Below, one piece after another: positions 1-64,000 of a DNA stretch of 64,000 nt. The translations under genes were made by a program, and so were the position numbers. Numbering within the stretch: position 1 is the stretch's first letter; each line of letters opens with the position of its first letter. Source of the stretch: Catenulispora sp. EB89 (GTDB lineage: Bacteria > Actinomycetota > Actinomycetes > Streptomycetales > Catenulisporaceae). The notes beneath the pieces were generated by a model. The model was not told the origin of the DNA. It made no database searches and was given only the letters and a program-made list of their open reading frames with translations. The stretch is taken from NCBI RefSeq assembly GCF_041261445.1, contig NZ_JBGCCU010000042.1, positions 1-64,000 on the forward strand, given 5' to 3'.

Positions 1-378
1 TCGGCGAGGCAGCGGCGACGGCGATGATGATGACCCGGCCGGCGAACGTCCCACCGCCAGGCACCACGATCGTGGCCGACAAGGCCTGCGCAGCCGGGCA
101 TTGGAGGCCGAACTCGCCCAGCGCCACCTGCGCCTGATCCGCCCGGCCTACGGCAACGAGCCCGACCCCAGGTGCTACCCGGCCTGGCTTCGTCAGCGCA
201 TCGAGTCGGTCAACCAGTCCTTGAAGCACCCGCTGGGGATCGAACAGCCCGGAGCCCACCGGCCGACGGACTGTTCACCCGCATCGTGCAGCGCCTACTC
301 GCACTCAACGCCGCCATCTGGCACAACTGGCTCATCGGCGCCAATCACAAACGATCCCTCACCGCCTACGGCCACTAA
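1..378 (+). pseudogene. IS982-type transposase remnant, two frameshifts
   Basis: This is the C-terminal part of an IS982-like DDE transposase, readable only by joining three frames. IVADK (about 69-83) lies in frame 3, RLIRP...RIESVNQSLK (about 95-240) in frame 2, and RIVQRLLALNAAIWHNW to the stop (about 262-378) in frame 1. The order and wording match the family C-terminus, including the ESVN and LAAGIWHNW-type blocks. Two frame changes mean it is dead, and the 5' part lies outside the window. The following 188 bp (379-566) hold no gene, only degenerate GGCATGGCACGG-like repeats. Confidence 0.75.
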
Positions 379-566
379 CCACGCCACACCCCCGCCACCA
401 ACCCACATCAGTCATCTAGGGGCTCAGTCCGACAGATCCGTTACGGGGGAACGACTTCGGGCGCTCGTCTTAGCACTAGCGTTAGCACGGGATGGCATAG
501 CACGGCGACGGCATGGCAGAGCATCGCATGGCACGGCCCGCCGTGGCTCGGCTCGGCTCGGTGCGG

Positions 567-1292
567 CTACCAGGGCACCACGCCGTCGGCGTCGAACAGG
601 CCGCCGCTGGGACCGTCGTCCGGGAGCGTCGCCAGCCGGATCGAGGCCGCCGCGCCCTGCGCCGGGGTGAGCGTGCCCTGGAACCCGTTCAGGTCCGTGG
701 CCACGTAGCCGGGGCACGCGAGGTTGATCAGGATGCCGGAGCCCTCCAGCTCCTTGGCGTACTGGATCGTGACAGCGTTCAGATACGTCTTCGTCGGCGT
801 GTAGCCGCCGCTGATGCCGCCCCGGTTCATGCCCGGCGTGGTCTGGAACGTCAGTGAGGCGACGTGGCTGGACTGGTTGACGATGCGCGGGTGCGCGGAG
901 CGGCGCAGCAGCGGCAGCATCGCGTTGGTGACCCGGACGACGCCGACGACGTTGGTGTCGACCATCCGCAGCAGGACCTCCGGATTCAGGGCCGTGGGGA
1001 CGTCCGGCCAGCCCTCGGCGATGCCGGCGTTGTTGACCAGCACGTCCAGGCGTCCGGCGCGGTCCTCGATCAGTTGCGCCGCGGCGGCCACGCTCTCGTC
1101 GTCGGTCACGTCCAGCGTCACGCCGAACGCGTCGACGCCAGCCGCGCGCAGCTTGGCCACGGCCTCGTCCCGGCGCTGCTCGTCTCGGGCCCCGATGCCG
1201 ACGCTCCAGCCCAGCGCTCCCAAGCCTGCCGCGATCTCGTACCCGATGCCTTTGTTCGCGCCGGTGACCAGCGCGATCGTCTTCTCGCTCAT
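567..1292 (-). CDS. SDR family oxidoreductase
   Basis: A 241-residue short-chain dehydrogenase, probably NAD(P)(H)-dependent and cytoplasmic; the substrate is unknown. A TGANKGIG cofactor motif sits at residues 10-17, NNAG near 90, a catalytic Ser in NQSSH and the YTPTK catalytic Tyr/Lys. Full length for a classical SDR. The start is placed at MSEKTIALVTG because an upstream in-frame start would add 29 unrelated residues running into the neighbouring promoter region. It is divergent from a LysR gene 104 bp away, the usual layout for an activator and its target. The YTPTK region and the plain NNAG give no further specificity clue. Confidence 0.88.
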   Translation of the reverse strand: MSEKTIALVTGANKGIGYEIAAGLGALGWSVGIGARDEQRRDEAVAKLRAAGVDAFGVTLDVTDDESVAAAAQLIEDRAGRLDVLVNNAGIAEGWPDVPTALNPEVLLRMVDTNVVGVVRVTNAMLPLLRRSAHPRIVNQSSHVASLTFQTTPGMNRGGISGGYTPTKTYLNAVTIQYAKELEGSGILINLACPGYVATDLNGFQGTLTPAQGAAASIRLATLPDDGPSGGLFDADGVVPW

Positions 1293-1384
1293 GACTGGAA
1301 GTCTTGTCCGAACGCGTGCGCGGACCAACACCGACTCGGCACCGCAGCTATGTCCGCGCGGCATCGGTGCAGGCTCCACAGGGT

Positions 1385-1390
1385 TACCGT
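1385..1390 (+). promoter_or_regulatory. -10 hexamer, leaderless LysR mRNA
   Basis: TACCGT ends 6 nt before the ATG at 1397, with no Shine-Dalgarno, so the transcript probably starts at or next to the start codon. It lies in the 104-bp divergent spacer, where LysR binding would also be expected. Confidence 0.5.
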
Positions 1391-1396
1391 GGACGC

Positions 1397-2236
1397 ATGG
1401 AGATCCGCGAGTTGCAGTACTTCGTCGCCGTCGCCGAGGAACTGCACTTCGGGAAGGCCGCCGAGCGGCTGGATATCGCGCAGCCGGCGTTGTCCCGCTC
1501 CATCGCTCAGCTCGAACGGCGGTTGGACGTCACGCTCTTGGAGCGGAGCAGCCGGAAGGTCGCGCTCACCGAGGCCGGGGGCGTGCTGCTGGCTGAGGCG
1601 CGCTCGATTCTCAGTGCGGTGGCTGCTGCTGAGCGTCGTACGCAGGAGGCGGCGCAGAAGCGTCCTCGGGTCGTGCTCGCGGTCAAGACCGGGACGGCCG
1701 GGGATCTGCTGGCGAAGGTGCTCGACGCCTACCGCGCGGAGCCCGGCGCTGCCGAGGTGGAGCTGCTGCTGTGCGAGGCGCACCAGCATCAGCGGCTGCT
1801 GCTCAGCGGGCAGGCCGATGTGGCGTTGCTGCATCTGCCCTTCGATCCGGCCGACGGGCTCGACACCGAGGTGTTGTTCACCGAGCCGCAGGTGGCGGTC
1901 CTGCCGACGTCGCACCCGCTGGCCGGGCGTGCGCAGGTTCGGTCGGCGGAGCTTGCCGGGTTGCCGGGCCTGCCGATGGCGCGCTGGTGCAGGCCGGACG
2001 GGAGCTATCCGGACGGGCCCGGGCCCGAGGTGCACAATCTCGGGCAGGTCTTCCAGCTCATCGCGCTCGGCCGGGCCACGGTGGTGGTGCCGGAGTCGGC
2101 TGCCGTGGATCTGCGGCGGGATCTGGTCGCGGTGCCGGTGGTGGACGCCGGGCCGGTGACCACGGTGATCGCTTGGCCGACGGAGAGTCGGCAGCGTGCG
2201 GTGGCTGATTTGGTGCGGGTGGCCACGCGGGTGTGA
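1397..2236 (+). CDS. LysR family transcriptional regulator
   Basis: A 279-residue LysR-type regulator. The N-terminal winged HTH begins at residue 1 (MEIRELQYFVAVAEELHFGK, followed by the AAERL...QPALSRSI recognition region and LLERSS). A linker helix and a periplasmic-binding-protein-like effector domain (about 90-279) follow. The start is the ATG of MEIREL, as in most of the family. It is divergent from the SDR gene at 567-1292, which it most likely controls along with itself. The ligand cannot be predicted. A second LysR of the same ELQYFVAVAEELHFG type lies at 43454. Confidence 0.92.
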   Translation: MEIRELQYFVAVAEELHFGKAAERLDIAQPALSRSIAQLERRLDVTLLERSSRKVALTEAGGVLLAEARSILSAVAAAERRTQEAAQKRPRVVLAVKTGTAGDLLAKVLDAYRAEPGAAEVELLLCEAHQHQRLLLSGQADVALLHLPFDPADGLDTEVLFTEPQVAVLPTSHPLAGRAQVRSAELAGLPGLPMARWCRPDGSYPDGPGPEVHNLGQVFQLIALGRATVVVPESAAVDLRRDLVAVPVVDAGPVTTVIAWPTESRQRAVADLVRVATRV

Positions 2237-2290
2237 TCGGTGGGTCGCGGCGTTGTGTTCGCGGCACGGCGGGCGGCGGGACCAGCGCTG

Positions 2291-2460
2291 CCGGGTGCGA
2301 CCTCGGCGGCGCTTGCGAGCTCGATGGCGGCCTCGGTGTTGCGGGCTGCGGGGCGTTGCGGGCTGCGACCTCGATCGCGGCCTCGGTGTTGCGGGCTGCG
2401 GGGCGTAGCGGTTTGCGGCCTCGACGGCGGCCTCGGTGTTGCGGGTTGCGGCCTCGGCGG
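2291..2460. repeat. 50-bp tandem repeat in intergenic spacer
   Basis: The 378-bp spacer between the LysR gene and the acyl-CoA synthetase (2237-2614) contains no credible gene. Its core is a 50-bp tandem repeat. Two well-matched units at 2341-2390 and 2391-2440 are flanked by a diverged unit (2291-2340) and a partial one (2441-2460). CCTCGGTGTT recurs at 2331, 2381 and 2431. Fifty is not a multiple of three, so the frame changes between units, which argues against coding. Confidence 0.8.
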
Positions 2461-2601
2461 CGGCGCTTGGTGCGCTCGGCCGGCTCGGTGATTCGGGTGG
2501 TGCCGATGTGGGGGCGATGCGGCGGCGGTGCCGGATCTGCTGCCTCGATGCCTGCCGTGCAGCCGAAGCCGATGACCCTGGAAGTCTCATGCGCCAGTCC
2601 C

Positions 2602-2607
2602 TACCCT
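2602..2607 (+). promoter_or_regulatory. -10 hexamer, leaderless acyl-CoA synthetase mRNA
   Basis: TACCCT ends 7 nt before the ATG at 2615 and no Shine-Dalgarno is present; a leaderless start is the simplest reading. Confidence 0.45.
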
Positions 2608-2614
2608 GCGCCGC

Positions 2615-4309
2615 ATGACCGGACGCTGGAGCACCTCCGTAGCCGAGCTCTTCACCGCCCGTGCCGGCGACCACGCCACCGCGCTGACCTGGGCCGGACC
2701 GGACGGCGACGTGCGGCGCGTGTCCTGGGACGAGCACGTGCGGCACAGTGCGGCGCGCGCCGCGTGGCTGGCCGAGCGGCTTCCGGCGGCGGGTGCGCGG
2801 GCAGCGGCAGGGCGGGGGCGTCGACATGTCGGGGTGCTGATGGAGAACGTGCCGGAGTTCTCCTACCTGCTCGGCGCGGCGGCGCTCGGCGGGTTCACGC
2901 TGGTCGGGCTGAATCCGACGCGTGGCGCGGCTGAGGTCGTGCGGGATGCGCGGCACACGGACTGCGCGCTGATCGTCACCGAGTCTGGGTTCGCGGATAT
3001 GGTGCGCGACTGCGGTGTCCCGGTGGTGGACGTCGACTCGACGGAAGAATGGTCTTCCTTACGGCACAACGGTTTCAGCGCTTGTTCCTACCTCCAGTAC
3101 GAGGACCAGGATGAGAACCGGGATGAAGACGCGGCGGGCATCTCCGAGCTTCCTTTCATGCTCATCCTGACCTCTGGCACGACGTCGGCCCCGAAGGCCG
3201 TGGTCTGCTCGCAGGGCAAGCTCGCGTCGCAGGGCTCCAGCCTGGCCGTGCAGCGTGGGCTCACCAAGGACGACGTCCTGTACTGCGCGATGCCGCTGTT
3301 CCACAGCAACGCCGTCATCGCCGCGTGGGTTCCGGCGGTCGCGACCGGGGCGACGCTCGCTCTGCGCCGTCGGTTCTCCGCCTCGGGCTTCTTGCCGGAC
3401 GTGCGGAGCTTCGGTGCCACGTATGCGAACTACGTCGGCAAGCCGCTCGCCTACATCCTGGCCACTCCCGAGCAGCCTGATGACGGTGACAACACGCTGC
3501 GTCAGGTGTTCGGCAACGAGGCGGCGCCTGCTGACGTGCAGCGCTTCGCCAAGCGCTTCGGGTGTTCGGTGACCGACGCGTTCGGCTCGACGGAGGGCGG
3601 GATCTCGTTCTACCGGCTGCCGTCCACGCCGCCGTTGGCGCTCGGCGTGCCGGTCGGGGATGTCCGGATCGTCGATGCCGAGACCGGTGCCGAGTGCGCG
3701 GTCGGTGAGGTCGGGGAGATGGTGAACTTCGCCGGGGCCGGGGCGTTCGAGGGCTACTACAAGCACCGGGAGGCCGACGAGGCCAAGCTGCGCGACGGGC
3801 ACTTCTGGTCCGGTGACCTGGCGTATCGGGACGCTGAGGGGAACTTCTTCTTCGCCGGGCGGTCGGGGGACTGGATCCGGGTCGGCGGGGAGAACTTCGC
3901 GTCCGGGCCGATCGCGCGGGCCGTGGAGGAGTGGGAGGGGGCGGTCGCGGCGGCGGCGTACGGGGTGCCGGATGTCGCGGCGGGGGATCAGGTGATGGTC
4001 GCCCTGGAGCCGAGCGCCGGTGCCGGCGGGTTCGAGGCGTTCGATCCGGCCGAGTTGGAGGCGTACCTGGGTTCCCATTCGGAGCTGCCGAAATTGTGGT
4101 GGCCGCGGTATGTGCGCCTCGTGGCGTCGATGCCGAGGACGGCCACGCACAAGATCCTTGTCCGCGCGTTGGTGGAAGAGGCCTGGTGTACGCCGGATCC
4201 GGTGTACTTGCGGGAGGCCGGCCGGTACCGCCGGATGACCGATGCCGACCGTGCCGACCTGGCCCGGGAGTTCGCCGGGCACGGCCGTACCCCGCCCCGC
4301 GCGGGGTAG
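2615..4309 (+). CDS. Acyl-CoA synthetase (AMP-binding, FadD-like)
   Basis: A 564-residue adenylate-forming enzyme expected to activate a carboxylic acid to its acyl-CoA via an acyl-AMP. The ATP-binding P-loop LTSGTTSAPK is at about 185-194. Next come FGSTEGG near 325, the GDLAYRD motif, the hinge after FFAGRSGDWIRVGGENF, and a C-terminal PRTATHKILVR in which the Lys is the expected adenylation residue. Length and motif order are complete. The sequence resembles the actinobacterial FadD1/FadD17 type (recall, not searched), so a fatty or branched acid is likely. No partner gene is adjacent; a CDF transporter follows after 63 bp. Confidence 0.88.
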   Translation: MTGRWSTSVAELFTARAGDHATALTWAGPDGDVRRVSWDEHVRHSAARAAWLAERLPAAGARAAAGRGRRHVGVLMENVPEFSYLLGAAALGGFTLVGLNPTRGAAEVVRDARHTDCALIVTESGFADMVRDCGVPVVDVDSTEEWSSLRHNGFSACSYLQYEDQDENRDEDAAGISELPFMLILTSGTTSAPKAVVCSQGKLASQGSSLAVQRGLTKDDVLYCAMPLFHSNAVIAAWVPAVATGATLALRRRFSASGFLPDVRSFGATYANYVGKPLAYILATPEQPDDGDNTLRQVFGNEAAPADVQRFAKRFGCSVTDAFGSTEGGISFYRLPSTPPLALGVPVGDVRIVDAETGAECAVGEVGEMVNFAGAGAFEGYYKHREADEAKLRDGHFWSGDLAYRDAEGNFFFAGRSGDWIRVGGENFASGPIARAVEEWEGAVAAAAYGVPDVAAGDQVMVALEPSAGAGGFEAFDPAELEAYLGSHSELPKLWWPRYVRLVASMPRTATHKILVRALVEEAWCTPDPVYLREAGRYRRMTDADRADLAREFAGHGRTPPRAG

Positions 4310-4372
4310 ATCGTTGTTACTCTGCTTCCTTTCGGGCCCGGGGATTCGCGAAGGAGCAGGTGAGTCGCGCGC

Positions 4373-5311
4373 ATGAGCGCTGAAGGCAGTACCAAGGCGG
4401 TTGTGGCGGCGTTGGCCGCCAACATGGGGATCGCCGTGTCGAAGTTCGTGGCCTACGCCTTCACCGGTTCGGCGTCGATGCTCGCCGAGGGCGTGCACTC
4501 GGTCGCCGACTCCGGGAACCAGGTGCTGCTGCTGATCGGCGGCAAGCAGGCCCGCAAGAAGGCCGACACCGAGCATCCGTTCGGGTACGGCCGCGAGCGG
4601 TTCGTGTACGCGTTCATCGTCTCGGTGGTGCTGTTCAGCGTCGGCGGGCTGTTCGCCCTGTACGAGGGCTGGCACAAGATCATGCACCCGGAGAAGGTCG
4701 AGAGCTGGTACTGGGCGGTCGGGGTGCTGCTGTTCGCGATCGTGATGGAGGGCATGTCCTTCCGCACGGCCGTGCGCGAGTCCAACCACCTGCGCGAGGG
4801 CAGCAGCTGGATCGGCTTCATCCGCCGCGCCACCACCCCGGAGCTGCCGGTGGTGCTGCTGGAGGACTCCGGCGCGCTGCTGGGGCTGTGCTTCGCGCTG
4901 TTCGGCGTCGGCATGGCGGTGGCCACCGGCAACGGGCGCTGGGACGGCGTCGGCACGCTGGCGATCGGCGTGCTGCTGGTGTGCATCGCGGTGGTGCTGG
5001 CGGTGGAGATGAAGAGCCTGCTGGTCGGCGAGGGTGCCGGACGCCACGACGTGGCGGCGATCCGCGCCGCGGCGGTCGACGGCGACACGGTGACGGACGT
5101 GATCCACCTGCGCACGATGTACCTGGGGCCGGAGGAACTGCTGGTCGCGATGAAGATCGCGGTGCAGCACGACGACACGGCGGCGGAGGTCGCGAAGGCG
5201 ATCGACGCGGCCGAGCGGCGGATCCGGGACGCGGTGCCGGAGGCGCGGCTGATCTATCTGGAGCCTGATGTGCGGCGGCCGGGGCCTTTGCCGGCGCCTA
5301 CGACGGGGTGA
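4373..5311 (+). CDS. Cation diffusion facilitator (CDF) transporter
   Basis: A 312-residue membrane protein of the CDF family, which exports divalent metals (Zn, Mn, Co or Fe) in exchange for protons. About six hydrophobic segments occupy residues 8-215. The metal-site motif HSVAD is in TM2 and HPFGYGRERF follows in the cytoplasmic loop. A cytoplasmic ZT-dimer-like domain covers about 220-300. TM5 carries LLEDSGALLG where many CDF proteins have HxxxD, as in SLC30A9-type members, so the metal specificity may be unusual. A GAAGGAG Shine-Dalgarno lies about 15-20 nt upstream, rather far. Downstream is repeat DNA, not an operon partner. Confidence 0.88.
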   Translation: MSAEGSTKAVVAALAANMGIAVSKFVAYAFTGSASMLAEGVHSVADSGNQVLLLIGGKQARKKADTEHPFGYGRERFVYAFIVSVVLFSVGGLFALYEGWHKIMHPEKVESWYWAVGVLLFAIVMEGMSFRTAVRESNHLREGSSWIGFIRRATTPELPVVLLEDSGALLGLCFALFGVGMAVATGNGRWDGVGTLAIGVLLVCIAVVLAVEMKSLLVGEGAGRHDVAAIRAAAVDGDTVTDVIHLRTMYLGPEELLVAMKIAVQHDDTAAEVAKAIDAAERRIRDAVPEARLIYLEPDVRRPGPLPAPTTG

Positions 5312-5436
5312 GGGCTGTGGCGGCGGGGTCGGCGGCGGGGGCGGCGGCGGAGCTGTAGGACTGGCTGTGGCGGCGAGTGCTGTAGACGGCTGCGGGAACA
5401 GTACGGCTGCGCGGGCTGCGGCACTGGCGGCGGGCT

Positions 5437-5694
5437 CGGCCACGGTGCGAGCGCGGCTACCGGCCGCGGTGCGAGCGCAGGTTCCGGCCGCGGTGCGAGC
5501 GCGGGTACCGGATGCGGCGCGAGCGCGGGTGCCGGAACCGGATGCGGTGCGAGCGCAGGTTCCGGATGCGGCGCTGGCGGCGGGCTCGGCCACGGTGCGA
5601 GCACGGTAACCGGATGCGGCGCGAGCGCAGATTCCGGCCGCGGTGCGAGCGCAGGTACCGGCCGCGGTGCGAGCGCGGGTACCGGACGCGGCGG
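5437..5694. repeat. 24-bp degenerate tandem repeat between convergent genes
   Basis: The 404-bp spacer 5312-5715 holds no gene. It contains about nine to ten copies of a 24-bp unit close to CGGNNGCGGYGCGAGCGC plus RGGTWC. Clean units lie at 5437, 5461, 5485, 5509 and 5539, and more copies follow after a 30-bp interruption up to about 5694. The first units are contiguous with no spacers, so this is not a CRISPR. The unit is a multiple of three, so every frame translates as an 8-residue repeat, explaining the spurious ORFs here. It separates a plus-strand gene from a minus-strand gene. Confidence 0.85.
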
Positions 5695-5715
5695 CTGCTC
5701 GTGCGGCCCTCGCGG

Positions 5716-6363
5716 TCAGGACTCGCGCGGCGCCGCGTACCACCGCCAGCGGCCGGTGATCCGCGGGTGTCCGGGGATGTCGCCGCGTCCGGTGGCCCAC
5801 AGCAGCGTGGGCCAGCGGGCGGTGTCGGTCGGCGCCTCGGGGAACAGGCGGTGCAGGACTCTGTCGCAGAGGTCCTCCGGCGGGGTCCAGGGGATGCCGA
5901 GTCCGGCGGCCACGTCGTGCGTGTGCACCACGACCTCGACGATGCCCATCGCGGCGAAGCCCTCGGGGTCGGCCAGGCCCATGGCGTGGTGGGCTCGCTT
6001 CTCCGGCGGTGATGTCGCTACCAGTGCGGCCAGGAATGCGCCGCAGGCTTCGAACATCTCGATGAGGCCGGCGTTCCCGCCCTCGGGGTCGGCGAAGGTG
6101 GTGACCGCCGGGCCGCCTTCGTGGGTGCGCTGCCAGGCGAACGGGACGTGCCTGTCCTGTGGCGGCTTGCGGGGTCCGAGCTGTGCGGCGTAGGCGAACA
6201 GGTCGTCGGCCATGTGCTCGACGGTTTCCCAGCAGTCCCAGCCCAGGGTGCCGGCCGGGACGTGCCAGTCCTGGTCGACCGCCGTCAGCAGGGCATCGGC
6301 GGCCAGGGCGACCGACAGGGTGACGTCCTGCGCGGTGACCGGCGGCGTGGCTGTGTTGTTCAC
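5716..6363 (-). CDS. DinB/mycothiol-dependent maleylpyruvate isomerase-like protein
   Basis: A 215-residue protein with the four-helix DinB / MDMPI N-terminal fold, a family that uses a His-coordinated metal and often a thiol cofactor such as mycothiol. WETVEHMADDL (about 45-55) carries the first His and VVHTHDVAAGLG (about 145-156) the second His pair. The reaction is unknown. The start is GTG at 6363. An AAGGA sequence abuts the start too closely to be a ribosome-binding site, while TAGCCT six nt upstream suggests leaderless translation. Confidence 0.75.
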   Translation of the reverse strand: MNNTATPPVTAQDVTLSVALAADALLTAVDQDWHVPAGTLGWDCWETVEHMADDLFAYAAQLGPRKPPQDRHVPFAWQRTHEGGPAVTTFADPEGGNAGLIEMFEACGAFLAALVATSPPEKRAHHAMGLADPEGFAAMGIVEVVVHTHDVAAGLGIPWTPPEDLCDRVLHRLFPEAPTDTARWPTLLWATGRGDIPGHPRITGRWRWYAAPRES

Positions 6364-6369
6364 TCCTTG

Positions 6370-6375
6370 AGGCTA
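6370..6375 (-). promoter_or_regulatory. -10 hexamer, leaderless DinB-like mRNA
   Basis: On the minus strand TAGCCT ends 6 nt before the GTG start at 6363. Confidence 0.5.
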
Positions 6376-6406
6376 ACGCAGCACTCCCACAGGTGAAGGG
6401 CGCGTC

Positions 6407-7396
6407 TCACCCCGCTGAAAGCGCCGCCACGCCCCGGTCGTACCCCACCAGCAGCCGGCCGTCCGGCGTCGCCGTCAGCGCCTGCACCTGTGCCGGGAAC
6501 ATCAGCTCGGACCCCACCTGCCGTCCGGTACCCAGGTCCCACACGCGCACCGTCTGGTCCCAGCTCCCCGAGACCGCCACCGGCCGGCCGTCCAGCAGCG
6601 TCGTCGTCACCGTCTCCACGCCGGCGGTGTGGCCGGTGAGCGGGGCGCCGAGCGCCGTGCCCGCCGCCAGGTCCCACACCCGCAGGGTCGAGTCGTCGCT
6701 GCTGGTCACCGCGACGGTGCGGCCGTCCAGGACTGTGGTCGCCACTGCCCAGATCGCGTCCGTGTGGCCGGTCAGCGGGGTGCCGAGGGGGCGGTGCGTC
6801 GTCAGGTCCCAGACGCGCAACGTCGCGTCGTTGCCGGCGGTCACCGCGATCGGGCGGCCGTCCAGGACGGTTGTGGCCACCGCGCAGACCGGTTCGGTGT
6901 GGCCGGCCAGCGGCGTGCCTATCGGGCGGCGGGTTGTCAGGTCCCAGACCTGCACTGTCGGTTCCGCCAGGCCCAGGGCGCTGCCGGTGCAGGTGATGGC
7001 TGTGGGCCGGCCCTCGACGGTCGTGGTGGCGATCGCCTCGACCTTGTCCTCGAAGCCGCGCAGCGGCTCCCCGGACGGCTTGCCGGCCGCCAGGTCCCAC
7101 ACCCGCACCGTCATGTCGGTGCCGCTGGTCAGCGCCAGCGCGCGCCCGTCCAGCACGGTCGTGGTCAGCGCCGTGCCCCAGTGCCCCGTGACCGGCTCCC
7201 CGAGCGATTCGCCGGTGCCGGCGTCCCACGCCCGCACTGCCTGGTCCGAACCCCCGCTGAGCGCGACGAGCCGCCCGTCCACCTCGGCCGTCGCCATGGC
7301 CACGACCCAGTCCCAGTGCCCGGTGGGCGACTCGCCGTCGGTGGACCAGTCCGTCCGCCATCGGGTCGTCGGCGCATCCAGGAGATCGTGAAGCAT
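6407..7396 (-). CDS. WD40 repeat beta-propeller protein
   Basis: A 329-residue protein made almost entirely of WD40 blades of about 43 residues. Six WD signatures are visible (RAWDAG, RVWDLAAG, QVWDLTTR, RVWDLTTH, RVWDLAAG, RVWDLGTG), and the C-terminus supplies the rest of a probable seven-blade propeller. Each blade repeats a TTVLDGRP-type strand and GHT turn. No signal peptide or membrane segment is seen, so it is probably a cytoplasmic protein-interaction scaffold. ATG 7396 was chosen over GTG 7405 because TAGCGT lies 7 nt upstream of the ATG and overlaps the GTG. It is transcribed toward the DinB-like gene with 43 bp between them. Confidence 0.85.
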   Translation of the reverse strand: MLHDLLDAPTTRWRTDWSTDGESPTGHWDWVVAMATAEVDGRLVALSGGSDQAVRAWDAGTGESLGEPVTGHWGTALTTTVLDGRALALTSGTDMTVRVWDLAAGKPSGEPLRGFEDKVEAIATTTVEGRPTAITCTGSALGLAEPTVQVWDLTTRRPIGTPLAGHTEPVCAVATTVLDGRPIAVTAGNDATLRVWDLTTHRPLGTPLTGHTDAIWAVATTVLDGRTVAVTSSDDSTLRVWDLAAGTALGAPLTGHTAGVETVTTTLLDGRPVAVSGSWDQTVRVWDLGTGRQVGSELMFPAQVQALTATPDGRLLVGYDRGVAALSAG

Positions 7397-7403
7397 GGGC
7401 GGC

Positions 7404-7409
7404 ACGCTA
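7404..7409 (-). promoter_or_regulatory. -10 hexamer that decides the WD40 start
   Basis: On the minus strand TAGCGT ends 7 nt before ATG 7396. Because it overlaps the alternative GTG at 7405, it favours the ATG as a leaderless start. Confidence 0.45.
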
Positions 7410-7500
7410 CCGGTGCCGGGCTCCGCTGCTGCCGGATTTTACTCAAACAGAAGTATCAAATTACGTACTTTTACGCAGGCCGTGGTGGCAGGCAAGGCCT

Positions 7501-8400
7501 TTACTCGGTAGTCCCGTGCCCCATCCTGCCGTTCGCCGGTATGACGAACACGCCGGTGGCCTCGGCCGTCAGCCGTCCGTCGGCGTAGCAGCGGCTCCAG
7601 CCGTGGATCTTGCGTCCCTCGTGGTGTGAGAATCCGGCCTCGTAGGTGATCTTCGTGTACAGCGGCGTGGCGCGCCGCAGCGTGATCGTCAACGTCCCCG
7701 TATACCCGAACGCTCCCGACGCCCCCTGCGCGCAGCCCATGATCTCGTCGAAGCACGCCGCCACCCACGCCCCGTGCACGCGCCCCGCCGGCCCCTCGTA
7801 CGGCGCCGTGAAGTACGCCTCGCCGCGGATCACCTCGCCGTCGGCCCACATGCGCATCGGCGGGGCCAGGGGGTTGCCGCGGCCGTTGATGGTCGAGCGT
7901 TCCACCAGAAGGGTGTCGTGGCGGCGGGCAAGGCTGGCGTTCACGCCCTCGACGGCGATGTCGGTGCGCGGGATGCGGGGTAGGGCGCCGATACGGTCGG
8001 CCAGGGATTCGACTTCGGCGGCCAGGGCTATGAACCGCGCCGCCCGGTCGGTGTCGGAGCTGGTGCTAGAGCTAGAGCTAGAGCTAGAGCTAGAGCTAGA
8101 GCTAGAGCTAGAGGTAGAGGTAGAGCCGGTGCCGGAATCGGTGTCGGGGCCGGAGTTGGTGCCGGAACCGGTGTAGGAGCCGGTGTCGGAGCCGGAGGTG
8201 CCGTCCGAGTCGGCGCCAGTGCCATTCGCATCGTCGGAGTGGTATCCGACGTCCCCGGTGTCCAGCTGGAAGGCCGCGTCCACCAGCCGCCGCACCTGCT
8301 CGACCAGCCGGTGCTTCGCGACGCGCGCCGCAGACAAGTCCGCCTCGTCCTCGTCCAGCCATGCGCGCCTGATGTCGTCTTTAGAAGCCGCCTCGGTCAT
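7501..8400 (-). CDS. PaaI/4HBT-type hot-dog thioesterase with Ser-rich linker
   Basis: A 299-residue protein with three parts. A charged helical N-terminus covers about 1-50. A low-complexity Gly/Ser/Thr/Asp linker at about 55-118 includes a run of some 20 Ser. A C-terminal hot-dog domain spans about 125-295. GPAGRVHGAWVAACFDEIMG resembles the catalytic helix region of PaaI-type acyl-CoA thioesterases. It probably hydrolyses an acyl-CoA, and a hydratase/ADH/SDR operon lies divergently next door. The poly-Ser stretch is encoded by a perfect hexanucleotide repeat, so linker length can change without a frameshift. Start: ATG 8400 with GGGGAGA 8 nt upstream. Confidence 0.8.
   Translation of the reverse strand: MTEAASKDDIRRAWLDEDEADLSAARVAKHRLVEQVRRLVDAAFQLDTGDVGYHSDDANGTGADSDGTSGSDTGSYTGSGTNSGPDTDSGTGSTSTSSSSSSSSSSSSSSSSTSSDTDRAARFIALAAEVESLADRIGALPRIPRTDIAVEGVNASLARRHDTLLVERSTINGRGNPLAPPMRMWADGEVIRGEAYFTAPYEGPAGRVHGAWVAACFDEIMGCAQGASGAFGYTGTLTITLRRATPLYTKITYEAGFSHHEGRKIHGWSRCYADGRLTAEATGVFVIPANGRMGHGTTE
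8065..8124. repeat. (GCTAGA)8(GGTAGA)2 hexanucleotide repeat inside thioesterase gene
   Basis: Eight perfect copies of GCTAGA (8065-8112) are followed by two GGTAGA copies. On the coding strand they read AGC TCT, giving Ser-Ser. The unit contains CTAG, usually a rare tetranucleotide, and TCT, a rare Ser codon in DNA of this GC content. Confidence 0.95.
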
Positions 8401-8516
8401 GCGCAGTGTCTCCCCATCGTCGGCGGGTGCCCGGCCATTGCATCCGACAGTAACGTGTTCTAGTTTGCCCGGGACAGTACTCGATCAGTGCGAGATCAGC
8501 GCGAAGGGACCGGCGT

Positions 8517-9374
8517 ATGCCCATCGACCCCGAGAAGGCCTTGGCCGCCCCGGCTACGAGCATCGAGCTGGCCTGGACCCCGAAGGACGTCCAGCTCTAC
8601 CACCTGGGCCTGGGCGCGGGTGTCCCGGCGACCGATCCGGCGGAGCTGGCCTACGTCTACGAGAAGAGCCTCAAGGTTCTGCCGACCTTCGCGGTGGTGG
8701 CCGGCGGCGCGCTGGGCTTCTCGCTGCTCGCCAACCCGGGCATCGACATCCAGCTGGTCAACGTGCTGCACGGCGGCCAGTCGATCACCGTGCACCGCGC
8801 CATCCCGGCCTCCGGGCAGGCCACCGCGACCGCGCGCGTCACCGACGTCTGGGACAAGGGCAAGGCCGCGGTGATCCGCACCGAGAGCGTGATCGCCGAC
8901 GCCGACGGCCCCATCTGGACCAATCACTCGCAGATCTTCGTCCGCGGCGAGGGCGGCTTCGGCGGCGAGCGCGGCCCCTCGACCGTGGACACCACGCCTG
9001 AGCGCGCGCCGGACCACGTCGTCGAGGTGAAGACCCTGGAGCAGCTGGCGCTCATCTACCGGCTGTCCGGGGACTGGAACCCGCTGCACGCCGATCCGGA
9101 GTTCGCCGCGATGGCCGGCTTCGACCGCCCGATCCTGCACGGCCTGTGCTCCTACGGCATCACCTGCAAGGCCGTCGTCGACACCGTCCTGGCTGGCGAC
9201 GTGACGCGGGTGACGGAGTACTCCACGCGCTTCGCCGGGATCTTCTTCCCCGGCGAGACCATGCGCGTGCAGATGTGGGACGACGGCGCGGGCCGCGTGG
9301 ACGTCGTGTCCACCTCGGCCGAGCGCGACGACGCCGTGGTGCTGGCCAACACCGTGCTGACCTACAAGCCCTAG
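8517..9374 (+). CDS. MaoC-type enoyl-CoA hydratase 2
   Basis: A 285-residue double hot-dog protein of the hydratase-2/MaoC family, which adds water to trans-2-enoyl-CoA to give the (R)-3-hydroxyacyl-CoA. The hydratase-2 signature YRLSGDWNPLHADPEFA lies at about 180-196, supplying the catalytic Asp and His, and is followed by DRPILHG. The N-terminal half is the non-catalytic hot-dog. It corresponds to the hydratase part of peroxisomal multifunctional enzyme 2, whose dehydrogenase counterpart could be the SDR at 10572. GAAGGGA 8 nt upstream supports ATG 8517. Likely first gene of the 8517-11477 unit. Confidence 0.9.
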   Translation: MPIDPEKALAAPATSIELAWTPKDVQLYHLGLGAGVPATDPAELAYVYEKSLKVLPTFAVVAGGALGFSLLANPGIDIQLVNVLHGGQSITVHRAIPASGQATATARVTDVWDKGKAAVIRTESVIADADGPIWTNHSQIFVRGEGGFGGERGPSTVDTTPERAPDHVVEVKTLEQLALIYRLSGDWNPLHADPEFAAMAGFDRPILHGLCSYGITCKAVVDTVLAGDVTRVTEYSTRFAGIFFPGETMRVQMWDDGAGRVDVVSTSAERDDAVVLANTVLTYKP

Positions 9375-9383
9375 TTCTACCTC

Positions 9384-9439
9384 CGGTCCTCCCTCCAGAG
9401 GTCGGTCCTTTCCTAGAGCCCGGTCCTCCTTCTAGAGGT
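9384..9439. repeat. Three direct 18-19 bp repeats upstream of adh
   Basis: In the 116-bp spacer between the hydratase and alcohol dehydrogenase genes, CGGTCCT-type units start at 9384, 9403 and 9421. The first and third agree at about 17 of 19 positions, ending CCAGAGGT or CTAGAGGT. They could be regulator binding sites or simple duplications. Confidence 0.6.
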
Positions 9440-9490
9440 AGAGACAGGCCGAAAAAGCTATACAGACAAAGAAAAAGACAGGAACCCCTC

Positions 9491-10570
9491 ATGCGCGCAG
9501 CAGTCCTGTTCGAGATCGGCAGCCAGACCCTCGACGTCCGTGACGACGTCACCCTCGCCGACCCCGGCCCCGGCGAGGTGCGGATCCGGATCCACGCCAC
9601 CGGCGTGTGCCACTCGGACCTGTCGGCGATGACCGGGGTCCTGCCGCAGCCCGCGCCCTTCGTGCCCGGCCACGAGGGCGCCGGCGAGGTCGTCGCGGTC
9701 GGCGCCGCCGTGGACAAGGTGGCCGTCGGCGACCACGTCATCGTGTGCTGGAACCCGCCGTGCGGGGACTGCTCCTTCTGCCGCGGCGGCCAGGGCAACC
9801 TGTGCGTGAACATCTTCTTCGGCATGACCATGACGCCGCACTTCAAGGTCGACGGCGCCGACGTCTACGGCTTCGCCGGCAACGGCACCTTCGCCGAGGA
9901 GATGGTCGTGCCGTGGCAGTGCGCGGTGAAGATCCCGGACGACGTGCCGTACGAGATCGCCGCCCTGATCGGCTGTGGCGTGACCACCGGCGTCGGCGCC
10001 GTGATCAACACCGCCGAGGTCCAGCCCGGCTCCTCGGTCGCGGTGATCGGCGCCGGCGGCGTCGGGATCAGCGTGATCCAGGGCGCGCGGATCGCCGGGG
10101 CCGCCGAGATCGTCGCCATCGACCCGGTCGAGGCCAAGCACGACGTCGCCCTCCGCTTCGGCGCCACCCGGGCCGTCAAGCCGGAGGACGCCGACGCCGC
10201 CAAGGCCGAGGTGACCGGCGGGACCGGCTTCGACTACGTCTTCGAAGTGGTCGGCCGCTCGGCGCTGGTGAAGCAGGCCTACGCCCTGACCCGCCGCGGC
10301 GGCACCGTCACGGTCGTCGGCGCCGGGAAGTACGACGACCACGTCGACTTCAACATGTTCCAGCTCTTCTTCGACAACAAGAAGGTCCTCGGCTCCTACT
10401 ACGGCGGTGCCGACCCCCGCCGGGAGTACGGCCGGCTGATCGCGCTGTGGCGCGCCGGCCGGCTGGACCTGGAGGGCATGATCAGCGCCCGGCTCAAGCT
10501 CGACGACATCAACCAAGCCCTGGAGCTGCTGCGCACCGGCGCCGCGATCCGGACGATCATTGAGGTCTGA
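9491..10570 (+). CDS. Zinc-dependent alcohol dehydrogenase (class III-like)
   Basis: A 359-residue medium-chain dehydrogenase. The catalytic zinc Cys is in GVCHSD (about 37-42) and the zinc signature is GHEGAGEVVAVG. The structural zinc loop CGDCSFCRGGQGNLC has its four Cys. A GAGGVG Rossmann motif lies near 190. The overall pattern resembles the NDMA-dependent or mycothiol-linked alcohol/aldehyde dehydrogenases of actinomycetes. Its substrate is probably an alcohol, aldehyde or hydroxyacyl intermediate linked to the flanking hydratase and SDR. ATG 9491 has AGGA 9 nt upstream, so longer in-frame extensions are rejected. Its stop is one base from the next start, implying translational coupling. 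Confidence 0.9.
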   Translation: MRAAVLFEIGSQTLDVRDDVTLADPGPGEVRIRIHATGVCHSDLSAMTGVLPQPAPFVPGHEGAGEVVAVGAAVDKVAVGDHVIVCWNPPCGDCSFCRGGQGNLCVNIFFGMTMTPHFKVDGADVYGFAGNGTFAEEMVVPWQCAVKIPDDVPYEIAALIGCGVTTGVGAVINTAEVQPGSSVAVIGAGGVGISVIQGARIAGAAEIVAIDPVEAKHDVALRFGATRAVKPEDADAAKAEVTGGTGFDYVFEVVGRSALVKQAYALTRRGGTVTVVGAGKYDDHVDFNMFQLFFDNKKVLGSYYGGADPRREYGRLIALWRAGRLDLEGMISARLKLDDINQALELLRTGAAIRTIIEV

Positions 10571-10571
10571 C

Positions 10572-11477
10572 ATGACGACATCCCTCACGGACCGCGCGGC
10601 GATCGTCACCGGCGCGGGCCGCGGACTCGGCCGTGCCGAAGCGCTGGAGCTGGCCCGGCAGGGCGCCGCGGTCGTGGTGAACGACCACGATCCGGCCATC
10701 GCCGAGCAGACCGCCGCCGACATCGTCAAGGCCGGCGGTCAGGCCGTCGCCTCCGCCGGCGACGTCTCGGACTTCGACTACGCCGAATCCCTGACCCGGC
10801 TGGCGATCGAGCGGTTCGGCACCCTGGACATCCTGGTCAACAACGCCGGGATCCTGCGCGACCGCATGGTGTTCTCGATGTCCGAGCAGGAATGGGACGA
10901 CGTCCTGCGCGTGCACGCCAAAGGCCACTTCGCGCTGACCCGGCACGCCACGGCGCACTGGCGCGAGCAGTCGAAGGCCGCCGGCGGACCGGTCTACGGC
11001 CGCATCGTCAACACCTCCTCCGAAGCCTTCCTCGCCGGCGCCGCCGGCCAGGCCAACTACGCCGCGGCCAAAGCCGCGATCGTCGGCCTGACCACCGCCA
11101 CCGCCAACGGCTGCGCGCGCTACGGCGTCCGGGCCAACGCGATCTGCCCGCGGGCCCGCACCAAGATGACCGAGGACGTCTTCGCAGGCTTCGAAGCTCC
11201 GGCCGAGGGCATGGACCCGCTGGCCGTCGAACACGTCGCCCCGCTGGTCGCCTACCTCGCGTCCCCGGCCGCCGACAAGGTGAACGGCCAGGTCTTCGTC
11301 GTGCACGGCGGCATGGTGCTGCTGATGCAGCGTCCGGTGGTCGAGGAACGCTGGGATTCCACGCTGGAGACGTTCACCGCCGGAGAGCTCGAAACCGTGC
11401 TCAGCCCCTACTTCGAGGCCAAGAAACCCGGCGAGAACTTCAGCGCGACAGACGTGTTGTCGCTCCGTCGGCGTTGA
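10572..11477 (+). CDS. SDR, 3-hydroxyacyl-CoA dehydrogenase-like
   Basis: A 301-residue short-chain dehydrogenase. TGAGRGLG is at 14-21, NNAG near 90, catalytic Ser in NTSSEA and YAAAK near 160. The region resembles the dehydrogenase domain of multifunctional enzyme 2 (GILRDRMVFSMSEQEWDDVLRVH), and the C-terminus is about 50 residues longer than a classical SDR. With the hydratase-2 at 8517 it would make the two consecutive beta-oxidation activities of MFE-2 as separate proteins. The ATG lies one base after the ADH stop, so the genes are co-translated. Confidence 0.85.
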   Translation: MTTSLTDRAAIVTGAGRGLGRAEALELARQGAAVVVNDHDPAIAEQTAADIVKAGGQAVASAGDVSDFDYAESLTRLAIERFGTLDILVNNAGILRDRMVFSMSEQEWDDVLRVHAKGHFALTRHATAHWREQSKAAGGPVYGRIVNTSSEAFLAGAAGQANYAAAKAAIVGLTTATANGCARYGVRANAICPRARTKMTEDVFAGFEAPAEGMDPLAVEHVAPLVAYLASPAADKVNGQVFVVHGGMVLLMQRPVVEERWDSTLETFTAGELETVLSPYFEAKKPGENFSATDVLSLRRR

Positions 11478-11522
11478 GCTTTATCCTGTGCCCCTAGGCC
11501 TTATCAATAGGGGGTTCGGGCA

Positions 11523-12191
11523 ATGGCCGACGAGAACACTTTTTGGTTCAGCAACAACCACCGCGACTACTCCAACCAGTACGGCAACGACGCCGGATTC
11601 GAGTTCGAGTTCTACTGCCAGCGGTGCAGCGACACCTGGCGCAGCGGCTTCGAACCGTACAAGGCGGCGCGCGCCGCCGGCTGGATCCGCCGGGCGTCCA
11701 ACATGGCGCACGGGGCCGCCTCGACGATCGGCTGGGACGTCGCCGAGGGGGTCGACGGCCTGGTGCAGAGCGGCTGGCACAAGGCACGCGACGCCTCATT
11801 CAAGGAGGCGATCGCCGCCGCGGAGAAGCACTTCAATCGCTGCGGACGCTGCACGTCGTACGTCTGCGCGCGCTGCTGGAGCCCGGAGCGCGGACTGTGC
11901 ACGAACTGCGCCCCGGACCTGGCCGCCGAGGTCGAGTCCGCGCGCAGCCACGGCATGGTCGACGCCGCGACGATGAAGGCCCGCGAGTTCGGCGCCGGAC
12001 TGGCTGCCGAGGTCGACGTCGCCACGCAGAAGCAGCTGGTCTGCCTGTCCTGCGGGCACGAGACGCATGGCGCGAAGTTCTGCCCGGACTGCGGGGCGAA
12101 GCAGAACGCCGATCCGGGGACGTGCGGCGGGTGCGGGTCGCAGGTGGTGCTGGGGGCGAAGTTCTGCCCTGAGTGCGGGAAGCCGCAGTAG
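11523..12191 (+). CDS. Multi-zinc-ribbon protein, unknown function
   Basis: A 222-residue soluble protein with several Cys pairs. CQRC lies near 33, then CGRC...CARC and CTNC at about 107-130. Two C-terminal double zinc ribbons follow, CLSCG...FCPDCG and CGGCG...FCPECG (about 178-220). The middle (about 50-105) is helical with little Cys. I recognise no specific family; such treble-ribbon proteins usually bind nucleic acid or act as scaffolds. ATG 11523 is preceded by GGGGG about 10 nt upstream. It stands alone and a good terminator follows at 12274. Confidence 0.8.
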   Translation: MADENTFWFSNNHRDYSNQYGNDAGFEFEFYCQRCSDTWRSGFEPYKAARAAGWIRRASNMAHGAASTIGWDVAEGVDGLVQSGWHKARDASFKEAIAAAEKHFNRCGRCTSYVCARCWSPERGLCTNCAPDLAAEVESARSHGMVDAATMKAREFGAGLAAEVDVATQKQLVCLSCGHETHGAKFCPDCGAKQNADPGTCGGCGSQVVLGAKFCPECGKPQ

Positions 12192-12273
12192 GACGCGGCG
12201 GTAGGTAGTCAGGCAGTACGGAAGCAGGCGGCGCGGCAGCGGCGGCCGATGGGGCGGGGAACCCTACGGCTCA

Positions 12274-12295
12274 GCCGGTGCCGCGCCGGCTTTTT
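12274..12295 (+). terminator. Rho-independent terminator after zinc-ribbon gene
   Basis: GCCGGTG-CCG-CGCCGGC forms a 7-bp stem (one G-T pair) with a 3-nt loop, followed directly by TTTTT. It lies 83 bp after the zinc-ribbon stop and is the only hairpin noted here with a classical T tract. Confidence 0.75.
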
Positions 12296-12316
12296 GTCGG
12301 TTTCGGCCAGGACGCC

Positions 12317-12427
12317 ATGTCCGCGCCGAGCGCCGAGGAGCACGAGTTCTCCGTGCGGGTGACGTTCCCGCGCTTCGGGAAGCTCACCCGCACCGAGGGC
12401 TACCTGGCCCAGCCGCTCACGGCTTGA
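12317..12427 (+). CDS. Possible 36-residue ORF, doubtful
   Basis: An ATG-initiated frame downstream of the terminator encodes about 36 residues (MSAPSAEEHEFSVRVTF..., ending QPLTA) and overlaps the 3' end of the minus-strand oxidoreductase by 11 bp. No ribosome-binding site is evident. It could be the tail of a lost gene, since FSVRVTFPRFGKLTRTEGY reads like real protein. Low confidence. Confidence 0.2.
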   Translation: MSAPSAEEHEFSVRVTFPRFGKLTRTEGYLAQPLTA

Positions 12428-13340
12428 CGATCGTCTTCCCCCTGGCCCCGCCGTGCTGGATCCGCGCCACCGCCTGCGGTGCCTGCTCCAGCGGCACCTC
12501 GGCCTCCACGAACACCCGCAGCGTCCCGCCGTCGACCTCCTTGGCCAGCGCGGCCAGCAGCTCGGCGGAGGGCTGCACGCGGAAGGAGATCTCCTCCACG
12601 CCGGACTGCACGCTGCCGCGCTCGCGCGTCGCGCCGCGGGTGCTCACCGCCACGCCGCCGTCGTGGACCAGCTTCTTGTTCGCCTCGAACGCCTCGCCGT
12701 CGGCGGAGACCAGGTCGACCAGCACGTCCACGCCGTCCGGGTACTCGTCGCGGCAGATGCGGTCCGCGGCGTTCTGGGCCGAGGTGTCGATGGTCACCGC
12801 CGCGCCGAACAGGCCCAGGCGGACGCTCTCGTCGCCGCGCGTCACCGCCAGCACGCGGGCGTCGCGCGCCGAGGCCAGCTGGGTCAGGAAGGTGCCGACG
12901 CCGCCGGCCGCGCCGATCAGCAGCAGGCTCTCGCCGCCGCGGACCTCGGCGGCCTCCAGGATGCCCAGCGCGGTCAGGCCGGCGGTCGGCAGGGCGGCGG
13001 CGGTCTTGAGCTCCACGGCGTCCGGGGCCGGGCCGATCGGGCCGGTCTCGTCGACGACCACGTATTCGGCGTAGGTGCCGGCCGCGCGGCCGAAGACCGG
13101 GTCGCCGGCGGTGTAGCGGGTGACGCCTTCGCCGACCGCCTCCACCCGGCCGGCGAAGTCGACGCCCATCACCAGCGGCAGCGGCGGCTTGCCGTACGCG
13201 CCGGAGGCGAGGATGGCGTCCACCGGGTTGACGCCCGCGGCCTCCACGCGCACCAGCAGCTGTCCCGGCCCGGCGGCGGGCTTGGGCACGTCGAGCAGCT
13301 CGGGAGTGGCCCCGTAGTCCTTCACTCCGACCGCGCGCAT
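12417..13340 (-). CDS. NADP-dependent quinone oxidoreductase-like MDR protein
   Basis: A 307-residue medium-chain reductase of the zinc-free quinone reductase/zeta-crystallin type. The N-terminal GroES-like domain reads MRAVGVKDYG...NPVDAILASG, with GVDFAGRVEAVG where zinc enzymes have GHE. The Rossmann motif IGAAGGVGTF lies at about 142-151. No structural-zinc Cys cluster is present. Expected activity is NADPH-dependent reduction of quinones or enones. GGGAGGA 6 nt upstream supports ATG 13340. Monocistronic and divergent from the Nif3-like gene. Confidence 0.88.
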   Translation of the reverse strand: MRAVGVKDYGATPELLDVPKPAAGPGQLLVRVEAAGVNPVDAILASGAYGKPPLPLVMGVDFAGRVEAVGEGVTRYTAGDPVFGRAAGTYAEYVVVDETGPIGPAPDAVELKTAAALPTAGLTALGILEAAEVRGGESLLLIGAAGGVGTFLTQLASARDARVLAVTRGDESVRLGLFGAAVTIDTSAQNAADRICRDEYPDGVDVLVDLVSADGEAFEANKKLVHDGGVAVSTRGATRERGSVQSGVEEISFRVQPSAELLAALAKEVDGGTLRVFVEAEVPLEQAPQAVARIQHGGARGKTIVKP

Positions 13341-13484
13341 CCTGGTTCCTCCCGTGTGTGGTCGCCACTTGACACGAATCTGCGGCCTGAGGAGCGCCGC
13401 CGCTAGCCGGGGCGGTCAAACGGGCGGGTCCGGATCGTGGCCGAACGCGCGGGTCCGGATCAAGGAACCCGCCGCGCGGCCCGG

Positions 13485-13490
13485 TAACGT
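13485..13490 (+). promoter_or_regulatory. -10 hexamer, leaderless Nif3-like mRNA
   Basis: TAACGT ends 7 nt before ATG 13498 and no Shine-Dalgarno is present. Confidence 0.5.
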
Positions 13491-13497
13491 ACTGCGC

Positions 13498-14358
13498 ATG
13501 CCAGATCCCGCCGCCGTCATCGATGTGAGCACCGCCGCCCCGACCCTGCGAGACGTCGTGGCGATCCTGGAGGGGGTCTACAACCCGGCCTGGGCCGAGT
13601 CGTGGGACGCGGTCGGGCTGGTCTGCGGCGACCCGGACGAGCCGGTCCGCACCGTCGGCTTCGCCGTCGACCCGGTGGCCGCGGTGATCGACGAGGCGCT
13701 GGAGCGCGGGGCCGACCTGCTGGTCACGCACCACCCGCTGTTCCTGCGCGGGGTCCACGGCGTCCCGGCGACCACGTACAAGGGCCGCCTCGTGCACCGC
13801 CTGATCCGCGGCGGCACCGCGCTGTTCACCGCGCACACCAACGCCGACTCCGCCGACCCCGGCGTCTCCGACGCCCTGGCCCGGGCCCTGGACCTGCACG
13901 ACCTGCGGCCGCTGGAGCCGCGTGCGGCGAACCCCGAGCTGGGCATCGGCCGGGTCGGCGAGCTGGCCGCCGCCGAGCCGCTGAGCGCCTTCGCCGCGCG
14001 GGTCGCCGCCGCGCTGCCGGCGACCTCCGGGGGCGTGCGGGTGGCCGGGGATCCGGACCGTCCGGTGCGGCGGGTCGCGGTGTGCGGGGGAGCGGGGGAC
14101 ACGCTTTTCGGCGCTGTTCGTAGCTCCGGGTCCGACGTCTACGTCACCGCCGACCTGCGGCACCACCCGGCGTCCGAGGCGCTGGAGACGGGAGGGCCGG
14201 CGCTGGTGGACGTGGCGCACTGGGCCAGCGAGTGGCCGTGGCTTCAGTACGCGGCGCAGACCTTGCGTTCCACGCTCGGGGCTGCCGGGGCTAACGTGGA
14301 CACGTACGTTTCCACGCTGGTCACCGATCCGTGGACCGCGCACCTGGCAGCGAGGTAG
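13498..14358 (+). CDS. Nif3-like dinuclear metal centre protein
   Basis: A 286-residue member of the NIF3/YbgI (DUF34) family, toroidal hexamers with a dimetal centre. Metal-ligand motifs are visible: TSHHPL-type THHPLFLRG (about 76-84), HTNAD (about 112-116), and the C-terminal DVAHWASEWP. The internal PII-like insertion is mostly absent. A role in cofactor or nucleotide repair has been proposed for the family; it is not settled. It is the first gene of a conserved actinobacterial trio with the zinc-ribbon protein and RNase H/phosphatase downstream (Rv2230c-Rv2228c order, recalled). In-frame upstream extension is rejected because the -10 hexamer lies inside it. Confidence 0.88.
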   Translation: MPDPAAVIDVSTAAPTLRDVVAILEGVYNPAWAESWDAVGLVCGDPDEPVRTVGFAVDPVAAVIDEALERGADLLVTHHPLFLRGVHGVPATTYKGRLVHRLIRGGTALFTAHTNADSADPGVSDALARALDLHDLRPLEPRAANPELGIGRVGELAAAEPLSAFAARVAAALPATSGGVRVAGDPDRPVRRVAVCGGAGDTLFGAVRSSGSDVYVTADLRHHPASEALETGGPALVDVAHWASEWPWLQYAAQTLRSTLGAAGANVDTYVSTLVTDPWTAHLAAR

Positions 14359-14417
14359 AACCCGCCGCCGTCGGAACGCGACGTACGCGAAGAACAAGTC
14401 AAGAGAGAGGCACTGCC

Positions 14418-15155
14418 CTGAACGCGAACCCCGCCGACCAGCAACGCCTGCTGGACCTGCACGGCCTGGACGTGCGCCTGGCGCAGCTGGCGCACAAGCG
14501 GCGCACCCTGCCGGAGCTGGCCGAGGCCGAGAAGGTGGACCGGCGCCTGGCGGACCTGCGCGACGTCCTGGTCGCCGCCGAGACCGCCGAGGGCGACGTC
14601 GCGCGCGAGCAGAAGAAGGCCGAGGCCGACGTCGAGCAGGTGGTGAACCGCGCCACCCGGGACCGGCAGATGCTGGAGTCCGGCCGCGGCTCGGCCAAGG
14701 ACCTGGAGAACATCCAGCACGAGCTCCAGACCCTGGCCCGGCGCCAGTCCGACCTGGAGGACGTGGTCCTGGAGGTCATGGAGCGGCGCGAGGCGGCGCA
14801 GACCCGGGTCGCCGAGATGACCGTGCAGCGGGACGAGGCGCAGGCCCGGCGGGACGAGGTGAACGCCGTGCTGGCCAAGTCCTCCGAGGCGATCGACGGC
14901 GACGTCGAGGCGGTCACCGCCGAGCGCGAGACCACCGCCGGCGTCATCCCGGAGGACCTGCTGGCGCTGTACGAGCGCATCCGCGCCGACAACGGCGTGG
15001 GCGCCGCGGCCATCCGCCAGCGCCGCTGCGACGGCTGCCAGCTGGAGCTGGACATCAGCGAGGTCAACGCGATCAAGGCGGCGGCCGCCGACCAGGTCGT
15101 CCGGCACGATGTGTGCGGCAGCATCCTGGTGCGCGTCGCGGAGTCGGGGCTTTAG
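14418..15155 (+). CDS. Coiled-coil C4-type zinc-ribbon protein (DUF164-like), CTG start
   Basis: A 245-residue protein with a long coiled coil (about 10-190) rich in Glu, Arg and Ala and a C-terminal zinc ribbon. RRCDGCQLEL supplies one Cys pair. The second half reads HDVCG, with His where the family usually has Cys, so the site would be CxxC/HxxC. I place the start at CTG 14418 because AAGAGAGAGG lies 7 nt upstream, homologous N-termini begin near NA(N/D)PADQ, and there is no ATG or GTG at a suitable place. An in-frame GTG at 14331 lies inside the preceding gene. Middle gene of the Nif3/RNase H trio. Confidence 0.85.
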   Translation: MNANPADQQRLLDLHGLDVRLAQLAHKRRTLPELAEAEKVDRRLADLRDVLVAAETAEGDVAREQKKAEADVEQVVNRATRDRQMLESGRGSAKDLENIQHELQTLARRQSDLEDVVLEVMERREAAQTRVAEMTVQRDEAQARRDEVNAVLAKSSEAIDGDVEAVTAERETTAGVIPEDLLALYERIRADNGVGAAAIRQRRCDGCQLELDISEVNAIKAAAADQVVRHDVCGSILVRVAESGL

Positions 15156-15244
15156 GGCGCGGGCCGGCCGGTCGGACGGCACGAGCGGTAAGGGCGGCTA
15201 GGGCGGCTAGGGCAGCCGGGACGGCAAGGACAGCAAGGACAGCA

Positions 15245-16495
15245 ATGGCGCGCGCGTTCATCGTCGAGGCCGACGGGGCCTCCCGCGGCAACCCCGGCCC
15301 GGCCTCGTACGGCGCGCTGGTCGCCGACGCCGCCACCGGCGAGGTCCTGGTCGAACTCGCCGAGGGTCTCGGCGTGGTGACCAACAACGTTGCGGAGTAC
15401 CGCGGCCTGATCGCCGGGCTGCGCGCCGCCTACGCCCTCGACCCGGAGGCGGAGGTCGAGGTGCGCATGGACTCCAAGCTGGCGGTCCAGCAGATGACCG
15501 GGGAGTGGCAGGTCAGGCACCCGGACATCCGGGCGCTGGCGGTGCAGGCGCGCACGGCGTTCCCCCGGGCCGGCGCGGTGCGCTACACGTGGGTGCCGCG
15601 CGCGGAGAACAAGAGGGCTGACGCGCTGGCGAACCTGGCGCTGGACGACGCGGCGGCGGCGAAGGCGAAGATGCGCGAGGCGGAGGCGATGATCGCGGCT
15701 TTCCGGGCGGATCGGGAGGCTCGGGAGGCTCGCGGGGGCGGGGTTGGCGGGGCCAGCGGGGATGCGGCCACGGCGCCGGCCGATGCCGGGCCGTCAGCCG
15801 GTGCCGAGCCGGTGGCTGGTGCTGGTTCCAGCCCGGCGCCGCAGCACCAACCGAGCTGGACCCCGGCCCCCGACATGGGCCCGCCGACCACCCTCCTGCT
15901 CCTGCGCCACGGCGCCACCCCGCTCACCGCCGAGAGGCGTTTCTCCGGTGTCGGCGACCCCGAACTCGCCGACACCGGCCGCCACCAGGTCGCCGCCGTC
16001 GCGCGCCGCCTGGCCGCCCGCGGCGGCGTCGACGCGATCGTCTCCTCCCCGCTCCGGCGCACCGTCCAGACCGCGCAGGCCGCGGCCGACGCGCTCGGTC
16101 TGTCCGTCGAGATCGACCCCGGCTTCCGCGAGACCGACTTCGGGCTCTGGGACGGCCACAGCTTCGCCGAGGTCCGCGAGCGCTGGCCCGCCGAGCACCG
16201 CGCGTGGCTGGCGTCCACCGCCGTCGCGCCGCCGGGCGGGGAGTCGTTCGACGACGTGACCGTCCGCGTGCTCGCCGCGCGTGACGCGCTGCTGGAGCGC
16301 CACGCGCGCCGCACCGTGCTGGTCGTCTCGCACGTCACACCTATCAAGACCCTGATCCGCGACGCCCTCGGCGCCCCGCCGGAGTCCCTGTACGCGATGG
16401 AACTCTCGGCGGCCTCGCTGTCGGTCGTGACGTGCTACTCCGACGGCCGCGCCCTGATGCGCCTGTTCAACGACACCGCGCATCTGACCGGTTGA
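15245..16495 (+). CDS. Bifunctional RNase H / acid phosphatase
   Basis: A 416-residue fusion. The N-terminal RNase HI domain (about 1-140) has its carboxylates in EADGASRGNPGP, EYRGLIAGL, RMDSKLAVQ and NKRADALANLA. A Gly/Ala/Pro linker covers about 160-210. A histidine-phosphatase (CobC/alpha-ribazole phosphatase-like) domain follows with LLRHGATPLT, SSPLRRTVQTA, an E in FRETDFG and the second catalytic His in VVSHVTP. The architecture matches mycobacterial Rv2228c. The RNase H removes RNA from RNA/DNA hybrids; the phosphatase may act in cobalamin synthesis. ATG 15245 follows a tract of short GGACAGCA-like repeats, with AAGGA 5 nt upstream. Confidence 0.93.
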   Translation: MARAFIVEADGASRGNPGPASYGALVADAATGEVLVELAEGLGVVTNNVAEYRGLIAGLRAAYALDPEAEVEVRMDSKLAVQQMTGEWQVRHPDIRALAVQARTAFPRAGAVRYTWVPRAENKRADALANLALDDAAAAKAKMREAEAMIAAFRADREAREARGGGVGGASGDAATAPADAGPSAGAEPVAGAGSSPAPQHQPSWTPAPDMGPPTTLLLLRHGATPLTAERRFSGVGDPELADTGRHQVAAVARRLAARGGVDAIVSSPLRRTVQTAQAAADALGLSVEIDPGFRETDFGLWDGHSFAEVRERWPAEHRAWLASTAVAPPGGESFDDVTVRVLAARDALLERHARRTVLVVSHVTPIKTLIRDALGAPPESLYAMELSAASLSVVTCYSDGRALMRLFNDTAHLTG

Positions 16496-16548
16496 GGCCG
16501 GGCGCGACGGATCTTCCCGGGCCTGCTTCGCGTCGCGGTGATCGTGGA

Positions 16549-16554
16549 TAGACT
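16549..16554 (+). promoter_or_regulatory. -10 hexamer before lipoprotein gene
   Basis: TAGACT ends 8 nt before ATG 16563; no Shine-Dalgarno is visible. Confidence 0.4.
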
Positions 16555-16562
16555 CCGGCCTC

Positions 16563-17168
16563 ATGGAACGGATGGGCCCGCGGCGCGCGGGAGACGAGAA
16601 CGGGGTCGGGACCACCTCCGGACGGGCCGGTGTCGTGCGGGCCGCGGCGGCGACCGTGGCCGTGGTCGCGGCGCTGGCCGGCTGCTCGGTCACCGTGCAG
16701 CCGAAGAACGCCGCCGCGACCCGCCCGCTGACCTCGTCGACCCCGTCGCCCTCGGCCACGGCTTCCAGCACCACCAGCGCCGCCCCGAGCACCAGCGCGG
16801 CTGCCACGTCCGCGGCCAGCCCGACCGCCACGCCGTCGGACGTCGACCACACCGTCTGCTCCACCGTCCGCGACGTGCTGGCGACGCTGAAGTCGAAGCT
16901 GGCGACGGACAAGGACTCGGACTCGCGGACCGGCCAGGACTACCGCACCGCCGGCACCGCCTTGCGCGTCCAGGACACCAAGACCGACAACTCCGACCTG
17001 AGGTCGACGCTGAAAACGGTCGGCACCGACTACCAGAACGTCGGCCGCGATTTCACGAACCACGAGTCCTCGGACGACGACCTGGCCAAGGCCGTCGAAG
17101 CGTCGAAGCCGCTGAACACGTTGTGCGGCGGGGGATCCAGCCCGAGCTCCACTCCCACCGGCAACTGA
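16563..17168 (+). CDS. Putative secreted lipoprotein
   Basis: A 201-residue exported protein. After a charged N-terminus, a hydrophobic stretch (about 27-40) ends in the lipobox VAALAGCS with Cys near residue 41. A Ser/Thr/Ala/Pro linker follows (about 50-95). A small helical domain (about 96-185) has two Cys (TVCSTV, TLCGG) that could form a disulfide. The domain is not recognised; it is probably anchored on the outer face of the membrane. Monocistronic, convergent with the YaaA-like gene. Confidence 0.75.
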   Translation: MERMGPRRAGDENGVGTTSGRAGVVRAAAATVAVVAALAGCSVTVQPKNAAATRPLTSSTPSPSATASSTTSAAPSTSAAATSAASPTATPSDVDHTVCSTVRDVLATLKSKLATDKDSDSRTGQDYRTAGTALRVQDTKTDNSDLRSTLKTVGTDYQNVGRDFTNHESSDDDLAKAVEASKPLNTLCGGGSSPSSTPTGN

Positions 17169-17202
17169 CCGGCAGCTGACCGGCGACTGACCAGTGGTGT
17201 TC

Positions 17203-18021
17203 TCAGGCCACTGAGTCGACCACCACGTCGATCGTCCAAGCCGTCCCGGGCTTGGACGGCGCCGCGGTCTCGGTCCGCAGCCCCAGGTCCTGCAACGCCT
17301 CGGCCAACTCCTTCGGGCTGTCGACCACGACGTCCCCGACCAGCAGCGCCCGCGCCAGCCGCCCCTTCGTCGCCTTGTTGAAGTGGCTCACCACGCTGCG
17401 CTTGGGCACGCCGTCGACGATCCGCTCGTGCAGCACCCGCACCGTCGCGGTGCGCTCGGCCGCCGAGGCCGGGGCCTTCCACATCCCCGCGTACATCGAC
17501 GAGCGCAGGTCCACCACCAGCCCCGAAGCGACCGCCGGGGCCAGCGCCGGGGTCAGCGCGGCCCGCCACAGCTTCGCCACCGGCCCCGCCTTCGGCAGCG
17601 TCACGCCGCCGGAGCAGCGGTACGCCGGGATCGCGTCCGTCGGCCGCACCACGCCCCACAGCCCGGAGAACGTCAGCACCCGCGCCTCGGCGCGCGCGAA
17701 CGCCGCCGGATCGTCGCGGCGCAGGCCCGGCAGGTCCAGCGCGTCGTAGAGCACCCCGGTGTACCGGTCGGCGGCCGGCAGCGTCGGGGCGGTGGCCAGC
17801 TGCCGGTCCGCCGCCAGCTCGCCGCCCTGGTTCGGGGACAGCCCCAGCACCTCCAGCGCCGTGGCCTCGCGGCCCTTGGCCAGCCGGGTCAGCTCCGCCA
17901 TCAGGGCCTTGCGGGTCTTGGCCAGCTGCGGGAAGGCCAGCCCGGCCGGGTCGACCTTCGGGCCGTCGCCGTCGGGGGCCTTGCCTTCGGAGGGCGGGAG
18001 CAGGATCAGCACGGCGATCAT
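17203..18021 (-). CDS. yaaA: YaaA/DUF328 family peroxide-stress protein
   Basis: A 272-residue member of the YaaA family, cytoplasmic proteins that in E. coli lower free iron under H2O2 stress. Diagnostic motifs are the N-terminal LILLPPSEGKA, LGLSPNQGGE, a TFSGLWGVVRPTD block and VVSHFNKATKGRLAR, which covers the conserved helix-hairpin-helix-like region. Length is normal. ATG 18021 is used, with a GTG four codons later as an alternative. Nothing adjacent suggests an operon. Confidence 0.88.
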   Translation of the reverse strand: MIAVLILLPPSEGKAPDGDGPKVDPAGLAFPQLAKTRKALMAELTRLAKGREATALEVLGLSPNQGGELAADRQLATAPTLPAADRYTGVLYDALDLPGLRRDDPAAFARAEARVLTFSGLWGVVRPTDAIPAYRCSGGVTLPKAGPVAKLWRAALTPALAPAVASGLVVDLRSSMYAGMWKAPASAAERTATVRVLHERIVDGVPKRSVVSHFNKATKGRLARALLVGDVVVDSPKELAEALQDLGLRTETAAPSKPGTAWTIDVVVDSVA

Positions 18022-18100
18022 TCTCGCGCATCGGCGGCGCCGTCAGCGGGCCAGGTCGGAAGACGCGCCGGGAGGGTACTTGCGGAGCGATAGTTAACGA

Positions 18101-18112
18101 CATATCGTTGAG
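18101..18112 (+). promoter_or_regulatory. Direct repeat CATATCGTTGAG, copy 1 (candidate PadR operator)
   Basis: Exact 12-bp match to 18366-18377. It is embedded in an AT-rich island (GTTAACGACATATCGTTGAG) unusual for this DNA; CGACATATCG is a near-palindrome. It lies upstream of the small ORF and PadR gene, as expected for autoregulation. Confidence 0.5.
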
Positions 18113-18160
18113 CTATCGAAGAACACCTTCGGAAGTCGTTTCGTCGATGGGGAGGACATC

Positions 18161-18376
18161 ATGATCGAGGGACACCGACCGACCGGTTCCTGCCGCTGGC
18201 GCCGCACGGAGCGGCGCACGCGGGCGGCGAAGGAGATCGAAATGGAGATCCGCCTGCGGGAGCGGCAGCGGGCCCGGCGGTACGCGGACCGGGGCGCCGA
18301 CCGCGACCGGGACCGGATCCGGTACCTGCCGCTGCTTCCGCTGGGGGCGCCGGGGGAGCATCCGTCATATCGTTGA
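18161..18376 (+). CDS. Small Arg-rich protein upstream of PadR
   Basis: A 71-residue ORF with about one third Arg/Glu/Asp, including EMEIRLRERQRARRYADRG. GGGGAGGA lies 4-5 nt before the ATG. It is flanked by the two 12-bp direct repeats, and its TGA stop lies inside the second copy. Either a real small gene co-transcribed with the PadR regulator or part of its leader; no family recognised. Confidence 0.45.
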   Translation: MIEGHRPTGSCRWRRTERRTRAAKEIEMEIRLRERQRARRYADRGADRDRDRIRYLPLLPLGAPGEHPSYR

Positions 18377-18377
18377 G
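18366..18377 (+). promoter_or_regulatory. Direct repeat CATATCGTTGAG, copy 2 (candidate PadR operator)
   Basis: Second exact copy of the 12-mer, 43 bp before the PadR start and overlapping the stop codon of the 71-residue ORF. Confidence 0.5.
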
Positions 18378-18419
18378 AGGCGACGACTGTCGCCGGTGAG
18401 TGGAACTGGAGGCGGCGAG

Positions 18420-19427
18420 ATGGCCGACGAGCAGCAGAACGAGCAGCACGACCAGCAGAACGAGCACGACGACACCGATAACACCGACTACACCGACAAC
18501 ACCGACAACACCGAGACCAGCACTGGCGGCAGCGCCGAGCAGCTGCGCGAGCAGCTCCGGGCGCTCAAGGAGCAGGGCCGCCGGCTCCAGGAGGAGGCGG
18601 CCCAGCGCGAGCGGGAGCTCAAGCAGCGCCTCGAGCAGGCCGCGCGCGATCACGCGCAGGAGGCCCGGGCCCGCGGCGAGGAGCACCGCGCCCGGTACCG
18701 GGGGGAGCGCGAGGACCGTCGTGACGACCGGCGCGAAGAGCGCCGGGAAGACCGCCGGGGCCCGCGCCGCGGCGGCCGCGGCGACTACGGCTGGACCGGG
18801 CCCGGCACCCCGCCGATGCCGCCCATGCCCCCGATGCCCCCGGCCGGCCCGTTGCCGCCGATCCCGGGCGCCGGCGGCACCTTCACCCCGTTCGACTTCC
18901 TCGGCGGGCTCTTCGGTCCGCCGCCGGGTGCGCCGGGCAACCGGCGCCGGCACGGCGGACGCAGCCGCGCCGGGCGCGGCGACGTGCGCATCACGGTCCT
19001 GATCCTGCTCGACGAGGGGCCGGCCAACGGCTACCAGCTGATGCAGGAGATCGAGCAGCGCACCAACGGGGCGTGGAAGCCCAGCTCCGGATCCATCTAT
19101 CCGGCGCTTCAGCAGTTGGAGGACGAGGGCATCGTCCGGACCACGGAGGGGGAGGGGCGCAAGATGTTCGCGCTCACCGACGAGGGCAAGACCTACGTGC
19201 GGGAGAACCGCGCCAAGTGGACCGCGCCCTGGGAGGGCATCGAGGAGGAGGAGGGGCCTTCGGAGGAGGCCACCAAGATCCGCGATGTCATCGCGCAGCT
19301 GGCGATGGCCTATATGCAGGTGATCCAGGTCGGTACCGAGACCCAGCGGGCCGAGGCCTCGCGGGTGCTGGTCGGCGCCCGGCAGGCGCTGTACCGGATC
19401 CTGGCCGGGGATCCGTCAGAGGACTGA
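18420..19427 (+). CDS. PadR family regulator with long disordered N-terminus
   Basis: A 335-residue protein. A canonical PadR winged-helix domain sits at the C-terminal side: VLILLDEGPANGYQLMQEI, the SSGSIYPALQQLEDEGIV recognition helix, and a C-terminal dimerisation helix. The N-terminal ~190 residues are atypical. They comprise an Asp/Asn/Thr repeat (TDNTDYTDNTDNTE), a charged coiled coil (about 45-120) and a Met-Pro-Pro-rich stretch (PPMPPMPPMPPAGP). ATG 18420 has GGAGG 7 nt upstream; a GTG at 18396 is less likely. Two identical 12-mers upstream suggest autoregulation. Normal PadR proteins are 110-200 residues. Confidence 0.88.
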   Translation: MADEQQNEQHDQQNEHDDTDNTDYTDNTDNTETSTGGSAEQLREQLRALKEQGRRLQEEAAQRERELKQRLEQAARDHAQEARARGEEHRARYRGEREDRRDDRREERREDRRGPRRGGRGDYGWTGPGTPPMPPMPPMPPAGPLPPIPGAGGTFTPFDFLGGLFGPPPGAPGNRRRHGGRSRAGRGDVRITVLILLDEGPANGYQLMQEIEQRTNGAWKPSSGSIYPALQQLEDEGIVRTTEGEGRKMFALTDEGKTYVRENRAKWTAPWEGIEEEEGPSEEATKIRDVIAQLAMAYMQVIQVGTETQRAEASRVLVGARQALYRILAGDPSED

Positions 19428-19519
19428 CCGAAACCGCACGCCACGCCCGGGGCCGCCGCCGCCCCGGCGCGGGCGTGACGATGATCGCAGGACGCGTGCA
19501 ACGGCCCACCGGCACCCCA

Positions 19520-19525
19520 TAAGGT
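19520..19525 (+). promoter_or_regulatory. -10 hexamer, leaderless RNB nuclease mRNA
   Basis: TAAGGT ends 6 nt before ATG 19532; no Shine-Dalgarno. Confidence 0.5.
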
Positions 19526-19531
19526 GCTGGC

Positions 19532-21181
19532 ATGCCGCAAAGAGTCCTCACCGTCGAGGCCGCCGTCCCGGCCGCCGACCTGCGCGCGGGGTTCGACGCC
19601 ATCCGTGCCGAACTGCAGCTGCCCGGGCCCTGGCCGGCCGACGCCCAGGCCGAGGCCGAGGCGGCGGCGAAGGCCCCGCGCATGCCCGAGGCGGACGCCA
19701 CCGGCCTGCCGCTGGTCACCCTGGACCCGGCGGAGTCGATGGACCTGGACCAGGCCATGCACCTGGAGACGCGCGAGGGCGGCGGCTACCGGGTGCACTA
19801 CGCGATCGCCGACGTCGCGGCGTTCGTCACCCCCGGCAGCGTGCTGGACCTGGAGACGCACCGGCGCGGCGAGACGTACTACATGCCGGACATGCGCGTG
19901 CCGCTGCACCCGGAGATCCTGTCCGAGGGCGCGGCCTCGCTGCTGCCCGGCCAGGAGCGCCCGGCGCTGCTGTGGCAGATCGATCTGGACTCCTCCGGCG
20001 ACACCACGAACGTCGAGGTGCGGCGGGCCCGCGTGCGCAGCCGCGCCAAGCTGAACTACCAGGACACCCAGGCGGCGCTCGACGCCGGCACCGCCGACGA
20101 GGTCCTGCGCCTGCTCCGCGAGATCGGCACGCTGCGCCAGGACCGCGAGGCCGAGCGCGGCGGGATAAGCCTGAGCGTGCCGGCGCAGGTCGTGGTCGCC
20201 GACGGCGACAGCTGGTCGCTGGAGTACCGCACGCCGCTGCCGGTGGAGAACTGGAACGCGCAGATCTCGCTGCTGACCGGAATGGCCGCCGCCGAGCTGA
20301 TGGTCTACGGCGAGATCGGCCTGCTGCGCACCATGCCCGACCCGCCGGAGTTCGCCTACCACCGGCTGCACCGCGTGGCCCGGGCGCTGAAGATCCGCTG
20401 GCCGGAGGGCGTCAGCTACAGCGACCTGATCCGCAAACTCGACCCGGCGGTCCCGGCGCACGCGGCGTTCCTGCAGGAGACCACGACGCTGATGCGCGGC
20501 GCCGGCTACACGGCCTTCGACGGCGGCGTGCCGGAGCAGGCCGGCCACTCGGCGCTGGCCACGACGTACGCGCACGTCACCGCCCCGCTGCGGCGGCTGG
20601 CGGACCGCTACGCCGGCGAGGTGTGCGTGGCCCTGTGCGGCGGCACGGAGGTCCCGGACTGGGCCCGCTCGGAGCTGCCGAAGCTGCCGGCGGTGATGGA
20701 GGGCGCGGACCGGCGCGGCTCGGCGGTGGACCGGGAGTGCGTGGACCTGGTGGAGACGATGCTGCTGAAGGACCGCGTCGGCGAGGAGTTCGACGCGGTG
20801 GTGATCGACCTGAACGAGCGCATCGACTGGGACCACAACGGCAAACCGGACGTCGGCATCGTGCAGCTGACGCAGCCCGCGGTACGCGCCCGCTGCGACG
20901 GCCACGACCTGCCGCTGGGGCAGGAGACGCGGGTGCGGCTGGCCGAGGCGGACGTGACGACGCGGCGGATACTGTTCGAGGCCACGGACCCGCGGTACAC
21001 GGTGCGGGACCGGCCGGCGAAGAACGTCGCGGGGAACGGTGGCGGCGGGAACGGCGGCGGCGGGAACGGTGGCGGCGGGAACGGTGGCGGCGGGAACGGT
21101 GGCGGCGGGAACGGCGTCAAGAGTCTTGATAAGGGTTCTGAGAAGAACCCTGACAACGGCAAGAACACAGAGAAGAACTGA
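19532..21181 (+). CDS. RNB-domain exoribonuclease (RNase II/R-like)
   Basis: A 549-residue 3'-5' exoribonuclease with the RNB catalytic domain. The Mg-binding Asp cluster is LDPAESMDLDQAMHLE (about 68-83), followed by YAIADVAAFVTPGS and the later TTYAHVTAPLRRLADRY. It lacks the N-terminal cold-shock domains and C-terminal S1 domain of E. coli enzymes, as is common for actinobacterial members. The C-terminal ~45 residues are a (GGGGN)5 repeat followed by a Lys/Asn/Asp-rich tail, probably disordered. The downstream gene starts 15 bp later, so the two may share a transcript. Confidence 0.9.
   Translation: MPQRVLTVEAAVPAADLRAGFDAIRAELQLPGPWPADAQAEAEAAAKAPRMPEADATGLPLVTLDPAESMDLDQAMHLETREGGGYRVHYAIADVAAFVTPGSVLDLETHRRGETYYMPDMRVPLHPEILSEGAASLLPGQERPALLWQIDLDSSGDTTNVEVRRARVRSRAKLNYQDTQAALDAGTADEVLRLLREIGTLRQDREAERGGISLSVPAQVVVADGDSWSLEYRTPLPVENWNAQISLLTGMAAAELMVYGEIGLLRTMPDPPEFAYHRLHRVARALKIRWPEGVSYSDLIRKLDPAVPAHAAFLQETTTLMRGAGYTAFDGGVPEQAGHSALATTYAHVTAPLRRLADRYAGEVCVALCGGTEVPDWARSELPKLPAVMEGADRRGSAVDRECVDLVETMLLKDRVGEEFDAVVIDLNERIDWDHNGKPDVGIVQLTQPAVRARCDGHDLPLGQETRVRLAEADVTTRRILFEATDPRYTVRDRPAKNVAGNGGGGNGGGGNGGGGNGGGGNGGGGNGVKSLDKGSEKNPDNGKNTEKN
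21035..21112 (+). repeat. 15-bp tandem repeat encoding (Asn-Gly4)5
   Basis: Five units of AACGGYGGCGGCGGG run without interruption from 21035 to 21109, in frame with the ribonuclease and differing only at one wobble position. Confidence 0.95.
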
Positions 21182-21195
21182 GACCGAGGAGCACC

Positions 21196-21903
21196 ATGGC
21201 GGCCGAGCCGGAACGAGTCCTGCGGATGCGCGAGGCGTCCGATGCGGTCGAATCGATCGGCTGGCGCTACCTGCTGGGGACGCTGCGCACCGCGGTCGCC
21301 GTGACGTCGCTGGCGCAGGCGAGCGCGGTCGCGACGAAGGCGGTCGAGGCCTGCGCGTCGGACGCCGACCGCCACCTGTGGTTCGACGTCCGCGCCGACA
21401 AGGTCCTGCTGGTCCTGCAGTCCCTCGACGCCGCCGCGGTGACGGACGTCGACGCGGAGCTGGCAGGCCGCGTCTCGCTCGCGGTGCGCGAGGCGGGGCT
21501 GGAGACGTCGGCGGACGTCGCGAGCGCGGCGACGCGTGCGCTGCAACTGGTGGAGATCGGCGTGGACGCGATCGACATCCCGGCGGTGCGGCCGTTCTGG
21601 AAGGCGGTGTTCGCCTACGAGGACGAGGGAAGCAAAACCGGTCCCACGGACGCGCTCGTCGACCCGCAGCGGCAGGGGCCGGCGATCTGGTTCCAGCAGA
21701 TGGACGCACCGCGTCCGCAGCGCAACCGGATCCACTTCGACATCTGCGTTCCGCACGACGAGGCGCAGCGCCGCATCGCGGCGGCGCTGGCTGCGGGTGG
21801 GCGGCTGACGTATGAGGACGAGGCGCCGGCGTTCTGGGTGCTCGCGGATCCGGAGGGTAATGAGGTGTGCATCACGACGTGGCAGGGGCGGCAGCCGGAC
21901 TAG
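21196..21903 (+). CDS. Pterin-dehydratase-like / VOC fusion protein
   Basis: A 235-residue two-domain protein. The N-terminal ~100 residues resemble pterin-4a-carbinolamine dehydratase (GWRYLLGTLRTAVAVTSLAQA, then ADRHLWFDVRADKVLLVLQS), with the strand-helix pattern kept but the canonical His-His pair not obvious. The C-terminal ~110 residues are a glyoxalase/VOC domain (PFWKAVFAYEDE, NRIHFDICVPHDEA, LADPEGNEVCI, ending CITTW), with His and Glu as possible metal ligands. Function unknown. GACCGAGGAG upstream supports ATG 21196. Probably cotranscribed with the RNB nuclease. Confidence 0.75.
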   Translation: MAAEPERVLRMREASDAVESIGWRYLLGTLRTAVAVTSLAQASAVATKAVEACASDADRHLWFDVRADKVLLVLQSLDAAAVTDVDAELAGRVSLAVREAGLETSADVASAATRALQLVEIGVDAIDIPAVRPFWKAVFAYEDEGSKTGPTDALVDPQRQGPAIWFQQMDAPRPQRNRIHFDICVPHDEAQRRIAAALAAGGRLTYEDEAPAFWVLADPEGNEVCITTWQGRQPD

Positions 21904-22104
21904 CCGTTCAGCTGCCTGCCTACCTATCCGCCTGTCAGGCTATGCCGAACTGCTGGCTCTCCCGCTCAGCCACACTCCGCTCGATACAGAACGCGTTCCC
22001 CTCGGGGTATGTGGCAGTTTACACACCCAGCAATCCCAGGTCAGAGCTGTGGAGTTGCCGAATCCGTGTTGCCCAGCTGACTCGTGGAACGAGAGAATCC
22101 CGCC

Positions 22105-22476
22105 ATGGCTTCTCTCATTCGTCACGTCACCTTCGACTGCGCTGACCCGTACAAGCTGGCCTCCTTCTGGGCCGAGGTTTTCGGGACGACGCTCCATCCA
22201 GAGGACCAGCCTGGAGATGGCGAGGTCGGTCTCGTAGGTTCCGATTTGCTGTTCATCCAGGTTCCCGAGTCGAAGGCGGTCAAGAACCGGGTCCATGTGG
22301 ACCTTCAGCCTCAGGACCGTACCCGAGACGAGGAAGTTGAGCGGCTTCTGACCCTCGGCGCCACCCTGTTTGCGGATCACCGCAACCCTGACGGCACGGG
22401 ATGGGCCGTCCTGCTCGACCCGGAAGGCAACGAGTTCTGCGTGGAGCGGAGCCTCGCGGAGCGCGAGCAGAGCTAG
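22105..22476 (+). CDS. VOC (glyoxalase-like) family protein
   Basis: A 123-residue single VOC domain protein. RHVTFDCADPYKLASFWAEVFG gives the first betaalphabeta unit with a possible metal His, followed by KNRVHVDLQPQDRTRDEEVERLL and the C-terminal LLDPEGNEFCVER with the Glu ligand. The cytoplasmic substrate is unknown. ATG 22105 is preferred to GTG 22084 because GAGAG lies upstream and homologous domains begin near xxxIRHVTFD. It resembles the C-terminal half of the preceding fusion gene. It marks the edge of the lower-GC accessory patch. Confidence 0.8.
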   Translation: MASLIRHVTFDCADPYKLASFWAEVFGTTLHPEDQPGDGEVGLVGSDLLFIQVPESKAVKNRVHVDLQPQDRTRDEEVERLLTLGATLFADHRNPDGTGWAVLLDPEGNEFCVERSLAEREQS

Positions 22477-22539
22477 ACCTAGGGCCCGACGAAGGACGTA
22501 CTGCGTGGGAGGGCTGGCGCGAGCCGTTCAACCGCAGCG

Positions 22540-23025
22540 GTGGTCTCCTCATGGAGTACACGCACCTTCTCGTGGAAGGTACTCGGCTCGCGGAGACTGT
22601 TGCCGCAACTTGAACTACTGCGGCGGGAACTGGGGATGACCGACGATGCGTTGGCGGCGGTCCTGCGGCGGCTCGACAGGGAACACTTGGTCAGGATCGC
22701 TGGAGACGGGACCATCGCCGGCCTGACCATGGCTGTGGTCGCCTTCCTCGAGCAGTCCGATGACGCTGTTGACGTGTTGAGTAGGTCCCAGACGGCAGAG
22801 CCGAGCGGAGCGAGGAGCTTGCTCGCCGTTCAACAGGTGCAGGCGGCGGTGTCGGCGCGATTGAACGCGAAACCCGAGGCGGCACAAGTCGGTGCAGCTC
22901 TGTACGGACTGCGTATCGCAGCGTTCCGTCGCCAGGCTTTCGGTTGGGTCGAAGATGATGGATCGCATCGGTCTGCGGCGGACAGTCCGTCAGGATGCGG
23001 TGATGATGGCGCTGTCGGAGGCTGA
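22540..23025 (+). CDS. Hypothetical protein, HTH-like core, possibly broken
   Basis: A 161-residue frame whose middle (LPQLELLRRELGMTDDALAAVLRRLDREHLVRIAG) reads as a winged-helix-like segment. An Ala/Gln-rich helical part follows. The first ~20 residues look non-coding, whereas another frame offers MEYTHLLVEGTRLAETVAA immediately upstream (22553-22609), so a frameshift near 22610 is plausible. No family recognised. Codon choice is less GC-biased than in the flanking core genes. Confidence 0.35.
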   Translation: MVSSWSTRTFSWKVLGSRRLLPQLELLRRELGMTDDALAAVLRRLDREHLVRIAGDGTIAGLTMAVVAFLEQSDDAVDVLSRSQTAEPSGARSLLAVQQVQAAVSARLNAKPEAAQVGAALYGLRIAAFRRQAFGWVEDDGSHRSAADSPSGCGDDGAVGG

Positions 23026-23254
23026 CCTCAGCGACCTTCCATTTGAGGCTGAGTTCGCCGCATCGGTCGAGGCGATGCGGGCCGACATGCCGTCGGATCT
23101 GCGTGTGGGCACGGAGACGACCGCACGGATGGTTCTTGCCAGCGGTCAGGAACGGCGACAGTGGACGATGTCGAGCCCGTCATATTCACCACTGCCGAGT
23201 CTGCTCTTGCCCTCGACGTCGTGGAGTTCGCGGCGCGGACCGCACCTCGTTTAG
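22955..23254 (+). CDS. Hypothetical ORF, possibly part of a broken gene
   Basis: A 99-residue frame: MMDRIGLRRTVRQDAVMMAL, then EADLSDLPFEAEFAASVEAMRA. It overlaps both the preceding ORF (by 71 bp) and the following one (by 94 bp) in different frames. The first ~70 residues look protein-like and the Ser/Pro-rich end does not. It could be continuous with the 23161 frame before a frameshift. No function assigned. Confidence 0.3.
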   Translation: MMDRIGLRRTVRQDAVMMALSEADLSDLPFEAEFAASVEAMRADMPSDLRVGTETTARMVLASGQERRQWTMSSPSYSPLPSLLLPSTSWSSRRGPHLV

Positions 23255-23808
23255 TCGGTGATCCAGCAGCGTTGTCTCGTCTTCATCTCGCAGCACAAGC
23301 GCACGGCGAAGCTATGGCTACTGCTGTCGCGGCCGCAATCGGGGACGAATATGAATTGCTCGACAACTATGCGGCGACACACCCATGGCTGTACGAACCT
23401 GCCCGTTACGTTGAAAACGGCGAGCGCGTGGTATCAGTGAAGCTGCTTTATGTCGAATTGCCTCCGGACACGCACGCTGAAGCCTTCAAGGCGTATAACG
23501 CTGACTCGGTCCACGCTGCGGTTGTGGCGGTCTGTCGCGACCTGCTTGCTCTCCAGCCTTCGGCGGAGATCACCGCCGTCACCGCCGTCGGGCCGGACGG
23601 TCGGCCTGCCGGTTACGGAGACTTTCGTGCCGCGGATAAGCGCATTCCGCGGCGGAGCCTTCCCCCAGAGGGCGCGATTGCCTGGAACCGCCTTCGCAAG
23701 GCGTCCATGGCAGAGCTCTCCGGCCGGAGAGCCCTGCCACACGTTCTGCTACCTAAAGGACATCCACGCACTCTTCGCGGTAGTCATGAAAGCCGGTACT
23801 CGAATTGA
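23161..23808 (+). CDS. Hypothetical protein, unrecognised
   Basis: A 215-residue frame from GTG 23161. Residues 1-170 look like a folded soluble alpha/beta protein (VVEFAARTAPRLVGD, GDEYELLDNYAATHPWLYEP, VAVCRDLLALQP). The last ~20 residues cross a hairpin and overlap the 3' end of the minus-strand gene by 56 bp, so the natural stop may have been lost. No motif recognised; there are no membrane segments. Lies in the lower-GC accessory patch. Confidence 0.5.
   Translation: MDDVEPVIFTTAESALALDVVEFAARTAPRLVGDPAALSRLHLAAQAHGEAMATAVAAAIGDEYELLDNYAATHPWLYEPARYVENGERVVSVKLLYVELPPDTHAEAFKAYNADSVHAAVVAVCRDLLALQPSAEITAVTAVGPDGRPAGYGDFRAADKRIPRRSLPPEGAIAWNRLRKASMAELSGRRALPHVLLPKGHPRTLRGSHESRYSN
23715..23732. 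terminator. Perfect hairpin between convergent genes
   Basis: GCTCTCCGGCCGGAGAGC is a perfect 18-bp palindrome (7-bp stem, GGCC loop) near the 3' ends of the convergent genes at 23161 and 23753. No T tract follows on either strand, so terminator function is only suggested. Confidence 0.35.
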
Positions 23809-24193
23809 CGAAAAGCTTGGTGCAGTAGTTCCCGGTGAGGGTGTAGCCCAGATCCCCCGGATCGCAGTCCAAAACAAGACCCGCATTGAGCGCGGTTGTA
23901 CGGCTGCTGCACAGCACCGCGCCGTTCGGATTGTAGACCTGAACATAGCCGGAATAGACTCCGAAGAACCCACCGTTTTCGTAGTAGGTGAAGGTCTTGG
24001 TGATCTGCGCCGATCCTTGGGCGGCAGTCACCAAATTCGAAGAGCCCTCGATGTCCATGCAGACGTTCGCAGAGCCGGGATTGTCGCAAGCCGTAGCACT
24101 GGCGCTGGCCGGGCCGGCAACCATGATCGCCATCCCCAGGCCAGCGGCGACAGCCGTCGCGGTGGCGGCTATCCGGCGATTGATGAACGGCAT
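23753..24193 (-). CDS. Small secreted Cys-containing protein
   Basis: A 146-residue exported protein. The N-terminus MPFINRRIAATATAVAAGLG is followed by a hydrophobic stretch and an ASASA cleavage region (about residue 32). The mature part is about 110 residues, rich in Tyr, Asn, Gly and Thr, with about six Cys (ACDNPG, VCMDIE, VLCSS, LDCDPG, NYCTK, EECVD) that could form three disulfides. Likely a small beta-rich secreted protein; no family recognised. ATG 24193 is favoured by the signal-peptide position. AGGAGA lies about 14 nt upstream, rather far. Confidence 0.65.
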   Translation of the reverse strand: MPFINRRIAATATAVAAGLGMAIMVAGPASASATACDNPGSANVCMDIEGSSNLVTAAQGSAQITKTFTYYENGGFFGVYSGYVQVYNPNGAVLCSSRTTALNAGLVLDCDPGDLGYTLTGNYCTKLFVNSSTGFHDYREECVDVL

Positions 24194-24282
24194 TTTAAAC
24201 AAGGTACTCTCCTGTGAGTTGTTCCCGTTCCCTGAATCATTCGCTGGCGACCCTAACATAGGTCGAAGTAAGTCGGCGCCGA

Positions 24283-24327
24283 ACAGTTGAACACTGACGG
24301 CATGACCAGAATTGACAGTTGAACACT
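24283..24327. repeat. 13-bp direct repeat ACAGTTGAACACT, two copies
   Basis: Exact copies at 24283-24295 and 24315-24327 (32 bp apart) lie between the secreted-protein gene and the transposase remnant. They may be regulatory or mark an old insertion edge. Confidence 0.6.
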
Positions 24328-24354
24328 CACTGAGCCATTCCCGGTAACGGTTCT

Positions 24355-25017
24355 TCACGGTGTGTGACGGGTGGGCAGGGGACGGTCGCGTTCGAGGTGG
24401 AGCAAGACGAGCGCGGCCTTGGCGATCGCGCCGATGCGCCAGGGGCACACGCTGACCCGTCGCAGAGCCTTGAAGGCTTTCTTCAGCAGCGAGTTCGCGC
24501 GTTCGGCGATGCTGTGGACGCCTCGGACGATGAGGTTGTACTGCTTGGCGGACTCGGAGAGTTCGACGCCTTTGACCTTCTTGATCGGCATGCGCAGAGC
24601 GGGTCCGGCCAGGCCTTCATAGCCCAAGTCGGCGAGGGCCGGCATGTCCGCGGCGGCGGCCTGTTCGATCGCCGCCATGAGGCCGGCTGCGACTTTGGCG
24701 CAGGTGGTGTCGTGTTCCCGGCCAGGGCGGACGTCGGATACCCAGATCGGCCAGCGGGCCGGACCCGACAGCACCTGGATGTTCCCGCCGTGGTGCCGGT
24801 GCTTTCCCGACCACCACAGGTCGGCGCCGTTCGGCTCGGGATGCGAGCAGCGGTCGGTGGCGATCACGGTGCCGTCCAGGGTGAGGTGTCCGTGACCTGC
24901 CGCTTTCACGGCAGCCATGGCCTCAGCCACGCCCGGGGCGCAAGCCGCCAGGGCATCGATGCCCTCATGCAGGGCGCGATAGGCGGTGGACTTCCCGATC
25001 CGGTTGTCGACAGTCCG
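24355..25017 (-). pseudogene. 5'-truncated DDE transposase (IS5-like superfamily)
   Basis: About 220 codons are readable. The protein-like sequence begins upstream of any start codon, at the IGKSTAYRALHEGIDALA stretch, and runs to the stop at 24355. The three catalytic acidic positions appear present: LTLDGTVIATDR (D), ALADLGYEGL (D) and HSIAERANSLLKK (E), the DDE_Tnp_4 pattern. The N-terminal DNA-binding part is missing and the sequence butts against the TnsA-like fragment at about 25018. The first ATG in frame is 24930. Because the 5' end is lost, it is probably inactive. Confidence 0.8.
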
Positions 25018-25018
25018 C

Positions 25019-25435
25019 CTACCGCGACTCTTCCACGTCCGCCGTCACCCTGTCGCGCCGGTAGCCAGCCAGGAAGCGAACGTTCTCCAGCTCAGTCGTG
25101 TCAGGCTCGCTCCACACCTCGTATCCCCACCCGCGGGATTCGATCACAACTCGGCTCCAGCCGAACGTGAAGGAGACATCCGGACGGGACAGCCTGCGCG
25201 CGGGTTTGACGTCCATGACCACCGGGCCGGCCGCAGCGAGCAACAGGAAGTCGGGGATGTGCCTGCGCTGCATGCCGTCGACGGTCGCCGTCATGAGGAA
25301 CGGCTGCGCCAGGATCCGCGACACTCCCAGGTCGAAGTCGGCGAACATCAGCCGCGCCAACTCCAACCGGGACTCGTAGATCACGTGGTTCCGTTCTGTG
25401 ACTGACCAGTAGGTGCGTGATGTGGCGTATGACAG
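25019..25435 (-). pseudogene. 5'-truncated TnsA-like transposon endonuclease
   Basis: TnsA is the endonuclease partner of heteromeric (Tn7-like) transposases. The frame reads TYWSVTERNHVIYESRLELARLMF, then DFDLGVSRILAQPF, RRHIPDFLLLAA and VVMDVKP, matching the catalytic core (E of YESRLE, D of IPDF, K of VKP) of TnsA-like proteins of actinomycetes. Only ~14 residues precede TYWSV before an in-frame stop at 25436, and full-length relatives have a longer N-terminus, so the gene is 5'-truncated. A GTG inside NHVIYES is the only start-like codon. No TnsB or TnsC gene is in the window. Confidence 0.7.
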
Positions 25436-25553
25436 TCATGGGCGACACCGTTCCGGCACCCGCGGACACTCGGCAACTCGGTATTCGGCGTCCACCCCCG
25501 TACACGCGCGTCCACCCGGCCGTTGCGCGTCAACCTGCGAAGCCCCGTCCCCG

Positions 25554-25559
25554 TATACT
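25554..25559 (+). promoter_or_regulatory. -10 hexamer of rnpB
   Basis: TATACT, one mismatch from consensus TATAAT, ends about 6 nt before the predicted RNase P RNA 5' end. No clear -35 is seen at standard spacing. Confidence 0.65.
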
Positions 25560-25565
25560 GGATGC

Positions 25566-25967
25566 GCGGCGAGTCGGTGAGGCGATCGCGGCATCGGGCG
25601 ACCGGTGTCGAGGAAAGTCCGGACTCCATAGGACAGGGTGGTTGGCAACACCAACCCGGGGCGACCCGCGGGACAGTGCCACAGAGAAGAGACCGCCCGC
25701 CGTCAGGCGGGTAAGGGTGAAACGGTGAGGTAAGAGCTCACCAGCGCCCGGGGTGACCCGGGCGGCTAGGTAAACCCCACCCGGAGCAAGGTCAAGAGGG
25801 CCCGGGCAACCGGGCCTGCGCAGGTGTTCAAGGGCGGTCCGCCCGAGCCTGCGGGTAGACCGCACGAGGCGCGCGGCGACGCGCGCCCTAGATGGATGGT
25901 CGCCACCGCGCGGCGGTGCTTCGGCACGGCGGCGCGGGACAGAATCCGGCTTATGACCGGCTCGCCG
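25566..25967 (+). ncRNA. rnpB: RNase P RNA (bacterial type A)
   Basis: The ~400-nt catalytic RNA of ribonuclease P, which trims tRNA 5' leaders. Recognised by the conserved core GAGGAAAGTCCGGACTCC (about 25610), the ACAGTGCCACAGAGAA block near 25675, GGGTGAAACGGTGAGGTAAGAGCTCACCAGC near 25712, and the 3' AGAATCCGGCTTA. The 5' GCGAGTCGGT pairs with ACCGGCTCGC (about 25956-25965) as helix P1, which defines the ends to within a few nt. GC-rich extensions between P12 and the 3' core are typical of actinobacteria. Confidence 0.95.
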
Positions 25968-26181
25968 CATGAGCTGCATCGAGGGGTCGGTTCTGTCGGT
26001 TTCTTGCTGTGCCGCGCCGCGGCCTGTGGGTCGACGCCGCCGGCGCCGTCTGGCGGACGACGTCGTACACCAAGTACTGATAGTTCAGTGCCCGCTCCGG
26101 CCTTCGGGGCGATCGGCGAGATGCCGGCCGAGTCGTAGTTGTAGCAGCCCGAGGGTCTTCAGCACCCGCGCCGCACGTACC

Positions 26182-26214
26182 CGCGCCGCACTGGGATCAG
26201 CCCGGTGCGGCGCG
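26182..26214 (-). terminator. Strong hairpin downstream of peptidoglycan-binding gene
   Basis: CGCGCCGCACTGGG pairs with CCCGGTGCGGCGCG (14-bp stem, one G-T pair, loop ATCAG). It lies 30 bp past the stop of the minus-strand gene at 26244, and no T tract is present. The rest of the 276-bp spacer after rnpB holds nothing recognisable. Confidence 0.55.
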
Positions 26215-26243
26215 AGCGGCAGATCAACGTGCCCGGAGAGGTG

Positions 26244-26627
26244 CTAGCAGGCGGTGTCCGAGTTGTAGGCCCAGAAGTTGAGGTCGTTCCAGGTCACCGG
26301 GCCGACGACGCCGTCGATGGCGACGCTGCTGTCGTAGTTGTAGTGGATGCACGTCTGGAAGGCGCGCACCTTCGCCTGGGTCAGCGCGCCGAAGGAGCCG
26401 TCGACGTTCAGGGTCGCGTAGCTGTTGGACAGGGCGCGGTTCAGCTCGCACTGGAGCTGGTAGACGGCCGTGCCGGAGCTCGGGTTGCTGAGCGTGGGCT
26501 GCGAGTTGGTGTAGGTGCAGCCGTAACCCTCCGCCGCGGAGGCGGATGGCGCGGCGGCCAGGGCCAGGCCCGCGGCGGACAGGGTCAGGGCGCTACCGGT
26601 GACGGCCAGTTTCGAGGCGATCTTCAT
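26244..26627 (-). CDS. Secreted peptidoglycan-binding domain protein
   Basis: A 127-residue exported protein. A signal peptide (MKIASKLAVTGSALTLSAAG...ALAAAPSASA, cleavage about residue 32) precedes a single PG_binding_1 domain: VYQLQCELNRAL, NVDGSFGALTQAKVRAFQ and IDGVVGPVTWNDLN. Four Cys suggest disulfides. It probably binds cell-wall peptidoglycan without a catalytic partner. ATG 26627 is chosen because GGAG lies about 9 nt upstream and a signal peptide starts there; a 24-codon extension to 26699 is rejected. Confidence 0.85.
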   Translation of the reverse strand: MKIASKLAVTGSALTLSAAGLALAAAPSASAAEGYGCTYTNSQPTLSNPSSGTAVYQLQCELNRALSNSYATLNVDGSFGALTQAKVRAFQTCIHYNYDSSVAIDGVVGPVTWNDLNFWAYNSDTAC

Positions 26628-26765
26628 GGTGGTGAACTCCGTTTCATCTGGCTGCGAGCCGCCCTTGTTGGCGGCCGCGGTGTTCACGGTGTTCATCACT
26701 GTCGGCTCCGCTGCTGGCAGAAAACTGGCAGTGGAGCCCGGCAGGGCCGCCGGGCATGGAGATGC

Positions 26766-27140
26766 TCAGGTGGCGCTCGGCTGGTGCACGATTCCCAGCG
26801 CGTACCAGCGGAACTCCGGATGGGCTGTCCAGGCGCGCAGGAACTCCGCGGTCCCGAAGGCGCGCGGCCACCGCTCGTCGATGACGGCGACCACGCCGGG
26901 GAGGCTGCGGACCAGGTCCAGCAGGCGCGTGGGGATGGTGACGTCGACCAGTCCGTCGACGACGTCCTGCACGATCGCCGTGAGCTTGGTGATCATCAGC
27001 CGGTCGACGAAATCCCGGCCCGCCGTCGCTACCACCACGTCGTGCGTCGGCGTGAAGCCGATCAGCGCGTCGAGGTCCGGGTCGTCGGCGTGCTCGGCGC
27101 GGAAGACCGCCGCGTCGCCCGGTAGATCGATGATGTGCAC
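26766..27140 (-). CDS. Hypothetical protein
   Basis: A 124-residue acidic soluble protein from GTG 27140 (MHIIDLPGDAAVFRAEHADD) with regular alternation of helical and strand-like stretches (DVVVATAGRDFVDRLMITKL, PGVVAVIDERWPRAFG). No motif or family recognised. It is divergent from the YciI-like gene 26 bp away. AGCGTACGGT between them could hold overlapping divergent -10 elements, though the distance on the minus strand (3 nt) is too short for a standard leaderless start. Confidence 0.6.
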   Translation of the reverse strand: MHIIDLPGDAAVFRAEHADDPDLDALIGFTPTHDVVVATAGRDFVDRLMITKLTAIVQDVVDGLVDVTIPTRLLDLVRSLPGVVAVIDERWPRAFGTAEFLRAWTAHPEFRWYALGIVHQPSAT

Positions 27141-27166
27141 GCCAGCGTACGGTGAAGACTGCTCGC

Positions 27167-27717
27167 ATGGACTTCTTCTGCTACCACCGCGACCGCGCCG
27201 ATTCCCTCGCCCTGCGCATGCGACTCCTGGAGGACCACTGGTCCTACATGGACGGTTTCGCGCAGGAGATGATCGCGCGCGGCCCGACGGTCGAGGGTGA
27301 CGAGGAAGTCCCGACCGGCAGCGTTCACATCCTGACGCTTCCCGACGCCGCGGCGGCGCGCGCTTTCGCCTTCCAGGAGCCCGGATACCAGGCCGGCGTC
27401 TATCGCGACGTGATGCTGCGGCGCTGGCGCAACGACCTCGGCCGCACCATGTGGCAGTTTGCCGGCGGTGCGCCGGAGGACGACGGCTATCTGGTGCTGG
27501 CGCTCGGCGAGCCGCGTTCGGTCGGTGATGTGCCGGGCGTGCCGGACGTCGCGGGTCTCATCGCCTACGGCCCGCTGCTGTCGGACGACGGCGACACCTG
27601 GCTCGGCACGGTGCCATGTTGCGTGCGGCCGGCGCCGAAGAAGCACGCGCCGCGCTCCCCGGCGCCGGATACGCCGAGGTCGGTGTCCATCAGTGGCGGT
27701 TCGGCGGACGCTCCTGA
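27167..27717 (+). pseudogene. YciI-like protein with a frameshift near 27611
   Basis: Residues from ATG 27167 (MDFFCYHRDRADSLALRMRL) match the YciI/dimeric alpha-beta-barrel type through GLIAYGPLLSDDGDTWLGT. After 27610 the frame changes. The original frame runs on as unrelated Arg/Pro-rich sequence, while the frame beginning GCC ATG TTG at 27613 reads AMLRAAGAEEARAALPGAG, then YAEVGVHQWRFGGRS and a stop at 27715, which is the natural family C-terminus. One missing base, most simply a G in GTGCCATG, would join them. Either a real mutation or a sequence error. The 3' end overlaps the response-regulator gene by 28 bp. Confidence 0.75.
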
Positions 27718-28571
27718 CCCTCGCCGCCGGGTACCACCAGCCCGGACTCGTACGCCGCGACCACGGCCTGCGTTCGGTCGCGCAGCCCGAGCTTGGTCAG
27801 GATCCTGCTGACGTGCGTCTTCACGGTCTCGTCGGTGACGACCAGCTCGGCGGCGATCTCAGGGTTCGACAACCCGCGCGAGATGAGCAGGAGTACCTCG
27901 GTCTCGCGCGGGGTGAGGGCGGCGAGGCCCTGGCCGGGAAAGCCAGCCGATCCGGATGATCCGGATGATCCGGCCGACCCTCGCGATCCTGGGCCAGAGG
28001 CGGCAGCGCCGGAAGGTGACGCGGTTCCTCGGCCCGGGCCCTCCACCGCACTACCGGTATCGCCGCGAGCACCGCCGCCGCCAAGACCACTAGAACCGCC
28101 AGAACCACCAGAACCACCAGGCCGCAACCGAGCGAACTCGCTGATCAACCGCCGCGTCACCCCCGGGGCCAGCAAAGCCTCCCCGGCCGCCACCACCCGC
28201 ACCGCCTCGAAGAGCCGCTCCGCCGTCGCGTCCTTCAACAGGAAGCCGCTCGCCCCGGCCGACAGTGCGTCGTAGACGTAGCTGTCGAGATCGAACGTCG
28301 TGAGGATCAGGATCCGCGGCCCCGGCACGCCGCGCCCTGCAGCCTCCGCGACCACCCGCCGCGTCGCCTCGATCCCGTCGGTCCCGGGCATCCGCACGTC
28401 CATCAGCACCACGTCCGGCGCCGCCTCCCGGCACAGCCGGACCGTCTCCTCGCCGTCGGCCGCGGTGCCCACGACCTCGAAGTCCGCCTGCGTCGCCAGC
28501 AGCGCCGCGAACCCGGTCCGCACCACCAGGTGGTCGTCGGCGATCACGATCCGGATCGGTGCCCCGCTCAC
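27690..28571 (-). CDS. NarL/LuxR-type response regulator
   Basis: A 293-residue two-component regulator. The receiver domain (about 6-125) has acidic residues in IVIADDH, the phosphoacceptor Asp in DVVLMDVRMP, Thr in ILTTFD and Lys in FLLKDA. The C-terminal LuxR HTH spans about 220-280 (LTPRETEVLLLISRGLSNPE, ETVKTHVSRILTKLGL). Between them is an unusually long Gly/Ser/Ala linker (about 150-215). Its ATG overlaps the kinase stop (ATGA), so the two are co-translated. The divergent ABC transporter is the likely target. Confidence 0.93.
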   Translation of the reverse strand: MSGAPIRIVIADDHLVVRTGFAALLATQADFEVVGTAADGEETVRLCREAAPDVVLMDVRMPGTDGIEATRRVVAEAAGRGVPGPRILILTTFDLDSYVYDALSAGASGFLLKDATAERLFEAVRVVAAGEALLAPGVTRRLISEFARLRPGGSGGSGGSSGLGGGGARGDTGSAVEGPGRGTASPSGAAASGPGSRGSAGSSGSSGSAGFPGQGLAALTPRETEVLLLISRGLSNPEIAAELVVTDETVKTHVSRILTKLGLRDRTQAVVAAYESGLVVPGGEGQERPPNRH

Positions 28572-29908
28572 GGCGTTTCCCGGTCAGAACCCGCGGGCAA
28601 CTCCGCCTCGACCAGAAAGCCGCCGGTCGGCGAAGGCCCCGCCGCAAGCCGCCCTCCGACAGCCGCAGCCCGCTCCCGCATCCCCGCCACGCCGTGACCT
28701 CCGGTAGTCGTCCCCGGATCAGCGACCTGATCCGCCGGCCCCGCCTGACCCGCCCGCGCACGCGCTAGCCCCGCCGGCCCCGCCTGATCCGCCTGATCCG
28801 CCTGCGCACGCGCCGGCCGCGCCTGATCCGCCTGCGCACGCGCCGGCCCCGCTGCCGCCCCCGCCACCGGCTCCGGCCCGGGCCCGCTGTCCCGAATCCG
28901 CAACCGCAGCGTCTCCGCCGTGAACCGCAACTCCACATCCACCGGCGCCCCCGGCGCGTGCCGCCGCGCGTTCGTCAGCGCCTCCTGCGTGATCCGGTAC
29001 GCCGCCAACTCCACCCCCGGGTCCAGCGCGGCCGGCGGCCCGGACACGATCAGCCGCGTCGTCGCCCCCGACGTCAGCCGGGCCGCGTCCACCAGCATCA
29101 GCAGCTGGTCCAGTCCCGGCTGCGGATGCCGTTCCGGCTCCTGCTCCGCCGGGCCCGCGTCCTCCCGCAGCACTCCCAGCAGCCGCCGCATCTCGGTCAG
29201 TCCGGCGCGCGCCGTGTCGCCGATCGCCAGCAGCCGCTCGGCTCCGGCCGGCGGCATTCCGGGGGTGGCCAGCCGCGCCGTCTCGGCCTGGACCGCGATC
29301 ATCGAGATGTGGTGCGCCACCACGTCGTGCAGTTCCCGGGCGATCCGGGCCCGTTCGCCGCGCGCCGTGTGATCGACCAGCGAACGCGCCACGGCTTCCC
29401 GCGCCGCCTGGTGCACGCGCGCCTCGGACCGCGCGTGCGCCGCGTTTCCCGCGAACGCCGCCGCCGGGGCCAGCGCCGTCAGCAGGACCGCGACCACGCC
29501 CGCGTCAGAGTCCTGCGACATGCTCAGCGCGATCACCGGGAACGGCGCCGACAACCCCGCCGCCGCGATCCCGGCCCACCACCGGGAACGGGCCCGGCCG
29601 AACGTGCCCGCGGCCCATCCCACCCGGAACATCGCCACGACCACCGCCACCGCCGACCCCGCCGGCAGCACCCCGGTGACGGTCAACGCCAGCACCGACG
29701 CCGCGACCACGGCCGTCGCCGCCCCGAACGGGCCCAGGAACGCCAACGGCGCCGTCGCGCACAACGCCAGGAACAGCGACGTCAGCAGCACCCCCGACGT
29801 CTCGGTCCGGTGCTGGACGATCCCGCGCGCCAGGGCCTCGACGACCGCGGCCGCGGCGAGCACCGCCGCCGTCGTTGTCGTGGTCCTACCACCGCGTTCC
29901 TGAAGCAC
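28568..29908 (-). CDS. Membrane sensor histidine kinase (HisKA_3)
   Basis: A 446-residue NarL-partner kinase. About four to five hydrophobic segments occupy residues 8-130. The dimerisation/phosphoacceptor helix is ARIARELHDVVAHHISMIAV (His in ELHD). The HATPase_c domain follows with YRITQEALTNARRHA (N box), DSGPGPEP (G1) and GGHGVAGMRERAAAVGG (G2). A ~45-residue Ala/Gln/Asp/Pro repeat is inserted between G1 and G2. The start is GTG 29908, with CAGAAT 7 nt upstream. Operon with the response regulator, divergent from the ABC exporter. Confidence 0.9.
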   Translation of the reverse strand: MLQERGGRTTTTTAAVLAAAAVVEALARGIVQHRTETSGVLLTSLFLALCATAPLAFLGPFGAATAVVAASVLALTVTGVLPAGSAVAVVVAMFRVGWAAGTFGRARSRWWAGIAAAGLSAPFPVIALSMSQDSDAGVVAVLLTALAPAAAFAGNAAHARSEARVHQAAREAVARSLVDHTARGERARIARELHDVVAHHISMIAVQAETARLATPGMPPAGAERLLAIGDTARAGLTEMRRLLGVLREDAGPAEQEPERHPQPGLDQLLMLVDAARLTSGATTRLIVSGPPAALDPGVELAAYRITQEALTNARRHAPGAPVDVELRFTAETLRLRIRDSGPGPEPVAGAAAGPARAQADQARPARAQADQADQAGPAGLARARAGQAGPADQVADPGTTTGGHGVAGMRERAAAVGGRLAAGPSPTGGFLVEAELPAGSDRETP

Positions 29909-29915
29909 GCCGCCT

Positions 29916-29921
29916 ATTCTG
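29916..29921 (-). promoter_or_regulatory. -10 hexamer of kinase operon
   Basis: CAGAAT on the minus strand ends 7 nt before GTG 29908. Confidence 0.35.
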
Positions 29922-29965
29922 ATCGACTCCCCACCCGGCGCACCTCCCCCGCGCCGGGGACCAAC

Positions 29966-30006
29966 GTCCCCCACGCGGGGGACGCCCGAGACCACTCCCA
30001 CGCGGG
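29966..30006. promoter_or_regulatory. Palindrome and repeated CCCACGCGGG in divergent spacer
   Basis: GTCCCCCACGCGGGGGAC (29966-29983) is a near-perfect palindrome. Its core CCCACGCGGG recurs at 29997-30006, 27 bp from the first copy. Placed between the kinase and exporter promoters, it is a candidate binding site for the NarL-type regulator. Confidence 0.45.
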
Positions 30007-30030
30007 ACGATTCCCTGACCACCGCTTTCC

Positions 30031-30036
30031 TAGCCT
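30031..30036 (+). promoter_or_regulatory. -10 hexamer of ABC exporter operon
   Basis: TAGCCT ends 7 nt before ATG 30044, supporting that start over ATG 30053. Confidence 0.45.
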
Positions 30037-30043
30037 TCAGGAC

Positions 30044-31003
30044 ATGACAGCGATGACAACCAGGACCGCCGCCCCACCGCCCGCCATAGCGGTGCAGGCC
30101 CTCCGCAAGCGCTTCGGCGCCACCGCGGCCCTCGACGGGATGTCCTTCGACGTCGCCGCCGGGAAGGTCACCGGCTTCGTCGGGCCCAACGGTGCCGGCA
30201 AGACCACGACCATGCGGGTCGTCCTCGGCCTGGACACGCCCGACGAGGGCCGGGCGCTGATCAACGGCGTCCCCTACGCGAAGCTGCGCAGGCCGCTGGG
30301 CCACATCGGCGCGCTGCTCGACGCCGCCGCGCTCCAGCCCGGCCGCAGCGCCCGCAACCACCTGCTGTGGCTGGCGCACTCCCAGGGCCTGGGCGCCAAG
30401 CGCGTCGAGGAGGTCGTCGCGCAGTCGGGGCTGGGCGCGGCGATCAACCGCAAGGCCGGCGGCTATTCCCTGGGCATGCGCCAACGCCTGGGCATCGCCG
30501 CCGCGATGCTCGGCGACCCGCCGGTGGTGATGCTCGACGAGCCCTTCAACGGCCTGGACCCCGAGGGCATCCTGTGGATCCGCGGCTACTTGAAGGCGCT
30601 GGCCGGCGAAGGCCGTGCCGTGCTCGTGTCCAGCCACCTGATGAGCGAGCTGGAGGGCTGCGCGGACCACCTGGTCGTGGTCGGGCGCGGGAGGGTCATC
30701 GCCGACACCGGCGTCGCCGAGCTGATCGCGCGGTCCTCCGGCGGCCGCGTGGTGCTGCGGGCCGCCGCGCGCGCCGAGGCGACGACGGCGCTGGCGAACG
30801 CCGGCGGGACCGTCGCGGTCACCGGGCCGGACACGCTGACCGTGGACGGCCTGAGCGCCGAGGAGGTCGTCAGGGTCCTGAACGCCGGAGGCGTGCCGTT
30901 CGCCGAGGTCTCCGCACACCGTGCCTCGCTGGAAGAGGCGTACATGGACCTGACGCGCGACTCGGTCGAGTTCCGTGCCGCGACCGCGCCGGAGGTGGCG
31001 TGA
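30044..31003 (+). CDS. ABC transporter ATP-binding protein
   Basis: A 319-residue nucleotide-binding subunit of an export-type ABC transporter. Walker A GPNGAGKTTT lies near 48-57, a variant signature SLGMRQRLGIA near 145, Walker B VVMLDEPFNGLDP and the switch His in VSSHLMSELE. A C-terminal ~85-residue domain follows, as in drug/bacteriocin-type exporters (DrrA/NatA-like). It is coupled to the permease: its stop overlaps the next start (TGATG). It energises the two permeases downstream and is likely controlled by the divergent two-component system. Confidence 0.93.
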   Translation: MTAMTTRTAAPPPAIAVQALRKRFGATAALDGMSFDVAAGKVTGFVGPNGAGKTTTMRVVLGLDTPDEGRALINGVPYAKLRRPLGHIGALLDAAALQPGRSARNHLLWLAHSQGLGAKRVEEVVAQSGLGAAINRKAGGYSLGMRQRLGIAAAMLGDPPVVMLDEPFNGLDPEGILWIRGYLKALAGEGRAVLVSSHLMSELEGCADHLVVVGRGRVIADTGVAELIARSSGGRVVLRAAARAEATTALANAGGTVAVTGPDTLTVDGLSAEEVVRVLNAGGVPFAEVSAHRASLEEAYMDLTRDSVEFRAATAPEVA

Positions 31004-32622
31004 TGCCCGGCCGCGACAGCTTCCTGCATCTCGTCCGCGCCGAGTGGACCAAGCTGCGCACGGTGCGCGGCTGGGTCGTCGGGCTGGCGCTGGCCGCGAT
31101 CCTGACCGTCGGGCTTGGCATGCTCGGCCCGCTGGGCAGCCAGATCGCCTGCGACCACGTCAACGGCGCCGCGACCGGCACCTGCCACATCAGCGGCCCG
31201 CCGCACGACGCCACCGGCCAGGAGGTCGACGACGAGTCCACGTTCGTGCACCGCACCCTGATCGGGGACGGCAGTATCACAGCCCGGCTGACCGCGTTCG
31301 GCGGGAAGTACTTCCCCGACGGCGGCGGTCCCGCGGACCCCACCGCCGATCCGACCGCCGGGATGGCCGACGGACTTCAGCCGTGGTCGAAGGCCGGGAT
31401 CCTGGTCAAGGACGGAACCGACTTCGGTTCCCCGTACGCCGCGGTGCTGGCCACCGGAACCCACGGCGTGCGGATGCAGTACGACTACACCCACGACACC
31501 GCAGCACCGGCCGCCTCCGCCTCCGCTTCCCCTTCCGCCTCCGTCACCGCCGCCACGCCGCGCTGGCTGCGCCTGACCCGCGCCGGCGACACCCTCACCG
31601 GCTACGACTCCGCCGACGGCACCACCTGGACCGAGATCGGCACCGCGCACCTGGCGGACCTGCCGCGCAACGTCGAGGTCGGCGTGTTCGCCACGTCGCC
31701 GGACTTCGCGGTCGTCAAGAACTCCTTCGGCGGCACCGCGACCAACGCCGGCCCGAGCCTGGCCACCGGCACCTTCGACCAGATCGCGGTGACCGGACAG
31801 AGCTCCGGGGCCTGGACCGTCCCGGCGATCGGCAGCGCCGCCGCGGCCGACGGCGGCCCCGGCGCCGCACAGGGCCCCGAGGCCGTGGCCGGCGCGGTGC
31901 CGAACGCAGGCGGCGGCTTCACTGTCACCGGGACCGGCGACATTGCCCCGTCGATACCGGACGAGGGCCAGGGCAAGACCCCCGAGAGCTCCCTGGCGGG
32001 CACCTTCGGCGGGCTGATCGCGGTGATCGTGGTCGCCGCGCTGACCATGACCTCGGAGTACCGGCGGGGTCTGATCCGCACCTCGCTGGCGGCCAGCCCG
32101 CGCCGCGGCCGGCTGCTGGCGGCCAAGGCCGTGGTGCTCGGCGGGGTGTCCTTCGTGGTCGGCCTGGTCGCCGCGGCGATCGCGGTCCCCGGGGTGCGCG
32201 CGGTGGAGCACAGCAAGCGCATGTACGTGTACTACGCCTCGACGCAGTCCGAGATCCGCATGGTGATCGGCACCGCGGCGCTGCTGGCCGTCTCGGCGGT
32301 GTTCGCGCTGGCCGTCGCCACCATCGTGCGGCGCGGGGCGGCGGCCGTCGCGGCCGTGATCGTGGTGATCATCCTGCCGTATCTGCTGGCCGTCGCCTCG
32401 GTCCTGCCGGCCGGCGCCGCCGAGTGGCTGGCCCGCGTCACTCCGGCCGCGGCCTTCGCGGTGCAGCAGACGGTGACCGCTTGGCCGCAGGTCAGGGCGT
32501 CGTACACGCCGACGAACGGGTTCTTCCCGCTCTCGCCGTGGCTCGGCCTGGCAGTGCTCTGCCTCTACGCGGCCGCCGCCTACGCCGTCGCACACCGGCA
32601 GCTGCGCCGGAGGGACGTGTGA
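31003..32622 (+). CDS. ABC permease with lectin-like extracellular domain
   Basis: A 539-residue permease. TM1 (about 24-45) is followed by some 300 extracytoplasmic residues, then five further TM segments (about 335-530) with the ABC-2-type TSEYRRGLIRTSLAASPRR loop. The outer region includes PWSKAGILVKDGTDFGSPYA, WLRLTRAGDTLTGYDSADG and TTWTEIG, followed by RNVEVGVFATSP. This looks like a DUF1349/LamG-type concanavalin-like fold, interrupted by an Ala/Ser linker (about 165-185). Ordinary permeases of this class have short loops. It pairs with the second permease, to which it is coupled (GTGTGA overlap). Confidence 0.85.
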   Translation: MPGRDSFLHLVRAEWTKLRTVRGWVVGLALAAILTVGLGMLGPLGSQIACDHVNGAATGTCHISGPPHDATGQEVDDESTFVHRTLIGDGSITARLTAFGGKYFPDGGGPADPTADPTAGMADGLQPWSKAGILVKDGTDFGSPYAAVLATGTHGVRMQYDYTHDTAAPAASASASPSASVTAATPRWLRLTRAGDTLTGYDSADGTTWTEIGTAHLADLPRNVEVGVFATSPDFAVVKNSFGGTATNAGPSLATGTFDQIAVTGQSSGAWTVPAIGSAAAADGGPGAAQGPEAVAGAVPNAGGGFTVTGTGDIAPSIPDEGQGKTPESSLAGTFGGLIAVIVVAALTMTSEYRRGLIRTSLAASPRRGRLLAAKAVVLGGVSFVVGLVAAAIAVPGVRAVEHSKRMYVYYASTQSEIRMVIGTAALLAVSAVFALAVATIVRRGAAAVAAVIVVIILPYLLAVASVLPAGAAEWLARVTPAAAFAVQQTVTAWPQVRASYTPTNGFFPLSPWLGLAVLCLYAAAAYAVAHRQLRRRDV

Positions 32623-33470
32623 ACGGCGGCGACGTGGTCAGCCGAGGCGACGTGGTGAGCCGTGGGAACGGGGCAAGCGCCGGCACCGTGGCGAGCCCGT
32701 TCAGCGACGCCCTGCACGCCGAATGGACCAAACTGCGCACCGTCGCCGGCACCGCCTGGCTGCTCGCCGCCGCCGTGCTGCTGACCGTCGGGCTCAGCGT
32801 GACCTCGGCGGCCACCGTGACCTGCGACGGGATCCGCTGCGGCGAGGATCCGGCGAAGGTCGGCCTGCTCGGCGTCATGGCCGGGCAGGCGGTGGTCGCG
32901 GTGCTGGCGGTGCTCACCGTGGGGGAGGAGTACGGGACCGGCATGATCCGCGTGACCTTCGCCGCGATGCCCCGCCGCGAGGTGGTGCTGGCGGCCAAGG
33001 CCACGGTCGTCGCGGCCGTGACCGCGGCGGCCGGCGTGCTGGCGGTGCTCGCTTCGGCGCTCCTCGCCCTGGCGCTGCTCCCGGGTCACGGCTTCACCCC
33101 GGCCAACGGCTACGCCGACCTGGCCACCGCCACGACCCTGCGCGCCGCCGCCGGCTCCGTGCTCTACCTGGTGCTCATAGCGCTGCTTGGCATCGGCGTC
33201 ACGACCCTGCTCCGGGACTCGGCCGCCGCCGTCGGGACGGTGCTGGGACTGCTGTACCTGTTCCCGGTGCTCGCTCAGGTGATCTCGAATCCAGACTGGC
33301 ACCGCCACGCCTTGCAGCTCGCGCCGATGCAGGCCGGGCTGGACGTGCAGGCCACGATCGACCTGGCCGGCCAGCCGCTGTCACCGTGGCAGGGCCTCGG
33401 GGTGTTGGCGCTGTGGGCGTTCGGTGCGCTCGGGCTCGGCGGGCTGATGCTGCGGCTGCGAGACGCCTAG
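32619..33470 (+). CDS. ABC transporter permease
   Basis: A 283-residue integral membrane protein with about six TM helices. [20 protein letters not shown] is near the N-terminus and [20 protein letters not shown] is the cytoplasmic loop that parallels TSEYRRGLIRTSLAASPRR in the first permease. The N-terminal 30 residues are a short repeat ([16 protein letters not shown]). GTG 32619 overlaps the upstream stop by four bases. Third gene of the exporter operon; the substrate is unknown, perhaps a lipid, antibiotic or peptide. Confidence 0.9.
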
Positions 33471-33483
33471 GCACGTCTGCGGC

Positions 33484-34002
33484 CTACTCGTCCCGCAACG
33501 TGTCCCGCAACGTCTCCCGAGCCGCCATCAGCGCCTCCCCGAGCAGGTTCAGGCCCCGCCACCTCGCGGGGTCCTGAGCCCGCTCGTCGGTCGCCGCGAG
33601 CCCGATGCCCCAGATCCGGTCCACCGGACTGGCCTCCACCAGCACCCGCTCCCGCGTCCCCAGCAGGAACGCCAGCAGGTCCGGGTTCTGCCGGAACTTC
33701 TCCACGTTCGCCGCCGTCACGATCGCCAGCCGGGCGGCGACCCACGCGTCCTCGTCGAACCCGGTGATCACCCGTCCCAGGTTCTTCGCTTCCTGCGGAT
33801 GCCCGGCGGCCACGATCTTCGCCGCGGCCTGCTCGTCCCCGAACAGCTGAGCCTTGCCCCACATCATGCAGTGCTCGGCCGTGGCGAAGCGCACGCCGTC
33901 CACCTCAAACGGCGCCGGGTACCACTGGCTCAGGCACTCCGAGCCCACCACCCCGGCCTTCTTCGGTGTGTGTCCCCAGAAGAACAGATACTTGGTCGCC
34001 AT
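33484..34002 (-). CDS. NADAR (YbiA-like) domain protein
   Basis: A 172-residue NADAR protein. The family includes YbiA N-glycosidases that cleave reactive riboflavin-pathway intermediates and others that act on NAD/ADP-ribose. Signature stretches are [33 protein letters not shown] and [20 protein letters not shown], and the RDRIWGIG-type [10 protein letters not shown] near the end. Length is full. GGAGGA 6 nt upstream supports ATG 34002; a 12-codon extension is rejected. Convergent with the ABC exporter with only 13 bp between. Confidence 0.9.
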
Positions 34003-34062
34003 GGCTTGATCCTCCCGCACGCCGCCGAGACAAGTCACCGGGTTTGGAGTTCACTGGAGATC

Positions 34063-34497
34063 ATGACAACAGACTCCGAATACGCCCCCAGCCCCCGTGA
34101 CTACGTCCGCGAGGCCGTCGACCTGTACGAGTCCACGGACGGCGCCGAGGGCAACACCATGCAGGGCCGGCCGATCATCATCCTGACCACCACCGGGGCC
34201 AAGACCGGCAAGGTCCGCAAGACGCCGCTGATGCGCGTCGAGCACGACGGCTCCTACGCGGTGGTCGCCTCGATGGGCGGCGCTCCGAAGCACCCGGTCT
34301 GGTACCACAACATCGTCGCGCACCCCGAGGTCGAGCTGCAGGACGGCGCCACGCGCAAGCAGTACCTGGCGCACGAGGCCAGCGGCGAGGAGAAGGCCCA
34401 GTGGTGGGCCCGGGCGACCCAGACCTGGCCGGACTACGACACCTACCAGACCAAGACCGACCGGCAGATCCCGCTGTTCGTGCTCACGCCGCGCTGA
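34063..34497 (+). CDS. F420-type nitroreductase/deazaflavin-dependent protein
   Basis: A 144-residue split-beta-barrel protein of the deazaflavin (F420)-dependent nitroreductase family (Ddn-like). Typical sequence: [20 protein letters not shown], followed by [17 protein letters not shown] and [18 protein letters not shown]. Such proteins use reduced F420 to reduce quinones or nitro compounds. GGAGA lies just upstream of ATG 34063. Divergent from the NADAR gene. F420 use fits an actinomycete. Confidence 0.9.
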
Positions 34498-34563
34498 GCC
34501 CCGGCGCGCGCCACGTCGTTCGTCGGCGCCGGCGGTGGCGCAGGTCGCGGCCGCCGGCACCGG

Positions 34564-34569
34564 TAAGCT
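34564..34569 (+). promoter_or_regulatory. -10 hexamer, leaderless trmB mRNA
   Basis: TAAGCT ends 7 nt before GTG 34577, favouring that start over ATG 34604. Confidence 0.45.
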
Positions 34570-34576
34570 GGGGCGG

Positions 34577-35437
34577 GTGGACAAGGCGCACGGCGACCCG
34601 GTGATGACGGACGCGATAACCCAGACCGGGCAGGTCGAGCAGACCCATCAGACCCATCAGACCCATCAGACCTACCAGACCCACCAGGCCGAGCAAGCCC
34701 CGCACGTCCCCGAGCGCCACGCCCGGCACGGCTTGATACGCACCTTCCACCCCCGCCGCGGCCGCGCCAGCACCACCCAGGCCGACGCGCTGACCAGGCT
34801 CTGGCCGGTCTACGGCTACACCATCCCGGACCCGCACCACGACTACCACACCCCCGAGGCGGCCCCGGACGCCGCCTTCGACCGCGCCGCGCTGTTCGGC
34901 CGCGGCGCCCCGCTGGTGCTGGAGATCGGCTGCGGCATGGGGGAGGCGACCGCCGAGATGGCCGCCGCCGACCCGGACCGGGACTACCTCGGCGCCGACG
35001 TGCACACCCCGGGCCTGGGCAACCTGATCGCGCTGGCCGAGGCGCGCGGCCTGACGAACGTCCGGGTGGCCCGCGGCGACGTGCTGTTCCTGCTGCGGGA
35101 CTCGATCGCCCCCGGCTCGCTGGCCGCCGTGCACGTCTTCTTCCCCGACCCCTGGCCCAAGGCCAAGCACCACAAGCGCCGCATCATCCAGCCCGACACC
35201 GTCGCCCTGATCCGGGACCGGCTGGAAGTCGGCGGGGTCCTGCACTGCGCGACGGACTGGGCCGAGTACGCCGAGCAGATGCTCGAGGTGCTTCAGTCCG
35301 ACCCCGGCCTTCGCAACCGCTACGACGGCTACGCGCCGCGCGCGGCCGTCGGCCGTCCGCTGACCGGCTACGAGCGCCGCGGCCTGCGCGACGGCCGTCC
35401 CATCGCCGACCTGGTGTTCGAGAAGATCGGGCACTGA
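34577..35437 (+). CDS. trmB: tRNA (guanine-N7)-methyltransferase
   Basis: A 286-residue SAM-dependent enzyme that makes m7G46 in the tRNA variable loop. The SAM-binding LEIGCGMGEATAEMA (about 112-126), YLGADVHTPG and the family hallmark HVFFPDPWPKAKHHKRR (about 180-196) are all present, with a C-terminal ATDWAEYAEQML. The N-terminal ~40 residues contain a QTHQTHQTHQTYQTHQ repeat encoded by 9-bp DNA repeats and are probably disordered. The start is either GTG 34577 (leaderless signal) or ATG 34604; the repeat is inside both. Confidence 0.93.
   Translation: MDKAHGDPVMTDAITQTGQVEQTHQTHQTHQTYQTHQAEQAPHVPERHARHGLIRTFHPRRGRASTTQADALTRLWPVYGYTIPDPHHDYHTPEAAPDAAFDRAALFGRGAPLVLEIGCGMGEATAEMAAADPDRDYLGADVHTPGLGNLIALAEARGLTNVRVARGDVLFLLRDSIAPGSLAAVHVFFPDPWPKAKHHKRRIIQPDTVALIRDRLEVGGVLHCATDWAEYAEQMLEVLQSDPGLRNRYDGYAPRAAVGRPLTGYERRGLRDGRPIADLVFEKIGH
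34636..34686 (+). repeat. 9-bp tandem repeat in trmB 5' end
   Basis: About five units of CAGACCCAT/CAGACCTAC-type sequence encode Gln-Thr-His(Tyr). In frame and confined to the N-terminal extension. Confidence 0.85.
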
Positions 35438-35545
35438 GGCCGAAACTGAGGAAAGGGTGCGGCGGGCAGGCGCTGAGCAGTCGTCCACACCACCGCCGGA
35501 GGGGATCAGGACCCGGATTCCCCTTCCGGTCCGTGTTCCCCTCGC

Positions 35546-35551
35546 TACATT
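35546..35551 (+). promoter_or_regulatory. -10 hexamer, leaderless regulator mRNA
   Basis: TACATT ends 6 nt before GTG 35558; there is no Shine-Dalgarno. Confidence 0.5.
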
Positions 35552-35557
35552 GAGTGT

Positions 35558-36766
35558 GTGCAGCAGATCGCTTCCCGGACCCCGGTAGACGCCGAGATAG
35601 CCCGCCTCGCGAGCCTCATGCTGGCCCGCACCGACGAGTTGACGGACCTGGTGCTCAACCGGGTCGCCGAGGAGTTCCCGCTCTACATCGGCATGATCGA
35701 GCCCGCCGCGCTCCACGTGACGATCAAGGACCACATCCACTTCGCCTTCGAGCCGCTCACCCGCTACATGCCCCCGGACTCCCGCCCCGCGGCCGCCTCC
35801 GGCCGCGACCGCGCGATGGAGGGCATCCCGCTGACCGTCATCATGGACGGCTACCGCATCTTCTTCACCGTGCTGTGGAACGAGTTGGCGACCACCGCGG
35901 ACTCTGTCGGGCTGTCCACGAAGGCGGCTCTGCGCGCGGCCTCGGAGGTGATGGAAACCCTCGACGCCTTCACCCGCGAAAGCTCCGCGGCGTACAAGGA
36001 GGAACTGCGCTACCAGGCCCGCCGCGAGGAGCAGCAGCGCGCGGCGCTGGTGCAGGCGCTGCTGGAGGGGCGGCTGGACGACACCAACGTCTGGGAGGCC
36101 GCCGAACTGCTGCGGCTGCCGACGGTCGGCCCCTACGTCGTCATCGCCGCTCGCGTCGCCAACGCCGGCGAATACGGCCTGCCGCACATCGAGCGCGAAC
36201 TCGGCGGCATGGGCATCGACTCCGCGTGGCGGCTGATGCACGACGTCGAAGTCGGCGTCGCGCACCTGCCCAGGGCCGCCGACCAGTTCGACAAGATGGT
36301 CACCGCCCTGGCCGCCGAGGGCACCGGCCGGGTCGGCGTCAGCCCGCCCTACGACCACCTGCTGTCCACGTCCCAGGCCATGCGCCTGGCCCGCATCGCC
36401 ATGCGCGGAGCCCAGGAACGGCGCACCGTCGTGGTCTTCGGCCGCGACCCGCTCTCCGCCGCCGCCGCGAGCGCGCCGGACATCATGCCGCAGGTCGCCG
36501 ACGCGGTCCTGGGCGGCCTCGACGGCCTCGCGGACGAGGACCGCACGCTGCTGCTGCACACCTTCGGGGCTTGGCTGGACTCCGACGGCTCGGCGGCCGA
36601 AGCGGCGAAGCGGCTGTTCGTGCACCCGAACACGGTGCGCTACCGCCTGCGGCGGCTGGAGGAGCGGACCGGCCGGCTGTTGGCGAACCCTCGGGCGGTG
36701 GCGGAGTTGAGCCTGGCGTACGAGATCGACTGTGCGCTGGTCGCGGGGATGGGGTCGGGGGGATAG
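35558..36766 (+). CDS. PucR/CdaR-type helix-turn-helix regulator
   Basis: A 402-residue transcription factor of the PucR type. The N-terminal ~165 residues are helical (RsbT-co-antagonist/GGDEF-like sensor region). A central GGDEF-related domain follows (about 190-300). The C-terminal HTH_30 reads LLLHTFGAWLDSDGSAAEAA, then KRLFVHPNTVRYRLRRLEERTG. Such proteins regulate catabolic or developmental genes in actinomycetes. GTG 35558 is chosen from the leaderless -10. No obvious target is adjacent. Confidence 0.88.
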   Translation: MQQIASRTPVDAEIARLASLMLARTDELTDLVLNRVAEEFPLYIGMIEPAALHVTIKDHIHFAFEPLTRYMPPDSRPAAASGRDRAMEGIPLTVIMDGYRIFFTVLWNELATTADSVGLSTKAALRAASEVMETLDAFTRESSAAYKEELRYQARREEQQRAALVQALLEGRLDDTNVWEAAELLRLPTVGPYVVIAARVANAGEYGLPHIERELGGMGIDSAWRLMHDVEVGVAHLPRAADQFDKMVTALAAEGTGRVGVSPPYDHLLSTSQAMRLARIAMRGAQERRTVVVFGRDPLSAAAASAPDIMPQVADAVLGGLDGLADEDRTLLLHTFGAWLDSDGSAAEAAKRLFVHPNTVRYRLRRLEERTGRLLANPRAVAELSLAYEIDCALVAGMGSGG

Positions 36767-36775
36767 GAGGTCTTC

Positions 36776-36857
36776 GACCTTCAGACACAGACCTTCGGAC
36801 ACAGACCTTCAGACACAGACACAGACACAGACCTTCGGACACAGACCTTCAGACTCA
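36776..36857. repeat. 14-bp tandem repeat after PucR-type gene
   Basis: GACCTTCAGACACA / GACCTTCGGACACA units alternate, with two shortened GACACA units in the middle (from about 36818). Five full units plus a diverged last one. Non-coding, between convergent genes. Confidence 0.85.
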
Positions 36858-36867
36858 GGGTGAGGCG

Positions 36868-36903
36868 GCGGGCGGCCGGTGTGGGCACTACCGGACCGCC
36901 CGC
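36868..36903. terminator. Bidirectional hairpin between convergent genes
   Basis: GCGGGCGGCCGGT pairs with ACCGGACCGCCCGC (13-bp stem with one bulged base, 9-nt loop). It is 5 bp from the stop of the hydrolase gene on the other strand. No T tract. Confidence 0.5.
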
Positions 36904-36908
36904 TCCCG

Positions 36909-37754
36909 TCACCCCTCCAGGAACGCCAACAGTTCGCGATTGAACTCGGCGGCGCGGGTGACGATCAATCCGTGCGGCGCACCTTGCATCCGCACCAGCC
37001 GGGAGTCGGAGACCGCCTCGGCGATGAGTGCGCCGGTGGCCTCCACCGGCAGGACGGCGTCCGCCTCGCCGTGCACGACCAGCGTCGGTACGGTGATGGC
37101 GCGCAGGTCGTTGCGGAAGTCGGTGGTCGCCGCCTGGCCCAGGGTCTGGATCGCGCCGCGGTGCGAGGCCGCGGCGGCGAGCATGACCACCCGGGTGTGC
37201 AGCGGCTGCGGCATCACCGGGCGGGCCGCGGAGGTGCGGCTGACCTCGAAGAACCTGGTCGCGAAGCGGTGCAGGAAGCTGACCCGGTCATCGGTCAGGC
37301 AGCGCTGGTACTCGCGCAGCTTGGCGTCCTCCAGGAACCCCTCGGGGTGCGCGTCGGTGCGGCGCAGATAGGGCCCCGCGGCCGAGACCAGCGCCAGCCG
37401 TGCCACGCGCTGGTTCCCGAAGCGGCTCAGGTACCGCACCGCGGTGCAGGCCCCGGAGGAGAACCCGACCAGCGTGGCCTCCCGCAGGTCCAGGTGCTCC
37501 AGCAGCATGTGCAGATCGGCGGCCAGGGTGTCCGGGTCGTAGCCGCCGCGCGGCTTGGCCGAGGCCCCGAAGCCGCGGACGTCGTAGGCCACCACCCGGT
37601 GCCCGGCCGCCAGCAGCTCGGGGATCTGGAACTCCCACTGCCCGACCGACAGCGGCCAGCCGTGGATCAGCACGACCGGCCGGCCGGAGCCCCGGTCCTC
37701 GTAGTGGATGTCGACGGGAAGGTGGTTCTCCTTGTCGACCGTCACCCGCGCCAT
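36909..37754 (-). CDS. Alpha/beta hydrolase (non-haem haloperoxidase-like)
   Basis: A 281-residue alpha/beta-hydrolase. The oxyanion region is VVLIHGWPLSVGQWEFQIPEL, the nucleophile elbow is VGFSSGACTA (Ser in GFSSG), the acid is in VVHGEADAVLP and the His in QGAPHGLIVT. Sequence style matches bacterial chloroperoxidase F-type enzymes, which are in practice esterases or perhydrolases. Cytoplasmic, with no signal peptide. ATG 37754 follows a weak AAGG about 10 nt upstream; the extension to 37835 is rejected. Divergent from the NHEJ polymerase gene. Confidence 0.88.
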   Translation of the reverse strand: MARVTVDKENHLPVDIHYEDRGSGRPVVLIHGWPLSVGQWEFQIPELLAAGHRVVAYDVRGFGASAKPRGGYDPDTLAADLHMLLEHLDLREATLVGFSSGACTAVRYLSRFGNQRVARLALVSAAGPYLRRTDAHPEGFLEDAKLREYQRCLTDDRVSFLHRFATRFFEVSRTSAARPVMPQPLHTRVVMLAAAASHRGAIQTLGQAATTDFRNDLRAITVPTLVVHGEADAVLPVEATGALIAEAVSDSRLVRMQGAPHGLIVTRAAEFNRELLAFLEG

Positions 37755-37944
37755 GTTTCCGCACCTTTGTTTCCAGTTCCCAGGGCCGGGAGCGTCCCGT
37801 CCCACTACTGAAAATGGTCGCGGAAAGTGGCGCACAGGTCACTGTTCTGATGCACATGGCTGGAGGCCCGCGGTTGTGGCCGGGGATAAGGAGGGCCGGT
37901 GCCCCGCCGCACGCGCACGGGGTGCGCATGTCAGCGCCGGGCCG

Positions 37945-37950
37945 TAACCT
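37945..37950 (+). promoter_or_regulatory. -10 hexamer, leaderless NHEJ operon
   Basis: TAACCT ends 7 nt before ATG 37958. Confidence 0.5.
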
Positions 37951-37957
37951 GCCGACT

Positions 37958-38983
37958 ATGGGTTCTGCCGAAGCGCACGTGGAAGCCGGGGGTCGCAGTG
38001 TCCGGATCTCCTCACCGGACAAGCTGCTTTTCCCCGATGCCGGCGTCACCAAACTCGACCTCGCCACGTACTACGCGACCGTCGCCGACGGTCTGTTCCG
38101 CGGCCTGGCCAGGCGCCCGGTCGCGCTGAACCGCTTCCCGGACGGCCTGGGCGGCAAGTCGTTCTTCACCAAGTCCGCGCCGAAGGGGTTCCCGGACTGG
38201 GCCTCGACCGCCCGGGTCACCTTCCCCAGCGGCCGCACCGGCGACGAGGTGTGCGTCACCGAGCCGGCCACCGTGCTGTGGACGGTGCAGATGGGCACGC
38301 TGGAGCTGCACGCCTGGCCGGTCCGCGACGACGACACCGACCACCCCGACGAGCTGCGCATCGACCTGGACCCGCAGCCCGGCACCGACTTCGCCGAGGC
38401 GGTGGAGGTCGCGCGCCAGGCGCAGGCGCTGTTCGAGGAGCTCGGCATCCGGCCGTTCGTGAAGACCTCCGGCGGCCGCGGCCTGCACCTGCTGGTCCGC
38501 ATCGAACCGCGCTGGACGTTCGTCGAGGCGCGCCGCGCGGTGATCGCCCTGGCCCGCGAGCTGGAGCGGCGCCGCCCGGAGCTGGTGACCACGTCGTGGT
38601 GGAAGGAGGAGCGCGGCGAGCGCATCTTCATCGACTTCAACCAGATGGCCCGCGACCGGATGACCGTCGCCCCCTACTCCACGCGGGCCCGGCCGGACGC
38701 CCCGGTGTCGATGCCGGTGCGCTGGGCCGACCTCGGCGACGTGGCGCCCGGGGACTTCACGGTGCAGACCGTCCCGGACCTGCTGGCCAAGAACGGCGAC
38801 GCCAACGCCGAGATCGACGACGTCGCGCACAGCCTGGACGCGCTGCTGGAGATGGCCGACCGCGACGAGAAGGACCGGGGCCTGGGCGACCTGCCGTACC
38901 CGCCGGACTTCCCGAAGATGCCCGGGGAGCCCAAGCGCGTGCAGCCCTCCAAGGCCCGCAACGACCAGGAAGAAGGGAGCTGA
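37958..38983 (+). CDS. LigD-like NHEJ polymerase domain protein
   Basis: A 341-residue stand-alone primase-polymerase of the LigD PolDom family, which fills gaps with preference for ribonucleotides in non-homologous end joining. Visible motifs: SSPDKLLFPD, YATVADGLFRGLARRPVALN, the catalytic pair in ELRIDLDPQPG (DxD), and VKTSGGRGLHLLVRIEP with the HLL nucleotide-binding His. The third Asp lies in FIDFNQMARDRMTVAPYS. The gene is one base from the ligase at 38985, forming a two-gene operon. No Ku gene is in the window. Confidence 0.92.
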   Translation: MGSAEAHVEAGGRSVRISSPDKLLFPDAGVTKLDLATYYATVADGLFRGLARRPVALNRFPDGLGGKSFFTKSAPKGFPDWASTARVTFPSGRTGDEVCVTEPATVLWTVQMGTLELHAWPVRDDDTDHPDELRIDLDPQPGTDFAEAVEVARQAQALFEELGIRPFVKTSGGRGLHLLVRIEPRWTFVEARRAVIALARELERRRPELVTTSWWKEERGERIFIDFNQMARDRMTVAPYSTRARPDAPVSMPVRWADLGDVAPGDFTVQTVPDLLAKNGDANAEIDDVAHSLDALLEMADRDEKDRGLGDLPYPPDFPKMPGEPKRVQPSKARNDQEEGS

Positions 38984-38984
38984 C

Positions 38985-40103
38985 ATGGCCGGCAAGTCCG
39001 ACGACGCCGCCCAGCCCGCCCTCGACCTGCCCGTGCTGCCCCCGGTCGAACCGATGCTGTCCAAGTCCGCGGCCAAGGTCCCCACTGGCGACTACCTCTA
39101 CGAGCCGAAATGGGACGGCTACCGCTGCATCGTCTTCCGCGACGGCGACCACGTCGTCCTCGGCAGCCGCGGCGGCAAGGAGCTGAGCCGGTACTTCCCG
39201 GAGCTGGTCGAGTCGCTGAAAGCGGCGCTGCCGGCCAAGTGCGTCGTGGACGGCGAGATCGTGGTCGTCGTGGACCACCGGCTGGACTTCGACCGGCTCA
39301 GCGACCGCATCCACCCCGCGGCCTCCCGCGTGAAGCTGCTCGCCGAGCGCACCCCGGCCTCCTTCATCGGCTTCGACCTGCTGGCGCTGGGTGACCGCGA
39401 CCTGACCGGCCAGCCGTTCACCGCCCGCCGCTCCGCGCTCCTGGAATCGGTGTCAGAGCACGAACACGTGCACGTCACCCGCGCCACCGACGACCCCAAG
39501 CTGGCCACGACCTGGTTCCAGCGCTTCGAGGGCGCGGGCCTGGACGGCGTGGTCGCCAAGCCGGCGCAGGGTCCTTACACGCCCGGTGAGCGCAGCATGG
39601 TGAAGATCAAGCACGAGCGCACCGCGGACGTGGTCGTCGCCGGCTACCGGCTGCACAAGACCGGCCCGATCGTCGGATCCCTGATGCTCGGGCTGTACGG
39701 CGAGGACGGCGTGCTCAACTACGTCGGCGGATCCAGCGCCTTCACCATGGCGCGCCGCAAGGAGCTGATCGATGAGCTCGCGCCGTACGTGGCGGCCGAG
39801 GGCGAGCCGCATCCGTGGCTCGACGCCGCGGGCGAAGGCGACGGCGACGCCGCGGGCGCCGACGGCGACGACGCGCACCGCCGCCCCGGCACCCTGAACC
39901 GCTGGAACGCGGGCAAGGACGTGTCGTTCATCGCGCTGCGTCCCGAACTGGTCTGCGAGGTGCACTACGACCAGCTGCAGGGCGACCGGTTCCGGCACAA
40001 CGGGCGTTTCGTGCGCTGGCGGCCGGACCGCGACCCGAAGTCGTGCTCGTACGACCAGCTGGACGTGCCGACCGCCTACGACCTCGCGGACGTCTTCGGC
40101 TAG
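38985..40103 (+). CDS. ATP-dependent DNA ligase (LigC-like)
   Basis: A 372-residue ATP-dependent DNA ligase. Motif I YEPKWDGYRCIVF (about 39-51) contains the adenylated Lys. SRGGKELSRYFPEL is motif Ia/III-like, VVDGEIVVV motif III, FIGFDLLAL motif IIIa, GLDGVVAKP motif IV and SMVKIKHERTADVV motif V. The C-terminal OB domain covers about 215-372, with a GEGDGDAAGADGDD acidic insertion (about 284-297). Length and order match mycobacterial LigC rather than full LigD. The pair with the polymerase recalls the Rv3730c/Rv3731 arrangement. Seals nicks, probably in backup end-joining repair. Confidence 0.93.
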   Translation: MAGKSDDAAQPALDLPVLPPVEPMLSKSAAKVPTGDYLYEPKWDGYRCIVFRDGDHVVLGSRGGKELSRYFPELVESLKAALPAKCVVDGEIVVVVDHRLDFDRLSDRIHPAASRVKLLAERTPASFIGFDLLALGDRDLTGQPFTARRSALLESVSEHEHVHVTRATDDPKLATTWFQRFEGAGLDGVVAKPAQGPYTPGERSMVKIKHERTADVVVAGYRLHKTGPIVGSLMLGLYGEDGVLNYVGGSSAFTMARRKELIDELAPYVAAEGEPHPWLDAAGEGDGDAAGADGDDAHRRPGTLNRWNAGKDVSFIALRPELVCEVHYDQLQGDRFRHNGRFVRWRPDRDPKSCSYDQLDVPTAYDLADVFG

Positions 40104-40159
40104 CGCACAGAACAACCTGGAACTCGACGCAGTTCGCAGAACTCTGCGAGCATGGGCCA

Positions 40160-41002
40160 GTGCGCGATGGCCCCCTCCTGCTAGCAGCAAGCGACCTGCA
40201 TGTCGGTCACGAGAAGAACCGTCGTCTGGTGGCGGAGCTGCGGCCCCGCACACCGGGGGACTGGCTGCTCGTCGCCGGCGACGTCGGCGAGTTCTTCGCG
40301 GACATCGAGTGGGCGCTGCGGCTCCTGTCCGAACGCTTCGAGCAGGTGATCTGGGCCCCGGGCAACCACGAGCTGTGGACGCCGAAGCAGGACCCGGTCC
40401 AGGCCCGCGGCCAGCGGCGCTACGACTACCTCGTCGAGATGTGCCGCGGCCTGGGAGTGGCGACCCCGGAGGACCCGTACCTGCGCTGGGAAGGGGAGAA
40501 CGGGCCCCTGACCATCGCCCCGCTGTTCGTGCTCTACGACTACAGCTGGCGTCCGCCGGGAGCGGCGACCCGCGAGGACGCGCTGAAGGAGGCGTACGAA
40601 ACCGGCGTGGTGTGCACGGACGAGTTCCTGCTCGACCCGCACCCCCACACCGACCGCGCCGCCTGGTGCCGCGAACGCGTGACCCTGACCGAGAAGCGGC
40701 TCGCGGAGTGCGACCCGGACGCGCCCCTGGTGCTGGTGAACCACTTCCCGCTGGTGCGCACCCCGACCGACGTGCTCCGGTACCCGGTGTTCGCGCAGTG
40801 GTGCGGCACCGACCTGACAGCGGACTGGCACATCCGCTTCCCGACGGCGGCCGTCGTCTACGGCCACCTGCACATCCCGCGCGAGACGGTCTACGACGGC
40901 GTGCCGTTCTTGGAGGCCTCGTTGGGGTATCCGCGGGAGTGGGGCAAGCGGGGCGGGGATCCGGTGATTTTGAAGGAAGTCTTCCGGTCTGTGGCGAAGT
41001 AG
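40160..41002 (+). CDS. Metallophosphoesterase (calcineurin-like)
   Basis: A 280-residue calcineurin-like phosphoesterase. The dimetal ligand motifs occur in order: LLAASDLHVG (D, H), VAGDVGEFF (D), APGNHELWTP (N, H), VLVNHFPLVR (H) and VVYGHLHIPRE (H-x-H). No signal peptide. Substrate unknown. GTG 40160 was chosen because the preceding in-frame codons belong to the ligase region and homologues begin near MRDGxLLLAxSDLH. It lies 56 bp after the ligase and may be read with it. Confidence 0.87.
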   Translation: MRDGPLLLAASDLHVGHEKNRRLVAELRPRTPGDWLLVAGDVGEFFADIEWALRLLSERFEQVIWAPGNHELWTPKQDPVQARGQRRYDYLVEMCRGLGVATPEDPYLRWEGENGPLTIAPLFVLYDYSWRPPGAATREDALKEAYETGVVCTDEFLLDPHPHTDRAAWCRERVTLTEKRLAECDPDAPLVLVNHFPLVRTPTDVLRYPVFAQWCGTDLTADWHIRFPTAAVVYGHLHIPRETVYDGVPFLEASLGYPREWGKRGGDPVILKEVFRSVAK

Positions 41003-41070
41003 CCGACGTGGACTCGGCCCCCGAACCATACTTGTGTCACACAAGAAGGCCTTTACGGGGAGGGTGTCGC

Positions 41071-41418
41071 GTGCGGATCGACCTGTCGGTACAGGGTGGC
41101 GAGCCGGGCGGGGAACTGGCGGAGCTGGCGGACTGGCTCGCTCAGGAAGACGAGCTCCGCGGCCTGGTCAAGCCGGCGCCGGCGGTCCCCGCCGCCCGGG
41201 AGCTGGGGGTGTCCTCCGACGTGCTGGTGGCCGCCGTCGGCAGCGGCGGCGCGGTCAGCGTGCTGGCCGCGTCCCTGAAGGCGTTCCTTTCCCAGCCGCG
41301 CCGGTCCGACGTCACGATCGTGCTGACCGCTCCGGACGGACGCCGGGTGGAGGTCGACGCCAAGCGGGTCCGCGACGTCGAGGCGCTGGTGCGCCAGGTC
41401 TGCGGCGAGGTGGAATGA
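41071..41418 (+). CDS. Effector-associated constant component EACC1
   Basis: A 115-residue protein matching the EACC1 family described from comparative genomics of biological-conflict systems, a small constant partner encoded beside variable effectors such as caspases. It reads ELAELADWLAQEDELRGLVK, then a GSGGAVSVLAASLKAFLSQP helix and VTIVLTAPDGRRVEVDAKRV. GGGGAGGG 6-7 nt upstream supports GTG 41071. Its stop overlaps the next ATG (ATGA), the normal coupling to the caspase gene. Itself it looks intact, although its effector gene is broken. Confidence 0.82.
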   Translation: MRIDLSVQGGEPGGELAELADWLAQEDELRGLVKPAPAVPAARELGVSSDVLVAAVGSGGAVSVLAASLKAFLSQPRRSDVTIVLTAPDGRRVEVDAKRVRDVEALVRQVCGEVE

Positions 41419-42347
41419 ACGACGTGCGCCGCGTGGACCCGGCTCGCTCCCGGATCGTCCTGGTCGGCGTCGAGTCGTACACCGACGCGCTCATCCCCGA
41501 CGAGCCGGCGATCGCCAACAACGTCGCCGATCTCACCGAGGTGCTGACCGATCCGGCTCTGGGCGCCTTCGACCCCGGGCACCTGCTGGTCGCACCGGAC
41601 GGCGCCGGGGTCGAGGGCGGTGGCGAAGGCGGTGGCCGTGATCGACCGGCCCCGGGCCGCCAGGCTGGTCGACGAAGCCGCGATGATCGCCCGCAAGCTC
41701 AAGGACGAGCTGACGCAGGTCGAGCTCCTGGTCATGATCGCCGAAGCGGCGTCCGCCGGTGATCCCGGCCGGGCCTCGGAGCTGGTCGGGGAGGCCGAGG
41801 CGATCGCCCGCGCCATCCTCGACGAGTCGTCGAAGGGGTGGGCGTTGGCCGCGATCGCCGAAGCGGTGGCCAGGAACGAACCGAACCGGAGCGTGGGCAT
41901 CGCCCGCGGCGTGACCGACGCGCCGGCGAAGATCTCCGCCCTGGTCAAGGTAGCGGCGGTGATCGGCGCCCACCACCCGGGCCGGGCTTCGAAACTGCTC
42001 GGCGAGGCCGCGGCGATCGCCCAGGAGTCGATCGAGGAATCGGCGCACGTGCAGGCGCTGACCACGGTCGCGACGGCAATGGCCGCGAGCGACGCCGAAC
42101 GGGCCTCGACGCTGCTCGGGACCGCCGAGACCATCGCGCGCGCCATCGCCGACCCGTCGGCGAAAGCGTCCGCGCTGGCCGAGGTCGCGCAGGCGGCGGC
42201 CGCGAGCGATCTGGACCGGGCCGAGGCGATCGCCTACTCCATCACCGACCCGCGGCCGCACGCGTGGGGCACGGCATCACCGACAGCTCGGCGAAGGCGT
42301 GGGCGTTGACCGAGATCACCATGGTGCGGCTGCGGTTGAGTTCCTGA
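41415..42347 (+). pseudogene. Broken EACC1-associated caspase with helical-repeat tail
   Basis: The frame from ATG 41415 gives VDPARSRIVLVGVESYTDAL and NNVADLTEVLTDPALGAFD, the start of a caspase-like (C14) domain of the EACC1-associated type. It then becomes meaningless after about 41610. Another frame (41620-42260) encodes at least five ~39-residue alpha-helical repeats (RASELVGEAEAIARAILDES, RASTLLGTAETIARAIADPS), and a third frame ends the array (ITDSSAKAWALTEI, stop 42347). The catalytic His and Cys regions of the caspase are missing. At least one deletion and two frame changes have destroyed a long effector gene. Confidence 0.75.
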
Positions 42348-42496
42348 GCGGGCTGGGTGCCGGATCGCGGATGTCGGATGCCGGCCGGAAACCGCTCGGC
42401 TGTCCCGGCCGGAGCCGATTGCAGGCGGCTTGGATCAGGCCGCCGAGGGCTGTCCTGCTGTCCCGGCCAGCGGGTGCCGAACCCCGGCGCCGCGCC

Positions 42497-43297
42497 TCAC
42501 CCCGCCAAGAACCCGTCGACCACGCCCACCAACCCCGGCGAAGCCAACACGTTGTAGTGCGTCGCGTTCGGCAGCACCGCCAGTCGGTGCCCCGCCGGCC
42601 GCCCCGCGCCGTCCCACCCCGCGTCGTGCAGGCCGCCGCCGAGCAGGGCCCAGAAGTCGGCGATGTGCTGCATCGAGTACATGTCGGCGTCGGCGAACAC
42701 CAGCTGCGTCGGCACCTGGATCGCGCGGATCTCCTCGGAGTAGTCGAAGGGCTGCTTCAGCCAGTCGCCCATCTTGCCGACCAGCTGCCCGAAGTCCTGC
42801 GGGCGCGGCGCGGTGCGCTGGTAGAGGTCCCATATCGGGGTCTGCTTCATGAACTCCGCCGACTGCGGCGACATCTGGCGCTGCTGGGCGCGGACCTCCT
42901 CGAAGAAGCCGTCCTGGCGGAACGGGAACGACACCACGACCAGCCTGTGCACCACGTCCGGGTGCTGGATCGCGCAGCGGAGTGCGGTGCCGGCGCCGAA
43001 GGAGTAGCCCAGCACGTCCGCCCGGCCCAGACCCAGGTGCTTGATCAGGGCGGCCACGTCGTCGCCGAGCGTCTCCACGCGGATCGGGCGGTCCACGTCC
43101 GCGGTGCGCGCGTGGCCCTGCAGGTCGGCGGTGATGACGCGGCGGGTCGCCGACAGCGCCGGGAGGATCGTGGCGAAGTCGTCGGAGCTCTGCAGGCCGC
43201 CGTGCAGCAGCACCAGCGCCGGGTTGTCCTCGGTGACCGGGGCGTCCCCGTGCTCCTGGTAGTACATCGAGATGCCGTTGACGTCGGCGTAGCTCAT
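42497..43297 (-). CDS. Alpha/beta hydrolase
   Basis: A 266-residue alpha/beta-hydrolase. LVLLHGGLQSSDDFATILPA is the oxyanion region, DVLGYSFGAGTAL the nucleophile elbow (Ser in GYSFG), FADADMYSM holds a candidate acid and LPNATHYNVL the catalytic His. Cytoplasmic; substrate unknown. AGGAGAGGG lies about 7 nt upstream of ATG 43297. Divergent from a LysR gene 156 bp away, which probably regulates it. The spacer contains GTGTCTGTCCGG-like short repeats. Confidence 0.88.
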   Translation of the reverse strand: MSYADVNGISMYYQEHGDAPVTEDNPALVLLHGGLQSSDDFATILPALSATRRVITADLQGHARTADVDRPIRVETLGDDVAALIKHLGLGRADVLGYSFGAGTALRCAIQHPDVVHRLVVVSFPFRQDGFFEEVRAQQRQMSPQSAEFMKQTPIWDLYQRTAPRPQDFGQLVGKMGDWLKQPFDYSEEIRAIQVPTQLVFADADMYSMQHIADFWALLGGGLHDAGWDGAGRPAGHRLAVLPNATHYNVLASPGLVGVVDGFLAG

Positions 43298-43440
43298 GAT
43301 CGTGCCCTCTCCTGGTCCGGTGCGGTCCGGTGTCGGTGCGGTCCGGGCCGGTGTCTGTCCGGCGTCTGTCCGGTGTCTTCGCCAGATAGGACGACGCCCG
43401 CCCGGCGAACTCATCGCTGCCGCGCGGATTGTTCTGACGC

Positions 43441-43446
43441 TACCTT
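43441..43446 (+). promoter_or_regulatory. -10 hexamer, leaderless LysR mRNA
   Basis: TACCTT ends 7 nt before ATG 43454. Confidence 0.45.
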
Positions 43447-43453
43447 GATCGCC

Positions 43454-44359
43454 ATGGAACTGCGCCAGCTCGAGTACTTCGTCGCCGTCGCCGAGGAGCT
43501 GCACTTCGGCCGGGCCGCCGACCGGCTGCACATCGGCCAGCCGGCCGTCAGCCAGCAGCTGCGGCGCCTGGAGCGCGAGCTCGGCGCGGAGCTGTTCGAC
43601 CGCTCCCCGCGCCACGTCCGGCTCACGCCGGCCGGCGAAGCGCTCCTGCCGCAGGCCCGCGACGTGCTGGCGGCCGTGGCCCGGGCCCGCGCCGCGGTAG
43701 CCGAGGCGTCCGGCTCCCGCCCCGCGCCGCTGCGTATCGGCACCAGCTCCGGCCTGGGGGAGCGGCTGGAGCTGGTGCTGGACGAGCTGCTGCGGCTGGC
43801 CCCGGACCTGCCGGTCGAGCTGGTGATGGCCGGCCCGACGCCCGAGCGCCTGGACCGGGTCGCCGACGGCAGCCTGGACGCCGCCTTCGTCCGCGGCGCG
43901 GTGCCCGACGAGGGCCGCGGCCTGCGGGTGGTGCCGTTGTGGCGGGACGAGGTGGTCGCCGCGGTGCCGGCCCGGCACCCGATCGCGGACGCCCCGCACG
44001 CGACGTTCGCCGACCTCGCCCCGCTCGGTCTGCGCCTGACCGAGCGCCGCAACAACCCGGCGCTGGTCGACCTCATCGTCGGCGCCTTTCACGCGGCCGG
44101 CTGCGAACCGACGTCGTCGAAGCCTTACACGCGCCTTGGCGACACCCTGGCCGCGATCGGTGCCGACGGCACCAGCTACACCGTCATGTACGCCGCGCGC
44201 GCCGACCAGATCCGCAACCGCCGCGTCGCCTTCCTGCCGTTCGAGCCGCCGGGGCTCGGGCTGATGACGCACCTGGTGGTCAGCCGGTCGCGGCCCACGC
44301 CGCATTTCAGTCTCCTGATGCAGGCCTGCGACACCGCGGCCGACGATCAGGAATCGTGA
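43454..44359 (+). CDS. LysR family transcriptional regulator
   Basis: A 301-residue LysR protein. The HTH begins at residue 1 (MELRQLEYFVAVAEELHFGR; IGQPAVSQQLRRLERELG; LFDRSPRHVRLTPAGE), followed by the effector-binding domain (about 92-295). Divergent from the alpha/beta hydrolase, its likely target. It is close in style to the regulator at 1397, suggesting paralogues. A 4-OT gene follows after 108 bp and might also be controlled. Confidence 0.92.
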   Translation: MELRQLEYFVAVAEELHFGRAADRLHIGQPAVSQQLRRLERELGAELFDRSPRHVRLTPAGEALLPQARDVLAAVARARAAVAEASGSRPAPLRIGTSSGLGERLELVLDELLRLAPDLPVELVMAGPTPERLDRVADGSLDAAFVRGAVPDEGRGLRVVPLWRDEVVAAVPARHPIADAPHATFADLAPLGLRLTERRNNPALVDLIVGAFHAAGCEPTSSKPYTRLGDTLAAIGADGTSYTVMYAARADQIRNRRVAFLPFEPPGLGLMTHLVVSRSRPTPHFSLLMQACDTAADDQES

Positions 44360-44467
44360 TCGCAACCAGTCCCGGTCGCGTCTGGTTCGTGGTCCCGGAC
44401 TGCGGTGAACTTGATCTCGCAAGCGAAGGATCGAGAAAGACCGAGAAGGACCTCGAAGGAGACCACC

Positions 44468-44662
44468 ATGCCGAACATCACCATCCAGCAGATGCCCAAG
44501 ACCGTCGAGCAGAAGCGCGAACTGGCCGCCCGCATCACCGACGTGCTGGTCGACGTCTACAAGGCCCCGGCCGAGACCGTCCACGTCTGGTTCCAGGAGG
44601 TCACCACCGAGGACTACGCCGCCGGCGGCCAGCTGGTCGCCGACAAGCTCGCGAAGAAGTAG
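44468..44662 (+). CDS. 4-oxalocrotonate tautomerase family enzyme
   Basis: A 64-residue small tautomerase. After Met removal the N-terminal Pro-1 (MPNITIQQMP) is the catalytic base. The usual beta-alpha-beta follows: KTVEQKRELAARITDVLVDV, then VHVWFQEVTTEDYAAGG. Hexameric, cytoplasmic, probably in aromatic meta-cleavage or a similar enol-keto step. AAGGAG about 8 nt upstream of ATG 44468 is a good ribosome-binding site. No other aromatic-degradation genes are nearby. Confidence 0.92.
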   Translation: MPNITIQQMPKTVEQKRELAARITDVLVDVYKAPAETVHVWFQEVTTEDYAAGGQLVADKLAKK

Positions 44663-44671
44663 CCCTGCTGC

Positions 44672-44677
44672 TAGAAC
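44672..44677 (+). promoter_or_regulatory. -10 hexamer before M55 gene
   Basis: TAGAAC ends 7 nt before ATG 44685. Confidence 0.4.
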
Positions 44678-44684
44678 GGTCCCT

Positions 44685-45518
44685 ATGCGGATCTACATCA
44701 GCGCGGACATGGAGGGGATCACCGGGCTCGTCGACGCCGACGACGTCCAGCCCGGCGGCCGCGACTACGAGCGCGGGCGGCTGGCGATGACCGAGGACGT
44801 CAACGCCGCCGTCCGCGGCGCGGTCCGGGGCGGCGCCACCGAGATCGTGGTGAACGACGCCCACGGCCCCATGCGCAACCTGATGGTCGACACCCTGCAC
44901 CCCGCCGCCCGCCTGATCCGCGGCAAGCCCAAGACCATGGGCATGATCGAAGGCCTCACCGGCGCCCACGACGCCCTGGTCTGCGTCGGCTACCACGCCC
45001 GCGCCGGCGCCCACGGCGTCCTGAGCCACAGCTTCATGGGCCACGAGATCGAGGACATGTGGCTCGACGAGCGCGCCACCGGCGAGATCGGCCTGGTCCA
45101 CGCCTGCGCCGCGGCCCTGGGCGTCCCGCTCATCGCCCTCACCGGCGACGACGCCGCCTGCGCCGAGGCCACCGACTGGGACGCCGCCGTCGCCACCACC
45201 CCGGTGAAGTACGTCCGAAGCCGCTTCGCCGCCGAACTGCGCCCGCAGAACGAAGCCCGCATCGCCATCGAGGAGAACGTCGCCAGGGCCCTCGTCGAGA
45301 AACGCGCCGGGACCGGAGCACCCGGCGACGCCACCTCGACCCTCGTCGTGCGCTGGCAGTCCTCGGCGGTGGCCGAGACACTGCTCGGCATCCCCGGCGT
45401 GACCGCGGTCGACCCGCGCACGGTGCGGGCCGTCGGCACGCCGCCGGACCTGTTTCGGCAGTTCGGGGTCTGGATGCGCGTCGCCACCGCGCTGACGAAT
45501 CAGCCTCCTTACTGCTGA
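44685..45518 (+). CDS. M55 family D-aminopeptidase (DppA-like)
   Basis: A 277-residue zinc peptidase of family M55, releasing N-terminal D-amino acids. Zinc and active-site motifs: ISADMEGITG (D and E), VVNDAHGPMRN (H), CVGYHARAGA (H), LSHSFMGHEI and an E in ATGEIGLVHA. The length is that of DppA. It may recycle cell-wall D-Ala peptides. ATG 44685 lies 22 bp after the 4-OT stop; its own -10 suggests independent transcription. Confidence 0.9.
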   Translation: MRIYISADMEGITGLVDADDVQPGGRDYERGRLAMTEDVNAAVRGAVRGGATEIVVNDAHGPMRNLMVDTLHPAARLIRGKPKTMGMIEGLTGAHDALVCVGYHARAGAHGVLSHSFMGHEIEDMWLDERATGEIGLVHACAAALGVPLIALTGDDAACAEATDWDAAVATTPVKYVRSRFAAELRPQNEARIAIEENVARALVEKRAGTGAPGDATSTLVVRWQSSAVAETLLGIPGVTAVDPRTVRAVGTPPDLFRQFGVWMRVATALTNQPPYC

Positions 45519-45549
45519 AATCCCGTTGGTCCCGCCCTGCGCGGCCCGG

Positions 45550-45555
45550 AATACT
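45550..45555 (+). promoter_or_regulatory. -10 hexamer, leaderless methyltransferase mRNA
   Basis: AATACT ends 6 nt before ATG 45562. Confidence 0.4.
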
Positions 45556-45561
45556 CCGTTC

Positions 45562-46374
45562 ATGGACGCGACACAGAGCCCTGAGCTGAACCCACACATC
45601 GCCGAGTACTACAGCGAGCGCTACGAAGAAGCCGACCGCCTGTCGGTCAACGCCTTCGGACGCCTGGAACGCGAACGCACCAAGCAACTCCTCTTGCGGG
45701 AGCTGCCACCGGCGCCCGCACGCATCCTGGACGTCGGCGGCGGACCCGGCGTCTACGCGGCCTGGCTGGCGCACCTCGGCTACGACGTCACGCTCATCGA
45801 CCCCGTCGCCCGGCATTGCGAGCAGGCCGCCGAGTACGGCACGTTCACCGTCCAGACCGGCGACGCCCGCGCCCTGCAAGCCCCGGACGCCTCAGCCGAC
45901 GCCGTCCTGCTGCTCGGCCCGCTCTACCACCTCATCGAACCCGACGACCGCGCCCGCGCCCTGCGCGAAGCCGACCGGGTGGTGCGCCCCGGCGGCCTGA
46001 TCGCCGCCGCGTTCATCGGCCGCCAGACGCCGATCCTGGACCTGGCCGCGAAGCGCAAGATCAACGACGACGCCCTCTACGCCCTGCTCGGCACGCTGGA
46101 CCAGCACGGCGTGAACGACCCCGAGAGCGGCTTCACCGTGGCCCACTTCCACAGCGTCGAGCAGATCCGGCAGGACTTCCGGGCCGCCGACCTGGCCGAA
46201 CCCAGGCTCTTCGGCATCGAGGGCCCGCTGTTCCCGCTCATCGCCAGCGGCCTGGTCGAGGACGATCCGGAGGCCTTCGAGGCGGCTCTGCGCGCGGCCC
46301 GGCTCGCCGACGACCATCCGGAACTGCTCGCCGCCGGCGGCCACCTGCTCGCGGTGACGCACCGGGCACTCTGA
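45562..46374 (+). CDS. SAM-dependent class I methyltransferase
   Basis: A 270-residue Rossmann-fold methyltransferase (Methyltransf_11/25 type). Motif I is ARILDVGGGPGVYAAWLA (about 53-70), with VTLIDPV the acidic loop, TVQTGDARAL, and DAVLLLGPLYHLIEPDDRAR as motifs II/III. A helical C-terminal region may bind substrate. No signal. The acceptor is unknown. The -10 hexamer supports ATG 45562, excluding a 12-codon extension. Confidence 0.88.
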   Translation: MDATQSPELNPHIAEYYSERYEEADRLSVNAFGRLERERTKQLLLRELPPAPARILDVGGGPGVYAAWLAHLGYDVTLIDPVARHCEQAAEYGTFTVQTGDARALQAPDASADAVLLLGPLYHLIEPDDRARALREADRVVRPGGLIAAAFIGRQTPILDLAAKRKINDDALYALLGTLDQHGVNDPESGFTVAHFHSVEQIRQDFRAADLAEPRLFGIEGPLFPLIASGLVEDDPEAFEAALRAARLADDHPELLAAGGHLLAVTHRAL

Positions 46375-46490
46375 TCTGCGGCGCACTCTGGCGCACAGAG
46401 CTCCCTGACCAGGAGCAGATCCCGACGAGACCGGTCAGGTCCCCACGAGACAGGTACTACCAGGACCTGTCACCCCGCAGCCCTCAGCCG

Positions 46491-46496
46491 TAGCCT
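46491..46496 (+). promoter_or_regulatory. -10 hexamer before MmyB-like regulator
   Basis: TAGCCT ends 7 nt before ATG 46504; a GGAG lies between, so either leaderless or short-leader initiation is possible. Confidence 0.4.
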
Positions 46497-46503
46497 GGAG
46501 ATC

Positions 46504-47400
46504 ATGGACGGCCGAGACGAGTTCCGTGACTTCCTCACCTCCCGGCGCGCGCGGATCACCCCCGACCAGGCCGGCCTGCCCGCCTACGGCGGCAGCCACC
46601 GGCGGGTCCCGGGCCTGCGGCGCGAGGAGGTGGCGCTGCTGGCCGGGGTAAGCGTCGAGTACTACACCCGGCTGGAGCGCGGCAACGCGCGCGGCGTCTC
46701 GGAGAGCGTGCTGGACAACCTGGCGCGCGCCCTCCAGCTGGACGACGCCGAGCGGGCCCACCTGTTCGACCTGGCGCGTGCCGCCAGTTCCGGCGGCTCG
46801 CAGGTGCGCCGCGCGGCCAAGCAGCAGGTCCGTCCGATCGTGCAGCGCATCTTGGACGGGATGGAGAACTTCCCCGCGCACGTGCGCAACGGCCGCTTCG
46901 AATCGTTGGCGGTCAACCGGATGGGCCGGGCGTTGCTGGCGCCGGTCTACGAGGGGCGCCAGCCGCCGGTGAACGTCGCGAGGTTCGTGTTCCTGGACCC
47001 GCGCGCCGAGGAGTTCTACGGCGACTGGGAGCGGACGGCGAACGACACGGTCGCCGCCCTGCGCTCGGAGGCCGGGCGCAACCCGTATGACAAGGCTCTG
47101 ACAGACCTGATCGGCGAGCTGTCGACGCGCAGCGAGTTCTTCCGGACTCGGTGGGCCGCGCACAACGTGCGGTTCCACAACGCCGGGGTGAAGGTCTTCC
47201 ACCATCCGGTGGTCGGCGAGCTGCGGCTGGCGTACGAGTCGCTGGAGCTGACCGACGGCAGCGGCCTGGCGACGAGCGTCTACAGCGCCGAGCCCGGGAC
47301 GCCGTCGGAGGAGAAGATGGCGCTGTTGGCGAGTTGGGCGGCGACCGTCGAGCAGGAGCAGGGGCAGACATCCCAGCAGGACGCACGTCCGGCGGTCTGA
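46504..47400 (+). CDS. XRE-type regulator with MmyB-like ligand domain
   Basis: A 298-residue regulator. The N-terminal HTH reads FLTSRRARITPDQAGLPAYG, VPGLRREEVALLAGVSVEYY and TRLERGNARGVSESVLDNLA. A MmyB-like sensor domain follows (about 110-285): ILDGMENFPAHVRNGRF, VFLDPRAEEFYGDWERTAND and HHPVVGELRLAYESLEL. The MmyB domain is a PAS-like fold that can bind fatty acids. Typical of actinomycetes, where it controls adjacent oxidoreductases; here the neighbours are a methyltransferase and a secreted protein. Confidence 0.9.
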   Translation: MDGRDEFRDFLTSRRARITPDQAGLPAYGGSHRRVPGLRREEVALLAGVSVEYYTRLERGNARGVSESVLDNLARALQLDDAERAHLFDLARAASSGGSQVRRAAKQQVRPIVQRILDGMENFPAHVRNGRFESLAVNRMGRALLAPVYEGRQPPVNVARFVFLDPRAEEFYGDWERTANDTVAALRSEAGRNPYDKALTDLIGELSTRSEFFRTRWAAHNVRFHNAGVKVFHHPVVGELRLAYESLELTDGSGLATSVYSAEPGTPSEEKMALLASWAATVEQEQGQTSQQDARPAV

Positions 47401-47543
47401 CCTGCTGTGAAGCGGTTCGCGGAGGTTGACCGGATGTAAGGAGCCGCCGGTGCGACGGCATACGAACAGTGGCTGAACTTCGCGGCCGAACCGGACATCG
47501 ATCTTGATCATCGCCCGGCTCGGAGCCCAGGCTGGCGATGCGC

Positions 47544-47560
47544 TGCTACGCGGTGTAGCA
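47544..47560 (+). other. Hairpin in leader of secreted protein gene
   Basis: TGCTAC-GCGGT-GTAGCA forms a short stem 42 bp before ATG 47603. Upstream in the same 202-bp spacer is the palindrome TTCGCGGCCGAA. Possible leader structure; no function known. Confidence 0.3.
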
Positions 47561-47602
47561 GAGCCTCGCTGTCCTGGCTGCAAACCCTCCGGGAGTCCCC
47601 AC

Positions 47603-48778
47603 ATGACCTCTTCCGCCTCGCGCCGCGCGCGACTCAGTGTCCTGGCTCTGACCGGTGTCGCGTCCGCCCTGGTCCCCGCGGTCTCGGCGCAGGCCGCGAC
47701 CTCGGGGGCGGCTGCCGCGCACACCTCCGTCGCGCACCTGGAGCTGTTCGCGAAGGCCCCGGCCGGCATGACCAACCCGGACGACATCACCCGCCTGGGC
47801 GACCTGGTCTTCGTCACGTACCAGAACGACGCCGGCCCGACCGGCGACCCGGCCGGCAGCAAGAGCGACGTCGTCGCCTTCGACCTGCGCACCGGCTGCG
47901 TCGAGGGGCACTGGACGATCGCCGGGCGCGTCGACGGCCTCACCGGCGACCCGCGGCACCACCGCGTGATCGCCACCGTGAACGAGGACCTGAACTCCAC
48001 GCTCTACACGATCACCCCCGGCGAGGGCACCGGCGGCCTCAAGCACTACACCTACTTCCCGAACCCGGCGCAGACCGGCTCGGACGGCGCCAACGGCGGC
48101 ACGGACTCGGTCGCGATCGGCCGCGACGGCACCATCTACGTCGCGCACTCCAACCCCGACGTCTCGCTGCCCGCCCCGAACAACGCCCCGGCGGTCTACA
48201 CGATCAAGCTGACCGGCACCACGGCCGCCCTGACCCCGCTGTTCGGCGTGAACGACAAGGCCACCGTGGTCAACCCGGCCCCCGGCGCCCCGAAGACCGT
48301 GTCGATGGGCCTGACCGACCCGGACTCCAACAAGTGGGTCCCCGGCCCCGACGGCGGCACCCTGATCCAGGACTCGCAGGCCGACAGCAAGCTGATCTTC
48401 GCCACCGACCTGGACGCCAAGCACCCGGCGCTGCACGAACTGGACCTCACGAACGCCACCGGCCCGACCTCGGTGACCCCGCAGCTGGACGACGTCACCC
48501 CGACCGGCGGCGAGGGCCGGCTGTTCATCGTCGACCAGAAGAGCGGCAGCATCTACACCCTGGACACCGACGGCTACGCCCGCGGCGAACTGTTCGCGGC
48601 ACAGCCCGCCCCCGGCTCCGGCGACCTGGCGAACACCCCCGGCCTGAAGCTGATCAACGAGAAGACCGGCGTCGCGACCGCGGTGGCGACGGACGTGAAG
48701 CTGCAAAGCCCCAAGGGCCTGCTGTTCGTCCAGGGACACGAGGGCCGGCACTGGGACGGACACGGCGACGCACAGTAG
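47603..48778 (+). CDS. Secreted beta-propeller-like protein
   Basis: A 391-residue exported protein. The signal peptide MTSSASRRARLSVLALTGVA continues to an AQAA cleavage region near residue 32. The mature protein consists of repeating strand-turn units of a propeller (DLVFVTYQNDA, GSKSDVVAFDLRTG, GTIYVAHSNPDV, GRLFIVDQKSGSIYTLD). No catalytic motif recognised. Likely cell-surface or extracellular. GGGAG about 9 nt upstream supports ATG 47603; an in-frame extension to 47504 would bury the signal peptide. Confidence 0.75.
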   Translation: MTSSASRRARLSVLALTGVASALVPAVSAQAATSGAAAAHTSVAHLELFAKAPAGMTNPDDITRLGDLVFVTYQNDAGPTGDPAGSKSDVVAFDLRTGCVEGHWTIAGRVDGLTGDPRHHRVIATVNEDLNSTLYTITPGEGTGGLKHYTYFPNPAQTGSDGANGGTDSVAIGRDGTIYVAHSNPDVSLPAPNNAPAVYTIKLTGTTAALTPLFGVNDKATVVNPAPGAPKTVSMGLTDPDSNKWVPGPDGGTLIQDSQADSKLIFATDLDAKHPALHELDLTNATGPTSVTPQLDDVTPTGGEGRLFIVDQKSGSIYTLDTDGYARGELFAAQPAPGSGDLANTPGLKLINEKTGVATAVATDVKLQSPKGLLFVQGHEGRHWDGHGDAQ

Positions 48779-48784
48779 CCGAAG

Positions 48785-49018
48785 TCACTCCCCACGACGG
48801 CGCCACAGCAGGTACCGCACCGCGTCATAGACGAGGAACGCGGCGCTGAACCACGCGACCGACAACGCACCGGCCACCAGCAGTGGCCGGTGCTGCTTTT
48901 GCAGCGCGTCCAGCGCTGCTCCGGCCGCACCCCAGAAGGCGATCCAGACCACGCCGTAGCCCAGGAAGCGGGGCATCGGCCGGTCCCACAGCCAGCCTCG
49001 TGGTTTGAAGGGTTCCAC
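48785..49018 (-). CDS. Small two-helix membrane protein
   Basis: A 77-residue protein from GTG 49018: a charged N-terminus (MEPFKPRGWLWDRP), two predicted TM helices (about 18-37 and 46-66) and a basic C-terminus (RYLLWRRRGE). Unknown function, probably in the cytoplasmic membrane. Convergent with the secreted propeller gene (6 bp apart). No clear ribosome-binding site. Confidence 0.65.
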   Translation of the reverse strand: MEPFKPRGWLWDRPMPRFLGYGVVWIAFWGAAGAALDALQKQHRPLLVAGALSVAWFSAAFLVYDAVRYLLWRRRGE

Positions 49019-49093
49019 GAGGTCAGCATCCTGAGAAGCGCGGTGGGAGTCAATGGCGCGCGAGGGGCTGGATGTGTGGGTGCTGGTGGTTGT

Positions 49094-49135
49094 GGCGATG
49101 GCGATGGCGATGGCGATGGCGATGGCGATGGCGAT
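49094..49135. repeat. (GGCGAT)7 hexanucleotide repeat in spacer
   Basis: Seven perfect GGCGAT units lie in the 330-bp spacer 49019-49348 between two minus-strand genes. A 60-codon ORF across it (Met-Ala repeats) is judged spurious. The rest of the spacer has only GTGGTNGTG-like low-complexity sequence and an AT-rich patch (about 49240-49258). Confidence 0.9.
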
Positions 49136-49348
49136 GGTGGCGGTAGTCGTGGCGTTGGTCGTGTCGGTGGTGTGTCGACGTTGCGTGCTATGTGCCGGCG
49201 GTTGTGTCGGTGGCGCGTGCTATATCTGCGTATAAGGGGCGATAATTCCCTAACAAAATGCCGCCATGCCCGCCCCGCGCGCCAGGTCACGCCAGCGGCC
49301 CAAAGCCGCAGACCAGCCGCACCCGTGCAGCGCACCGAGCCCCGGCGC

Positions 49349-51007
49349 CTACTCGGCCACCAACCAAACCGCCGCATCCACCGGCAGCATCGCCCCCGCC
49401 ACCGGCTCCGAAGCGATCAGCACCCGATACCCCGCCGGCAGCTCCACCGCCGCCTTCGACAGGTTCGCGTAACACACCACCTCCCCGCGCCGGAACGCGA
49501 GCACGCCCTCCGCCGCCTCCGGCAGCCACTCCAACGCCGCGCCGTCCCCGAGGCCGCGCCCCAGCCACTCGCGGCGGATCCGTAGCAGCGCGCGGTAGTG
49601 CGACAGCATCGAGGCAGCGTCCTGCTCCTCCGCCGCCGCCGTGCGTTCCTTCCACTCCGCCGGCTGCGGCAGCCACGGCGCAGCCGCCGCGCCCTCCGGC
49701 GAGAAGCCGAACGGCGGCGCGTCGCCCGACCAGGGCAGCGGCACGCGGCAGCCGTCCCGCACCGGGCCGTCGTGGTCCTTGTACCGGCGGTTCGGGTCCT
49801 GCCAGACCGCTGGCGGCAGGTCCTCCACCTCCGGCAGCCCCAGCTCCTCGCCCTGGTACACGTACGTCCCGCCGGGCAGCGCGTTGATCAGCTGCACCGC
49901 CGCCCGCGCGCGCCGCTCGCCCAGCGCGTGGTCCACCGGCGTTCCGTACAGTCGACGGGCGTCGGCTAGCGACGTCTGCGCGCGGCCGTAGCGCGTGGCG
50001 TGCCGGATCACGTCGTGGTTCGACAGCACCCACGTCGGCGGTGCGCCGACGGCCGCCAGCACGCCGAGCGTCGCGTCGATCTCCGTCCGCAGCGCCTCGG
50101 CGTCCCAGGGGCAGCTCAGCAGGCCGAAGTTGAAAGCTGTGTGCAGCCGCGTCGGCGTCAGGTACCGCGCCACCCGCGAGGCGTCCGCGACCCACGCCTC
50201 GGCCACGAACACCCGCTCGCCCTTGTACGAGTCCGCGACCCGCCGCCAGTCCTCGTAGATCGCCAGCGTCTCGTCGCGGTCGAAGTACGGGTGGTCCTCC
50301 GTCGCGGCGTCGAGCATCCCGCCGGCCTCGCGCGAGGCCAGGTCTGGGAACGCAGGGTCCTTCGTCAGTCCGTGCGCCACGTCGATCCGGAACCCGTCCA
50401 CCCCCAGGTCCAGCCAGAACCGCAGGATGTCCTCGAACTCCCGTCGCACCTGCGGATTCGTCCAGTTCAGGTCCGGCTGCTCCGGCGCGAACAGGTGCAG
50501 GTACCAGTCCCCGGGCTTCCCGTCGGCATCCACGGTCCGGGTCCAGGCCGGGCCGCCGAAGATCGACGGCCAGTCCGTCGGCGGCTCCGAGCCGTCCGCG
50601 CCGCGCCCCGGCCGGAAGTGGTACCGGGCCCGGGCCTCGGAACCCGGCGCCGAGGCCAGCGCCTCCTGGAACCACGCGTGCCGATCCGAGGTGTGGTTCG
50701 GCACGATGTCCAGGATCAGCCGCAGCCCGTGTTCATGCGCCTCGTTAATCAGCGCCTTGGCATCGTCCAGGTCGCCGAACAGCGGATCCAGCCGCCGGTA
50801 GTCGCTCACGTCGTACCCGGCGTCCACCTGCGGCGAGGCGTACCAGGGGTTCAGCCACAACGCGTCCACCCCGAGCGCCGCCAGGTACGGCAGCCGCGAG
50901 CGCAGTCCCGCGACGTCGCCGACGCCGTCGCCGTTCCCGTCGGCGAAGCTGCGTATGTAGACCTGGTAGATGACGGCGTCACGCCACCAACTGCTCATCC
51001 TGCTCAT
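49349..51007 (-). CDS. GH13 alpha-glucosidase (oligo-1,6-/maltose-hydrolysing type)
   Basis: A 552-residue cytoplasmic GH13 enzyme releasing glucose from short alpha-glucans. The four regions are visible: DIVPNHTSD (I), GFRIDVAHGL with the nucleophile Asp (II), VFVAEAWVAD with the acid/base Glu (III) and WVLSNHDVIRHATRYG (IV). The N-terminus WWRDAVIYQVYIRSFADGNG is typical of alpha-glucosidases. ATG 51007 is preferred because GGAG lies 8 nt upstream; ATG 50998 is an alternative. It lies 34 bp after the other GH13 gene and forms an operon with it. Confidence 0.9.
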   Translation of the reverse strand: MSRMSSWWRDAVIYQVYIRSFADGNGDGVGDVAGLRSRLPYLAALGVDALWLNPWYASPQVDAGYDVSDYRRLDPLFGDLDDAKALINEAHEHGLRLILDIVPNHTSDRHAWFQEALASAPGSEARARYHFRPGRGADGSEPPTDWPSIFGGPAWTRTVDADGKPGDWYLHLFAPEQPDLNWTNPQVRREFEDILRFWLDLGVDGFRIDVAHGLTKDPAFPDLASREAGGMLDAATEDHPYFDRDETLAIYEDWRRVADSYKGERVFVAEAWVADASRVARYLTPTRLHTAFNFGLLSCPWDAEALRTEIDATLGVLAAVGAPPTWVLSNHDVIRHATRYGRAQTSLADARRLYGTPVDHALGERRARAAVQLINALPGGTYVYQGEELGLPEVEDLPPAVWQDPNRRYKDHDGPVRDGCRVPLPWSGDAPPFGFSPEGAAAAPWLPQPAEWKERTAAAEEQDAASMLSHYRALLRIRREWLGRGLGDGAALEWLPEAAEGVLAFRRGEVVCYANLSKAAVELPAGYRVLIASEPVAGAMLPVDAAVWLVAE

Positions 51008-51041
51008 CGATTTCACTCCGAGGCTCGAAACGGGAGAAGGC

Positions 51042-52844
51042 TCAGGCACTCTCGACACACCAGACATGGAACGCCGGTCCGTCGGACGGCAGCTGAACGC
51101 CGGGGCTCAGATCGGGTCCGCCGAGCAGATGCCCGGCGGCGAACGGGGCGGTCAGGGGCGGGTGCGCCGCCCGGCTGACCTGGACCACCAGCCTCTCCCC
51201 GGGCAGCGCCCGTTCGAACAACACGACGTCGTCCGCGGTGTGCAGCCACCGCAGCCCGCCGGAGCGCAGGGCCGGATGCGAACGCCGCAGCGCGATCAGC
51301 GAGCGGTACATCTCATACGTACCCTGATCCCACGTGCTCTCATCCCACGGGAAAGCCCGCCGTCCGTCCTCGTTGTGCAGGGCCCCGTGCACCCCGACCT
51401 CGTCCCCGGCGAACACCATCGGCAGCCCCGGCAGCGTCATCAGCAGCGCCACCCCCAGCGCCTGCCGCCCCGCGCCGCCGACCAGCGACCGGAACCGCGG
51501 CATGTCGTGCGAGTCCAGCAGCGTCATGTTGTGCGTGACGGCGCGCCACGGGATCAGCGCCGCGAACTCCCGCATCACCGCGGCCATCGCGCCGCCGCCG
51601 AGAGCCGGCGGCCGGCCCGGCACGCCCCACAGCTCCGGCGTGTCGGCGGCGCCCAGCCAGCCCAGCACCGGCCGCGTGAACCCGGCGTACGCCATCGTCC
51701 CGTGCCAGCCGTCGCCGCGCAGCGTCGCCGAGGCGTCGAACTGGTGCTCAGCCAGGACAAGGGAATCCGGCGCCGTCTTGAGCAACGTCTCACGCACCGA
51801 CCGCGCCATCCGCGCGTTGAGATCGATCGCCCCGTACCGCCCCGCCGACTGCGCCACGTCCACGCGCCAGCCGTCCAGCCCGAACTCCGCCGGATACCGC
51901 GCGATCACCGAATCCGGGCCCTCATACAGCCGCCGCCGCAGCTCCTCGGACCGGTGGTCGAGCTTGGGCAGCGACGGCACACCGAAGAACGACGCGTACT
52001 GACGGCGGTCCGCGCCGAAGTAGTAGAACCCCGCCTCGGCGCTGGAGGGATCGGCCTGCGCGCGCCGGAACCAGGGATGCTGATCGCCGGTGTGGTTCAG
52101 CGTGATGTCGCCGATGACCCGGATCCCGCGCAGATGCGCCTGCGCGGTCAACTCCTTGAGCGCTTCATCCCCGCCGAGCAGCGGATCGACGACGTCGAAC
52201 GACGAGGCGTCGTACCGGTGGTTGGACCGCGCGGGGAAGAACGGCGTCAGATACACCGCGTCGATCCCGAGTCCGCGCAGGTAGTCGAGCTTTTCCGCGA
52301 CGCCCCACAACGTCCCGCCGTAGACCTGCTTGGTCCCGGCTGGAGTGCCGTACGCGACCGGATCGTCCCATGCGGCCGGAACGGCCCAATCCGGCAGCTC
52401 CCCGACCGGATGCGCCGCCGACCGCGCGAACCGGTCGGGGAAGATCTCGTACACCACCGCGCCCTCGGCCCAGGTCGGTGGCGGATCGTAGGTCGGGAGC
52501 CGGAAATCCGCGCTGTCGGTGACGTCGACCGTGCTGAGCCCGAGTCCGTTGAGCCAGGTCCTCCGCCCCGGCGTCTCCAGCAGGAAGCGATATCCGAGCT
52601 CCGCGTTGACGACCGGCACGCTCGCACGCCACCAGACCTCCTCGCCCTCTTCCCGATCCACCTGTGCCTCGACGTAGGCCGGTTCGCCGTCTGGTGTGGA
52701 CCGCACGTGTACCCGCTTCGCCGCCAGCGCCTTGGAGGTGCGGACGAACACATCCGCTTTGTCTCCGACGCGGGGCGCGGGATCGCCGACGTACAAAGGC
52801 GATCCGTCGTGGTGGGCTGAGGGACCGAGAACAGGGGGATTCAC
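51042..52844 (-). CDS. GH13 maltodextrin glucosidase/neopullulanase-like
   Basis: A 600-residue cytoplasmic GH13 protein. An N-terminal beta domain (CBM34-like, about 15-120) is followed by the catalytic barrel. The regions are ITLNHTGD (I), GWRVDVAQSAG (II, nucleophile Asp), LVLAEHQFD (III, Glu) and LLDSHDMPRF (IV, Ser-His-Asp where most have Asn-His-Asp). Resembles MalZ/cyclomaltodextrinase enzymes acting on maltodextrins. The start is GTG 52844: TAGCGT lies 7 nt upstream, and a TTG at 52862 overlaps that hexamer. First gene of the minus-strand operon, divergent from LacI. Confidence 0.88.
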   Translation of the reverse strand: MNPPVLGPSAHHDGSPLYVGDPAPRVGDKADVFVRTSKALAAKRVHVRSTPDGEPAYVEAQVDREEGEEVWWRASVPVVNAELGYRFLLETPGRRTWLNGLGLSTVDVTDSADFRLPTYDPPPTWAEGAVVYEIFPDRFARSAAHPVGELPDWAVPAAWDDPVAYGTPAGTKQVYGGTLWGVAEKLDYLRGLGIDAVYLTPFFPARSNHRYDASSFDVVDPLLGGDEALKELTAQAHLRGIRVIGDITLNHTGDQHPWFRRAQADPSSAEAGFYYFGADRRQYASFFGVPSLPKLDHRSEELRRRLYEGPDSVIARYPAEFGLDGWRVDVAQSAGRYGAIDLNARMARSVRETLLKTAPDSLVLAEHQFDASATLRGDGWHGTMAYAGFTRPVLGWLGAADTPELWGVPGRPPALGGGAMAAVMREFAALIPWRAVTHNMTLLDSHDMPRFRSLVGGAGRQALGVALLMTLPGLPMVFAGDEVGVHGALHNEDGRRAFPWDESTWDQGTYEMYRSLIALRRSHPALRSGGLRWLHTADDVVLFERALPGERLVVQVSRAAHPPLTAPFAAGHLLGGPDLSPGVQLPSDGPAFHVWCVESA

Positions 52845-52851
52845 GAGCCAG

Positions 52852-52857
52852 ACGCTA
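52852..52857 (-). promoter_or_regulatory. -10 hexamer of GH13 operon
   Basis: TAGCGT on the minus strand ends 7 nt before GTG 52844 and fixes the start of the GH13 gene. Confidence 0.5.
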
Positions 52858-52943
52858 GGCAAACGAGTCGTGATCCGTAAGGGGTTGCCGATGTTTGCCG
52901 CAGTGTTTCACTCTTTTGCTTCCATGTTTCGCAACGCAACACC

Positions 52944-52949
52944 TATAGT
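52944..52949 (+). promoter_or_regulatory. -10 hexamer, leaderless LacI mRNA
   Basis: TATAGT, close to consensus, ends 7 nt before ATG 52957. Upstream TTTCGCAACGCAAC could be a LacI-family half-operator region. Confidence 0.6.
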
Positions 52950-52956
52950 GCGGCGC

Positions 52957-53973
52957 ATGTCTTCTCGACTCGACGACATAGCCCGGCAGGCCGGCGTCAG
53001 CAAGGCCACGGTCTCCCGCGTCCTCAACGAACGCCCCGGCGTCAGCCCGCAGTTGCGCAAGGCGGTGCTGACCGCGCTGGACGTGCTCGGCTATGAGCGC
53101 CCCTCCCGCCTGCGGCCCCGCAGCGCCGGCCTGGTCGGCCTGCTGCTGCCGGAGCTGGAGAGCCCGATCTATCCGCTGTGCGCGCAGGTCATCGAGACCA
53201 ACCTGTCGCGCCAGGGCTTCACGCCGGTGCTGTGTTCCCAGACGCCGGAGGGCGCGGGGGAGGACGAGTACGTCGGCATGCTGCTGGACCGCGGCGTCTC
53301 CGGCGTCATCTTCGTCTCCGGCATGCACGCCGACACCGGCCAGGACCACTCCCGCTACCGGGACCTGGTGGCGCAGCGGCTGCCGCTGGTGTTCGTCAAC
53401 GGCTTCATCCCGAACCTGGAGGCGCCGTTCATCTCCTGCGACGACCGCGCCGCCGGGGAGCTGGCCGTGGCGCACCTGGCCGAGCTCGGGCACCGCCGGA
53501 TCGGGCTGCTGCTGTCCTCCGACCGGCACGTCCCGGCCCGCCGGCAGCTGGCCGGCTACCGCACCGCGATGGAGACCGCCTTCGGCGCCGGCGGCTACGA
53601 CCCGGACCTGGTCGACATCTCCTTCCCCGGGGTCGAGGGCGGCTACGCGGGGGCTTCCAGGCTGTTGCAGCGCACCGTCACGGCCATCGTCTGCGGCTCG
53701 GACATGATGGCGCTCGGTGCGATCCGGGCCCTGAAGCAACACCACAAGCGGGTCCCCGAGGACGTTTCCGTGATCGGTTACGACGATTCGATCCTCATGG
53801 GCTACACCGACCCGCCGCTGACCACGGTGCGCCAGCCGGTGCTCTCCATGGGCGTCGCCGCAGCCCGGACGCTGATCGACCAGATCCGCGGGGTGACCAT
53901 CCGCAAGACCGAGTCGCTGTTCTTCCCCGAGTTGGTCGTACGGGCCTCCACGGGCCCGCTTGCAGAAACGTAG
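52957..53973 (+). CDS. LacI family regulator of maltodextrin genes
   Basis: A 338-residue LacI/GalR repressor. The N-terminal HTH with hinge helix reads RLDDIARQAGVSKATVSRVL, VSPQLRKAVLTALDVLGYER and RPRSAGLVGLLLPEL, followed by the sugar-binding core (about 62-330). It sits between the divergent GH13 operon and the malEFG-amylase operon, so it is the likely control switch for both, probably relieved by a maltodextrin. Paralogue type: MalR of Streptomyces (inference). A leaderless ATG is supported by TATAGT. Confidence 0.92.
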   Translation: MSSRLDDIARQAGVSKATVSRVLNERPGVSPQLRKAVLTALDVLGYERPSRLRPRSAGLVGLLLPELESPIYPLCAQVIETNLSRQGFTPVLCSQTPEGAGEDEYVGMLLDRGVSGVIFVSGMHADTGQDHSRYRDLVAQRLPLVFVNGFIPNLEAPFISCDDRAAGELAVAHLAELGHRRIGLLLSSDRHVPARRQLAGYRTAMETAFGAGGYDPDLVDISFPGVEGGYAGASRLLQRTVTAIVCGSDMMALGAIRALKQHHKRVPEDVSVIGYDDSILMGYTDPPLTTVRQPVLSMGVAAARTLIDQIRGVTIRKTESLFFPELVVRASTGPLAET

Positions 53974-53989
53974 AAACACAGGTGCACGT

Positions 53990-54019
53990 AGCTGCAACAG
54001 CGACGCAAGAAGCTGCAAC
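53990..54019 (+). promoter_or_regulatory. Candidate LacI/MalR operators upstream of malE
   Basis: AGCTGCAAC occurs at 53990-53998 and 54011-54019, 21 bp apart, two helical turns. TTGCAG at 53960 forms an inverted partner of CTGCAA. They lie directly upstream of the malE promoter, so repression by the adjacent LacI protein is likely. Confidence 0.5.
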
Positions 54020-54022
54020 GGA

Positions 54023-54050
54023 TTGTCTGGCGCGAGTTTCCGGTTAGGGT
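54023..54050 (+). promoter_or_regulatory. malE promoter
   Basis: -35 TTGTCT (54023-54028) and -10 TAGGGT (54045-54050) with 16-bp spacing. The start would be about 54057, giving a ~118-nt leader. The operator-like repeats end 3 bp upstream. Confidence 0.5.
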
Positions 54051-54174
54051 CTGCCGTGTTAACAGCGAGTCACAGCCGGACCCCACCGCCGTCAATGCTC
54101 TGACCTGTGGCGCGGAGGTCGGGCGCGGGTACCTTCCCTTCCTTCCCTTCCCTCAACAACTGACCAAAGGGGTC

Positions 54175-55533
54175 ATGGTGAGATACCGTCCCTCCTTGAC
54201 GACCGCGGCTGTCGCGGTCGTAGCGGCAGCTCTTTCCCTGACCGGCTGCTCCAGCTCGTCCTCGAAGCCGGCCGCCGCGGGCTCGTCGTCCTCGACGGGC
54301 TCGGCCTCCTCGCCGTCCGCGACGAGTTCCAGTTCCTCCGTCGCGTCGGCGCCCTCGTCCTCCTCCAGCGCCCCGCCGGTCCGCGACCCCAACACGGACC
54401 TGGTGATCTGGACCGACGCGCAGCGGGCCCCGGTGCTCCAGCAGTTCGCGCAGAGCTTCGCCAGCGCCAACGGCATCTCGGTGAGCGTCCAGCCGGTCGC
54501 CACCGACCTGCAGTCGGCGTACGTCACCGCGACCGCCGCGGGTAAGGGCCCGGACATCGTGGTCGGCGCCACCGACTGGATCGGCAACCTGGTGCAGAAC
54601 GGCGCCATCTCGCCGCTGCCGCTGGCCGCGTCGCAGAAGAGCGCCTTCGAGACCACCGCGCTGAACGCCGTCACCTACAACGGCCAGGTCTACGGCGTCC
54701 CCTATGCCACCGAGAACCTCGCGCTGATCACCAACACCGGCGAGGCCGCCGCCAACCCGGCGACCTTCGAGGCGATGGTGGCCAACGGCCAGGCCGCGGT
54801 GAAGGCGGGCAAGGCCTCCGAGGCGCTGGCGATGCAGATCGGCCAGCAGGGCGACCCGTACACGGCGCAGCCGCTGCTGGGTTCGGCCGGCGGTTTCATC
54901 TTCGGCACCAAGGCCGACGGCAGCTACGACCCCGCGCAGGTCGGTGTCGACAACGCCGGCTCCAAGGCGTTCGCAGCGCGGCTGGCCAAGTACGGCGAGA
55001 AGGGCCAGAACGTCTTCAAGCGCTCCATCGACGCGAACAACGCGGTGTCGCTGTTCACCTCCGGCAAGACCCCGTACCTGATCTCCGGTCCGTGGGCGCT
55101 GGAGCAGGTCCGCAAGGCCGGCCTGAAGTACGCGATCAGCCCGGTCCCCGGCTTCGCCGGCATGGGCCCGTCGGCCCCGTTCGTCGGCGTGCAGGCCTTC
55201 TACGTCTCGGCCAAGGCCAAGAACACGGCCCTGGCGCAGGAGTTCACGCTGAACTACCTGACGAAGAAGGACGTCGAGGAGGCGCTGTACAAGGTCGACC
55301 CGCGCGCGCCGGCCCTGACCGAGGCGTACGACGACGTGTCCAAGACCGATCCGGACATCGCCGCCTTCCAGGCCGCGGCCGCGCACGGCGTCGTCCTCCC
55401 GCAGATCCCGGCGATGTCCGCGGTGTGGGGCCCGCTCGGCATCGCCGAAGCGGCGATCGTCGGCGGCGCCGACCCGAACACGGCGATGACGAACGCGGCC
55501 ACGCAGATCAAGGCCGCGATCGCCAAGGGCTGA
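54175..55533 (+). CDS. malE: Maltodextrin-binding lipoprotein of ABC importer
   Basis: A 452-residue solute-binding lipoprotein. The signal peptide ends in the lipobox LSLTGCSS (Cys about 25), and a long Ser/Ala/Pro linker covers about 26-67. The SBP_1 fold starts at DLVIWTDAQRAPVLQQFAQS and contains GKGPDIVVGATDWIGNLVQ, YGVPYATENLALITN and ISGPWALEQVRKAG. It captures maltodextrins outside the membrane for the two permeases downstream. AAAGGGG about 5 nt upstream supports ATG 54175. No ATPase gene is in the operon, so a shared MsiK-type ATPase elsewhere is expected. Confidence 0.9.
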   Translation: MVRYRPSLTTAAVAVVAAALSLTGCSSSSSKPAAAGSSSSTGSASSPSATSSSSSVASAPSSSSSAPPVRDPNTDLVIWTDAQRAPVLQQFAQSFASANGISVSVQPVATDLQSAYVTATAAGKGPDIVVGATDWIGNLVQNGAISPLPLAASQKSAFETTALNAVTYNGQVYGVPYATENLALITNTGEAAANPATFEAMVANGQAAVKAGKASEALAMQIGQQGDPYTAQPLLGSAGGFIFGTKADGSYDPAQVGVDNAGSKAFAARLAKYGEKGQNVFKRSIDANNAVSLFTSGKTPYLISGPWALEQVRKAGLKYAISPVPGFAGMGPSAPFVGVQAFYVSAKAKNTALAQEFTLNYLTKKDVEEALYKVDPRAPALTEAYDDVSKTDPDIAAFQAAAAHGVVLPQIPAMSAVWGPLGIAEAAIVGGADPNTAMTNAATQIKAAIAKG

Positions 55534-55588
55534 CCGGGCCCGTACCTTCTCGTCCTCCTCCGGATCAGTCCTTCCACCCCCCCCGAAC

Positions 55589-55641
55589 CTCCGCACGATG
55601 CGGCGTCCCGATTTGCCCCCGGGCCGTCGCACCGTGCGGAG
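55589..55641 (+). other. Stem-loop in malE-malF spacer
   Basis: CTCCGCACG (55589-55597) is the exact inverse complement of CGTGCGGAG (55633-55641), enclosing 35 nt. A structure here could protect the malE mRNA 3' end and lower malF expression, as in other importer operons. Confidence 0.45.
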
Positions 55642-55664
55642 CCGAGAGAAAGCAAGGAGCGGCC

Positions 55665-57221
55665 ATGGCCCCCTCGCCCGCTGAGCGTCTGGCGCGCTTG
55701 TCGTGGCCGCGGGTCGTCTTCGTCGGACTCGTCGCGGCCTTCGCGGTCCTGACGATCCCGACGCTGGTCGACAAGCACTCGTGGACCGGCGTGACGATCT
55801 CCGTCGCGGTGACGGTGATCCTCGCCTACGTCTACCTGACCCCGAAGCGGATCGCCGCGCGCTTCCTGGTGCCTGGCACGATCCTGTTGCTGGCGTTCCA
55901 GGTCTACCCGATCGGCTACACGATCAGCACCGCGTTCACCAACTACGGCGACGGGCACCGGTTGAGCCAGTCCCAGGCCGTGGCGCAGCTCGAGGCCGAC
56001 TCGGTGCTGGAGCAGCCCGGTGCGCAGCGCTACGAGCTGTCGGTGGCGACCAGGACCGCCGACGCCTCCGGTCCGTTCGTCTTCTTCCTCACCGACCCGA
56101 ACGGCAAGGTCGAGCGCGGCGACGCCACCGGGCTCACCCCGGTGCCGGACGCGCAGGTGGCCAAGGACCCGTTCACCGGCAAGGTGATCACCGCGCAGGG
56201 CTGGCACATCCTGAGCGGTATCCAGGTCAACGGCCTGGGCCAACGGCTGGCCGGGTTCGAGGTACCGGTCTCCGGCGGCTTCATCAAGTCCGTCGGGCTG
56301 TCGGAGGCGTACGTCGGTCAGTTCACGATGAAGTACGACGCCGCCACGCAGACCATGACGGACACCCGGACCAACACCGTCTACAAGGCGTCCAACGGGA
56401 CGTTCAAAGCGGCCGACGGCTCCGGCAAGATGCTGCCGATCGGCTGGAAGATCGACGTCAGGTTCAAGAACTTCACGTCCGTGCTCACCGACGCGGCCAT
56501 CCGCGGACCGTTCCTGCGCGTCCTCATCTGGACGATCGCCTTCGCGATCCTGTCGGTCCTGACCACCTTCGGTCTGGGACTGCTGCTCGCGGTGGTCATG
56601 GACCATCCGCGGATGCGCGGCCGAAGGCTTTACAGTTCCCTGCTTCTCCTTCCTTATGCGATGCCGGCGTTCATCTCCACGCTGGTCTGGTCGAGCATGT
56701 ACAACAAGGACTTCGGCCTGCTGAACAAGCTGTTCGGCACGCACATCGACTGGCTCGGCAGCCCCTGGGCCGCGCGCGGCTCGGTCCTGCTGACCAACCT
56801 GTGGCTCGGCTTCCCCTACATGTTCCTGGTCTGCGCGGGCCTGTTGCAGGCGGTGCCGCAGGAGCTGAAGGAGGTCGCGAAGGTCGACGGCGCCTCGCCG
56901 TTCCGGGTGTTCCGCTCGGTGACCATGCCCACGGTGCTGATCGGCGCGATGCCGCTGCTGATCGCCTCCTTCAGCTACAACTTCAACAACTTCAACGTGA
57001 TCCGGCTGCTGACCGACGGCGGTCCGTACCCCTCGGGCAGCTCCACCGCCGGCGACACGGACATCCTGATCAGCTACACCTACCGGCTGGCGTTCGGCGG
57101 CCAGGGCGCGCAGTACGGCCTGGCCTCGGCGATCTCGTTCCTGATCTTCGTCCTGGTCGGCCTGATCTCCTACGCCGGATTCCGGCAGACCCGCCAGCTG
57201 GAGGAGGTGTACGCGCGATGA
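55665..57221 (+). CDS. malF: Maltodextrin ABC permease MalF
   Basis: A 518-residue permease with three N-terminal TM helices (about 18-85), a large extracytoplasmic P2-type loop (about 95-260, no Cys) and a C-terminal transport core. The ATPase-docking EAA loop reads KEVAKVDGASPFRVFRSVTM. AAGGAG 7 nt upstream supports ATG 55665. Its stop overlaps the malG start (ATGATGA). With MalG it forms the maltodextrin channel. Confidence 0.92.
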   Translation: MAPSPAERLARLSWPRVVFVGLVAAFAVLTIPTLVDKHSWTGVTISVAVTVILAYVYLTPKRIAARFLVPGTILLLAFQVYPIGYTISTAFTNYGDGHRLSQSQAVAQLEADSVLEQPGAQRYELSVATRTADASGPFVFFLTDPNGKVERGDATGLTPVPDAQVAKDPFTGKVITAQGWHILSGIQVNGLGQRLAGFEVPVSGGFIKSVGLSEAYVGQFTMKYDAATQTMTDTRTNTVYKASNGTFKAADGSGKMLPIGWKIDVRFKNFTSVLTDAAIRGPFLRVLIWTIAFAILSVLTTFGLGLLLAVVMDHPRMRGRRLYSSLLLLPYAMPAFISTLVWSSMYNKDFGLLNKLFGTHIDWLGSPWAARGSVLLTNLWLGFPYMFLVCAGLLQAVPQELKEVAKVDGASPFRVFRSVTMPTVLIGAMPLLIASFSYNFNNFNVIRLLTDGGPYPSGSSTAGDTDILISYTYRLAFGGQGAQYGLASAISFLIFVLVGLISYAGFRQTRQLEEVYAR

Positions 57222-58063
57222 TGAAGGACCGGATGTGGTGGCGCCACCTGGTGGGTCTGGCGGCCCTGGTGTTCGCGCTCGTCCCGATCATCTTCCTGAT
57301 ATCGGCCGCGCTGAACCCCGTCGGCACGCTGTCCTCGACCTCGCTGATCCCCAGCGGCGCCAGCTTCTCCAACTTCAGCAAGCTGTTCCACGACCCGAAC
57401 TCGCCCTACGTCCGCTGGTATGTCAATACCCTGGTAATCTGCGGTGTCGCGGCGGTCCTGAATGTCCTGATCGGCGTCAGTGGCGCGTACGCCTTCTCCC
57501 GGCTGAGTTTCCGCGGCCGGCGGCCGGGCCTCACCGGCATCCTGCTCGTCCAGATGTTCCCGAACTTCATCGCGCTGACGGCGTTGTATCTGCTGTTCAT
57601 CAACATCGGTTCGGTGCTGCCGGTCGCCGGTCTGAACACCTCGCTGGGTCTGATCCTGGTGTACCTCGGTGGCGCGATGGGGGTGAACACCTGGCTGCTC
57701 AAGGGCTATTTGGACACCATCCCGAAGGAGCTCGACGAGGCCGCGCGCATCGACGGCGCGTCCGAGGCGCAGGTCTTCTTCCGGGTCGTGCTGCCGTTGG
57801 CGGTTCCGATGCTGGTCGTCGTCGGGCTGTTCTCGTTCGTGGCAAACCTGAACGAGATCCTGCTGGCCGGGGTGTTCCTCACCGATACCACGCACAAGAC
57901 GCTGGCCGTCGGCCTGTACGGCCTGGTCTCCGGCAACCACAACACCGACTACGGCGAGTTCGCCGCCGGGTCGCTGCTGGCCGGCATTCCGGTCGTCCTG
58001 ATCTACCTCTACCTCCAGAAGTATCTCGTCAAGGGCTTGACGGCGGGCGCCGTCAAGGGCTGA
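57218..58063 (+). CDS. malG: Maltodextrin ABC permease MalG
   Basis: A 281-residue permease with six TM helices. The EAA loop reads ELDEAARIDGASEAQVFFRV (about 186-205) and the C-terminus QKYLVKGLTAGAVKG is the conserved MalG tail that touches the ATPase. Translationally coupled to malF by a 4-bp overlap; a second ATG at 57221 may also serve. The amylase gene follows after 28 bp. Confidence 0.93.
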   Translation: MMKDRMWWRHLVGLAALVFALVPIIFLISAALNPVGTLSSTSLIPSGASFSNFSKLFHDPNSPYVRWYVNTLVICGVAAVLNVLIGVSGAYAFSRLSFRGRRPGLTGILLVQMFPNFIALTALYLLFINIGSVLPVAGLNTSLGLILVYLGGAMGVNTWLLKGYLDTIPKELDEAARIDGASEAQVFFRVVLPLAVPMLVVVGLFSFVANLNEILLAGVFLTDTTHKTLAVGLYGLVSGNHNTDYGEFAAGSLLAGIPVVLIYLYLQKYLVKGLTAGAVKG

Positions 58064-58091
58064 TCCGCACCATTGGGATAGGAGAGGCACC

Positions 58092-60323
58092 ATGCACAGA
58101 CGCCGCAGACTCACGTTGGTCGGCACGGCCGTGAGCCTGGCTGCGGCCAGCGCGGTGACCGCGGCCGCGGCCCCCAGTTCGGCCGCCCCGATCCGGTCCG
58201 CCGCCGCCCCGAGCTCGACGGCCGCCGCTTTGAGCTCCACGCCGGTCAGCACCGGCGATATGACCTCCGATGTGATCTACCAGCTGCTGACCGACCGCTT
58301 TTACAACGGCGACACCAGCAACGACAACCCGTCGTCCGCGCCGAACCTGAACGACCCCACGCACAGCAACTGGCAGGAGTACTGGGGCGGAGACTTCGCC
58401 GGCGTCACCGCCAAGATGCAGTACCTGTCCGACCTCGGCGTCGGCGCCATCTGGATCTCGCCGCCGGTGCAGAACGTCAACGTGCCGGTCCCGGACAGCA
58501 GCGGCAACACCACCGCCGGGTACCACGGCTACTGGGGCATGGACTTCTACACCCCGGAGCCGCACTTCGGACAGTGGGCCGACTTCGACGCCATGGTCGC
58601 CGCGGCGCACGCCAAGGGCATCAAGGTGATCATGGACTGGGCCGTCAACGACACCAACCCCGAGGACACGAGCAACCCGAACTACGGCGCCGGCGGCGCG
58701 CTGAAGCAGAACGGGACCACGCTGTCGACGTACGACAACGACCCGAACGGCTACTTCCACCACAACGGCGGCGTCGCGGACTACAACAACCTCTACGACG
58801 TCGAGTACCAGAACCTGTTCAACCTCGCCGACCTGGCGCAGGAGAACCCGGCGGTCACGAACTACGTGCAGGGCGCCGTCGACACCTGGCTCGGGCACGG
58901 CGTGGACGGCATCCGCATGGACGCCGTGAAGCACATGCCCGGCGGCTGGCTGAAGGGCTACGTCGACCACATCGAGAACTCGCACAGCGTGTTCATGTAC
59001 GGCGAGTGGGCCGACCCCAGCAGCGCGGCGCTGTGGCCGAACGAGGTGAAGTTCGCGAACACCGACGGTCAGTCGCTGGAGAACTTCGACCTGAACACCG
59101 CGGTGCGCGACGTGTTCGCGAGCAACGCGAACATGTCGGAGCTGGACTCCGAGCTCAGCCGCCAGCAGAGCTCCTTCAACTGGTCCAACGACCTGGTGGA
59201 CTTCGTCGACAGCCAGGACGAGAACCGCTTCCTGTCGATCAACAACAACACCACGCTGCTGGACCAGGCGACCGTGGTGAACATGACCGTGCCGGGCATC
59301 CCGTCGGTGTACTACGGCGACGAGAACTACCTGCACAACGACACCACGAACTCCTTCGGCCAGGTCGGCGGCGACCCCTACAACCGGCCGATGATCAGCT
59401 CGTTCGCCGAGAACAGCCGCAACTTCGGTATCACCCAGAAGCTGGCGGCCCTGCGCAAGAGCAACCCCGCCCTGCGCTACGGCAGCTCGACCCAGCGCTG
59501 GATCAACAACGACGTGTACGTCTACGAGCGCAAGTTCTACAACGACACGGTCCTGGTCGCGGTGAACAAGAGCACGTCGGCCAGCTACCCCTTGACCAAT
59601 CTGAACACCGCGCTGCCCGCCGGCAGCTACAACGACGTCCTGGGCGGTTCCCTCGGCGGCGGCACCCTCACGGTCAACGCCGGCACCGGCGGCAACAACC
59701 CGACTGGCGCCTACACCCTGAACCCGGGGCAGGCCGCGGTGTGGTCGTACGTCGCCCCGGCGCAGTCCACCCCGCAGGTCGGCAACATCGGCCCGACGAT
59801 CGGCCACAGCGGCGACAAGGTGGCCGTGACCGGCGTGAACTTCGGCTCCGCCGCCGGCACCGCCACGGTCGGCGGCGTCCCGGCGACCGTGGACTACTGG
59901 TCGGGCGGCGAGGCGGACATCACGATCCCGTCGGGCGTCGCGCCGGGCACTGCTCCGGTGGTTCTGACCTCGGCCGGAGGTACCGCGAGCAACAGCATCA
60001 ACTACCACGTGGAGACCGGGACGCAGGTGCCGGTGACGTTCACCGTCACCGGCACCTCGACCTCGCCGGGCGACGAGATCTATCTGGCCGGCGACCAGGA
60101 CGAGCTGGGGAACTGGAGCACCGACACCTCGGTCGCGATCGGTCCGCTGCTGGATCCGAACTATCCGACGTGGTTCAGCCTGGCCAGCGTCCCGGCCGGG
60201 GCGAACATCCAGTTCAAGTTCTTCATCAAGCATTCGGACGGCACCGTCACCTGGGAAGGCGGCTCCAACCACACGTACACCGTGCCGACCTCCGGGACGG
60301 GGAACGTGACCGTCGCCTGGTGA
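58092..60323 (+). CDS. Secreted CGTase-like GH13 amylase with TIG and CBM20
   Basis: A 743-residue secreted enzyme: signal peptide (about 1-32), GH13 barrel (about 50-440), domain C (to about 555), a TIG/IPT domain (about 565-640) and a C-terminal CBM20 starch-binding domain (about 645-743). This is the A-B-C-D-E order of cyclodextrin glucanotransferases. The nucleophile D277 (GIRMDAVKH), acid/base E305 (YGEWAD) and third acid D376 are present. The two conserved histidines are replaced: region I reads MDWAVND (D187 for His) and region IV VDSQDENR (Q375 for His). GGAGAGG upstream supports ATG 58092. It probably feeds the MalEFG importer. Confidence 0.9.
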   Translation: MHRRRRLTLVGTAVSLAAASAVTAAAAPSSAAPIRSAAAPSSTAAALSSTPVSTGDMTSDVIYQLLTDRFYNGDTSNDNPSSAPNLNDPTHSNWQEYWGGDFAGVTAKMQYLSDLGVGAIWISPPVQNVNVPVPDSSGNTTAGYHGYWGMDFYTPEPHFGQWADFDAMVAAAHAKGIKVIMDWAVNDTNPEDTSNPNYGAGGALKQNGTTLSTYDNDPNGYFHHNGGVADYNNLYDVEYQNLFNLADLAQENPAVTNYVQGAVDTWLGHGVDGIRMDAVKHMPGGWLKGYVDHIENSHSVFMYGEWADPSSAALWPNEVKFANTDGQSLENFDLNTAVRDVFASNANMSELDSELSRQQSSFNWSNDLVDFVDSQDENRFLSINNNTTLLDQATVVNMTVPGIPSVYYGDENYLHNDTTNSFGQVGGDPYNRPMISSFAENSRNFGITQKLAALRKSNPALRYGSSTQRWINNDVYVYERKFYNDTVLVAVNKSTSASYPLTNLNTALPAGSYNDVLGGSLGGGTLTVNAGTGGNNPTGAYTLNPGQAAVWSYVAPAQSTPQVGNIGPTIGHSGDKVAVTGVNFGSAAGTATVGGVPATVDYWSGGEADITIPSGVAPGTAPVVLTSAGGTASNSINYHVETGTQVPVTFTVTGTSTSPGDEIYLAGDQDELGNWSTDTSVAIGPLLDPNYPTWFSLASVPAGANIQFKFFIKHSDGTVTWEGGSNHTYTVPTSGTGNVTVAW

Positions 60324-60349
60324 GGCGTATCTCCGACTCCTGATGAACA

Positions 60350-60383
60350 GGCGGCGACCGGGTTGAGGGGCCCGGTCGCCGCC
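60350..60383 (+). terminator. Strong terminator hairpin of the mal operon
   Basis: GGCGGCGACCGGG pairs perfectly with CCCGGTCGCCGCC (13-bp stem, 8-nt loop), 27 bp past the amylase stop. No T tract, as is common in this DNA. Confidence 0.7.
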
Positions 60384-60441
60384 GCTCGCTGTTCATGTGG
60401 ACGGTGCCGCGCGGCTGCCCGGGATCGACGAGAATACGCAC

Positions 60442-60903
60442 ATGTATCGCCTCCAGGCCGTCATCGCCGCCGAGCCCGTGCTCCGCGCGCTGGCCGACGG
60501 CGTCGAGCCCGCGCTGCTGGCCCCGCTCGACCAGGGCTTGACGCTGCTCCCGATCACCGACGCGTTTCTCGACACGTTCCTGGACTCGGACGGTGTCGCC
60601 GAGGTGCCCGCCGGGTTCGGCCGCGCGCTGAGCGATTGTTCGACGCTGGGCGCCGTCGCCTATGTCGAGGCCGACTATTGGGGCGGGGCCGGGACGCAGC
60701 GCGCGCAGGTCTGGGAGGGCGGGCACGTGGTGTTCGGCCCGCTGAGCAGCGTTGAAGGCGAGCCCTTCGCGCCCGAGGGCAGTCCGATCTCGCAAGCCCT
60801 GCGGCTCCTCGGTGCCACCAAGGGCGACTTCTTCGACGAGTTCGACGCGGTGGGGCTCGGCCGGCACCGGGACACGGACCGCTGGCTGTCGGCTGCCGGA
60901 TAG
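60442..60903 (+). CDS. Hypothetical protein
   Basis: A 153-residue acidic soluble protein (MYRLQAVIAAEPVLRALADG, then EPALLAPLDQGLTLLPITDA; GAVAYVEADYWGGAGTQRAQ). It contains the YVEADYWGGxGxQ pattern seen in small actinobacterial proteins of unknown function that often neighbour toxin- or immunity-like genes; no role assigned. ATG 60442 has GAGAAT 6 nt upstream; GTG 60397 is an alternative. Confidence 0.65.
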   Translation: MYRLQAVIAAEPVLRALADGVEPALLAPLDQGLTLLPITDAFLDTFLDSDGVAEVPAGFGRALSDCSTLGAVAYVEADYWGGAGTQRAQVWEGGHVVFGPLSSVEGEPFAPEGSPISQALRLLGATKGDFFDEFDAVGLGRHRDTDRWLSAAG

Positions 60904-60975
60904 GCGCTTCGCCGCTGGTCGTCACCTGATTCGGGCAACGACCAGCGGCTGCGCGCGATGCTCAGCCCTCGCTGC

Positions 60976-62817
60976 TCACCGCGACGGTCCGAGCTTCACA
61001 TCCGTCTGATCGATCACACCGCCGTCCATCGAGGCCGGCAGCATCGCACGCACCGTGTTCGCGGCCGCCGCCTTCGACGATGCGGTTGCCACTGCGGCCG
61101 ATGCCGGCGGGGCGGCTGTCGTCGAGGCCCCGCGCCACCCGGAGACATCCGTCCCGGCCGGCGCCTTCGACGCCACGTAGGCCGCGTACACGCCGAACCA
61201 CTGCGCGTCCGTGTACGGCGACCAGCCGTGCGGCTTCTCGCGGCCGTAGGTGAACGTCGCGTCGGCCGGCGGCGAGGTCTGCGCGTCGAGGTTCTTCTGC
61301 AGCAGCTCCACCGCGTCGTTCAGGAAGTACGTGTCCATGTCGCCGACGTACATGTGGATCTCGCCCCGCAGCTGCGGGCCCAGCGTGGACCACTCGGCCG
61401 CCAGTTTGGCGTCCAGGTCCTTCGGCTTCCACTGCGCGGCCACGGTGTGGTCGATCGCGCCGGTGCGCTTGTCCCACACCAGCGCCGGGTAGCCGTCCTT
61501 GCCCTGCGGGCCGTAGACCGCCTCCCAGATCGCCCAGGCGCCGCCGCTGCGGTCGTGGTCGCCGATGGCCAGCTCCCACAGGTTCTCCTGCGCCATGTCG
61601 TAGACGGAGTCGCCGGCGGTGTTGCGGTCGTCGGGGCGCTGGGTCGGGTAGTCGAACTGGCGCAGGGTGTTGTAGGCGTTGGCGTCGTCGTAGATGTCGA
61701 CGATCTGGTGCCGGTGGAAGTCCACCGGGTCGGGGTAGCCGGCGAAGGTGCCGCCGTAGACGCCCGGGTTGAACACCAGCGAGGCCAGCGCTTCCCAGCC
61801 GCCTGTCGAGCCGCCGGAGGTGACGCGGGCCCAGGGCGCGGCGATCGTGCGGAACTGCGCGTCCAGGGCCGGGATCAGCTCCTGGGTGGTCGCGGTGCCG
61901 TAGGGGCCGACGTTGGGGGAGTCGACGACGTAGGAGGAGTCGTAGAAGGGGTTCTCCTCGCGGACCTCGATGCTGATGAACTTCGGCGAGCTCGGGTTGA
62001 GCCAGAACTGGGAGAAGGAGTTGCTGCCGTCCTCCTTGAAGCCGTGCGGCGCGTTCTCGGTGAAGTGCGCGAAGTGGTACTCGACGGGGTAGCGCACGTT
62101 CGCGTTCTGCGGGTCGTCGTACCCCTGCGGCAGCAGCACGTTGGCGCCGACGTAGATCGGCGTGCCCCAGAACTTCGTCAGCGCCGGACTCAGGATCTTG
62201 ATGTGCTTCACGTGCTGGGTGTCGGCGGGGTTGCCCTGCTGGCAGGTGCCGCCGGCCGGGATCGGGTCGGACGGCGTGATGACGTGGTCCAGCGACAGCT
62301 TGAGCGGTTTGTCCTCGTCGCCGGTGATGGTGATCCACTGCGGCGTGCTGTACATGTTCCGCGGCGAGTTGAAGATGTCCTGGCCGTCGCCGCAGGGCAT
62401 GTGCATCTGGACGGTCGAGCCGTCGCCGCGGTGGAAGGTGTCGTAGACGGTGAAGAAGGCCTGCACGTAGTAGCGGCCCGGCGGCAGCTGGTTGAGCGTG
62501 GCCAGCGGGTAGCCGTAGGTCGCGGCGCCGGAGTCGAGCCGCACCGGGCGCCCGGGACGGAGCCCCTCGACGTCCCGGCCCCAGTACGGCGCGCCGTTGA
62601 CGATGTTGATCTGCTCCCGGGGATCGGAGCTCGCGGTGGTCGACACGATCACGAACGCCCGGCCGTCGGCGGGCGCGGTCCGGGTCGCGGCGGGGAAGGA
62701 GACGTCGAACTTCAGCTCGTGCCGCGGCCGGGCGGCCGCGGCGGTGGCCCCGACCAGGGCCAGCACCAGGGCGAGGAGGACGGCGGTACGTTTGCGCGGG
62801 GACAGCCGACGAGACAT
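60976..62817 (-). CDS. Secreted esterase-like protein
   Basis: A 613-residue exported protein: a signal peptide (MSRRLSPRKRTAVLLALVLA, cleavage about 33), an N-terminal beta-rich region (about 35-200), and an alpha/beta-hydrolase-like domain of the putative-esterase type (about 205-560). The nucleophile motif is TSGGSTGGWEALAS; candidates for acid and base are YVGDMDTYF and REKPHGWSP. An Ala/Ser-rich tail (about 565-600) precedes the end. Substrate unknown. GGAGG 6 nt upstream supports ATG 62817. Confidence 0.8.
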   Translation of the reverse strand: MSRRLSPRKRTAVLLALVLALVGATAAAARPRHELKFDVSFPAATRTAPADGRAFVIVSTTASSDPREQINIVNGAPYWGRDVEGLRPGRPVRLDSGAATYGYPLATLNQLPPGRYYVQAFFTVYDTFHRGDGSTVQMHMPCGDGQDIFNSPRNMYSTPQWITITGDEDKPLKLSLDHVITPSDPIPAGGTCQQGNPADTQHVKHIKILSPALTKFWGTPIYVGANVLLPQGYDDPQNANVRYPVEYHFAHFTENAPHGFKEDGSNSFSQFWLNPSSPKFISIEVREENPFYDSSYVVDSPNVGPYGTATTQELIPALDAQFRTIAAPWARVTSGGSTGGWEALASLVFNPGVYGGTFAGYPDPVDFHRHQIVDIYDDANAYNTLRQFDYPTQRPDDRNTAGDSVYDMAQENLWELAIGDHDRSGGAWAIWEAVYGPQGKDGYPALVWDKRTGAIDHTVAAQWKPKDLDAKLAAEWSTLGPQLRGEIHMYVGDMDTYFLNDAVELLQKNLDAQTSPPADATFTYGREKPHGWSPYTDAQWFGVYAAYVASKAPAGTDVSGWRGASTTAAPPASAAVATASSKAAAANTVRAMLPASMDGGVIDQTDVKLGPSR

Positions 62818-62904
62818 GCGGCACCTCCGGGGCACGCTGTCGGGGGGGAGAGGGACGCTGCGATCCTTACCCGGGGCCCGGCTGGCAGAATCCTGATAGG
62901 AGGT

Positions 62905-64000
62905 TTACGGTTCCCGGCGATTCCAGGAACTCGGGGGCGTCGCGGTGGGGTCGGCGGCTGTTTCGGGTCCGGTGGCCGGCAAGCGTGTCGGCGTGTTCGT
63001 CGGCGTCGTTGTCGGCGTCTTAGTCGGTGTCTTCGTCGGCGGCGTCGCCCGTCGGATCCCGGTCGGAGCGTCGCCGTCTGCCACGGCCTCGATGGCGGCG
63101 TGCTCGATTCCCCACAGCAGTTCCTCGGCCGTCTCCGGCGCGATGACATGCGTGTCGAAGTGTACTGAGACGGCCAGCGCACCGTCGGCGTCGTCGACCG
63201 TGACCGACAGCGTCTCGGCCGGCTCCGGCCCGCGACGCAGCCACGCGAACGTCGACGCGCCTCGCGTGCGCTGCGGCTCGCGCGGGTTCGGGGCGGCGTT
63301 GGTGGCGTAGTCGACGGCGGGCTCGGCGGCGTGCCGGTCGTTGAAGAACATCGCGGGGACCGGCGCGCCGGCATACGTCGCGCTCGCCTGCTCGGCGGCG
63401 AACCGGTCGAGCAGCGCCTCCAGCGCGTCGGGATCGAAGTAGGCGTTCTTCACCGCGGCCAGCGTCGCTCCCCGCGCCCGATCCACGGCCTCGTCGAACG
63501 TCGTGTCGCCCACCTCCAACACCAGCAGCCCGCTCTGCGCCACGAAGCACACGACGTCGGCCAGCGCCGGCCGGAACCGGTTCCCGACGCGCGGCCGCAT
63601 CAGCACCCGATCGGTGCCGGTGACCCGCGCGAACGCGATCGCGGTCACGGCGGTGAGCACCGCGGCGTCGTCGACCGCGCGCCGGGCACCGACCGCCGCC
63701 ACCGCACCGGCGAGCACGGGGGAGACGAGGCGTCCGGACCAGTGGCGCGGCTCGCTCGGCCGGGGCTTGAGCGTCGGCGGCGGCGCGGCGGCCAACCGGT
63801 CCAGCGCCTTGGCGAAGTACCGCAGGGTCCTGTCATCGTGCCGAAGCCCGGCCTCCGACGCCTGCCACGCCGCCTGCTCCAACGGCTGCATTCCCGCCGG
63901 CTCGGCGTGCTCGCGGGAGGCTACTTCCCGCATCATCACTGCGGCCCCACCCGCGTCGAGCGCCAAGTGATGCATGAGGACGACCAGGTGCGTGCACACG
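62905..64000 (-). CDS. NRPS condensation-domain protein (partial)
   Basis: The C-terminal ~365 residues of a condensation-type acyltransferase; the 5' end lies beyond the window. MHHLALDAGGAAVMMREVAS carries the HHxxxDxG active-site motif. Later family blocks follow: VGNRFRPALADVVCFVAQSG, DTTFDEAVDRARGATLAAVK, PAMFFNDRHAAEPA and ALAVSVHFDTHVIAPETAEE. After the domain comes a Thr/Pro/Lys repeat (TKTPTKTPTTTPTNTPT) and an Ala/Pro tail, then the stop, so no adenylation or carrier domain follows. Probably a stand-alone condensation enzyme or the C-terminal unit of a larger protein. Confidence 0.8.
   Translation of the reverse strand, partial: VCTHLVVLMHHLALDAGGAAVMMREVASREHAEPAGMQPLEQAAWQASEAGLRHDDRTLRYFAKALDRLAAAPPPTLKPRPSEPRHWSGRLVSPVLAGAVAAVGARRAVDDAAVLTAVTAIAFARVTGTDRVLMRPRVGNRFRPALADVVCFVAQSGLLVLEVGDTTFDEAVDRARGATLAAVKNAYFDPDALEALLDRFAAEQASATYAGAPVPAMFFNDRHAAEPAVDYATNAAPNPREPQRTRGASTFAWLRRGPEPAETLSVTVDDADGALAVSVHFDTHVIAPETAEELLWGIEHAAIEAVADGDAPTGIRRATPPTKTPTKTPTTTPTNTPTRLPATGPETAADPTATPPSSWNRREP

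Follow-up and report, generated by a model that had tools for sequence, protein, structure and literature searches.

The closest described relatives of the locus analyzed here are the EACC1-caspase systems designated 'System 4' by Kaur et al. (2020, eLife 9:e52696; PMC7159879). That paper presents System 4 as a two-gene conflict system in which EACC1 is the 5' gene and a caspase with a variable C-terminal part is the 3' gene. The authors suggested that it senses at the membrane and works through auto-proteolysis, and EACC1 was described, as a sequence-based suggestion, with a single conserved TM helix (PMC7159879). The EACC1-caspase system is also referred to in a later paper (Kaur et al., 2021; PMC8195603). 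No experiment on such a system was encountered among the titles and abstract openings found, a literature in which subscription journals are thinly covered.

The window, i.e., the whole 64,000-nt stretch of DNA that was analyzed, comprises positions 1-64,000 of contig NZ_JBGCCU010000042.1 of Catenulispora sp. EB89 (GCF_041261445.1), a genome of 11.9 Mb available as a 70-contig draft. It was compared with the EACC1-caspase-repeat locus of Catenulispora rubra DSM 44948 (genome G004, locus L010/L013; the G004 effector shares 100% identity with a protein labelled Catenulispora rubra) and with that of a second genome, G009 (L011), which served as the outgroup for polarizing changes. The original prediction of an EACC1-caspase conflict system that has decayed but retains an intact EACC1 gene is supported by profile searches and by the intact ortholog that C. 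rubra carries at the corresponding position: the locus very probably represents the remains of such a two-gene system, in which the protease is dead through two deletions and EACC1 is a leftover.

An intact EACC1 gene

The EACC1 gene (41071-41418, forward strand, as are all features of the locus) has a GTG start, encodes 115 aa and ends with TGA. Its product matches PF19953 at 99.1 bits (E = 1.7e-28; cut-off 23.6) over model positions 3-103 of 107, and is 92-93% identical to the protein of C. rubra and 81-83% identical to the G009 ortholog; the full length of 115 codons, this score and the 93% identity to the C. rubra ortholog agree with the earlier view that the gene is intact. The protein was matched in 6 of 10 genomes of the genus, its own included (E <= 0.001), with C. 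rubra and G009 giving the two best matches elsewhere. EACC1 lies 5' of and directly adjacent to the effector, the ATG of which (41415) overlaps the EACC1 TGA in the predicted ATGA motif (41415-41418). The overlap is shared with G009, whereas in C. rubra it is replaced by a 17-bp tandem duplication between the genes (L010 6321-6354).

An AlphaFold2 model of EACC1 (pLDDT 79), for which the window protein was aligned with 84 of the 120 homologs listed, has an alpha+beta layout with strands at residues 2-8, 33-36, 51-55, 82-86 and 92-96 and helices at 14-24, 59-73 and 97-111. The longest helix spans 15 residues, and no helix of TM length is present in the model, which gave only weak matches to the PDB.

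Remnants of the caspase effector

Three pieces of the effector follow EACC1. The first (41415-41616) retains the start codon and residues 1-67 of the caspase domain, is 93% identical to C. rubra and matches NF047832 ('caspase, EACC1-associated type') at positions 1-49 of 211 only (E = 6.9e-10, 38.8 bits; cut-off 140). The profile matches of EACC1 and of this caspase remnant are far beyond chance and support both family assignments. A member of the two-gene system is expected to carry an N-terminal NF047832 caspase domain with catalytic His and Cys, and the window effector has neither residue: His91 and Cys142 are invariant in a 44-sequence alignment, and ortholog residues 68-395, which carry both, are absent from the window, as expected from the predicted loss of the His/Cys core. 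Translation from the effector ATG yields an open frame (41415-41762) of the 67 caspase residues followed by 48 out-of-frame residues, with a TGA at 41760.

The second piece (41617-42266) consists of helical repeats. It aligns ungapped with L010 from position 7531 at 92% DNA identity, and its 215 codons from 41617 are 86% identical to C. rubra residues 396-610. With the effector ATG as reference they are read in frame +1, so that the variable C-terminal part is out of frame with the caspase. The open-reading-frame list gives a 229-aa frame with a GTG start in this region (41620-42309). Inspection by eye shows the repeat unit of about 39 residues that had been noted, both in the alignment and in the way the helices of a C. 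rubra model are spaced, with units of about 32 residues interspersed; searches of the two repeat frames against Pfam and NCBIfam profiles gave no credible match. The third piece (42267-42347) holds the last 27 codons, including the ancestral stop (TGA, 42345-42347), is 94% identical in DNA to L010 8455-8535 and is in the frame of the effector ATG. The earlier reading that the repeat array continues in two further frames thus applies to the repeats, which are out of frame at +1, but not to the tail, which has returned to the original frame.

Two deletions, probably on the branch of the window

The syntenic ortholog in C. rubra has the same neighbors on both sides, an EACC1 gene that is 93% identical and effector pieces that are 93% and 86% identical; in contrast to the window, its effector is an intact caspase-repeat protein of 729 residues. 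Comparison of the two loci, as had been proposed, revealed two deletions. At the first junction (41616/41617), blastn offsets against L010 show that 983 bp of the C. rubra sequence are missing, encoding residues 68-395 with His91 and Cys142. At the second (42260-42267), the offset changes from L010 8174 at 42260 to 8455 at 42267, with a loss of approximately 274 bp of repeats, or about 91 repeat residues. The deletions correspond to 3 x 327 + 2 and 3 x 91 + 1 bases, respectively, and because they sum to a multiple of three, the first frame is restored in the tail but not in the intervening repeats. No further frameshift occurs between them, the 644-base repeat alignment being ungapped. Two genes upstream of the deletions, the window encodes a LigD-type primase-polymerase and an ATP-dependent DNA ligase (37997-40103), which are parts of an end-joining system; their proximity is probably a coincidence.

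In an eight-row tree of the retained pieces, the window is sister to C. rubra with support of 87/89, a value not starred by the tool. The other seven rows, the nearest effectors found, are all full length (726-738 residues), which best places the loss on the window's own branch. Between the intact copies of C. rubra and G009, dN/dS is 0.76 for the repeats, 0.44 for the part removed by the first deletion and 0.24 for EACC1, and such fast evolution of the repeats is as expected of a variable sensing part. Upstream of EACC1 in G009, only the 3' end of a metallophosphoesterase gene matches, beside a different LysR gene; a rearrangement has its breakpoint here (L011 ~9035-9080), bordering the system. 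Another gene of the EACC1-associated caspase type, on contig 27 of G009 (L049 1928-2458), has an in-frame TGA and leaves the end of the model unmatched.

Timing of the loss and selection on EACC1

Synonymous and nonsynonymous changes were polarized with G009; the numbers are low, a simple codon model was used and the effector pieces change rapidly in any case. For EACC1, 7 synonymous and 4 nonsynonymous changes fall on the window branch, against 9 and 4 for C. rubra; the corresponding figures for the retained effector pieces are 15 and 16 (window) and 11 and 16 (C. rubra). On the window branch, both EACC1 (P = 0.016) and the dead effector pieces (P = 0.0095) depart from neutrality, with the same residual constraint (Fisher P = 0.49). 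The effector pieces do not differ between the two branches (Fisher P = 0.61). Since the window thus shows no additional relaxation of these pieces compared with its intact sister, a late date for the deletions is probable, and EACC1 would be expected to be still intact even if selection did not maintain it. Likewise, the equal constraint of EACC1 and the dead pieces weakly suggests a recent loss. On the C. rubra branch, EACC1 departs from neutrality (P = 0.0027), but neither the repeats nor the caspase part, both intact there, does so (P = 0.20 for each), which makes the constraint of the dead pieces a weak yardstick for timing.

These comparisons do not demonstrate the proposed purging of a toxic or costly effector with retention of EACC1: the lesions are two deletions, and EACC1 and the dead pieces are equally constrained. 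Nevertheless, purifying selection on EACC1 along the window branch is evidence against an idle gene, and its continued use is possible. Selection might maintain EACC1 as a gene that functions on its own, either as an immunity-like or dominant-negative partner or as an in-trans regulator of other caspases, in agreement with its intact frame and with window-branch changes that are mostly synonymous (7 of 11). Furthermore, the genome carries two other genes of the EACC1-associated caspase type above the cut-off (C14 and C32; 161.9 and 160.4 bits) that could be regulated in this way. This explanation is unlikely, as the dead pieces offer no contrast to EACC1 and the other two caspases have small upstream genes of their own, of 124 and 158 aa, whose likeness to EACC1 was judged by eye only (reverse strand; L052 5409-5783 and L053 5141-5617, each upstream of an NF047832-type caspase). 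The only other PF19953 match in the genome is marginal, lying 0.7 bits above the cut-off, contains an internal stop and spans unrelated frames. By eye, both caspases with such upstream frames continue into helicase-like sequence.

Lone and diverged EACC1 genes in the order

A survey of 118 genomes of the order yielded EACC1 matches in 64, with 101 matches in total, 88 of which have a listed caspase match within 3 kb; EACC1 lies behind the caspase in two cases (G081 and G021). At 40 bits or more, a line chosen by the authors, 6 of 73 matches lack a listed caspase. These six, together with 11 other odd or weak matches, were searched again with models built in this analysis. EACC1 stands beside a broken caspase in G054 (L015; positions 3-51 and 47-122 of 225, split over two frames, with no match beyond them) and in G063 (L023; positions 8-43 and 48-225 in two frames), although G063 is a draft genome in which the frameshift is possibly a sequencing error. 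Partial EACC1 matches accompany a broken caspase at G024 C13 and G010 C9. With the same models, no caspase was found at the EACC1 loci of G105 (L016) and G013 (L018) or beside the partial EACC1 matches of G024 C9, G022 C30 and G062. The G013 locus contains, in a single 200-aa frame (L018 540-1142), an EACC1 domain with a C-terminal extension and no caspase found nearby. Since the survey contains a few loci with broken caspases, decay of this kind appears to be neither unique nor common.

In a broader version of the selected-gene explanation, selection would have retained the lone EACC1 after its protease was lost, and the protein would serve in trans as a brake on, or a decoy for, other caspases or invading EACC1-caspase systems. 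Such an orphan antidote would have had several independent origins (the window, G054 and G063); we consider this quite improbable. Conversely, 65 caspase matches have no accompanying EACC1 match, a number that is not a fair count of EACC1-less caspases, and none of the 20 of these 65 loci that were searched gave an EACC1 match at E < 0.05. A small upstream frame with an EACC1-like layout is nonetheless visible by eye at 13 of 14 loci (L038-L051) and at none of six others (L032-L037). Small upstream frames of this type may be diverged EACC1 genes that fall below the Pfam threshold.

Fate of the repeats and authenticity of the deletions

The deletions could instead have made a new short gene, if the 229-aa frame at 41620-42309 were translated alone as a stand-alone repeat protein. 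It is open over 229 codons and its repeats are 86% identical to those of C. rubra, but its GTG sits at the deletion junction with no ribosome site evident by eye, and beyond the second junction it runs on out of register to 42309. Its share of nonsynonymous changes (15 of 27 on the window branch) resembles the 11 of 18 of the C. rubra branch and says nothing for a new use. A stand-alone gene is accordingly very unlikely.

Least credible is an assembly artefact, in which both deletions would be false joins: the genome is a draft of 70 contigs and the second junction sits inside a repeat array, but the C. rubra ends at the first junction have by eye at most a few bases in common, making k-mer collapse unlikely, and a search of the assembly for another copy of the lost DNA found none (scoring covered 40 of the 1026 first-look candidates; three other matches of 29, 32 and 46 bases), both of which speak against assembly collapse or misjoining, and the lengths of 983 and ~274 bp are multiples of neither 3 nor the 117-bp repeat unit.

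A decayed system and its intact counterparts

The well-bounded pseudogenization of a known conflict system is real and probably recent, and it looks like ordinary gene loss. In relatives, the intact form consists of EACC1 followed directly by a partner that has a caspase-fold protease at its N terminus and an array of helical repeats at its C terminus. The fast-evolving repeats would sense or bind a target derived from an invader or from the cell, EACC1 would regulate the caspase, and the released protease would cleave the partner itself or other proteins, containing infection. Two deletions, most likely made once the lineages of the window and C. rubra had separated, removed the catalytic core, the linker and part of the repeats, leaving the remaining repeats out of frame. 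The protease function is gone, and beyond EACC1 the operon is expected to give a 115-residue fragment at most. EACC1 itself is most likely a passive leftover that has yet to decay, presumably idle since a presumably late event.

The locus provides a base-level record of how one lineage loses an EACC1-caspase system of which its relatives still carry full-length copies, and such strains represent natural controls for the role of EACC1 without its protease. Selection-driven retention of EACC1 is possible; if true, it would point to a role as a brake, which the published sensor-activates-caspase model does not predict.

The window locus is a decayed member of the published system (Kaur et al., 2020). 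Like System 4, it is found in an actinobacterial host and has a 5' EACC1 gene followed directly by the start of an EACC1-associated caspase and by a C-terminal variable part, here helical repeats. The AlphaFold2 model of its EACC1 protein contains no long membrane helix, apparently at odds with the TM suggestion in PMC7159879. Unlike System 4 as described there, its caspase His/Cys core is deleted and its repeats are out of frame, and EACC1 is the only component that is intact.
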